From positions 1 through 34,288 of the forward strand of contig QKBZ01000008.1 in assembly GCA_003245895.1 (NCBI GenBank): a DNA stretch of 34,288 nt, in the 5' to 3' direction. Positions 1 through 34,288 of this stretch are shown in pieces. The translations under genes and the position numbers were made by a program. Position 1 is the first letter of the stretch. Each line of letters begins with the position of its first letter. The notes below the pieces were generated by a model. The model was not told the DNA's origin and did no database searches. It worked only from the letters and a program-made list of their open reading frames with translations. Source of the stretch: Beggiatoa sp. (GTDB lineage Bacteria > Pseudomonadota > Gammaproteobacteria > Beggiatoales > Beggiatoaceae).

Positions 1-229
1 GCAATAAACACAAAATTTAACAGCAGCCAAATTCATAAATAAGATGCGTTATGCAATTATCGATGAATTAAATGTCTTAAAAAAATTATTTAACTGCTGT
101 CAATGGAAGCTAGGATATACACAAGTGTTGCCGGTGTATAGTAGGGAATATCCCCTATATTTTTATAGTGGGCTTAATTTGAAGCTGGGATAAGCGAATA
201 ATCAATATCTTACCCCAGTGCAGTGTGAA

Positions 230-1111
230 TCAGTGGAAGGTAGGATTAGTGGCGGGATTGATTTGAAAGTAGCTAAGTAATACTTCTGGCTCGTTATCGC
301 TTTCCAGCACGCCTGCATCGACTTCTAGTGGATTCCCACTCAGCATTAACATTTCTAAATCAGGTAACTGCAATAAATCGTCAACGGGTAATAAACGCAA
401 CTGGTTATCGCGTAAATCTAAAATATCTAAATTCTGCAATTGCTGAATAGTAGAAGGTAATACCGTTAACATATTGTGACACAGTTCTAATTCGCGTAAG
501 CGCGTTAATTCAAACACAGTTTCGGGAATGTAGGTTAACAAGTTATCGCCAAGGTATAAAATTTTCAGCCTTTTCAACTGGTTTAATTCAGTTGGTAGAT
601 GTTTCAAGCGATTACCGCTCAGGCTCAGCTCACGCAAGCGCGTTAAGTGCATTAAGCTGCTGGGAATATGGGTTAGTTGATTGTGGCTTAAGTCCAATAG
701 GCGCAAGCGTTGCAGTTGTGCTACAGCTTCAGGAATTTCGATTAACTGATTATTGCTTAAGTTCAACTGACGTAGTTGCTTGAGTTGCGCGATGTCAGGG
801 CTTAGCAAAGCCAATTGGTTATCGTCAACCGATAACTCTTGTAATGAAGCTAAGTCAAAAATGACATTTGGTAGTGAAATAAAGTGATTACCACTTAAGT
901 CGAGTTTACGCAGGCGTTTTAAGTGCGTTAATTCTGTGGGCAAACTGGTGAGGTAGTTATCATCTAAAAAAAGCCATTCTAAATGGGTTAAATGGCACAC
1001 TTCTAAGGGAAGACTGGATAAGCCTTGACCAGATAAATCCAGTGTATTTTCCTTGAGTTGGGCATTTTCTTGTATTAATTGTTTTAGGTGAGCGTTCATA
1101 GTGGACATCAT
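230..1111 (-). CDS. Leucine-rich repeat protein, about 11 LRRs
   Basis: About eleven tandem 23-residue leucine-rich repeats of the bacterial type (LxxLxLSxNxLxxLPxxLxxL) fill nearly the whole protein, followed by a short tail ending in NPTFH. LRR solenoids are protein-binding scaffolds; no enzymatic or membrane domain is visible, so the partner is unknown. The frame stays open upstream to a TTG at 1168, which would add a hydrophobic stretch resembling a signal peptide. That DNA, however, is the hairpin and T-rich tail of the terminator of the preceding hydrolase gene, so I place the start at the ATG at 1111, with 1108 and 1099 as alternatives. None of these has a good Shine-Dalgarno sequence, so the start is uncertain. 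The family call is secure; the role and location are not. Confidence 0.8.
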   Translation of the reverse strand: MMSTMNAHLKQLIQENAQLKENTLDLSGQGLSSLPLEVCHLTHLEWLFLDDNYLTSLPTELTHLKRLRKLDLSGNHFISLPNVIFDLASLQELSVDDNQLALLSPDIAQLKQLRQLNLSNNQLIEIPEAVAQLQRLRLLDLSHNQLTHIPSSLMHLTRLRELSLSGNRLKHLPTELNQLKRLKILYLGDNLLTYIPETVFELTRLRELELCHNMLTVLPSTIQQLQNLDILDLRDNQLRLLPVDDLLQLPDLEMLMLSGNPLEVDAGVLESDNEPEVLLSYFQINPATNPTFH

Positions 1112-1163
1112 GACAACAAAAAGAAACACAAACAATGACAGTGTATTCAATACGCTGTCATTG
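1112..1163 (-). terminator. Intrinsic terminator of the hydrolase gene
   Basis: Two 15-nt arms (1133-1147 and 1149-1163) pair with one G-T wobble around a minimal loop. On the minus strand they are followed by a T-rich run (1112-1132). It lies 32 bases after the hydrolase stop codon and overlaps the spurious N-terminal extension of the LRR frame. Confidence 0.75.
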
Positions 1164-1194
1164 AACAATGCAGCAATACAGTAATATCACTCAT

Positions 1195-2088
1195 TTACTG
1201 CGCAGCATGTGCTAAAAAATCCTGTATCGCATCTGCAATATCATACGCGTATAAATCGCGAAAAAAATGATCCGCACCGTTTACTTCAAGATGATGAATA
1301 TTGAACTGTTCTTCGGCCAAGTGTTGAACAGAAGGTAATAAGTTGGTAACGGTCTGATCTTCCGAACCTGTCACCACCAAAATAGGCAAGAGTAATTGTG
1401 GTAATAAGTTTGGCGTGTGCATATTTGGCGTAGGTGAATAATAAGACACAATACTGGCAGCACTGGCAGTGCTACTTAAGCAGTGTAACAAAGGAACTTC
1501 AGATAATAAGCTATCAGGCTTGCCTGCTGCGATTAAGGCTTCAGCTTTTGCTAATGTGGCTTGTTGTGCCTCAGTTAATGAGATTTCTTGTTGCGTCATC
1601 GGCGCAAGTAAAACCAGCGCTGTTACTTTTTCTGCTTGTGGATGTGCTTGGGCAAACCATGCCACTTGATTGCCACCACGTGAATGACCTAATAGAACAA
1701 CTTGCTTGACCTGTTGTGTCTCTAACCACTGCAACCACGTATCAATTTCTTGTAAAGCGTCAGTGTGTTGATGGGTTTGTACTTGATCGCAAGCAAACAT
1801 TTGCATGGGACGATCACTCACCCCTAGGCTTAAATTAATCGCCAACACATTGTAACCATACTCATTTAACACCGCTTGTAGGTTATGTAAGGTATCCATT
1901 TTGGCATGACCTAATGTGCCATGTACCATCATGATCAGCTCTGCTTCTGTGAGACTTTTGCCTCCTGCCAAAGTTAGCTCACCATTAAGTATGATGTCTC
2001 CTTGCTGAACCTGTACCACTTCAGCCTGACTGAACTGACTAAAGCCAATGCACAAACAGCTTATCAACAGTAAGTGATTCAAACGCAT
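1195..2088 (-). CDS. Exported alpha/beta hydrolase
   Basis: A 297-residue serine hydrolase of the alpha/beta fold. The N-terminus is a signal peptide (hydrophobic LLLISCLCIGF, likely cleavage after FSQA around residue 22), so it probably acts in the periplasm. The nucleophile elbow is GHSRGG; the acid is probably the Asp in VTGSEDQT and the base the His in GADHFF near the C-terminus. The HGTLGH segment probably forms the oxyanion region. The substrate is unknown: esterases, lipases and dienelactone-hydrolase-like enzymes share this layout. It appears monocistronic: a strong terminator lies downstream (1112-1163), and the terminator of the upstream gene ends just before its leader. Confidence 0.8.
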   Translation of the reverse strand: MRLNHLLLISCLCIGFSQFSQAEVVQVQQGDIILNGELTLAGGKSLTEAELIMMVHGTLGHAKMDTLHNLQAVLNEYGYNVLAINLSLGVSDRPMQMFACDQVQTHQHTDALQEIDTWLQWLETQQVKQVVLLGHSRGGNQVAWFAQAHPQAEKVTALVLLAPMTQQEISLTEAQQATLAKAEALIAAGKPDSLLSEVPLLHCLSSTASAASIVSYYSPTPNMHTPNLLPQLLLPILVVTGSEDQTVTNLLPSVQHLAEEQFNIHHLEVNGADHFFRDLYAYDIADAIQDFLAHAAQ

Positions 2089-2114
2089 TTTGTATTCTCC
2101 TGTGAACGCTGCTT

Positions 2115-2142
2115 AAAAAAAAGCCCTCTCAAATGAGTGGGC
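2115..2142 (-). terminator. Intrinsic terminator of the small unknown gene
   Basis: On the minus strand a GCCC...GGGC hairpin with an inner CTCA/TGAG stem (2123-2142) is followed by eight T residues (2115-2122). It lies 46 bases after the stop of the gene ending at 2189 and is the clearest terminator of this region. Confidence 0.85.
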
Positions 2143-2188
2143 AGTTTTTGAATCGGTGAGTCTTGAGTTTGCTGATCAATATTTATGC

Positions 2189-2539
2189 TTAAGCTTCTAA
2201 ATGCAATTGTTTCTGTCGGAAAATCCCTAACACAGCACTGGGGTTTTCGACGGTAAAACCCACTTGCATGCTTTGTGTCTTCAGTTTCATTTTAAACACC
2301 ATGTTCCGGTTTGGACGATACCAATCGCAGGCAAACCAAGTACATAAATCATCTGTGCCCCATAGGCGATAACGCGGCGTTGGACTAGGCTGCGAGGCTT
2401 CCACCGCGATGGACTCTATATCTGCAAATACGATGCGTTTGAGTCCAATCGGAAAATAATAGAGGCGAAACAAGATATCTTGTTCGGTAATTTCCACTAA
2501 GCTATCAGAATACAGTGCCGAGGCTGTCAGTGTTTTCAT
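2189..2539 (-). CDS. Small conserved-looking protein of unknown function
   Basis: Not recognised. The frame runs to an ATG at 2620 (143 residues), but I prefer the internal ATG at 2539 (116 residues). It has a good ribosome site (GGAG, 8 bases spacing), and the 27 codons before it use CTA, ATA, CTC and CCC, which are rare in the neighbouring genes. The sequence is predicted mostly beta with a final helix. The order of a short strand-rich core, a Trp/Cys-containing loop (WFACDW) and IGFTVE-like strands (VGFTVENPSAV) leading into a helix is reminiscent of bacterial PH-like domains, but this is only a fold guess. No signal peptide or membrane segment. A strong terminator follows it, so it is probably transcribed alone. 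Confidence 0.6.
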   Translation of the reverse strand: MKTLTASALYSDSLVEITEQDILFRLYYFPIGLKRIVFADIESIAVEASQPSPTPRYRLWGTDDLCTWFACDWYRPNRNMVFKMKLKTQSMQVGFTVENPSAVLGIFRQKQLHLEA

Positions 2540-2620
2540 AAGCTGCTCTCCAAAAGACTTATTGCTATTACTTTTGAGTATAGTCTCTAGTTTGGGCGCA
2601 TCCTGAGGTTTGAAATCCAT

Positions 2621-3138
2621 TTTTCATGGTTTACCTGTTGCTCATTTCTGTCAACAGGCAAGATAAGTTGGTTTTATGGTGGTTTTAAGGTTAGAGATGC
2701 TGTTGTTATCAAACAAAGTCTGAATAATGCGCTTAAGTTGCTTAAATCTGGGCAGACGCAGGGAAGATCAATCATTAAGTCCCGCAGGATGGGCTGACAA
2801 AGGAAGCCCAACAGTCGCGTTAACATTATGTGTGGTAAATGATAGGCTTCGTGCCTCAACCCATCCTACATATCTAAATAAATCAATTTGTTCTATCATA
2901 TAGCTAAACTTTTCTCTCAATAGTCAAATACAGACAGCTTACACAGCACGGATTGCTGAGTAAGTTTGGCTATTGCTACCACGTCACGAGGGTAGGACTA
3001 AGCGGTTTACCCACATGAAACAACGATAACAATCAGCAATTCTAAAGTGATAAAAATGACGATGTGAGGCTGCGTCGAAATTTTTCGATGTGGTGAGTCA
3101 TTTGGTGTATGCAGGCTACGATAAAAAAGGATTTTATT
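2621..3138. other. Gene-free region before the autotransporter
   Basis: No credible coding frame. It holds a GTAGG-type inverted-repeat element (2784-2869), a short hairpin (2990-3012, GGGTA/TACCC arms) and a second small hairpin around 3073-3090 (TCGAA/TTCGA arms) in the probable leader of the autotransporter gene. I could not assign a promoter. Confidence 0.5.
2784..2869. repeat. GTAGG-type palindromic repeat pair
   Basis: The left arm begins GCAGGATGGGCTGAC and the right arm ends CAACCCATCCTAC, inverted and about 86 bp end to end. Both arms closely match those of the element at 24537-24631. Each arm is itself a hairpin, as in REP doublets (REPINs). Confidence 0.7.
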
Positions 3139-5169
3139 ATGAAAATTTTACGCTCTCCTTTAGTGACCGCCTTATGTTTGGCAGGTTTACCATTAAGCAG
3201 TTTGGCTTATGATTTTATTGCGCGTCCAGACGATAGCAGTGCAGGTAGTTTGGCTTTTAGTGCCAGTCAATTTGCTGTGACTGAAAGTGCTGGTAGTATC
3301 ACCATCGGTGTCGTGCGCAGCAGTGGCGACAGTGGTAGCGTCAGCGTCAGTTACAGCACTAGTGGTGGCACAGCGACTGCGGGCAGTGATTACACTGCGA
3401 CTAATGGCACTTTATCATGGGCTGCGGGTGAAACAGGGGCTAAATTTTTTACCATTAATGTGAATACTGATGCAGAGGCAGAAGGCACAGAAACCGTTAA
3501 TTTAAACCTAACAGGTGTTAATGGTGGTGCAAGTTTAGGTACAAGCCAAGCCGTGCTCAGTATTAGCGATGATGCAAGCAATGGTGCAGGTCAATTAAGC
3601 TTCTCTGCTTCCACCTTCCGTGTGCAAGAGGCCGCAGGGCAAGTTGTGATCACGGTTAACCGTATTAATGGCACGAGTGGCACAGTTTCTGTCGCTTACA
3701 CCGTGGCAGATGGTAGTGCGACTTCCGGTAGTGATTACCGTGCTAGCAGTGGTACGCTAACATGGGCAGACGGTGACAACAGCCCGAAAACCTTTAGCGT
3801 TGAAGTAATTAATGACAGCGTGCGCGAGTCAGAAGAAAGCATTAATTTGACTTTAAGCAGCCCTAGCGGTGGTGGTGCTTTAGGTACTGCGCAAGCAACG
3901 ATTTTAATTGCCAGTGATGATAGTCGTGAAGGTGATGACTTAACCACTGTGGCACAAAACCCAACCCAAGTGGCGATTGCCGAAGCGATTAACAATATTG
4001 ATCGTGCAGGTACTGCCAGTCCTGAACTGCAACAATTATTCGACACTTTATACAACAATATCCAAAGTGACCCGAATGGTGTTGCCAATGCTTTGCAACA
4101 AATTGCGCCAGAAGAAATTTTAAGCCAAGGCCGCTTAACGCAAAGTGCTTTATCCATACAACAAAGCAACATCGAATCGCGCCTTTACTCGTTACGTCGA
4201 GGTGTCGGCTGTGTTGATGTCAGCCAATTAAACGGCAATATCGATGGTGAGTCTGTGTCTGCACAGCAATTGTTATCACCTGATCCAGCCTGTGCAGATG
4301 CAGGCAAATTGCGCGTGTTTGTCAACGGTGACTTTAGTACCGGTGAAAAAGAAGTGACACGGCGTGAAAGCGGTTTCGACTTTGACACGCAAGGCATGAC
4401 TTTAGGGGCAGATTATCGCTTTAAAACCGATGCCATCTTAGGGGCGGCCATTGGTTATGTGAACACCGAAGCAGATTTACATGAATCTGCGGGCGCGGTT
4501 GATATGGATGGTTACAGCTTGTCGCTGTATGGCACTTATTATCAAACACAGCAAGTCTTTTTTGACTGGATTTACAGTTATAGTAATTACAGCTTTGACA
4601 ATGAGCGGGCAATTAATTATCAATTAGGCGGCGATGTTGTTGATCAAACGGCCTTATCAGATAACGATGGCATTCAGCATTCTTTTGGCTTAGGCATTGG
4701 TTATCACTATAACTACAAACGTTTTTCTGTATTGCCATCCATGCGTTTAACCTATGCTTACACTGAGTTAGATGGCTTTAATGAGTCTACAGGTGCGGGG
4801 CAAGGTAATGTGTTGGGCTTGCATGTGAATGATCAAGATTTTGATTCATTGCAATTACGTGCCGGTTACGATGTCGTGTACACATGGCCGCAAAACTGGG
4901 GTTTATTAATGCCAATGACCAGCTTACACATGGTGCATGAGTTTAAAGAAGATCGCCGTTATTTAAGTGGCTTTTTCTTAGAAGACAGTCAGCAAAATGA
5001 ATTTGCCATTGGCAGCGAGCGTTTAGATCACACTTTTGCCACTTTTGGCCTAGGCGTGTTAGCGCAATTTTCTCGCGATTGGCAAGCTTATGTGAATTAT
5101 GAAGCCTTGTTAACCCATGAAGAAATGAGCAGTCATTCTGTGACAGCAGGGGTGCAGGTGAATTTCTAA
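3139..5169 (+). CDS. Autotransporter with two Calx-beta domains
   Basis: The start is set at the ATG at 3139, preceded by AAAAAAGGA, rather than the in-frame ATG at 3109, which has no ribosome site; this gives 676 residues. Order: signal peptide (SPLVTALCLAGLPLSSLAY); two Calx-beta repeats (about residues 38-145 and 152-260), each with the ...SxGTLxWxxG... and (D/E)xxxE(G/S)xE signatures; a helical linker (about 270-350); a region with two cysteines; and a C-terminal beta-barrel of roughly 280 residues ending in the terminal Phe (VQVNF) expected of outer-membrane barrels. The protein is a type V secretion autotransporter whose short passenger would be shown on the cell surface. Calx-beta modules often bind calcium and occur in adhesins. 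The exact ligand is unknown. It is probably a single-gene unit. Confidence 0.85.
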   Translation: MKILRSPLVTALCLAGLPLSSLAYDFIARPDDSSAGSLAFSASQFAVTESAGSITIGVVRSSGDSGSVSVSYSTSGGTATAGSDYTATNGTLSWAAGETGAKFFTINVNTDAEAEGTETVNLNLTGVNGGASLGTSQAVLSISDDASNGAGQLSFSASTFRVQEAAGQVVITVNRINGTSGTVSVAYTVADGSATSGSDYRASSGTLTWADGDNSPKTFSVEVINDSVRESEESINLTLSSPSGGGALGTAQATILIASDDSREGDDLTTVAQNPTQVAIAEAINNIDRAGTASPELQQLFDTLYNNIQSDPNGVANALQQIAPEEILSQGRLTQSALSIQQSNIESRLYSLRRGVGCVDVSQLNGNIDGESVSAQQLLSPDPACADAGKLRVFVNGDFSTGEKEVTRRESGFDFDTQGMTLGADYRFKTDAILGAAIGYVNTEADLHESAGAVDMDGYSLSLYGTYYQTQQVFFDWIYSYSNYSFDNERAINYQLGGDVVDQTALSDNDGIQHSFGLGIGYHYNYKRFSVLPSMRLTYAYTELDGFNESTGAGQGNVLGLHVNDQDFDSLQLRAGYDVVYTWPQNWGLLMPMTSLHMVHEFKEDRRYLSGFFLEDSQQNEFAIGSERLDHTFATFGLGVLAQFSRDWQAYVNYEALLTHEEMSSHSVTAGVQVNF

Positions 5170-5178
5170 GGCGAGGTG

Positions 5179-5211
5179 ACGACCTGTTGTCAGTCTGTGA
5201 TGACGGGTCGT
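5179..5211 (+). terminator. Possible terminator hairpin after the autotransporter
   Basis: ACGACC (5179-5184) pairs with GGTCGT (5206-5211), with further imperfect pairing inside. It lies 10 bases after the stop codon. There is no T tract, so this is a weak call. Confidence 0.35.
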
Positions 5212-5266
5212 TGGTTTGAATCAGGATGCCTGAGTTCGACGAAATATTTGCTGTAAAAACAATCGG

Positions 5267-5414
5267 TTTCTCGTTCCCACACGTCGTGTGGGAATGCAGT
5301 CACGACGCGCTGCGTCGCGGGTTTGTTCCAAGAACGAGCTAAATTCGTCGTTTAGTTCACTCGTGACGTAGCACGTCACGACTGCATTCCCAAATGGCAT
5401 TTGGGAACGAGAAA
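5267..5414. repeat. CTCGTTCCCA-type palindromic element, 148 bp
   Basis: Terminal inverted repeats are TTTCTCGTTCCCA (5267-5279) and TGGGAACGAGAAA (5402-5414). Each end forms its own hairpin (TTCCCA...TGGGAA). Subterminal GGGAATGCAGTCACGAC is repeated inverted near the right end. It carries no gene. Related copies are at 8132-8272 and, more diverged, 17595-17739; a single unit is at 24633-24669. The architecture is REPIN- or MITE-like. Confidence 0.8.
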
Positions 5415-5425
5415 AATCTGTGCGC

Positions 5426-6127
5426 TTATGCTTGTTCCGTTTGTTTCGCTTTTAACGACTCAGCAAAGAGCGGTTTTAATTTTTGTAAATGCTGCTCTAA
5501 GTTGCCCGACAAGAAAGACGAGATCGAGAACAAGGTCGATAAGACATCTAAAGTTGAATCGGCTTCACTGGCAGCGCGAATGCGTTGCAAAAAGTCGTAA
5601 TTAACTGTTTGTAATTCTTCATAATGGCTTTTTAAGCCAGTTAATTCTAAGTCCACATCTCGCCCCTCTTGATGCACAAAATACTGTGTCAACAAGTAAG
5701 AGGTAGTGGCACGAAACACGATTTCCTCAATCGAGGCAAACGGTAAATGGTAATGTGCCATACCGCGCATACGCGATAAAATTGGGCATGTGCTGGTGGC
5801 CATCACAAAGCCAATTAAGGCACGTAAACCGGTTTGCGCGTCGCAGCGTTTAAAATATTCTCGCTCTGGGGTTAACACCCGCACATCAGCAATGCTACAC
5901 GACAAAATTTCCCGAAAACCTAAAATGATTTCTTTGGCATCAATGGCAACTGGACAATGAGAATAATCATTGGTGCTCAGCGGACAATTTGCGCATTGAT
6001 GAAAGCCTAATTCTGTCCATGCAGGATAATCGTCACGGTTGAGAATATCCGGTCTAGGGCGCTCAAAATTAATCTTATAGCTCAATACCTTACCATCATC
6101 CATGGTGAAGGTATATTCAATAAACAT
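5426..6127 (-). CDS. Cysteine-containing protein of unknown function (paralogue A)
   Basis: Not recognised. The start is placed at the ATG at 6127 (233 residues): it has AGGGGA just upstream and its first residues (MFIEYTFTMD) match the start of its neighbour; the longer frame to 6181 adds an unmatched 18 residues. Features: a beta-rich N-terminus; a C-x2-C-x9-C cluster (HQCANCP...SHCP) near residues 44-57; a conserved centre with TPEREYFKR, DAQTGLRA and MRGMA; a conserved Cys followed by Pro (TCP); and a helical C-terminal quarter. There is no signal peptide or clear membrane segment, so it is probably cytoplasmic. The cysteines could bind a metal or be redox active, but this is inference. 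It follows paralogue B by 78 bases on the same strand, probably in one transcript. Confidence 0.7.
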   Translation of the reverse strand: MFIEYTFTMDDGKVLSYKINFERPRPDILNRDDYPAWTELGFHQCANCPLSTNDYSHCPVAIDAKEIILGFREILSCSIADVRVLTPEREYFKRCDAQTGLRALIGFVMATSTCPILSRMRGMAHYHLPFASIEEIVFRATTSYLLTQYFVHQEGRDVDLELTGLKSHYEELQTVNYDFLQRIRAASEADSTLDVLSTLFSISSFLSGNLEQHLQKLKPLFAESLKAKQTEQA

Positions 6128-6205
6128 TTTCCCCTGATCAAACATTGTTTTGCTAACCTCTGTTGTCGTCTGCCAAGGCACGTTCAGATAGTTTGAGAGT
6201 TTAGT

Positions 6206-6874
6206 TTAGTCAAACAGATGCTCGATTTCTTTCAAATGTCGTTCCAACGACAAAGAGAGCATGGATGAAATGGTAAACAAGGTGGCCAATACGTTAAGGT
6301 TAGAGTCAGCATCGCTGGCAGCGCGAATGCGTTCTAAGAAATGGTAATTAACGGTTTGGGTTTCTTTAAATTGTTTTTTCAGCCCTTCAAACTCTAAATC
6401 AAACTTGCCCGTTTTTTTATGGCAATAGTATTGGTGCAATAAATAAGAGGAAGTCACGCGAAACACGGTTTCTTCCATCGAAGCAAAAGGCAGATGGAAA
6501 AAGGCCATGCCACGCATTTGCGCTAACATGGGACAGGCACTGCTGGCCATCACAAAGCCGATAATGGCACGTAAGCCAGTTTGAGCATCCGTGCGTTTAA
6601 AGTACTCTCGCTCTGGCGTTTTAACATGAATATCCACTTCATTGCAGGAAATAACATCGGCAAAGCCGAGTAAAATTTCATGTGCATCAATGGCGGCTGG
6701 ACAATGTGAAAATTCTTTTTTATCGAGTGGACAATTTGGACATTGATGAAACTCCAACAGTGTCCAATCAGGATAGTTGCTTTGATCCAGAAGGTGTTCG
6801 CGTTTTCGGTCGAATTCAACGCGATAATGCAACACCTTCCCATTATCCATGGTAAAGGTATATTCAATAAACAT
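6206..6874 (-). CDS. Cysteine-containing protein of unknown function (paralogue B)
   Basis: Not recognised. It has 222 residues, collinear with its downstream neighbour over its whole length and more than half identical by eye, so the two arose by tandem duplication. The C-x2-C-x9-C cluster (HQCPNCP...SHCP), a later ISC, the TPEREYFKR and DAQTGLRA blocks, and the SACPML...MRGMA...LPFAS stretch are all kept. In contrast, the Cys of FKRCDAQ in copy A is Thr here. The C-terminal region (about residues 165-222) is predicted helical. The start at 6874 has a GGAAAC ribosome-site candidate. It is first in the presumed two-gene unit; the next upstream feature is tRNA-Leu on the same strand. Confidence 0.7.
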   Translation of the reverse strand: MFIEYTFTMDNGKVLHYRVEFDRKREHLLDQSNYPDWTLLEFHQCPNCPLDKKEFSHCPAAIDAHEILLGFADVISCNEVDIHVKTPEREYFKRTDAQTGLRAIIGFVMASSACPMLAQMRGMAFFHLPFASMEETVFRVTSSYLLHQYYCHKKTGKFDLEFEGLKKQFKETQTVNYHFLERIRAASDADSNLNVLATLFTISSMLSLSLERHLKEIEHLFD

Positions 6875-7045
6875 ACGCCGTTTCCGGGAAAGTAATTAAC
6901 ATGCTCAGGGCATCAGGTGACTTGACCAGTATTATTGACCGAATCGCTGAAAAATACCAACCTTCATTTCATTTGCTAATACTGCAACTAACAAATGAGA
7001 ACGAAGCAATCGAGGGGTAGGAGAAAAATACGGAAGGTCTATAAT

Positions 7046-7132
7046 TGGTACCGAGGGTCGGACTCGAACCGACACGGTGTTGCCACCACCAGATTTTGAG
7101 TCTGGCGCGTCTACCAGTTTCGCCACCCCGGC
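7046..7132 (-). tRNA. tRNA-Leu (anticodon CAA)
   Basis: It folds as a class II tRNA on the minus strand. The acceptor stem is GCCGGGG pairing with CCTCGGT (G1-U72 wobble). The D arm contains GGTAGAC, and the anticodon stem CCAGA/TCTGG encloses loop CTCAAAA with anticodon CAA. A long variable arm, a T arm with GGTTCGAGTCC, and an encoded ACCA end follow. The length of 87 and the long variable arm fit tRNA-Leu reading UUG. Confidence 0.95.
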
Positions 7133-7145
7133 AAGGGAAGAACGC

Positions 7146-7151
7146 ATTATA
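7146..7151 (-). promoter_or_regulatory. -10 box of the tRNA-Leu promoter
   Basis: A perfect TATAAT on the minus strand, followed by a G+C discriminator (GCG), sits 14 bases before the tRNA 5' end. Only a poor -35 match (TTCCCT, 17-base spacing) is present. Confidence 0.6.
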
Positions 7152-7317
7152 GGGTAAATGTTTCGTTTAGGGAAGCTTTTTTTTATCACTTGCTTGCAAT
7201 AATTCGAGGCATTTACCTATCTCACCCCATTGGGTTTATTCGCAGTGTGCGATATTTTTCAGCTTTCTGCAATCACTTATCAAGGCACTTTTGCACAAGT
7301 GCAATATTTTCAGTAAA

Positions 7318-7356
7318 TTAAGGTCTGGTTTTTTGTCTGTTCAGGCCAGACCTTAA
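7318..7356 (-). terminator. Hairpin after rpiA, probable terminator
   Basis: A perfect 11-bp stem, TTAAGGTCTGG (7318-7328) with its complement at 7346-7356, starts 14 bases past the rpiA stop. The T tract is weak (AATTTA). Confidence 0.5.
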
Positions 7357-7370
7357 TCGCGTCAGTGCAG

Positions 7371-8033
7371 TTACTCTAAGGTTTCAACCCCATTTTCACC
7401 GCCGAGCAATAAAACATCCGCAGGGCGACGGGCAAATAAACCATTGGTGACCACACCGGTAATTTGGTTTAACTGCGTTTCTAATTCGCAAGGGTCAAGA
7501 ATCTTTAAGTTATGTACGTCTAAAATTAGGTTGCCATTATCAGTGACAACGCCTTCACGCCAAAATGGATTCCCACCTAATTTAACCAATTCTCGTGCCA
7601 CGTAGCTACGTGCCATCGGAATGACTTCAATTGGCAATGGAAAAGCACCTAATACGTCAACTAACTTGCTGTCATCAGTGATACAGACAAATTTTTTGCT
7701 GACTGCTGCGACAATTTTTTCTCGGGTTAAGGCAGCCCCACCACCTTTGATTAAGTGTAAATGGCGGGTGGCTTCGTCTGCACCGTCGATATACACCGAA
7801 ATTTCGTCAACTGCATGAATATCCAACACAGGAATGCCATGCGATTTTAAACGGTCAGCCGTGGCAACTGAGCTGGCAACAGTGCCTTCAATTTGATGCT
7901 TCATGCTTGCTAAAGCATCAATGAAGTAATTAGCGGTGCTGCCAGTGCCCACGCCAATCACGGTGTCTGGCTCTACATAAGCTAAAGCTGCTTTAGCAAC
8001 GGCTTGTTTTTTCTCATCTTGCGTGAGTGCCAT
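7371..8033 (-). CDS. rpiA: Ribose-5-phosphate isomerase A
   Basis: Interconverts ribose 5-phosphate and ribulose 5-phosphate in the pentose phosphate pathway (cytoplasm). The start is at the ATG at 8033, which has an AGGAAAC ribosome site and gives 220 residues, about the size of E. coli RpiA; the frame extends a further 23 codons to 8102, but those run into a palindromic repeat. Family motifs are all present: [13 protein letters not shown] (phosphate loop), the DGADEA motif carrying catalytic Asp and Glu, the [12 protein letters not shown] loop with the conserved Lys, and GGNPFWREG. It lies downstream of the nested repeat element that separates it from fabI. Confidence 0.95.
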
Positions 8034-8072
8034 TTCTGTTTCCTGTTTGTGTGTGAGTGCGCGTGTTAAGTT

Positions 8073-8355
8073 TTGTAGGTCGGATAAGGCGTTAGCCGCC
8101 ATCCGACATTGGGCTTTTGTTGCTCACTGTTTTCTCGTTCCCACCATTTTGGTGGGAATGCATACTGCGTCGCTCCAGCGGCGCGAGTCGCAGTTATAGG
8201 CAGATTCACATTGCTATTCGTGCCGCTGGAGCGACACGGCATGCATTCCCATCGGGACGATGGGAACGAGAAGCACATTTCTTCTGAGAAAGCTACGCTG
8301 TTCCAAAACAAAAGCCTAATGTCGGATGACGGCTAACGCCTTATCCGACCTACAA
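8073..8355. repeat. Nested palindromic element with 49-bp inverted repeats
   Basis: Outer arms 8073-8121 and 8307-8355 are inverted copies matching at 47 of 49 positions, starting TTGTAGGTCGGATAAGGCG. They enclose a complete CTCGTTCCCA-type element (8132-8272). There is no coding capacity. The near identity of the outer arms suggests recent insertion or gene conversion. It lies between rpiA and fabI and may have displaced their spacing. Confidence 0.8.
8132..8272. repeat. CTCGTTCCCA-type palindromic element (inner)
   Basis: Terminal repeats are TTCTCGTTCCCA (8132-8143) and TGGGAACGAGAA (8261-8272). Subterminal GGGAATGCAT and ATGCATTCCC are inverted, and the interior pair GTCGCTCCAGCGGC / GCCGCTGGAGCGAC is inverted as well. 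Same family as 5267-5414. Confidence 0.8.
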
Positions 8356-8362
8356 TACCCGA

Positions 8363-9151
8363 TTAACTGCTATAACCGCCCATTGCTGTAATATTAAAGC
8401 CTGCATCGACATAAGTGATTTCACCTGTGATGCCATGCGCTAAATCAGAGCATAAGAACGCCGCAGTATTGCCCACGTCTTCAATGCTGACGTTACGACG
8501 TAATGGCGCGTTTTGCTCAACATAATTCAACATATTGCGGAAATCAGAAATACCCGCCGCTGCTAAAGTGCGGATAGGCCCTGCTGAAATACCGTTCACA
8601 CGCACGCCGCGAGGCCCTAAGCTGTAAGCTAAGTAACGTACATTGGCTTCTAAGCTGGCTTTGGCTAAGCCCATCACGTTGTAATTCGGCAGCGCACGCA
8701 CAGCCCCTAAATACGATAATGTGACCACCGCAGACTCACGGCCTTCCATCATCGGCAATGCGGCTTTGGTTAAGGCGGATAAGCTGTAAGAGCTAATTTC
8801 ATGCGCCATCAGGAAGCCTTCACGGGTGGCATTGTCTAAATACTCACCTTTTAATTCTTCCCCTGGTGCAAACGCAACCGCATGCACCAAAATATCTAAA
8901 CCATCCCAGCTTTGTTTTAACTTATCAAATACGGCTTGAATTTGTGCATCGTCTTTCACGTCACAAGGCATAGTTAAGCTAGAGCCACACTCTTCAGCCA
9001 TTTTTTCCACGCGACCTTGTAATTTTTCATTTTGATAAGTAAAGGCTAACTCTGCGCCTTCACGGTGCATGGCTTGTGCAACACCCCATGCAATAGAACG
9101 GTTACTGGCTAAGCCGATAATTAACGCTTTTTTACCAGCTAAAAATCCCAT
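8363..9151 (-). CDS. fabI: Enoyl-[acyl-carrier-protein] reductase (NADH), FabI
   Basis: Catalyses the last reductive step of each fatty-acid elongation cycle. It has 262 residues, the same length as E. coli FabI. It is a divergent short-chain dehydrogenase: the NADH-binding motif is [11 protein letters not shown] near residues 13-23, and the catalytic Tyr-x6-Lys is Tyr157/Lys164 with the second conserved Tyr147 ([22 protein letters not shown]). The C-terminal [14 protein letters not shown] is typical. The start ATG at 9151 has AAGGAG upstream. It is the usual target of triclosan-type inhibitors (family knowledge). Confidence 0.95.
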
Positions 9152-9712
9152 GTGTCATCTCCTTGATTACGGGTTTATTTTGTAATTGTCTTTAAATAAA
9201 GATATTTATCTGTGGTATGGCAGTTTTATCGCTGCGGTACAGATAGGAATGAGCACAAACTACAACAATTCGTCACAATTTACGACTCATTTTAACGCTT
9301 TTTAAGTTTCCTGTAGGGTGGAATAGCGCAGCGTATTCCACCATAAAGCTCTGTAAATCATTTTGAATCGGATAACAAATCTCACCTGCGGTTTAACGTC
9401 GCATGACGCTCCGCTTATGCGACCTACTACACACCATGACTCATCTGTATGTGTCTTGCTTGCCCTGAAACAATAGCGCAACAGCTATTTTAAGTCTTCA
9501 ATCGCTAGGAAAACCCAACACACTTAAATTGTCCAATTGTTTAGATTTAAGATTGTAGGTTAGAATAGCCTTAACTACCTACGACCGTCGATAAGCTTTA
9601 TAATGCGGAGTAATCGCTGAATTCCGTGGCAAAGCGTGATAAAAACTGACCGCTCTGGCACAATATCCCCTTTCTTTCATTCGCGAATATTCAAGCATAG
9701 GAATACACCAGC
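9152..9712. other. Gene-free region between fabI and the methyltransferase gene
   Basis: The region lies between divergent genes. It contains two GTAGG-type repeat units (9313-9344 and 9398-9427) and a TATAAT (9599-9604) that could be the -10 of the plus-strand operon, though I found no convincing -35. No coding frame is supported. Confidence 0.5.
9313..9427. repeat. GTAGG-type repeat doublet with unlike arms
   Basis: The left unit (9313-9344) is GTAGGGTGG...CCACC with a GCGCAGCG centre, like the arms at 22965-23079. The right unit (9398-9427), in inverted orientation, reads GTAGGTCGCA...TGCGAC with a GCGGAGCG centre. Both units share GTAGG plus a GCGnAGCG-type loop, but their stems differ. 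Confidence 0.65.
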
Positions 9713-10375
9713 ATGGCAGAACTTAACATTGAAGAAGCACGTTTTAACATGGTTGAACAACAAGTCCGTCCTTGGGAAGTGTTAAACCATAATATCTTAG
9801 ATTTAATGATGGACGTGCCGCGTGAAGCCTTTGTCCCTGAAGCTTATCAACACCTTGCTTTTGCTGACATTCATGTGCCTTTAGCTCATGCTCAAGTCAT
9901 GATGGCACCTAAACAAGAAGGTCGTGTTTTACAAACATTAACCTTAAAAAATACTGACCGTGTGTTAGAAATTGGCACCGGTAGCGGTTATTTAACAGCG
10001 TTATTAGGCCGTTTAGTCAATCACGTAGACTCTGTTGATATTTACGACACTTTCACTAAAGCTGCTGAAGCTGCATTAAAAGCACACAATATTGCTAATG
10101 TGAGCTTGAATACCGGTGATGCAGTCAGTGGTTGGAACAAAGAAGTTCAATACGACGCGATTGTATTAACCGGTTCTTTACCTGTGTTCAATACGCAATT
10201 CCAAGAACAATTAACCATTGGCGGTCGCTTGTTCGTTATCGTGGGCGAACCACCGATTATGGAAGCGCGTTTAATCACCCGTGTTAGCGAGCAAGAATGG
10301 ATTGAAGACAGCGTGTTTGAAACCAGCATTCCTGCTTTAGTCGGCGCACCACTGCCACGTCGTTTTGTATTATAA
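9713..10375 (+). CDS. Protein-L-isoaspartate O-methyltransferase family protein
   Basis: A 220-residue class I SAM-dependent methyltransferase related to Pcm. The SAM-binding motif VLEIGTGSGYLTALLG is at residues 84-99, with the following acidic strand VDSVDIYD. The region that in true Pcm reads GQTISxP (substrate loop) here reads AHAQVMMAP, so the isoaspartyl-repair activity is doubtful; the substrate may differ. It begins at ATG 9713 with AGGAAT upstream. It leads a plus-strand set: the rhodanese gene follows after 19 bases, then tolC about 100 bases later. The same neighbours are, to my knowledge, seen in other gammaproteobacteria. Confidence 0.8.
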   Translation: MAELNIEEARFNMVEQQVRPWEVLNHNILDLMMDVPREAFVPEAYQHLAFADIHVPLAHAQVMMAPKQEGRVLQTLTLKNTDRVLEIGTGSGYLTALLGRLVNHVDSVDIYDTFTKAAEAALKAHNIANVSLNTGDAVSGWNKEVQYDAIVLTGSLPVFNTQFQEQLTIGGRLFVIVGEPPIMEARLITRVSEQEWIEDSVFETSIPALVGAPLPRRFVL

Positions 10376-10394
10376 AGTATAGGATGTAAAGGTA

Positions 10395-10712
10395 ATGCGC
10401 CATCTTCAGCCAAGAGACTTGCACGCATATCTTGCCAGTGGCGCACAACCGCTGTTATTAGATGTGCGCGAAGCGTGGGAATATCAAATCTGTCATTTGC
10501 CTGATTCGACTTTATTGCCGATGGGTCAAGTGTTACAGCAATATCAAACCCTAGACTCCGCGCGCGAAACTGTCATTATCTGCCATCACGGTGTGCGTAG
10601 TCAGCAAGTGGCTTTTTTCTTGGAAAGTCGTGGGTTTAAAAATCTCATTAATTTAAGCGGTGGTATTGATGCGTGGGCAAAAACAGTTGACCCACATATG
10701 TCAACATATTGA
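10395..10712 (+). CDS. Single-domain rhodanese-like sulfurtransferase
   Basis: 105 residues forming one rhodanese domain. It has the LLDVREAWEY motif at residues 20-30 and an active-site loop, CHHGVRS, with the catalytic Cys at about residue 63, so it is likely active as a persulfide carrier. The GGIDAWA motif at the end is standard. There is no signal peptide, so it is cytoplasmic. AAAGG sits just before ATG 10395. The 19-base gap to the methyltransferase gene suggests co-transcription. The sulfur acceptor is unknown. Confidence 0.9.
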   Translation: MRHLQPRDLHAYLASGAQPLLLDVREAWEYQICHLPDSTLLPMGQVLQQYQTLDSARETVIICHHGVRSQQVAFFLESRGFKNLINLSGGIDAWAKTVDPHMSTY

Positions 10713-10817
10713 CCAGAATACCGCTTGTTTTTTCTTCACATTGTTACAACCGTTAACTGCAACAACGCTTAAACTCTACTTTAGCCATTTTAGCCCTCTG
10801 AAAAGGAACTCAAACAC

Positions 10818-12215
10818 ATGCTGAACCTTGTTCGCTTATTGCTTGTTTCCGGTGCTTTACTTAGCACTGCTGCACAAGCAGAATCGTTATTACATATTTA
10901 TCAGCAAGCTGAACAAAATGATCCACAACTGAAAATTGCGGATACTGAGCGCTTAATCTCATTAGAAGGTAGACCTTTAGCCGAGTCTGCATTGTCGCCA
11001 GTGGTTGTGTTGCAAGGTTCTGCAATGGAGAACTACAACACTGCTGATTTTTTTGGTGATGACAGTAACGAAAACACGACATTGGGTTATAACTTATCAA
11101 TGTCGATGCCGTTATACGATCCTGATACCCGCTTAGCCATCGATCAAGCTGATGTTGCTGTTCAACAAGCAGAAGCTAATTTTGAAACAGAACGGCAAAA
11201 CTTAATGATGCGCGTGGCAGAGGCGTATTTTAATATTTTAGCCCGCCAAGATGATGTCAGTTTCACTGAATCCACACGCACAGCCTTAGCGCGTCAATTA
11301 GAGCAAACCCAACAGCGTTTTGAAGTGGGTTTGATTGCCATCACTGACGTGCAAGAAGCACAAGCAGGTCATGATGCTGCTGTTGCAGATGTGATTCGCA
11401 CTAAGAACTTAGTCAATAATGCGCAGGAATCTTTGCGTGAAATTACCGGCACGTATTATAAGACCTTATCAAGCTTAAAAGGCGATGCACCGTTATTAAG
11501 CCCTGATCCAGCAGACATTAAACAATGGTCAGAAATGGCCTTGGCAAGCAATAACGCGATTAAAGCCACTCAATTAGCGGTTGAATTGGCACGTCAAGAC
11601 ATTGAACGCGCCCGCACTGGCGAAATGCCAACGGTGGATTTAGCCGCCTCACATGGCTATTCTCATGTATTGCGTGGTGACACAGCGCAAAATGCCAGCG
11701 ATGGTAACACCAGCAACCAAGTGGGCGTGACAGTCAGCTATAACTTATACACAGGTGGTGCTGTTCGCACGCAAATTCGTATTGCACAGCAACAATACAC
11801 CAAAGCCTTAGACAGCTTAGAGCAAGTACGCCGCAATATTGAAACCCAAGTGCATAATGCTTACTTAAATGTGATTTCTAATATCAGCCAAGTGGAAGCC
11901 TTACGCCAAGCAGTACGCTCACAAGAAACCGCATTAGAAGCGATTCAAACCGGCTTTGATGTTGGTACACGGACTTCTGTTGATGTGTTAGATGCACAGC
12001 AAAACTTGTTAGGTGCATTGCGTGATTATTCTCAAGCACGTTACAACTATGTGTTAGCGACTTTGCAGTTAAAACAAGCAGCGGGCACGTTAAGCACAGA
12101 AGATTTAACGGCGATTAATGGTTGGTTAACTACTGCAAATGCAGACGCAACAACACATGAAACCAGTGAACCGGAAGAAATGACGGCAGAAGAATTGCCA
12201 GCAGAGGAAGGTTAA
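10818..12215 (+). CDS. tolC: TolC family outer-membrane efflux channel
   Basis: A 465-residue outer-membrane factor. Signal peptide MLNLVRLLLVSGALLSTAAQA, then two repeated OEP halves (about residues 22-215 and 235-430) of long alpha-helical hairpins and beta strands. Typical motifs include QAEANFETERQNLMMRVAEAYF in shortened form (residues about 115-136) and the second-half VGTRTSVDVLDAQQNLL. The trimer forms the exit duct for type I secretion and RND or MFS efflux pumps. The C-terminal tail is acidic (EEMTAEELPAEEG). AAGGA precedes ATG 10818. A perfect 11-bp hairpin follows the stop. Confidence 0.9.
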   Translation: MLNLVRLLLVSGALLSTAAQAESLLHIYQQAEQNDPQLKIADTERLISLEGRPLAESALSPVVVLQGSAMENYNTADFFGDDSNENTTLGYNLSMSMPLYDPDTRLAIDQADVAVQQAEANFETERQNLMMRVAEAYFNILARQDDVSFTESTRTALARQLEQTQQRFEVGLIAITDVQEAQAGHDAAVADVIRTKNLVNNAQESLREITGTYYKTLSSLKGDAPLLSPDPADIKQWSEMALASNNAIKATQLAVELARQDIERARTGEMPTVDLAASHGYSHVLRGDTAQNASDGNTSNQVGVTVSYNLYTGGAVRTQIRIAQQQYTKALDSLEQVRRNIETQVHNAYLNVISNISQVEALRQAVRSQETALEAIQTGFDVGTRTSVDVLDAQQNLLGALRDYSQARYNYVLATLQLKQAAGTLSTEDLTAINGWLTTANADATTHETSEPEEMTAEELPAEEG

Positions 12216-12236
12216 TTTAAGGTTTTGTTGGAAGGC

Positions 12237-12265
12237 ACTAACGCACTTGAAAACAGTGCGTTAGT
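12237..12265. terminator. Hairpin between convergent tolC and phaP
   Basis: The perfect 11-bp stem ACTAACGCACT / AGTGCGTTAGT encloses a 7-base loop. It sits between the two convergent stop codons and could serve both directions; the T tracts are weak. Confidence 0.55.
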
Positions 12266-12278
12266 CTAAGAATACAGC

Positions 12279-12653
12279 TTATTTTTTCTTAGCAGTAGGC
12301 ATAGTTGGCATAGGCATTAATTCAGAAGCCTGTTGCATGCCTTTTTCTACCCAAGCAGATAATTCAGCTTTTACATCGACTAACACTTCTACTGTTTGAC
12401 GTGCATTGTCTAACAGCTTTTCATTCATTTCGCTAAATAATTTAGACTGTGTGGCAGCTAAATCTTGCATGTTTTTAGCTTGAGATAAAGTTTCTAATTG
12501 CTTAGCACCACTTTCCATGTACAGGCTAATCATGTCCATTTGACGCTGTGTCAAACGGGTCATGGCAGTCGTGTTGATTTCGCCTAATTCCTTAATTGCG
12601 TCCATGGCAGATTTGTTCATGTCTGTCCATTGTTTCAGTAAATCGTTTTCCAT
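12279..12653 (-). CDS. phaP: Phasin, PHA-granule protein
   Basis: 124 residues. The protein is amphipathic and almost fully helical, with the phasin pattern (LLKQWTDMNKSAMDAIKELGEIN..., alternating hydrophobic and Gln/Glu/Lys residues) and a short Pro/Lys tail (PTMPTAKKK). Phasins coat polyhydroxyalkanoate granules and control their size. The ribosome site is AGGAG before ATG 12653. Just upstream lies a large dyad (12706-12740) containing two copies of a candidate PhaR operator, as expected of a gene induced when PHA accumulates. It is the last gene of the PHA cluster on this strand. Confidence 0.85.
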   Translation of the reverse strand: MENDLLKQWTDMNKSAMDAIKELGEINTTAMTRLTQRQMDMISLYMESGAKQLETLSQAKNMQDLAATQSKLFSEMNEKLLDNARQTVEVLVDVKAELSAWVEKGMQQASELMPMPTMPTAKKK

Positions 12654-12705
12654 AGCTTTGCTCCTAATTGGTAGTCACTTGGCTGTTGATTGGACAACTC
12701 AAAAA

Positions 12706-12740
12706 TATTGTGCACTGCAACAACCTTGCAGTGCACAATA
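12706..12740 (-). promoter_or_regulatory. Candidate PhaR operator dyad upstream of phaP
   Basis: A perfect 15-bp inverted repeat with a 5-base spacer. Each arm contains TTGTGCACTGCAA, head to head. A close variant, TTGTGCAATGCAA, occurs upstream of phaA. PhaR is known to bind TGC/GCA-rich palindromes before phasin genes. The dyad could also act as a hairpin terminator after phaB, but it has no T tract. Confidence 0.55.
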
Positions 12741-12760
12741 AGATAAATACTGCATGCTGT

Positions 12761-12787
12761 CAAGCCTTAACAAACTGCTAAGGCTTG
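12761..12787 (-). terminator. Hairpin after phaB, possible terminator
   Basis: A 9-bp stem, CAAGCCTTA / TAAGGCTTG, with a 9-base loop, located 28 bases after the phaB stop. No T tract, so this is a weak call. Confidence 0.4.
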
Positions 12788-12814
12788 TCCGCATTTTGAC
12801 GCAAGCAAAGTGGC

Positions 12815-13558
12815 CTATGGCCCTGTGTGCAAGCCGCCATTCATCGCTAAGTTTGCACCAGTGATGAAGCCAGATTTGTCGTCTGCTAAGAACTCAACTG
12901 CCCACGCAATTTCTTCTGGTTTGCCTAAACGGCCAACAGGAATAGTCGCGATGATAGCGTTACGGATTTCTTCTTTAATAGCCATTACCATGCTAGTACC
13001 GATGTAACCAGGAGAAACTGTGTTTACAGTAACGCCTTTGCTAGCAACTTCTTGTGCTAAAGCCATAGTGAAACCGTGCATACCTGCTTTAGCCGCAGAG
13101 TAGTTAGTTTGACCGGCTTGGCCTTTTTGACCATTTACAGAAGAAATGTTGATAACGCGACCCCAGTTGCGTTCAACCATGCCATCAACAACGTGTTTAG
13201 TGACATTGAACACGCTGTCTAAGTTGGTTTTCATTACAGCATCCCACATGCCTTTGTCCATTTTTTTGAACATTTTGTCACGGGTGATACCAGCACCATT
13301 CACTAACACATCGATAGGGCCTAATTTAGACTCAGCTTCTTGTACCATTTTAGCCGCAGAGTCGAAGTCGCTCACGTCACCGGCAACAATCTCGATGTCG
13401 AAGCCTTCTTCTTTCATTTTGGCTTGCCATGCTGGGCCATCGTCAACACCTTCTAACCAAGATGCAGCCACTTTATAGCCAGCTTTAGCTAATCCTTGGC
13501 AAATCGCCGTACCAATACCGCCAGTACCACCAGTTACTAATGCGATTCTTGTGGTCAT
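12815..13558 (-). CDS. phaB: Acetoacetyl-CoA reductase (NADPH)
   Basis: 247 residues, the family length. It reduces acetoacetyl-CoA to (R)-3-hydroxybutyryl-CoA, the second step of PHB synthesis. It is a classical short-chain dehydrogenase: the cofactor motif is TGGTGGIG (residues 9-16), NAG is at NGAG (87-90), and the catalytic Ser140, Tyr153 and Lys157 occur in INISSVNG...TNYSAAK. Residues such as VSPGYIGTSMV and the GLHTGP-type end are characteristic of PhaB rather than FabG. The ribosome site is GGAGG before ATG 13558. It is flanked by phaP and phaR on the same strand, separated by long intergenic regions, so each gene may have its own promoter. Confidence 0.93.
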   Translation of the reverse strand: MTTRIALVTGGTGGIGTAICQGLAKAGYKVAASWLEGVDDGPAWQAKMKEEGFDIEIVAGDVSDFDSAAKMVQEAESKLGPIDVLVNGAGITRDKMFKKMDKGMWDAVMKTNLDSVFNVTKHVVDGMVERNWGRVINISSVNGQKGQAGQTNYSAAKAGMHGFTMALAQEVASKGVTVNTVSPGYIGTSMVMAIKEEIRNAIIATIPVGRLGKPEEIAWAVEFLADDKSGFITGANLAMNGGLHTGP

Positions 13559-14168
13559 GTATATCCTCCAGATAGGTCGATGGTTGGTCTAGTGTGCCGC
13601 TGGGGAGCATTCCCTGTCAGCATCATCAGTCCATGTTGAGTAAAACGACTACATTCAAATAGTAGCGATGTTGATTAAGGCATACCTTCTCATGTGGCAG
13701 TATTTCACCGCCGACAGCAATCCTTGTTGTACAAACATGCTAAAGTCGCCGTTAATCTGACTTACAGTGTAAAGGAATTTTGAATTAGAATCGATAGAGT
13801 TCAACAGACTGCGTAACGGATTTATTTTATGTGCTTGATACCATGATATTAAGTTGTAACATTAGCGAATAAAACAAATCCATTTATGCAGCAAAAACAA
13901 CTTTTAAGATTACCTACTTAGCCAATTTTTAAACAAAAAACATCAGCACTTAATTACCACATAATTAGTATGTGATTTGGGTAAGCAGGTATTTTCTTAT
14001 GTTACATACTATGCACTCAATGCTTTATCAACAGAAAGTCGCTTTGGCTAATTTCATAACCAGTATGCGTGCATCTCTGTTTATTTAAAGTCTGAGTGCA
14101 AAAAAATGACAATAAATCAGTTTGCCTACTCACTGAGACAATTAGCAGCTAAAAACGAATTGATTCCG
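13559..14168. other. Gene-free region between phaR and phaB
   Basis: 610 bases, A+T rich, with no supported gene. It presumably holds the phaB promoter. Structure: imperfect 15-nt inverted arms at 13911-13925 and 13977-13991 (13 of 15 matching) enclose a small hairpin, CACATA/TATGTG (13958-13974). A 29-codon plus-strand frame from ATG 13999 is not convincing. Confidence 0.5.
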
Positions 14169-14660
14169 TTATTTTTTCGAGCTTTTTTCGTCACTGACAT
14201 TAGCAGTGCTATGGTTATCATCTTGGCGACCTGTTATCGTCGCCTTGAAAAAATTTTCCTGCATGTCCTTCCATAAATTAATGTTTTGCTCAGCAATTTC
14301 CGTCATAAACGAAATAGGATTGTACATTTTAGTGCGTACATCATCTTGCTGTTTGGCAAACAAACCTAAACTACGCTCAAAGTAGTTGGCTACGATGCCT
14401 TGCAAAGTATCCCCATAGAAGCGAATCAATTGTGCTAACACCTCACTGCTGAAGATTGGCTCACCTTCTTCTTCCTGTTCCAGAATGATCTGCAACAAAA
14501 TACTACGGGTAATGTCTTGGCCAGTTTTCGCATCTTGAATGCGAAAAGGCACATGTTCCATTACCAGCGTTCTGACATCTTCTAACGTGATATAGCTACT
14601 AATGGCAGTATCGTATAATCGACGGTTAGGATATTTTTTGATAATTCTGGAATCACTCAT
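14169..14660 (-). CDS. phaR: PHA synthesis repressor PhaR
   Basis: 163 residues. The N-terminal DNA-binding domain (PHB accumulation regulatory domain, about residues 6-65) has the hallmark IIKKYPNRRLYDT...YITLEDVRTLV. The second conserved segment (about 70-125) includes LAQLIRFYGDTLQGIVANYFERSL. PhaR binds both phasin promoters and the PHA granule surface, releasing phaP when polymer is present (family knowledge). The C-terminus is polar and variable. The ribosome site is weak (AGAAG before ATG 14660). It is transcribed after phaA; a terminator between them suggests a separate promoter. Confidence 0.92.
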   Translation of the reverse strand: MSDSRIIKKYPNRRLYDTAISSYITLEDVRTLVMEHVPFRIQDAKTGQDITRSILLQIILEQEEEGEPIFSSEVLAQLIRFYGDTLQGIVANYFERSLGLFAKQQDDVRTKMYNPISFMTEIAEQNINLWKDMQENFFKATITGRQDDNHSTANVSDEKSSKK

Positions 14661-14783
14661 GCTCTTAACTTCTAATCGGAATCTCTGCTATGTGTATGTG
14701 TTTAAACCACTGACTTCAATCTAAAAATTTTACCCATCCCGCAGCAGCACAGTGTAAGCTTATCAAACGGTGACACGCAAACT

Positions 14784-14813
14784 AAAATGGCGTGTTTCAC
14801 AACACGCCATTTT
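14784..14813 (-). terminator. Intrinsic terminator of phaA
   Basis: A perfect 13-bp stem, AAAATGGCGTGTT / AACACGCCATTTT, with a 4-base loop. On the minus strand it ends in ATTTTAGTTT. It lies 6 bases after the phaA stop. Confidence 0.8.
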
Positions 14814-14819
14814 GTTACT

Positions 14820-15998
14820 TTAGCGTTCTACCGCTAACGCAACCCCTAAACCACCACCGATACACAAGGTCGCTAAACCTTTTTTCGCATCACGGCGATT
14901 CATTTCATGTAATAAGCCCACTAACACACGCGCACCAGAAGCACCGATAGGATGACCAATGGCAATTGCGCCACCGTTCACATTCACTTTATCAGTGTCC
15001 CAACCTAAGTCACGGTTTACAGAGATAGCTTGTGCAGCAAACGCTTCGTTAGCTTCTACTAAATCTAAATCAGTAGGCTGCCAACCGGCTTTTTCTAAAC
15101 ATTTGCGAGAAGAAGGAATTGGGCCAGTTCCCATGATGCGAGGTTCAACACCTGCGCTAGCATAAGACACGATGCGAGCCATTGGAGTTAAGCCTAATTC
15201 TTTGGCTTTAGACTCAGTCATCACTAACACAGCCGCTGCACCGTCGTTGATGCCTGAAGCATTACCTGCGGTTACGCTGCCGTCTTTGCTAAAGGCTGGA
15301 CGTAATTTTGCCATGCCTTCAGCAGTCGCATCGTGACGGATGAACTCGTCTTCTTTGAATACGATAGGATCGCCTTTGCGCTGTGGAATTTCTACTGGCA
15401 CGATTTGGTCAGCAAAATAGCCTGCTTTTTGTGCAGCAGAGGCTTTTTGTTGTGAAGCAGCGGCAAATGCATCTTGTTCTTCACGGCTGATATCAAAATC
15501 ACACGCGATGTTTTCAGCAGTTTGCCCCATGTGATAATCGTCAAACGCATCCCATAAGCCATCTTTGATCATGCTGTCTTCCATCTTCCAAGGACCCATT
15601 TTAGTGCCTTGACGAGAGTTTGGCAGCAAGTGAGGAGACATGCTCATGTTTTCTTGACCGCCTGCGATAACGATTTCTGCGTCACCACATTTGATCGCTT
15701 GTGCAGCTAAATGAACGGCTTTTAAACCACTACCACACACTTTATTGATGGTCATTGCAGGTGTTGCTACCGGTAAACCAGCTTCAATCACGGCTTGACG
15801 TGCTGGGTTTTGCCCAACCCCTGCGGTCAATACTTGACCTAAGATCACTTCGTCGATTTGCTCTGGTTTCACGCCAGTTTTTTCTAATAAGGCGGAAATT
15901 ACTTTGGCACCTAAAGTGCTTGCAGGAATACCAGACAATGCACCATTAAAGTTACCAACAGCAGTACGCAGTGCTGCGACAATAACAACGTTTTCCAT
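14820..15998 (-). CDS. phaA: Acetyl-CoA C-acetyltransferase (beta-ketothiolase)
   Basis: 392 residues, the biosynthetic-thiolase length. It condenses two acetyl-CoA to acetoacetyl-CoA, the first PHB step. Catalytic residues are all present: nucleophile Cys88 in [10 protein letters not shown], His349 in [12 protein letters not shown] and Cys379 in [15 protein letters not shown] (substrate-site Asn) is also there. The start ATG 15998 has GAGGTAA upstream. A strong terminator follows. A TTGTGCAATGCAA site 78-90 bases upstream resembles the arms of the dyad before phaP. Confidence 0.95.
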
Positions 15999-16075
15999 CT
16001 GTTACCTCATTTTGTGGGCTGGTTTAAAAGTAAGACGTTCAATTCATTAAAATTATCGTTATCGAACCACTCTCT

Positions 16076-16088
16076 TTGCATTGCACAA
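16076..16088 (-). promoter_or_regulatory. Candidate PhaR operator upstream of phaA
   Basis: TTGTGCAATGCAA on the minus strand, one base different from each arm of the dyad at 12706-12740. Confidence 0.45.
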
Positions 16089-16238
16089 ATCTAAGCAATC
16101 GGGCTATGAGTATAAAATACTGCTCTCTTTTTATAAAGTTAAAGCTGAATAAAATGTTAACAAATGCTTATCTCGATTCCTTAACACGGATATTTTATTC
16201 AACTAAGACAAGAATACCGGCTTTCTTTGTGCGCAGCA

Positions 16239-17516
16239 TTAATCTGTATTAAGTCCAATAAGCAATAATTCTTCTACTATTTTCAGGGTATTAGTTAATG
16301 CCCCTGCATTGGCTAATAAATATTGGCGGGCGTTTTGCCCCCATTTTTTGCGCAATGCAGCATCTGCTAACCACTCAGTCAATTGCTGTTTGAGTGCATC
16401 CTTGTCAGATACTAACACTGCGCCCTGTGTCTGCACTAATTGTTGATAAATATCAGCAAAGTTAAAAACATGCACACCACTTAACACCGGTAAACCCACT
16501 AAAGCGGGTTCTAATGGATTATGTCCACCGCGTTCAATTAAGCTGCCACCAACAAAGGCGATCTCTGCGCCCGCGTATAAATACTGCAATTCCCCCATAG
16601 TATCGGCTAAATACACGTCAATTTCGTTACGGCAAGGCTGTTGCACGCTACGACGCAACAGATTTAAGCCCAATTGTGTGACTAATTGCGCTACAGTATC
16701 GAAGCGTTCAGGGTGTCTAGGTACTAAAATTAACAATAAGTTAGGGAATTGCTGCCGTAACTGTTGCTGCACTTGTAATAAAATCTGTTCTTCGCCTTCA
16801 TGTGTGCTAGCAGCAATCCAGCAAACACGTTCTGTACCTAATAATTGGCGTAATGCGTCGGCACGTTCCGCAAATTGTGCGGGCAACTCAATATCAAACT
16901 TAATATTGCCTGTCACCTGCACACGCGGTGCGCCTAATTGGCGAAAACGCGCAGCATCCGCTTCTGTTTGTGCTGCAACACAGGCTAAGTACTGCAAAGT
17001 TTGGCGAGTAAAGCGTGCAAAACGCAGGTAGCCTCGCGCCGAGCGAGCGGACATACGGGCGTTAATCAATACACTTTGAATACCACGTTGATGACATAAA
17101 TGCAGCAGATTAGGCCATAATTCAGTTTCGACTAATAATAACAGTCGTGGCCGTTGGCGGCGCAAAAACTGTTGCATGGCAAACGGCACATCATAAGGCA
17201 AATAAACGTGATGTACTGCATCACCTAAAGCTTTGCGTAAATGTTGCGAACCAGTCGGCGTAGTGGTGGTTACAAGAATTTGTTGCGGATAGCGTTGTAT
17301 TAATTGGCGCAGCAAAGGTAACACCGCTTGCACCTCACCCACCGACACCGCATGCAACCAAATGCTAGACGGGATCGTCTCAGGCAAGGCAGGGGCAATA
17401 CCAAACCGTTCTGCCCAGCGTTGCCGATAAGCAGGGGCTTTGCGGCCACGCCACCACATGCGCAGTAAAATCAGCGGCATGAATGTGTACAGCAAGACGG
17501 TATAGAACACACGCAC
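16239..17516 (-). CDS. waaA: 3-deoxy-D-manno-octulosonic acid (Kdo) transferase
   Basis: 425 residues, the usual WaaA/KdtA length. It adds Kdo from CMP-Kdo to lipid IVA in lipopolysaccharide core synthesis at the inner face of the inner membrane. The N-terminus carries a membrane anchor (VLLYTFMPLILLRMWW) followed by basic residues; the GT-B fold has the N-terminal HAVSVGEVQA motif (with the conserved Glu) and C-terminal AFVGGSL...GGHNPLEPA donor-binding motif. The start is a GTG at 17516 with AGGA eight bases upstream. It is divergent from nudC, with a palindromic element in between. Confidence 0.93.
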   Translation of the reverse strand: MRVFYTVLLYTFMPLILLRMWWRGRKAPAYRQRWAERFGIAPALPETIPSSIWLHAVSVGEVQAVLPLLRQLIQRYPQQILVTTTTPTGSQHLRKALGDAVHHVYLPYDVPFAMQQFLRRQRPRLLLLVETELWPNLLHLCHQRGIQSVLINARMSARSARGYLRFARFTRQTLQYLACVAAQTEADAARFRQLGAPRVQVTGNIKFDIELPAQFAERADALRQLLGTERVCWIAASTHEGEEQILLQVQQQLRQQFPNLLLILVPRHPERFDTVAQLVTQLGLNLLRRSVQQPCRNEIDVYLADTMGELQYLYAGAEIAFVGGSLIERGGHNPLEPALVGLPVLSGVHVFNFADIYQQLVQTQGAVLVSDKDALKQQLTEWLADAALRKKWGQNARQYLLANAGALTNTLKIVEELLLIGLNTD

Positions 17517-17594
17517 AACCGTTATCCTACACTGAAAAAGCAGGCGTTATGATGGCAGAGCCATGCTGTGCGTGGTATAAAAAACCTTTTTACG

Positions 17595-17739
17595 TTTTCT
17601 AGCGCCCACGCGCTTTGCGTGGGTGCAAGTCCAGACGCGCCTGCGTCACGACTCCATTTGCCGTTTGCTTCTGTATCCAGCACTCGGCGCAGGCGCGCCG
17701 CTACGGGTTCCCACGCAAAGCGCGTGGGAACTAGCAAAA
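17595..17739. repeat. Palindromic element between waaA and nudC
   Basis: The ends are TTTTCTAGCGCCCACGCGC and the inverted GTGGGAACTAGCAAAA. Each end forms its own hairpin (CCCACGC...GCGTGGG), and inner GACGCGCCTGCG / CGCAGGCGCGCC are inverted. It is a diverged member of the CTCGTTCCCA-type family, about 145 bp. It explains the open but non-coding frame before nudC. Confidence 0.7.
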
Positions 17740-17762
17740 CATTTGGATTATTTTTCTCAACC

Positions 17763-18629
17763 ATGAGACTTCTTTGCATGAATGATCTTGCGTTTCCTGA
17801 TGTCTTTATGCCCGCTGTACGCCCGCCAGAATCATCACAAGGTGTAGCCTTATGGTGTGCCTTCCGTGGTCATCAAATTTTAGTCGCGGAAATCGGTGAT
17901 ACTTATTGTTTGCCCGAATGGGATCAATTTCAACGTAGTGGCTTAACGGCTCAGCATGAATTGTATTTAGGCACTTTAGCACAACAGCCTTGTTATGCGG
18001 TGGAATTAGCCGATACGGTAGAAGCCCCCACAGGTATGACCTTTATTAACTTGCGTCCTTTGCTGTTCCATTTAAGCCGCGAAATGTTTGGCGTAGCAGG
18101 ACGCGCCTACCAGTTGATAAGCTGGCATCAACAACACCGGTTTTGTGGTTGCTGTGGCACGCCCATGCAGCAAGATGATAACGAGCGCGTAAAGCGTTGT
18201 CCCGCCTGTGGCTTGTCGTGTTATCCGCGCATTTCACCAGCGGTGATCATGTTAATTTATCGCGGCAATGAAGTATTGTTATCTCGCTCGCCGCATCATC
18301 CTAAAGGTATGATGACAGTGCAAGCAGGTTTTGTCGAAGCGGGCGAAAGTTTGGAGGAAGCGGTCAGACGCGAAGTGTGGGAAGAGGTAGGTTTGGGGAT
18401 TAAAAACCTGCGCTACTTTGGCAGTCAGCCGTGGCCTTTTCCTAATTCGTTGATGATTGGCTTTATCGCAGAATATGACAGCGGTGAACTGAATGTGAAC
18501 ACCGACGAATTGGAAACCGGCGATTGGTTTGCATGGGATCAACTTCCCGCACATATACCACCACCGATGAGTATTGCCCGCAGTTTAATTGAATGGTTTG
18601 TGGCTAAAAATCGCGCTGAATTTGACTAA
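17763..18629 (+). CDS. nudC: NAD(+) diphosphatase / RNA NAD-decapping hydrolase NudC
   Basis: Cleaves NADH and NAD-capped RNA. The start is at ATG 17763 (288 residues) or 17778 (283); upstream the frame is only a palindromic repeat. Neither start has a strong ribosome site. Order: variable N-terminal domain; zinc ribbon FCGCCG...CPACG (about residues 129-152); Nudix box G-x5-E-x7-REVWEEVG with the catalytic glutamates; and the NudC-specific SQPWPFPNSLMIGF motif. It is somewhat longer than E. coli NudC (257) because of the N-terminal domain. It converges with the E1-like gene, with only 4 bases between stop codons. Confidence 0.92.
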   Translation: MRLLCMNDLAFPDVFMPAVRPPESSQGVALWCAFRGHQILVAEIGDTYCLPEWDQFQRSGLTAQHELYLGTLAQQPCYAVELADTVEAPTGMTFINLRPLLFHLSREMFGVAGRAYQLISWHQQHRFCGCCGTPMQQDDNERVKRCPACGLSCYPRISPAVIMLIYRGNEVLLSRSPHHPKGMMTVQAGFVEAGESLEEAVRREVWEEVGLGIKNLRYFGSQPWPFPNSLMIGFIAEYDSGELNVNTDELETGDWFAWDQLPAHIPPPMSIARSLIEWFVAKNRAEFD

Positions 18630-18633
18630 ATGC

Positions 18634-19395
18634 TTAAGCTGATGTCGCGTTGGCTTGACCACACACAGGGCAATCAGGATTTTTCACTAATTTCATTTCG
18701 CACCATTCCATATGCAGTGCATCGAGTAATTGCAAGCGACCTATCGGCGAATCACCAATGCCCATGATCACCTTCATCGCTTCTAATGCTTGCAAACTGC
18801 CAATGACTCCGACTACAGGTGCTAATACACCGGTTTGCGTGCAGCTCTCGGCTAAAGCTTGATCGCTAGGGTATAAACAGCGATAACACGGGCTATCAGG
18901 TAATTCGTTATGGAACACGGACAATTGTCCTTCCATACGAATCGCCGCGCCATAAATTAACGGTTTACGCTGTTGCACACAAACTTCGTTAATCAACATG
19001 CGGGTGTTTAAATTATCCGTGCAGTCTAAAACGACGGTGGCTTGTTGTACCCATTCCGTTAACTGATCATGGTCTAACTGCTGGTTAACCGTGGTCACTT
19101 TTACTTCAGGGTTTAATGCCTGCAAACGCTGCTGCGCAGATAACACCTTAGCTTGACCGATATTGTCCGTGCCGTGCAGCACTTGGCGCTGTAAATTTGA
19201 TAAATCCACCGTATCAAAATCACATAACACCAAATGCCCCACCCCTGAGGCAGCTAAGTACATAGCAGCGGGTGAACCTAAGCCCCCTACGCCTACGACT
19301 AAGGCAGTGGCCTGCATTAATTTTTCCTGCCCACGAATATCCACTTGGGGCAACATGATTTGGCGGCTATAGCGTAATAATTGTTCGTCGTTCAT
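18634..19395 (-). CDS. MoeB/ThiF-type E1-like adenylyltransferase
   Basis: 253 residues from the ATG at 19395, where homology begins (MNDEQLLRYSRQIMLPQVD); the frame runs 30 codons further upstream into a GTAGG-type repeat. It adenylates the C-terminal Gly of a ubiquitin-like sulfur carrier (MoaD for molybdopterin, ThiS for thiamine). The ATP motif GVGGLGSP (residues 35-42), the R-Q pair in NLQRQVLH, the DCTDN loop, and two CxxC zinc pairs (CYRC, CPVC) are present. I cannot separate MoeB from ThiF by sequence alone, and no moa or thi gene is nearby. There is no Shine-Dalgarno at 19395. Confidence 0.88.
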   Translation of the reverse strand: MNDEQLLRYSRQIMLPQVDIRGQEKLMQATALVVGVGGLGSPAAMYLAASGVGHLVLCDFDTVDLSNLQRQVLHGTDNIGQAKVLSAQQRLQALNPEVKVTTVNQQLDHDQLTEWVQQATVVLDCTDNLNTRMLINEVCVQQRKPLIYGAAIRMEGQLSVFHNELPDSPCYRCLYPSDQALAESCTQTGVLAPVVGVIGSLQALEAMKVIMGIGDSPIGRLQLLDALHMEWCEMKLVKNPDCPVCGQANATSA

Positions 19396-19425
19396 GGTGG
19401 GAGGCTCAAAGCTAACTAAAAATAG

Positions 19426-19518
19426 TTGTAGGATTTGCGCCGCGTCCTTTTGCGGTGCGAGCGCGGAAAATCTGGACAGCAACATGATGGGTTTCGCTTC
19501 GCTCTACCCATCCTACAA
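19426..19518. repeat. GTAGG-type palindromic repeat
   Basis: The ends TTGTAGGAT and ATCCTACAA are inverted. The right unit is a full hairpin (GGGT...ACCC with a TTCGCTTCGCTC centre); the left unit is diverged. It lies between the E1-like gene and rpoH. Confidence 0.6.
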
Positions 19519-19564
19519 ATTAGCATGTCTTAAACTTAACAGCAGTGAGAAAAAACCCCTAATA

Positions 19565-19597
19565 GAAAATCCCCCACTGAGCGTGATTCAGTGAGGG
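19565..19597 (-). terminator. Intrinsic terminator of rpoH
   Basis: CACTGA/TCAGTG plus CCC/GGG pairing around one bulge (19572-19597), followed on the minus strand by ATTTTC. It lies 20 bases past the rpoH stop. Confidence 0.7.
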
Positions 19598-19617
19598 ACA
19601 AGGGGGGAAGGAAAAGA

Positions 19618-20487
19618 TTAAGCGTATAAAGTAATCTGTTTTTTCAGCTTTTTAATCGCGCTGTTTTCAATTTGGCGGATACGTTCTGCTGAGACGTTAT
19701 ATTTAGCGGCTAATTCATGTAAAGTCGCTTTTTCTTCAGCTAACCAACGACTTTGTAAAATGTCTTGGCTGCGTTCGTCTAAATCAGCGAAGGCTTCGTA
19801 TAAAGCAGTTTGACCTCGGTTTTCCCACTGCTCATCTTCAATCATTTGCGCAGGGTCATAGCGGTCATCTTCTAAATACACCGCAGGTGCAATGCTGTCG
19901 TGATCGTCATCGGCATCAACCGGCGCATCAAATGCCGTGTCGTGCATGCTTAAGCGTTTTTCCATCTCCAGCACATCGCGTGCGGTTACGCCTAAGTCAT
20001 TGGCTACGTCTTCGACTTCTTGTTGTGTCATCCAGCCTAAGCGTTTTTTCGCGCTGCGTAAGTTGAAAAATAACTTACGTTGGGCTTTAGTAGTCGCTAC
20101 TTTGACAATACGCCAATTGCGTAAAATATATTCGTGAATTTCAGCCTTAATCCAATGTACCGCAAAGGTAACTAAGCGCACGCCAACTGTTGGGTTAAAG
20201 CGTTTTACCGCTTTCATTAAGCCAACATTGCCTTCTTGGATAATATCCGCGTGTGGCAAGCCGTAACCACGGTAGCCGTTAGCAATGTGCAACACAAAAC
20301 GTAAATGAGATAAAACCAGCATACGGGCTGCGTTTAAATCTTGTTCATTATAAAAACGGTCGGCTAACTCGCGTTCTGCTTCGGCTGTTAAGATAGGAAT
20401 CGCTTTAACAGCTTGAGTATACCTTTCTGTGTCTTGACCTAATACCGCAAGCTGTGCGTTTAAACTCAGCGTTAATGCAGTAGACAT
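19618..20487 (-). CDS. rpoH: Heat-shock sigma factor sigma-32
   Basis: 289 residues. Directs RNA polymerase to heat-shock promoters. Order: region 1.2/2 with [22 protein letters not shown] and [14 protein letters not shown] (core binding and -10 recognition), the RpoH box with QRKLFFNLR that distinguishes it from other sigma-70 members, region 3, and region 4 helix-turn-helix ([19 protein letters not shown]). GGGAGA precedes ATG 20487. The promoter region carries a CIRCE operator (20517-20543), so HrcA repression is likely in addition to the usual DnaK-dependent control of stability. Confidence 0.95.
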
Positions 20488-20516
20488 AATCGGATTTTCT
20501 CCCTAGTCGTTTTAAT

Positions 20517-20543
20517 TTGGCACTCTTTCACTATGAGTGCTAA
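20517..20543 (-). promoter_or_regulatory. CIRCE element (HrcA operator) upstream of rpoH
   Basis: Reads TTAGCACTC-N9-GAGTGCCAA on the rpoH coding strand, one mismatch from the CIRCE consensus TTAGCACTC-N9-GAGTGCTAA, with the correct spacing. It ends 29 bases before the rpoH ATG and begins just after the -10 box, covering the expected transcription start. Confidence 0.85.
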
Positions 20544-20544
20544 C

Positions 20545-20573
20545 AATATAGGATTTTTTACCAAAATTTCAAG
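20545..20573 (-). promoter_or_regulatory. rpoH promoter, sigma-70 type with sigma-32-like -35
   Basis: The -35 TTGAAA (20567-20572) and -10 TATATT (20545-20550) are 16 bases apart. The extended -35 CTTGAAA is also the sigma-32 consensus, with CC 14 bases later, but the rest of the sigma-32 -10 is poor. Confidence 0.55.
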
Positions 20574-21048
20574 AGTCAAGTGGGGCTAGCAATTTGATTG
20601 CCATATTGATGGACAGCTTTGCTTTTTGTGTCAGCAGATGTAAGGGGGGAATGCGATTGTTCAAGAGCAAAAAAACACACAATTTGAAATTTTTTGCCAA
20701 TCCTATAAAAATTTTATATTTTACAATATATTAGCTGCCATTCACCAAGCTAAAAACGTGTATAAGGTTAAAGATAACGCCCTCTACACAAGTCAGAATT
20801 TTATGTGAAAAACAATCATTGACTCGTTTATAGCATTCGGCTCCTCCTTATACAACTATATTTCCGCCTGTTTAGGTCTTGTATTCAACCAATTACCTTG
20901 ATGCTTAACTCTGCTGCACTGCATCTATTGCTCATAAAACTGATATACTTAGCTATTGTCGATACGCATGCTTGACCGGTTTCGGCGGTGTGCAAACTTG
21001 TGCTGTAGACAGACAAGTGATTTCCTTTCCTAGCTTGAGAAGACTTCT
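20574..21048. other. Gene-free region between rpoH and typA
   Basis: The region lies between divergent genes, is A+T rich and has no supported frame. A candidate extended -10 for typA (TGaTATACT, 20941-20949) would give a leader of about 93 bases; there is no clear -35. Confidence 0.4.
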
Positions 21049-22866
21049 GTGATAACCAAACTCCGCAATATTGCCATTATTGCCCACGTTGACCACGGCA
21101 AAACTACTTTGGTTGACAAACTGTTACAACAATCTGGTACTTTGCAAAGCCGTAACGAAGTAATGACCCGTGTGATGGACTCCAACGACTTGGAGAAAGA
21201 GCGTGGCATTACCATTTTGGCGAAAAATACCGCGATTCGCTGGCAAGATTACCGTATTAACATCGTTGACACCCCCGGTCACGCCGACTTCGGTGGTGAA
21301 GTTGAGCGCGTATTGTCAATGGTGGACTCCGTCTTGTTATTAGTCGATGCTGTAGATGGCCCTATGCCACAAACCCGTTTTGTGACGCAAAAAGCCTTAC
21401 AACACGGCTTACGTCCTATTGTCGTCATTAACAAAATTGACCGCGATGGCGCGCGCCCAGATTGGGTATTAGATCAAACCTTTGAGTTATTTGACCGTTT
21501 AGGTGCAGATGAAGCTCAGCTCGATTTCCCAGTAGTATATGCTTCTGCGTTACAAGGCTATGCAAACCTTGATAGCGATGCGCGTGGCGGCAATATGGAA
21601 CCTTTGTTTGAAGCTATCATCAAACATGCACCGATTCCTGATGTTGATCCAGAAGAGCCTTTTCAATTACAAGTCAGTGCTTTAGATTACTCTAGCTATG
21701 TTGGTATGATTGGTGTGGGTCGCATCACCAGCGGACGTGTGAAAACCAATATGACCGTGACCATCATGGACAAAGACGGTAAACAGCGTCAAGGTCGCGT
21801 GTTACAAGTGTTAGGTTTCCACGGTTTAGAGCGGGTAGAAATGCCAGAAGCCAGTGCAGGCGACATTATCGCTTTCACCGGTATCGAGCCATTATTTATC
21901 TCTGACACCTTATGCGATCCTGCGCATGTGCGTGCCTTACCTGCGCTCACCGTAGACGAACCAACCGTGAGCATGACTTTCCAAGTCAACACCTCACCAT
22001 TTGCTGGTAAAGAAGGCAAATATGTCACTTCGCGCCAAATCCGTGATCGTTTACAGCGCGAATTACTGCACAACGTAGCGTTGCGTGTAGAAGACACTGG
22101 CGACCCTGATAAATTCATCGTGTCTGGTCGTGGCGAATTGCACTTAAGCGTGTTAATTGAAAACATGCGCCGTGAAGGTTACGAGTTAGGCGTGTCTCGT
22201 CCGCAGGTTATTTATAAAGAAATCGACGGCGAATTATCAGAACCGTATGAAGCTTTAACCGTAGACGTAGAAGAAGCGCACCAAGGTGCAGTCATGGAAA
22301 AACTCGGCGAACGTAAAGCCGAGATGCAAAACATGGTGCCAGATGGTAAAGGTCGTATCCGTTTAGAATTTATCATTCCTGCGCGTGGCTTAATCGGTTT
22401 CCGTACCGAGTTCTTAACTGCTACTTCAGGTACTGGCTTGTTATACCATGTGTTTGAACATTACGCGCCAGTGAAACCCGGTGCGATTGGTCAACGTATT
22501 AACGGCGTGTTGATTGCGAATGGCGAAGGCAAGAGCTTAGGCTATGCCTTATTTAACTTGCAAGATCGCGGTCGTTTATTCATCGGTCATGGTGAAGCGG
22601 TGTATGAAGGCATGGTGATCGGTATCCATTCTCGCGGTAATGACTTAACTGTTAACCCATTAAAAGCGAAACAGTTAACCAACATCCGTGCGGCAGGTAC
22701 TGACGAAAACATTTTATTGACTCCACCGATTAAAATGTCGTTAGAACAAGCCTTAGAATTTATCGACGACGACGAGTTAGTCGAAGTAACCCCGCAAAGC
22801 ATTCGGGTGCGCAAACAGTTCTTAAAAGAACACGAGCGTAAAAAAGCTTCACGCGCTACTGCTTAA
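21049..22866 (+). CDS. typA: Translational GTPase TypA/BipA
   Basis: 605 residues, the normal length. A ribosome-associated GTPase of the EF-G-like group involved in stress and cold adaptation and in ribosome assembly. The start is GTG at 21049 (GTG ATA ACC), with a weak GAGAAG upstream. G1 is [10 protein letters not shown] (residues 12-21), G2 has RGITI, G3 is DTPGHAD, G4 NKID and G5 SAL. Domain II, III and V segments follow, and the C-terminal BipA-specific domain ([22 protein letters not shown] in part, then [17 protein letters not shown]-like sequence) is complete. A strong terminator follows. Confidence 0.95.
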
Positions 22867-22880
22867 GCGTGTGCTTTGAA

Positions 22881-22915
22881 AAAACCTGACCGTTTGCGCG
22901 GTCAGGTTTTTTTTT
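22881..22915 (+). terminator. Intrinsic terminator of typA
   Basis: A 12-bp stem, AAAACCTGACCG / CGGTCAGGTTTT, with a 6-base loop, continues into a nine-T run 14 bases past the typA stop. Confidence 0.93.
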
Positions 22916-22964
22916 GCCAGTTGATCTTGAGCACTGAAACAGATGTTGTAGGATGGGCTAAACC

Positions 22965-23079
22965 GTTGTAGGGTGGAATAGGCGCAAGCCGTATTCCACC
23001 ATGTGGTTTATACTCTGTTTTTGCTCAGCTTTTTGCAGAATTTCATGGTGGAATACGCTGCGCTATTCCACCCTACAAC
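22965..23079. repeat. GTAGG-type palindromic repeat pair
   Basis: Inverted arms start GTTGTAGGGTGGAATA and end TATTCCACCCTACAAC. Each is a hairpin. A truncated GTTGTAGGATGGGCTAAACC copy lies immediately to the left (22944-22963). It occupies the leader of the ABC ATPase gene. Confidence 0.8.
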
Positions 23080-23104
23080 GACCTTAACTTAAAGGAGCTT
23101 CATT

Positions 23105-23848
23105 ATGTCCGAAACGGTGTTAAGCGTTGATACCGTCAGCAAGTCTTATGGCAAAGTCCAAGCCTTAAAACAATTGAGTTTACACGTCGCTGTCGGTGAG
23201 TTTGTCGCCTTATTAGGGCCTAATGGCGCGGGTAAAAGTACCTTATTCCAATTATTAAGCGGCTTATTTAATGCTGACAGCGGACAAATTACCATTGCCG
23301 GTCATGCCTTACACCAAGCCCCTACGCAAGCCTTAGCCCGTTTAGGCATTGTGTTTCAGCAACCGACTTTAGATTTAAGCATGAGCGTGTTAGCGAATTT
23401 AAAATTTCACGCCCGCTTGCACGGCATGGGCGCGAAAACCGCTGAACGCATACAAAGCGAATTAGACCGCTTGCAACTGAATGAGCATCAGCAACGCGCT
23501 TGCGGCAAATTAAGCGGCGGCAATCGGCGACGGGTGGAATTAGCACGCGCTTTGTTACATGAGCCGGATTTGCTGTTAATGGATGAAGCGACGGTCGGTT
23601 TAGACCCCGCCTCACGGACAAACTTAGTGCAATATGTGCATGAGCTTTGCCACACTCGTCACATGGGTGTGTTATGGGCAACGCATTTAGTGGATGAAGT
23701 GGCACAAGCAGATCGCGTTATCGTGCTGCATCGTGGCGAGCAATTAGCGGTCGGCACACCCGCAGAGTTGCAGCAATTAACCAATACCAATTCTTTAGCT
23801 GATGCCTTTTTGCAATTAACGGGCAATGTGACGGAGCAAACATGCTAG
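23105..23848 (+). CDS. ABC transporter ATP-binding protein
   Basis: 247 residues. A complete nucleotide-binding domain: Walker A GPNGAGKST (about residues 38-46), Q-loop FQQPTLD, signature LSGGNRRRVELARALL, Walker B LLLMDEATVGLD and H-loop ATH. The FQQPTLDLSMSVLANLKFHARLHG segment resembles the ATPases paired with ABC-2 permeases, including those near PQQ-dependent alcohol dehydrogenase systems. AAGGAG precedes ATG 23105. It overlaps the next gene by 7 bases, so the two are translationally linked, but that neighbour does not look like an ABC-2 permease. The substrate is unknown. Confidence 0.88.
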   Translation: MSETVLSVDTVSKSYGKVQALKQLSLHVAVGEFVALLGPNGAGKSTLFQLLSGLFNADSGQITIAGHALHQAPTQALARLGIVFQQPTLDLSMSVLANLKFHARLHGMGAKTAERIQSELDRLQLNEHQQRACGKLSGGNRRRVELARALLHEPDLLLMDEATVGLDPASRTNLVQYVHELCHTRHMGVLWATHLVDEVAQADRVIVLHRGEQLAVGTPAELQQLTNTNSLADAFLQLTGNVTEQTC

Positions 23849-24540
23849 AGATTCCATACCGCAAACCTTTGGGCGTGGCTTTTATTGTTTTATTTGTTTT
23901 AGGTTTATTGCTGGATCAAACCGTGCCAGTGTGGGGACAATGGATCACTAATGTGGTGGTATGGTGCGTATTTGGCGGTTTATTGTGGTTAGCCAATGCT
24001 GAAGCGCGGTTTAGTTTATTAATTTGCGTGTTATACGCCACGCTCGGCGAGTTATTCTTGTCTTTAGTTTGGGGTTTATACGAATACCGCTTGCATAACG
24101 TGCCTTTATTCGTGCCTGCCGGACATGCCTTGCTATTCACGGTCGGAGTGTGGGTTGCGCCTGCCTTACCTGCCAGCCTGCCGCGTTTATTGCCTTGGGC
24201 GTTTCTGCCTTATCTAATTTTTGCCACTGTGACCGGCATGGATACTTTAAACAGCTTGTTATTCCTGATGTTCCTTGGCTGTTTACGTTGGGGTAGTGCT
24301 AAAGCGTTATATGCCACTATGTTTTTGCTGTCGCTGCTACTGGAGATTTACGGCACTTGGCTGGGAAATTGGCGTTGGGTGTACGACGTGCCTTGGTTTG
24401 GTTTGACGAGTATCAATCCACCACTGGCGGCGGGTGCATTTTATTGCATGTTAGATGTGTTAGTAGTGTGGACGCTGAATCGCTTGAAGGCAGAGCGAGG
24501 GCGGGTTTATGTGGGTAATGCGGAATTTGATGAAGCGTAG
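23842..24540 (+). CDS. Polytopic membrane protein of unknown function
   Basis: Not recognised. 232 residues with about seven hydrophobic segments (near residues 10-28, 33-50, 57-78, 92-110, 115-132, 138-172 and 196-214). Two similar motifs recur: GELFLSLVWGLYEYR followed by NVPLFVP...GH, and LEIYGTWLGNWRW followed by DVPWFG, each with an intramembrane Glu, Trp/Tyr residues and VPxF. This suggests an internal duplication and perhaps a catalytic or binding site. It overlaps the ABC ATPase gene (23842-23848), implying a joint role. The final TAG stop is supplied by a GTAGG repeat, so the original C-terminus may have been altered. Alternatives: a non-standard permease, or a membrane enzyme. Confidence 0.75.
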   Translation: MLEIPYRKPLGVAFIVLFVLGLLLDQTVPVWGQWITNVVVWCVFGGLLWLANAEARFSLLICVLYATLGELFLSLVWGLYEYRLHNVPLFVPAGHALLFTVGVWVAPALPASLPRLLPWAFLPYLIFATVTGMDTLNSLLFLMFLGCLRWGSAKALYATMFLLSLLLEIYGTWLGNWRWVYDVPWFGLTSINPPLAAGAFYCMLDVLVVWTLNRLKAERGRVYVGNAEFDEA

Positions 24541-24631
24541 GATGGGCTGACGAAGGAAGCCCATCGTTTACCGCGCATTTGATTTAACCGGATGACTCGA
24601 CTGATGGGCTTCGTGCCTCAGCCCATCCTAC
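24537..24631. repeat. GTAGG-type palindromic repeat pair
   Basis: The left arm begins GTAGGATGGGCTGAC and the right arm ends CAGCCCATCCTAC, inverted. Close copy of 2784-2869. Its first four bases contain the stop codon of the membrane-protein gene. Confidence 0.8.
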
Positions 24632-24632
24632 A

Positions 24633-24669
24633 TTTCTCGTTCCCATCGAAAGACGACGGGAACGAGAAA
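24633..24669. repeat. Single CTCGTTCCCA-type hairpin unit
   Basis: TTTCTCGTTCCC (24633-24644) and GGGAACGAGAAA (24658-24669) form a 12-bp stem. It directly abuts the preceding GTAGG-type pair and lies 9 bases from the nifA stop. Confidence 0.75.
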
Positions 24670-24678
24670 AAACATTGC

Positions 24679-26262
24679 CTAAATATTACGCATCTTAATA
24701 TTCAAAGTCTGAATACGATACGCAATTTGACGCGGAGTCATATTTAACAAACGTGCAGCTTTTGCTTGCACCCAACCTGCTTGCTCTAAAGCTGCAATCA
24801 CCCGCTCGCGTTCATCCAAGGATTCATCATTTAAATCCACGCTAGACGGTGAACTGCGTGCAGTATCAGTGCTCGCGTTATTACTGCTGCTGCTCGGTGG
24901 GTTCAACGGCATTTTTTCTTCGATGCCGGTTAAACTGATCACAGAGCGATCAATCAAGCCATCTTCACACATGATCGCGGCACGTTCTAAACAGTTTTCC
25001 AATTCGCGCACGTTACCGGGCCAATCATGACGCATCAGCAAACGCACAGCACTATCGGTTAACTGCAAGGGGCGGCCTTGCGACTTGCCGAGTTTTTCAA
25101 TTAAAAAGCGTGATAATTCAGGAATATCTTCTGTCCGCTGCCGTAACGGCGGCAACTTAATCGGCATCACATTCAGGCGATAATATAAATCCTCCCGAAA
25201 ATCACCCGCTTCTACCGCGCTTTCTAAATCCACGTTGGTCGCCGTAATAATCCGCACATTGACTTTTAAGGTCTTAGCACCGCCGACCCGTTCAAACTCA
25301 CCTTCTTGCAACACGCGCAATAATTTAGCCTGAAACGTGGCAGAAATTTCGCCAATTTCATCTAAAAACAGCGTGCCGCCATCAGCGCGTTCAAAACGGC
25401 CTTTATGTTGGGTTAACGCACCACTAAACGCGCCTTTTTCATGTCCGAATAACTCTGATTCCAACAAGTTTTCCGGCAAGGCGGCACAATTCACTTTAAT
25501 AAAATCCGCATCGTGGCGCGGTGAATTATAGTGAATTGCATTTGCAATCAACTCTTTACCTGTCCCAGATTCACCGCGAATTAACACGGTGGTATTCCAT
25601 TTTGCCACTTGCCGTACCATTTCAAAGATACGTTGCATGGCGGATGAGTGACCGATGATATTGTCGAAACCGTAGCTATTGCGCACAGTACGGCGTAAGC
25701 GGTCACGCTCATCAGTCAAGTCTTGCCGTTCTTTTTCGATTTCATTGGCAAGACGTACACTTTGTGAAATTAACTGCGCCACCATTTCCATGAAACGGGC
25801 GCGTTCTTTGAGCAAATTATCATTGCCCACGCTCGGCTGTGCTGCTAGCACACCGACCAATGCTTGATTAACGTAAATCGGCACACCGATAAACGGTAAA
25901 TGCCGCTCATACAAACCTAAGCGGTCTAAAAAGCGCGAATCATCTCCGGCGCGTTCGACCACCACAGTTTGCTCAGCTTGTAATACTGACCCGATAATAC
26001 CTTCCCCTGGTCGGTATGAGAACTTCGGTGGCACTTGTTTGCGCCCTGCATAGACGGCGTTAATCGATAACATACCGGCCTCGTCACGCAAGGTGACAAC
26101 ACCGTGCTGCATGCCTGCATAGTCATGCAACATTTTTAACACTTCTTGCAACGTCTCCTGAAGATTCAGGGAACGACCTAAGACTTTGCCTACCTGAAAG
26201 AGGGCTTCGAGTTCAGCTTCGATTAAGTTGGAACGATCCAGCGATGAACTGTTAGAAGACAC
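24679..26262 (-). CDS. nifA: NifA, sigma-54-dependent activator of nitrogen fixation genes
   Basis: The start is a GTG at 26262 with AGGA nine bases upstream, giving 527 residues; the first codon is 5 bases after the nifL stop. Order: N-terminal GAF domain (about residues 18-165); AAA+ domain with Walker A GESGTGKE (230-237) and Walker B GGTLFLDE (295-302); a flexible Ser/Asn-rich linker (SSSSNNAS); and a Fis-type C-terminal helix-turn-helix ([14 protein letters not shown]-like, [20 protein letters not shown]). The sigma-54 contact loop reads GAFSGA instead of GAFTGA. The interdomain linker lacks the Cys-x4-Cys of oxygen-sensitive NifA, in line with control by NifL. It activates nif promoters through TGT-N10-ACA sites. 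Confidence 0.95.
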
Positions 26263-26267
26263 ATTAA

Positions 26268-27938
26268 CTATTCCTGAGAACGTGCAACAATGGGAAATTG
26301 GACGATAAAACGGCAACCCGTGGTATAACTGGGGTCAAGTTGTATCGTACCAGAATGTAAATTAACAACATCTTGCACGGTGGTTAATCCTAAACCTGCA
26401 CCACGATTGGCTTTACTCTTAGTTGTGAAAAAAGGCTCAAACACACGAAACCGTAATTGTTCGGGAATCCCTGGCCCATTATCTTGCACGATGACACACA
26501 CCGTATCTTCTTGTGCCAAGGTTTGAATTTTCAATTCGGGGGCTTTCGTCCCCTCATCCCGCATGGCTTCAATGGCGTTGTCCATTAAATGTTTAAACAG
26601 ACTACGCAAACGACCCACACGCGCTAACACTGGCGGTAAAACAGGGGCAGGTTCCCAGTCAACCACCACACCTTGTGCTAATAAACGTTTAGTAGAAATC
26701 GTGAGTACATCACGCAAAATTTCATTTAAATTGGTTGGTACCACGGGTTCTTCGGCAAAAGCAGGAATGCTGCGCCGTAAATTTTCGATGGCTTCTTCTG
26801 CTGAACCTAAGGCATTTTGTAAGGCTTCACACAGGGGATCAGGCTCGCCTCGGGTTTCGGCACGCCGTTCTAACATGCCCACCGCAGCGGTGATCATATT
26901 TAACGGGCCTTCAAATTGGTGAATTGCGCCAGCAAGGGTTTCGCGCATGTTTTCCACCGCTTCACCTTCTGCCATCATGGTACGCAACACATTCATTTTC
27001 ATTTCTTCTTGCTGTCGTTTTAAATCAGTGACTTCTTTCGCCACTAATAGAAAATAACTTTGCTTGCGTACTTCAAAAAACGCATCGGCACTGCTGTCGC
27101 GTTCTTGGAACCATGTACCAGAACAGACAAACCAGCGCGGTAAGCGTTTACCACCAATATCAAACCGCAGTTCTCTATCGACGAAACTGCCATCATTATT
27201 CTTTAAGGTTTCCCATTTGTCGCCTAATTCGTCTTGAATGGCAGCAAGGAAGACTTCAGCCGGTTCGCGGGTGCGTAAGTCACCTACCAGTTTTTTATAT
27301 TCTTGGTTATCTAATACCACCCGTCCATGTTCATCTAACAAGGCAATGACCACGGGTGCTGCATCAACCACCGATTCAATTAAGGCTTTTTGGCTTTTAA
27401 CTTTGTGTTCTAAGTGGTGCATCTCGGTGACATCGCGATGCATGCCGAGATAAAAAGAGGGTTCGCCCTCTGGGTTTAACACAGGTGCAATGGTGACTTC
27501 TGCGAGATAGCGTTCACCGTTTTCACGGCGATTGATCAACATGCCTGTCCACGGCTTCTTCTGTGATAAACGTCCCCATAAGGTTTTATAGACAATACTA
27601 GGGGTTTTACGGTCAGATAAATGGGCTTCATTTAAGCCGACAATTTTATCGACTTGATAGCCAGTGACCCGTTCAAATGCGGGGTTGGCATATAAGATGG
27701 TGGCATTTAAGTCTGTAATAGAGATAGCCACTTGCGCTTGTTCCACCGCCTCATAAAACAAACGAGGGGGTAGCGCGTGTTCGCCATGTTCGCCATTGCT
27801 GATGGCTTCGCGTAATAACGCGAGCATTTCTTCAGAGATACCGGCTGGTGGGTTGGCCAATAGCGTTTCGATGGCCTCTGCCAAGTTATGCAGCCGAAAA
27901 GACAGTTTTTGGTTATTACTCTGGTTTTCAATCATCAC
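26268..27938 (-). CDS. nifL: NifL, redox- and nitrogen-sensing antagonist of NifA
   Basis: 556 residues. Binds and inactivates NifA when oxygen or fixed nitrogen is high. Order: PAS1 (about residues 58-175; the FAD-type PAS core [12 protein letters not shown] and the [21 protein letters not shown] strand), PAS2 (about 185-305), helical H region with His340 ([10 protein letters not shown]), and a GHKL ATPase-like domain with N box [10 protein letters not shown] (450-459), QDNGPGIP (485-492) and GAGLGL (513-518). The start is ATG 27938 or 27935, with GGATAG upstream. A TGT-N10-ACA site lies 70 bases upstream. It is co-transcribed with nifA (5-base gap). Confidence 0.93.
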
Positions 27939-28007
27939 GGGCTATCCGAAAAGTTATTGTTCTCAGCAAGACTCAAGTAATGGATACAAAACAGCTTGTC
28001 ATCACCG

Positions 28008-28023
28008 TGTAACATGCATTACA
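28008..28023 (-). promoter_or_regulatory. Candidate NifA upstream activator site before nifL
   Basis: TGT-AACATGCATT-ACA fits the TGT-N10-ACA NifA consensus exactly and is nearly palindromic. It lies 70 bases before the nifL ATG. Confidence 0.45.
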
Positions 28024-28285
28024 GCGTCTATCTGTCCGGCTGTAAAGACATAATCATGAAATGGGTGGAGTAGACCAAGACCTTGAGCTTGCTATCAACG
28101 CTATCAGCTTAGAAAGGCTGCTATTAAATTGCAAGTGTTCATCATGGGAATCCCACTGTAGCGCGCTGTAGCCGCGATTAGGTAAACAATGATGTCAAAA
28201 AGCGAGTGTAATCAGAGAATAACGACACTAAAAGTCGTTTTTGCGAAGGTATGCAACTCTATCGCACCGCTTGTTGAGTGGGTGA

Positions 28286-28309
28286 GGTTGGCGACAATCG
28301 TCGCCAACC
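28286..28309. terminator. Hairpin after rnfH, possible Rnf operon terminator
   Basis: A perfect 10-bp stem, GGTTGGCGAC / GTCGCCAACC, with a 4-base loop, starts 50 bases past the rnfH stop. No T tract on either strand. Confidence 0.45.
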
Positions 28310-28359
28310 AGAGTGCATTTTATGGGATTTGACTGCGTACTTAAAGTGAAATTGTGCGC

Positions 28360-28653
28360 TTAATCGTCATCATCATCGTCGTCATCGTCTTCTACGATGT
28401 CACGACGCTTCACTGTTTTCGGGTCTGCAATGATAGCGCGGTAGATTTCAACGCGATCACTTTCTGACAAAACGGTGTCTAATTTAACGATTTTGCCAAA
28501 GATGCCGACTTTTTGTTTTTTCAAATCAATCGATGGGAAACGGGTTAAAATACCTGAGTGTTCAATGGCTTCCAATACTGTACTGCCATCAGGTACTTCT
28601 AAACGTAACCATAATTGTTGTTCCGCTGTGGCATAAGTCACACCGACATTCAT
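28360..28653 (-). CDS. rnfH: RnfH family protein
   Basis: 97 residues from the ATG at 28653; an ATG at 28662 is also in frame but sits directly on the AGGAGA ribosome site, so the second is preferred. Small beta-grasp protein of the RnfH/UPF0125 family (VGVTYATAEQQLWLRLEVPDG..., VGIFGKIVKLDTVL, DRVEIYRAI). It is often the last gene of nif-linked rnf operons. Its role is not established; it may help assembly or stability of Rnf. The C-terminus ends in nine consecutive Asp codons, which is unusual. It follows rnfE by 41 bases. Confidence 0.9.
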   Translation of the reverse strand: MNVGVTYATAEQQLWLRLEVPDGSTVLEAIEHSGILTRFPSIDLKKQKVGIFGKIVKLDTVLSESDRVEIYRAIIADPKTVKRRDIVEDDDDDDDDD

Positions 28654-28694
28654 GATATTCATTCTCCTGAACCAGATGCTAAAGTTAAGAAAGC

Positions 28695-29396
28695 CTAGTC
28701 ACTGCTTGAAGCCAGTGCAATATCAGCCGGTTGATTAGCCGCTTCTTGTTTTTTCCGTTCAGCCACACGCGTATCAATAATGCGTTTACCTGCCATAAAG
28801 AAGCCCATTACTAAGAAGCCACCTGGCGGTAAAATCATGATTAAAAAGCCGCGATAGTCAGAAATTAATTGCAACTCTAAAAAGGCAAAGGCATTACCTA
28901 ACAATAACGAAGCATTAGCGAATAAAGTACCGCTACCAATGATTTCGCGCACAGCACCTAATACAGTTAATACCAAGGTGAAACCTAAACCCATGGTAAA
29001 GCCATCTACCAGAGACGGTAAGATTTTATGGCGTGAGGCAAAGGCTTCAGCACGGCCTAAAATCACACAGTTGGTCACGATTAACGGAATGAATAAGCCT
29101 AAAACTTTATACAAGTCGTGCATCACCGCATTCATCACTAAGTCAACCACTGTCACCACGGACGCGATTAACAAAATAAAGGCTGGAATACGCACTTCTG
29201 GGGTGATGATGTCGCGGAATAATGAGATTACCAGTGAGGTAATCATCAACACCACCATAGTCGCTAAGCCCATACCTAAACCATTTGTCGCAGTGGTGGT
29301 TACGGCTAATAACGGACATAAGGCTAATTGTTGTGCAAGAATTGGGTTGTTATCCCACAAGCCTTCTTTCACAATGGCTTTGTAATCAACTGTCAT
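28695..29396 (-). CDS. rnfE: Rnf electron transport complex subunit E
   Basis: 233 residues. An integral membrane subunit of the ion-translocating ferredoxin:NAD oxidoreductase, homologous to NqrD/RsxE. Six transmembrane helices are predicted; the motifs NPILAQQLALCPLLAVT near the N-terminus and VTNCVILGRAEAFAS mid-protein are diagnostic. The conserved Cys residues of these two motifs are where RnfA/E coordinate an intramembrane iron centre. The C-terminal tail is polar. It overlaps the end of rnfG by 11 bases. Confidence 0.94.
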   Translation of the reverse strand: MTVDYKAIVKEGLWDNNPILAQQLALCPLLAVTTTATNGLGMGLATMVVLMITSLVISLFRDIITPEVRIPAFILLIASVVTVVDLVMNAVMHDLYKVLGLFIPLIVTNCVILGRAEAFASRHKILPSLVDGFTMGLGFTLVLTVLGAVREIIGSGTLFANASLLLGNAFAFLELQLISDYRGFLIMILPPGGFLVMGFFMAGKRIIDTRVAERKKQEAANQPADIALASSSD

Positions 29397-30159
29397 GGCT
29401 TAATTTCCCCATTACATTCGGTACAACATCACTGGCGTTAGCATTGCGACCGGTTTTAGCAGGTGCGCTCGGTGCAGCGGTGGTTGGATTACCCATTTCA
29501 TCCAGCGTTGGATCCGTGCTGGTAGGCGCATCGCTTTCCACAATCTCGGTTTGATGCTGGCTGAAAAAATCTAAACCGCTTTTTACGATCTTCACATAAG
29601 AACGCGGCGTAATGGTCGCGCCGGTGAATTGATCAAAAATCCCGTTGTCTTTTTTCACGCCCCACTGTTCAACACTGGGGTTGCCTAAAGATTTGCCTTC
29701 AAATGACAATACCCAGTCATTTTTGGCAATTTCAATTTTGTCACCTAAACCCGGTGTTTCACTGTGGGCAAGGGTACGCACGCCTAAGATTTTGCCTTCG
29801 TGGTCTACACCCATAATGAGCGTGATTTCACCGGCATAGCCATAACCGACCATTTCATAAGCTGCCGCAGTGACTTTGCCGCTGTCATCGCGGGCTAAAA
29901 AGACTTTTTTCTCTTTGCCATTGGCATCAGGAATCAGCAACACATCGGCTAACAAGTCATTGCTGTGTATGCTGGCAGGAATAACTTGCTCTAATGAGGC
30001 TTTTTGATCGTTGGCTTTAGCTTCTGCAATTGCGCTGCGGGTTTCTACATCCGCAATCACAATCGCCATACTGGCAATTAAACCCACACCACCTAATAAG
30101 CCACCGTGATACCCAATTCGATTGCGGTAACTGGGCAGTTGTTTTTTATTGCTACTCAT
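29386..30159 (-). CDS. rnfG: Rnf electron transport complex subunit G
   Basis: 257 residues. One N-terminal transmembrane helix (about residues 18-37), then a periplasmic FMN-binding domain with the covalent flavin motif TGATIT, in which Thr182 carries the FMN. HSETPGLGDKIE is also typical of the NqrC/RnfG family. The C-terminal extension of about 50 residues, rich in Thr, Pro, Ala and Asp, is longer than the core domain needs and is probably disordered. AGGGA precedes ATG 30159. It starts 5 bases after rnfD. Confidence 0.94.
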   Translation of the reverse strand: MSSNKKQLPSYRNRIGYHGGLLGGVGLIASMAIVIADVETRSAIAEAKANDQKASLEQVIPASIHSNDLLADVLLIPDANGKEKKVFLARDDSGKVTAAAYEMVGYGYAGEITLIMGVDHEGKILGVRTLAHSETPGLGDKIEIAKNDWVLSFEGKSLGNPSVEQWGVKKDNGIFDQFTGATITPRSYVKIVKSGLDFFSQHQTEIVESDAPTSTDPTLDEMGNPTTAAPSAPAKTGRNANASDVVPNVMGKLSHDS

Positions 30160-30164
30160 CGCGC

Positions 30165-31238
30165 TTATCCCTGACTACTTGGAAGCGGTTTACCACTGCG
30201 GGTACGACCGTAAATACGTGGACGAATATAGTGATCGATTAATGGCGTTAAGGCGTTCATTAATAACACCGCAAAACCAACCCCTTCAGGGAAAGAACCC
30301 CAAGTCCGAATCACATATTCAATAATGCCAATGCCGATACCAAACATAATCTGCCCGCGTGGGGTAGACGGTGCAGTCACGGGGTCAGTCGCAATAAAAA
30401 AGGCCACTAACATCGCACCACCGTTTAATACGTGGTAAAAACCGTTGGCATAACGTGCAGGGTCAATAATGCTGAACACAGTCGCTAACACAAAAGACGT
30501 GGCTAAAATAGCAACCGGAATGTGCCAGCTAATAATGCGACGGAAGATTAAGTAAATACCGCCTAATAACACTAAAATCGCAGAGGTTTCACCTAAACTA
30601 CCGCTATTCCAACCTAAGATAGAGTTGAAGTAGCTGTAATCAGCCAAGATTTCGCTCACGCTGTGGTGTAAGGTCAATTCGGTTTTTAAATGCCCTAACG
30701 GGGTTGCGCCAGTAAAGGCATCTGCATTAGGAATGTAACCACCGAAAGTAATGATGAAGGTATCTACAAAGCTAGGCGCTGCACTGCTGAAAATCGGTGC
30801 AGGTGTAATCCACGTGGTCATTTCAATTGGGAAAGCCACCAGTAACATTACCCGCGCCAACATAGCAGGGTTAAACACGTTTTGGCCTAAGCCGCCGAAT
30901 AAGTGTTTACCAATGATCACCGCAAAGCTCACGCCTAATACTGCAATCCACCAAGGTGCCCAAGGTGGTAAGGTCATGGCGATTAACAAGCTGGTTAACA
31001 CCACCGAACCATCGTTTAAAAATGGCTTGATTGGGCGTTTAAACAGATATAACGACAGTGCTTCGCTGGCCAGACCGGTTGCCACCGACACCATGACTAA
31101 CCATAACGAAGGCAAGCCAAATAACACGATGCCGAATAATAAGGCCGGTAATAAGGCGTAAATCACTTGCCGCATCACATACGGCACTGAGGTCGGGGCG
31201 TGGGTATGTGGCCCACTGATTAAACTGGCATTACTCAT
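30165..31238 (-). CDS. rnfD: Rnf electron transport complex subunit D
   Basis: 357 residues. A membrane subunit of the NqrB/RnfD family with about ten helices. The FMN-attachment motif is TGATPL with Thr179. FLNDGSVVLTSLLIAMTLPP and GQNVFNPAML are also typical, as is ATDPVTAPSTPRG. The start codon overlaps the rnfC stop (ATGA), so translation is coupled. It would be part of the ion-pumping core. Confidence 0.95.
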   Translation of the reverse strand: MSNASLISGPHTHAPTSVPYVMRQVIYALLPALLFGIVLFGLPSLWLVMVSVATGLASEALSLYLFKRPIKPFLNDGSVVLTSLLIAMTLPPWAPWWIAVLGVSFAVIIGKHLFGGLGQNVFNPAMLARVMLLVAFPIEMTTWITPAPIFSSAAPSFVDTFIITFGGYIPNADAFTGATPLGHLKTELTLHHSVSEILADYSYFNSILGWNSGSLGETSAILVLLGGIYLIFRRIISWHIPVAILATSFVLATVFSIIDPARYANGFYHVLNGGAMLVAFFIATDPVTAPSTPRGQIMFGIGIGIIEYVIRTWGSFPEGVGFAVLLMNALTPLIDHYIRPRIYGRTRSGKPLPSSQG

Positions 31239-32743
31239 GCTGACTGCTCCGCTTGTTTCTCTGCTTCTTTTTGCGCTTTTTCTAAGGCAGCCGCACGTTT
31301 TTTCGCTTCAGCTTCTGCTTTTCGACGAGCAGCCGCTTCTTCACGTTCAATACGGGCGCGTTCTAAGCGTTCATTCTTCTGTTCAATCAAGCGTTTGTTT
31401 TCTTGATTTTTATGTTTTGCTTGTTGGCGGGCAGTTAACTCGCCTTTGGCGTAGTTAAAATATTGCACCAATGGAATGTGTGATGGGCAAACATAAGAGC
31501 AGCAACCACAGGCCACACAGTCTAATAAGCCTAAATCCACCACGTTGTCTAAGTTGCCTGCACGGGCTTGTGCTGCCATTTGTAAAGGCAATAAACCGCA
31601 AGGGCAGGCATTAACACAACTGCCGCAACGAATACACGGCATGGTTTCGCGGTTATTCACTTCGGCTTGTGTTAAGGCAATGATACCGCTAGTGCCTTTT
31701 ACTACAGGCACGTCTAAATGTGGCATCACTTGCCCCATCATAGGCCCACCCATGATGACACGCGCTGCGTCTTCAGTTAAACCGCCGCAGAATTCGACTA
31801 CATCGCTTAAACGTGCACCAATCGGTACTTCGACGTTTTGCGGTTCGCTTAAAGCACCACCGCCAACGGTGACCACGCGAGAAATTAAAGGGCGACCGTG
31901 TTTAACTGCTTGGCAGACTGCGTAAGCAGTGCCCATGTTGTGTACTAATACGCCAACGTCAGCCCCTAAACCACCCGCAGGGACTTCTTTACCAGTCACA
32001 GCTTGAATCATGTGTTTCTCAGAACCCATTGGGTAACGAGAAGGCACTACAACCACGGTAATATCCGCAGAAGGGCCGCAGGCTTTTTGTAAGGCGGCAA
32101 TTGCGTCTGGTTTATTATCTTCAACTACTAAATGTGCGCGCTCTGCTTGAATAGCACGCAAAATAATGCGTGTGCCTTCAACGATGTCGGCTGCACGTTC
32201 TTGCATTAAACGGTCGTCGCAAGTGAGATAAGGCTCACACTCGCCGCCATTCATCAACAAGGTTTCGATTTTATTCCGTTTGCCTAATTTCAATTTAATG
32301 GCAGAAGGGAAAGTTGCCCCGCCCATACCGACAACCCCAGCCGCGCCAACGCGCACCGCCACTTCATCAGGGCTTAATTTGCTAGGGTCTAAGGGAACAA
32401 CAGGGTTATCAATCCATTTATCTTCGCCATCCGTTTCGATGACCACAGTACGAACAGCTAAGCCTGAAGGGTGAGGCGCAGGATATTCGCCAATTTCAAC
32501 CACAGTGCCAGAAGTGGGTGCATGAATCGGTGCAGAGACCGCACCTTGACTGTGGGCTAACAATTGGCCTTTTAATACCTTGTCACCAACGCTGACTTCA
32601 GGTTCAGCCGGTGCGCCGATGTGCTGTTGTACTGGCACATACAAGCGTTTAGGCATGGGCATCACTTGAATCGACTTATGGGTAGTCGCTTCTTTATGCC
32701 CTTCAGGGTGTACGCCCCCTCTAAAACGGAATAACTTCATCAT
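31235..32743 (-). CDS. rnfC: Rnf electron transport complex subunit C
   Basis: 502 residues. A peripheral cytoplasmic subunit carrying the NADH/FMN site and two [4Fe-4S] clusters. The N-terminal region (GGVHPEGHKE...) and the Rossmann-like flavin/NAD core (GAAGVVGMGGATFPS, NGGECEPYLTCDDRLMQE) are followed by two ferredoxin motifs, CIRCGSCVNACPCGLLP and CVACGCCSYVCPSHIPL. The C-terminus is a charged Ala/Glu/Lys helix (about 75 residues), shorter than the long tails of enterobacterial RsxC. GAGG precedes ATG 32743. rnfB ends 79 bases upstream. Confidence 0.95.
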   Translation of the reverse strand: MMKLFRFRGGVHPEGHKEATTHKSIQVMPMPKRLYVPVQQHIGAPAEPEVSVGDKVLKGQLLAHSQGAVSAPIHAPTSGTVVEIGEYPAPHPSGLAVRTVVIETDGEDKWIDNPVVPLDPSKLSPDEVAVRVGAAGVVGMGGATFPSAIKLKLGKRNKIETLLMNGGECEPYLTCDDRLMQERAADIVEGTRIILRAIQAERAHLVVEDNKPDAIAALQKACGPSADITVVVVPSRYPMGSEKHMIQAVTGKEVPAGGLGADVGVLVHNMGTAYAVCQAVKHGRPLISRVVTVGGGALSEPQNVEVPIGARLSDVVEFCGGLTEDAARVIMGGPMMGQVMPHLDVPVVKGTSGIIALTQAEVNNRETMPCIRCGSCVNACPCGLLPLQMAAQARAGNLDNVVDLGLLDCVACGCCSYVCPSHIPLVQYFNYAKGELTARQQAKHKNQENKRLIEQKNERLERARIEREEAAARRKAEAEAKKRAAALEKAQKEAEKQAEQSA

Positions 32744-32822
32744 TACAAATTGACCTCACTAATGTCTCAGCTCTTGAGCCAATCCGCACAAAGAGCAGAA
32801 CAGAAAACGGAGATACCGGTGT

Positions 32823-33362
32823 TTAAGCGGCTAATTGGCCAGGCTCTGGTTTATGCCAACGCCAAGTTTTTAAGGTGACTTCAAATGGATGCATTTGTAA
32901 GCATTCCGTTGGGCATGCATCGATACAGGCTTCACAACCAGTGCAGGCATCACGGATCACAACGTGAATTTGTTTAGTTGCACCCACAATGGCATCGGTA
33001 GGGCAGTGTTTGATGCATTTCGCACAACCAATGCAGTTGTTTTCATCGATGGCAGCAAACATAGGCTCTTTTTCTTCCATATTGGAAAAGTCTACGCTCA
33101 CGCCTAATAAGCTAGCGATGTCTTCCGCTAACATGCGTCCACCCGGTGGGCAGCAAGTGACAGCCGCTTGACCATTGGCAATGGCTTCTGCCGCAGGGTT
33201 ACAACCAGGGAAACCACATTGGCCACAGTTAGAACCGGGCATTAAGGCAGCGATTTCTTCTACCACAGGGTTGGTTTCCACTTTAAATAAGCGCGACGCA
33301 TAACCGAGGGCAAAACCGAGCACTAAGCTCAGAATGGTAAGCGAGATAATTGCAGCAAGCAT
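32823..33362 (-). CDS. rnfB: Rnf electron transport complex subunit B
   Basis: 179 residues from the ATG at 33362, which has GGAG upstream and starts with the expected membrane anchor MLAAIISLTILSLVLGFALG; the longer frame to 33464 runs back into rnfA. Clusters: the CGQCGFPGC...CC motif (a [4Fe-4S] site of the Fe-S domain) and two ferredoxin motifs CIGCAKCIKHCP and CTGCEACIDACP. RnfB passes electrons to or from ferredoxin on the cytoplasmic side. It starts 13 bases after rnfA. Confidence 0.95.
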   Translation of the reverse strand: MLAAIISLTILSLVLGFALGYASRLFKVETNPVVEEIAALMPGSNCGQCGFPGCNPAAEAIANGQAAVTCCPPGGRMLAEDIASLLGVSVDFSNMEEKEPMFAAIDENNCIGCAKCIKHCPTDAIVGATKQIHVVIRDACTGCEACIDACPTECLQMHPFEVTLKTWRWHKPEPGQLAA

Positions 33363-33375
33363 GTTGGTCTCCTTG

Positions 33376-33957
33376 TTACTTGAACGCCAAACCACTAAAA
33401 CCAATAAACGCCATTGACAGCAAACCGGCTGTAATGTACGCGATAGGGGCACCGGCAAACGCAAACGGCACGTTGGATACCGCTAAACGTTCCCGTAAAC
33501 CCGCAAAAATCACCATAACCAAGGTGAAGCCGACGGCTGAACCAAAGCCATAAATCATACTTTGCATGAAGCCTAATTCTTCTTGCACGGTTAACAACGC
33601 AACCCCTAATACGGCGCAGTTAGTGGTGATTAAGGGTAAGAAAATACCTAAGACTTGGTATAACACCGGACTGGTTTTATGAATCACCATTTCGGTGAAC
33701 TGAACCACGGCTGCAATCACGAGGATGAAAGAGAGGATGCGTAGGAATTCAATACCTAACGGAATCAATAAGAAGTGCTCTAATAACCAGCTTGCAATGG
33801 AGGCCAAGGTCAATACGAAAGTGGTGGCCAAACCCATGCTTAACGCAGTGTCTAACTTGTTAGAAACGCCCATAAACGGGCATAAACCTAAGAATTTGGT
33901 TAGCACTACGTTGTTAATTAACACCGTGGTTACTAATAGCAGAAGATACTCACTCAT
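33376..33957 (-). CDS. rnfA: Rnf electron transport complex subunit A
   Basis: 193 residues, the standard length. A six-helix membrane subunit homologous to NqrE/RsxA, with [16 protein letters not shown] near the N-terminus and [12 protein letters not shown] mid-protein, each containing the conserved Cys. It starts at ATG 33957 with AAGGAC upstream. It is the first gene of the rnfABCDGEH operon, preceded by a sigma-54 promoter candidate and a NifA-type site. Confidence 0.96.
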
Positions 33958-34003
33958 GGTTGCAGGTCCTTAAACAGTCGGAAAAAAGCCTTAACCCCAG
34001 AGT

Positions 34004-34020
34004 TAGCATCAAGCATGCCA
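34004..34020 (-). promoter_or_regulatory. Candidate sigma-54 promoter of rnfA operon
   Basis: TGGCAT-N5-ATGCT on the minus strand: GG and GC have the exact -24/-12 spacing; two positions differ from TGGCAC-N5-TTGC. It places the start of transcription about 37 bases before the rnfA ATG. Confidence 0.65.
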
Positions 34021-34126
34021 CAGGATTTTTAAGGCTTAGCTTGCAATTAAAACAATGGCTTAACTGTTTTGGCTTCTGCTATTCATGGATATTTTGTGAG
34101 GTTTTAGAGCATGCTAAAGTTGTTTT

Positions 34127-34142
34127 TGTAAGGAATGCTACA
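34127..34142 (-). promoter_or_regulatory. Candidate NifA upstream activator site of the rnf operon
   Basis: TGT-AAGGAATGCT-ACA, an exact TGT-N10-ACA match, lies about 107 bases upstream of the -24 element, a normal distance for NifA acting through DNA looping. Confidence 0.65.
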
Positions 34143-34288
34143 AAATGGTGCATCTCTGAAGCATCCCCTCTTTTTTGTCTTCATAAGAGGTTACGCAATT
34201 AATATAAGCACCATGCTAGGTTGCATAAGCATAGCCTCATGCGACATTAACGATAGGTGACGGCTAACACATTATTTATATTATAAAA
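34143..34288. other. Right edge, no gene seen
   Basis: No coding frame is supported. The last 35 bases (around 34254-34280, GGTGACGGCTAACAC) resemble the outer arm of the 8073-8355 element in degenerate form and may run past the edge. Confidence 0.35.

Follow-up and report, generated by a model that had tools for sequence, protein, structure and literature searches.

The inverted repeat that precedes rpoH in the window, by which we mean the whole stretch of 34,288 nucleotides of Beggiatoa sp. DNA that was analysed, is very probably (we would say with a probability of about 0.88) a working HrcA operator sitting at the start region of that gene's promoter, through which HrcA would repress rpoH and the status of the chaperonin would gate the synthesis of sigma32. 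This reading is built on the sequence of the operator, its position, its conservation and its co-presence with HrcA, and from these we infer binding, repression, a response to temperature and the sigma factor that reads the promoter.

The CIRCE site and the rpoH promoter

The gene itself, found on the minus strand at 19618-20487, encodes a heat-shock sigma factor sigma32 of 289 amino acids which reaches 402.8 bits with the equivalog model TIGR02392 (cut-off 323.1), and it is the CIRCE-bearing one of two paralogues. Read along the rpoH strand, the upstream region consists of CTTGAAA, a 16-bp spacer, TATATT, 1 bp, the CIRCE and a 29-bp leader with AGGGAG before the ATG. The -35 element CTTGAAA (20567-20573, minus strand) is followed by a -10 region TCCTATATT (20545-20553, minus strand), which may be read either as TATATT at 20550-20545, with a spacer of 16 counted from TTGAAA as expected for sigma70, or as TCCTATAT, with the spacer of 13 of a sigma32 promoter, and AGGGAG in the leader (20499-20504, minus strand) is the probable ribosome binding site. 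The CIRCE occupies 20517-20543 on the minus strand and departs by one mismatch from TTAGCACTC-N9-GAGTGCTAA with the N9 spacer exact, reading TTAGCACTC-ATAGTGAAA-GAGTGCcAA on the rpoH strand and TTGGCACTC-TTTCACTAT-GAGTGCTAA on the plus strand. It lies 1 bp after the -10 and 29 bp ahead of the ATG, that is in the promoter and start region of a heat-shock gene, and the predicted start point of rpoH falls within its left arm. The sequence-only reading had described a near-perfect CIRCE immediately after the -10 of rpoH, covering the expected start point and preceded by a -35 of the sigma32 type, and all of this is borne out. A chance match was considered and rejected, since the site is the sole match at three or fewer mismatches in the window, none of 100 dinucleotide shuffles of the window gives one, and the reversed pattern is without a match in the 94 upstream regions of the class sample described below. 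Elsewhere in the window, two adjacent minus-strand genes at 24679-27938 may encode a NifA-type activator and its PAS/kinase partner of the NifL type, and those at 14169-15998 may encode PhaR, a repressor of polyhydroxyalkanoate synthesis, and an acetyl-CoA acetyltransferase.

When the window is compared with its closest relative G018, in which RpoH is 82% identical, the elements are kept and the gaps between them have diverged: the CIRCE arms agree at 16 of 18 positions (9/9 and 7/9) and the CIRCE spacer at 4 of 9, and the -35 block is identical at 10/10 and the -10 block at 6/7 positions, as against 2/13 for the promoter spacer.

One of two rpoH paralogues carries the site

Two rpoH paralogues are usual in the family of the window, which we sampled across 25 genera. 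The second copy of the window's genome (L158:3020-3886, contig C149) is 71% identical to the first and scores 409.0 bits with TIGR02392, and no CIRCE is found upstream of it. Among the relatives with an rpoH match, 31 have hrcA, and the check in related genera that had been suggested earlier finds the site kept, on exactly one copy in all 24 HrcA-bearing genomes with two rpoH genes and in 6/7 of those with a single one. Eight genomes of the family are without an HrcA match; the rpoH CIRCE is missing in six of these (G003, G007, G012, G013, G022 and G027), and it is present in the other two, namely the gapped assembly to which the window belongs and G035, which is 59% complete. G007, with neither HrcA nor site, belongs to the same genus as G028, which has both, and this suggests a recent joint loss of the repressor and its site.

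In a tree of the RpoH proteins of the family, in which deep support is weak, the CIRCE-bearing copies make up 24 of the 31 rows of one branch and 4 of the 33 rows of the other, and the window's copy together with three further CIRCE-bearing rows falls outside both. Three of the four copies in the second branch come from single-copy genomes and the fourth is from G005 (L164, L135), in which the CIRCE-bearing rpoH is the one that groups with the other branch, which suggests that regulation has been swapped between the paralogues. The remaining CIRCE sites that were read in the family all (16/16) precede groES-groEL, and in G018 one is also found before hrcA. The repeat thus marks heat-shock genes in this family, and from the positions of the sites read, the predicted HrcA regulon comprises groESL and one rpoH, to which some members add hrcA itself.

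Co-occurrence with HrcA across the class

The wider sample held one genome per family, taken evenly over the Gammaproteobacteria, plus two less complete families from an earlier sample, the class being that of GTDB and thus including the former Betaproteobacteria. An rpoH upstream region was obtained from 94 genomes outside the window's family, and a site was counted when a CIRCE with at most three mismatches lay within 400 bp upstream. Such a site precedes rpoH in 62 of the 67 HrcA-bearing genomes as against 4 of the 27 without HrcA (Fisher p 2.6e-13), and when a single mismatch at most is allowed the counts are 56/67 and 3/27 (p 5e-11), both p values being inflated by kinship. Of the 43 named genomes that made up a second set, 8 have HrcA and 35 do not, and the site is found in 7 of the former (8/8 at four mismatches) and in 1 of the latter; the eight are Ketobacter, a Methylomonas MAG, Catenovulum sp. 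2E275, a Halieaceae MAG, a Chromatiales MAG, two unplaced gammaproteobacteria and a Thiotrichales MAG, the last having the site with four mismatches. A strict independent-pairs test on the RpoH tree yields only two supported pairs, which are mostly concordant and too few for significance. Among genomes without a detectable HrcA, a CIRCE-like site is kept before rpoH in G047, G058, G168, G152 and L041, which may be owing to gaps in the assemblies, to a recent loss or to a different binder.

The site had earlier been set against the usual control of RpoH in most gammaproteobacteria, and this part has to be corrected, since the site is no peculiarity of one genome: a predicted CIRCE before rpoH is the rule in the HrcA-bearing gammaproteobacterial families sampled. 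The idea that HrcA represses rpoH and so joins two circuits is, on the other hand, strengthened both by the conservation of the site and by its co-occurrence with HrcA, and it is likely that both heat-shock systems are coupled throughout the Gammaproteobacteria, unlike in E. coli.

hrcA in the window's genome and alternative explanations

The assembly of the window's genome (4.9 Mb in 451 contigs) is rated 99% complete by marker genes, yet profile searches of it with PF01628 and TIGR00331 do not find hrcA. GrpE and GroES, which are close to universal, are likewise not found in it, and the assembly therefore appears to be missing chaperone loci. A search for further copies of the operator, as the sequence-only reading had advised, returns one besides that of rpoH, at C150:2981-3007. 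On this 3140-bp contig nadK is followed by the CIRCE, and the contig stops 133 bp further on. G018 has this nadK-CIRCE pair too, with an identical TTTGCACTC left arm and flanks that match, and there an hrcA whose product scores 325.5 bits with TIGR00331 starts 130 bp past the CIRCE. The hrcA of the window's genome is hence most likely situated just beyond the end of C150, in an assembly gap. Absence of hrcA from the genome had been named as an outcome that would speak against the operator, and although the gene is indeed absent from the assembly, we do not take this as a refutation: true absence as a matter of biology was considered and rejected, on the grounds that grpE and groES are not found either and that the nadK-CIRCE contig end brackets the gap. 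A single gap-spanning hrcA-grpE-dnaK operon was likewise rejected, since unrelated genes come after hrcA in G018. The dnaK of the window's genome is found on a separate contig, C44, with a promoter of its own.

Had the organism nevertheless lost hrcA, the repeat would be a relic decaying without function, a notion that finds some support in the missing HrcA match and in the four other genomes of the class sample that still have a CIRCE-like site without HrcA. We consider this very unlikely, since the loss of chaperone loci from the assembly is not confined to hrcA, the nadK contig breaks off a few bases from where hrcA should start, the arms of the rpoH site are kept relative to G018 while the spacers have diverged, and the site has in fact disappeared from the six HrcA-less family members named above. 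It could also be argued that the repeat works not as a DNA operator but at the level of the rpoH message, forming a 5' hairpin that influences mRNA stability or translation, since it is at least partly transcribed, lies 29 nt before the ATG and has a predicted 6-bp stem. The leader, however, folds no better than its shuffles (z -1.0) and contains no unusual fold, the predicted start point falls within the left arm, and the sites follow the presence of HrcA across families, which would not be expected of an RNA role; we rejected this candidate and regard it as extremely improbable.

Which sigma factor reads the promoter is a question within the preferred reading of an HrcA operator. Tested against CTTGAAA-N11..16-CCCCATNT, the promoter matches the sigma32 pattern at 7/7 positions of the -35 and 5/7 of the -10 at N13, yet a sigma70 promoter is compatible with these bases too, TTGAAA matching at 5/6 positions and the promoter as a whole at 10/12. 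If sigma70 reads TTGAAA-N16-TATATT, HrcA would be the sole heat-responsive input and sigma32 would not act on its own gene, and this is a serious possibility, albeit one somewhat short of even odds, to which the consensus matches lend support together with the conservation, in the closest relative, of TATA-TG but not of the C-rich stretch of the sigma32 -10. Against it stands the resemblance of the family's rpoH promoters to its own groES and dnaK promoters, CTTGAAA-N13-CCTATAT: on a matrix made from the latter the window's rpoH promoter scores 17.7 bits, the second-best value, and 13 of the 32 CIRCE-bearing rpoH promoters of the family reach at least 10 bits, as against 0.45 expected from shuffles. 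The suggestion of sigma32 autoregulation thereby gains support and is plausible, though sigma70 could be accommodated by these bases as well.

Proposed control of rpoH

As long as cells are free of stress, HrcA would be held active by free GroE, bind the CIRCE and block transcription of rpoH, presumably at initiation since it would cover the predicted start point. Heat or protein damage would titrate GroE, or HrcA activity would be lost, or both, and rpoH would be derepressed, so that sigma32 would rise and the chaperone genes would be induced, until returning GroE closes the loop. Once HrcA lets go, sigma32 may furthermore amplify its own synthesis, because the promoter is of the same type as those of groES and dnaK in the family. 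Of the two typical rpoH copies, one would be wired to HrcA and the other not, and synthesis of sigma32 would follow the status of the chaperonin already at the transcriptional step, ahead of control of the sigma32 protein by DnaK/FtsH as known from E. coli. That rpoH should be transcribed when GroE is short follows from the behaviour of HrcA in the species studied, where GroE promotes its activity and heat lowers it, as in Campylobacter (PMC8533110) and, by the account cited there, in Bacillus (Mogk et al. 1997 as cited in PMC8533110).

A sigmaE-type promoter interleaved with CIRCE

Outside the window's family GGAACTT is found at a fixed place 16 bp before the CIRCE, with GAAC at -15 or -16 in 43/66 and between -22 and -12 in 45/66 as against 2.2 in shuffles. 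With a spacer of 16 bp the TCTnA of the promoter GGAACTT-N16-TCTnA coincides with CIRCE positions 8-12 and thus lies inside the operator, and a sigmaE-type promoter with a score of at least 10/12 is present in 43 of the 67 HrcA-bearing class regions (2.6 in shuffles). In Pseudomonas, Marinobacter and Idiomarina, which are without HrcA, a GGAACT(T/A)-N16 element occurs near the same distance with no CIRCE. The element (GGAACTT-N16-TCTRA over the CIRCE) is absent from the window and occurs in 1/32 in its family, no more than in shuffles. We somewhat favour, at slightly better than even odds, an ancestral gammaproteobacterial circuit in which the sigmaE-type -10 lay inside the HrcA operator, so that envelope stress could increase sigma32 only under a shortage of chaperonin capacity, with HrcA off. 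Lineages losing HrcA (E. coli, Pseudomonas and others) would then have lost the operator, translational and stability control would be derived, and the window's family would have swapped the sigmaE half for an autoregulatory promoter of the sigma32 type while keeping the operator on one of its two rpoH copies.

Comparison with known systems

Control of rpoH in E. coli acts chiefly on translation and on the stability of the protein, and E. coli is not known to have HrcA/CIRCE. Should a CIRCE before rpoH prove to be general among lineages that have kept HrcA, the negative system (HrcA) and the positive one (sigma32) would form one circuit in most of the gammaproteobacterial families sampled, E. 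coli would be the exception among gammaproteobacterial heat-shock systems, and the sigmaE-type -10 overlapping the CIRCE would offer a simple two-input promoter for study. A search of the accessible literature gave no account of CIRCE at a gammaproteobacterial rpoH, individual cases of which may be listed by Permina and Gelfand (2003; sigma32 and HrcA regulons) or in RegPrecise. The class-wide rule, the interleaving with a sigmaE-type promoter and the restriction to one of two rpoH paralogues are thus apparently new, no earlier report having been found.

The known HrcA/CIRCE regulon (groESL and hrcA-grpE-dnaKJ in Bacillus and many other bacteria) has the same operator consensus, N9 spacer and place over the promoter start, and groESL carries a second site in the window's family as well. 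It differs in its target, which is here the sigma32 gene, so that the repressor would control another regulator rather than chaperones only. The arrangement GAACTT-N16-TCTnA, found with CIRCE in most families, is one that we take to resemble the sigmaE-dependent P3 promoter of E. coli rpoH, and unlike E. coli the window's family has the CIRCE and no sigmaE-type element. Closest is Geobacter sulfurreducens, for which a CIRCE upstream of rpoH was predicted computationally in 2004 at position -51, in this species alone among the deltaproteobacteria tabulated (PMC545781, Table 8). As here, this is a computational prediction of the same operator before the same gene; unlike that case, the predicted site is in our samples a rule across HrcA-bearing gammaproteobacterial families, usually interleaved with a sigmaE-type promoter, and in the window's family it is placed on one of two paralogues.
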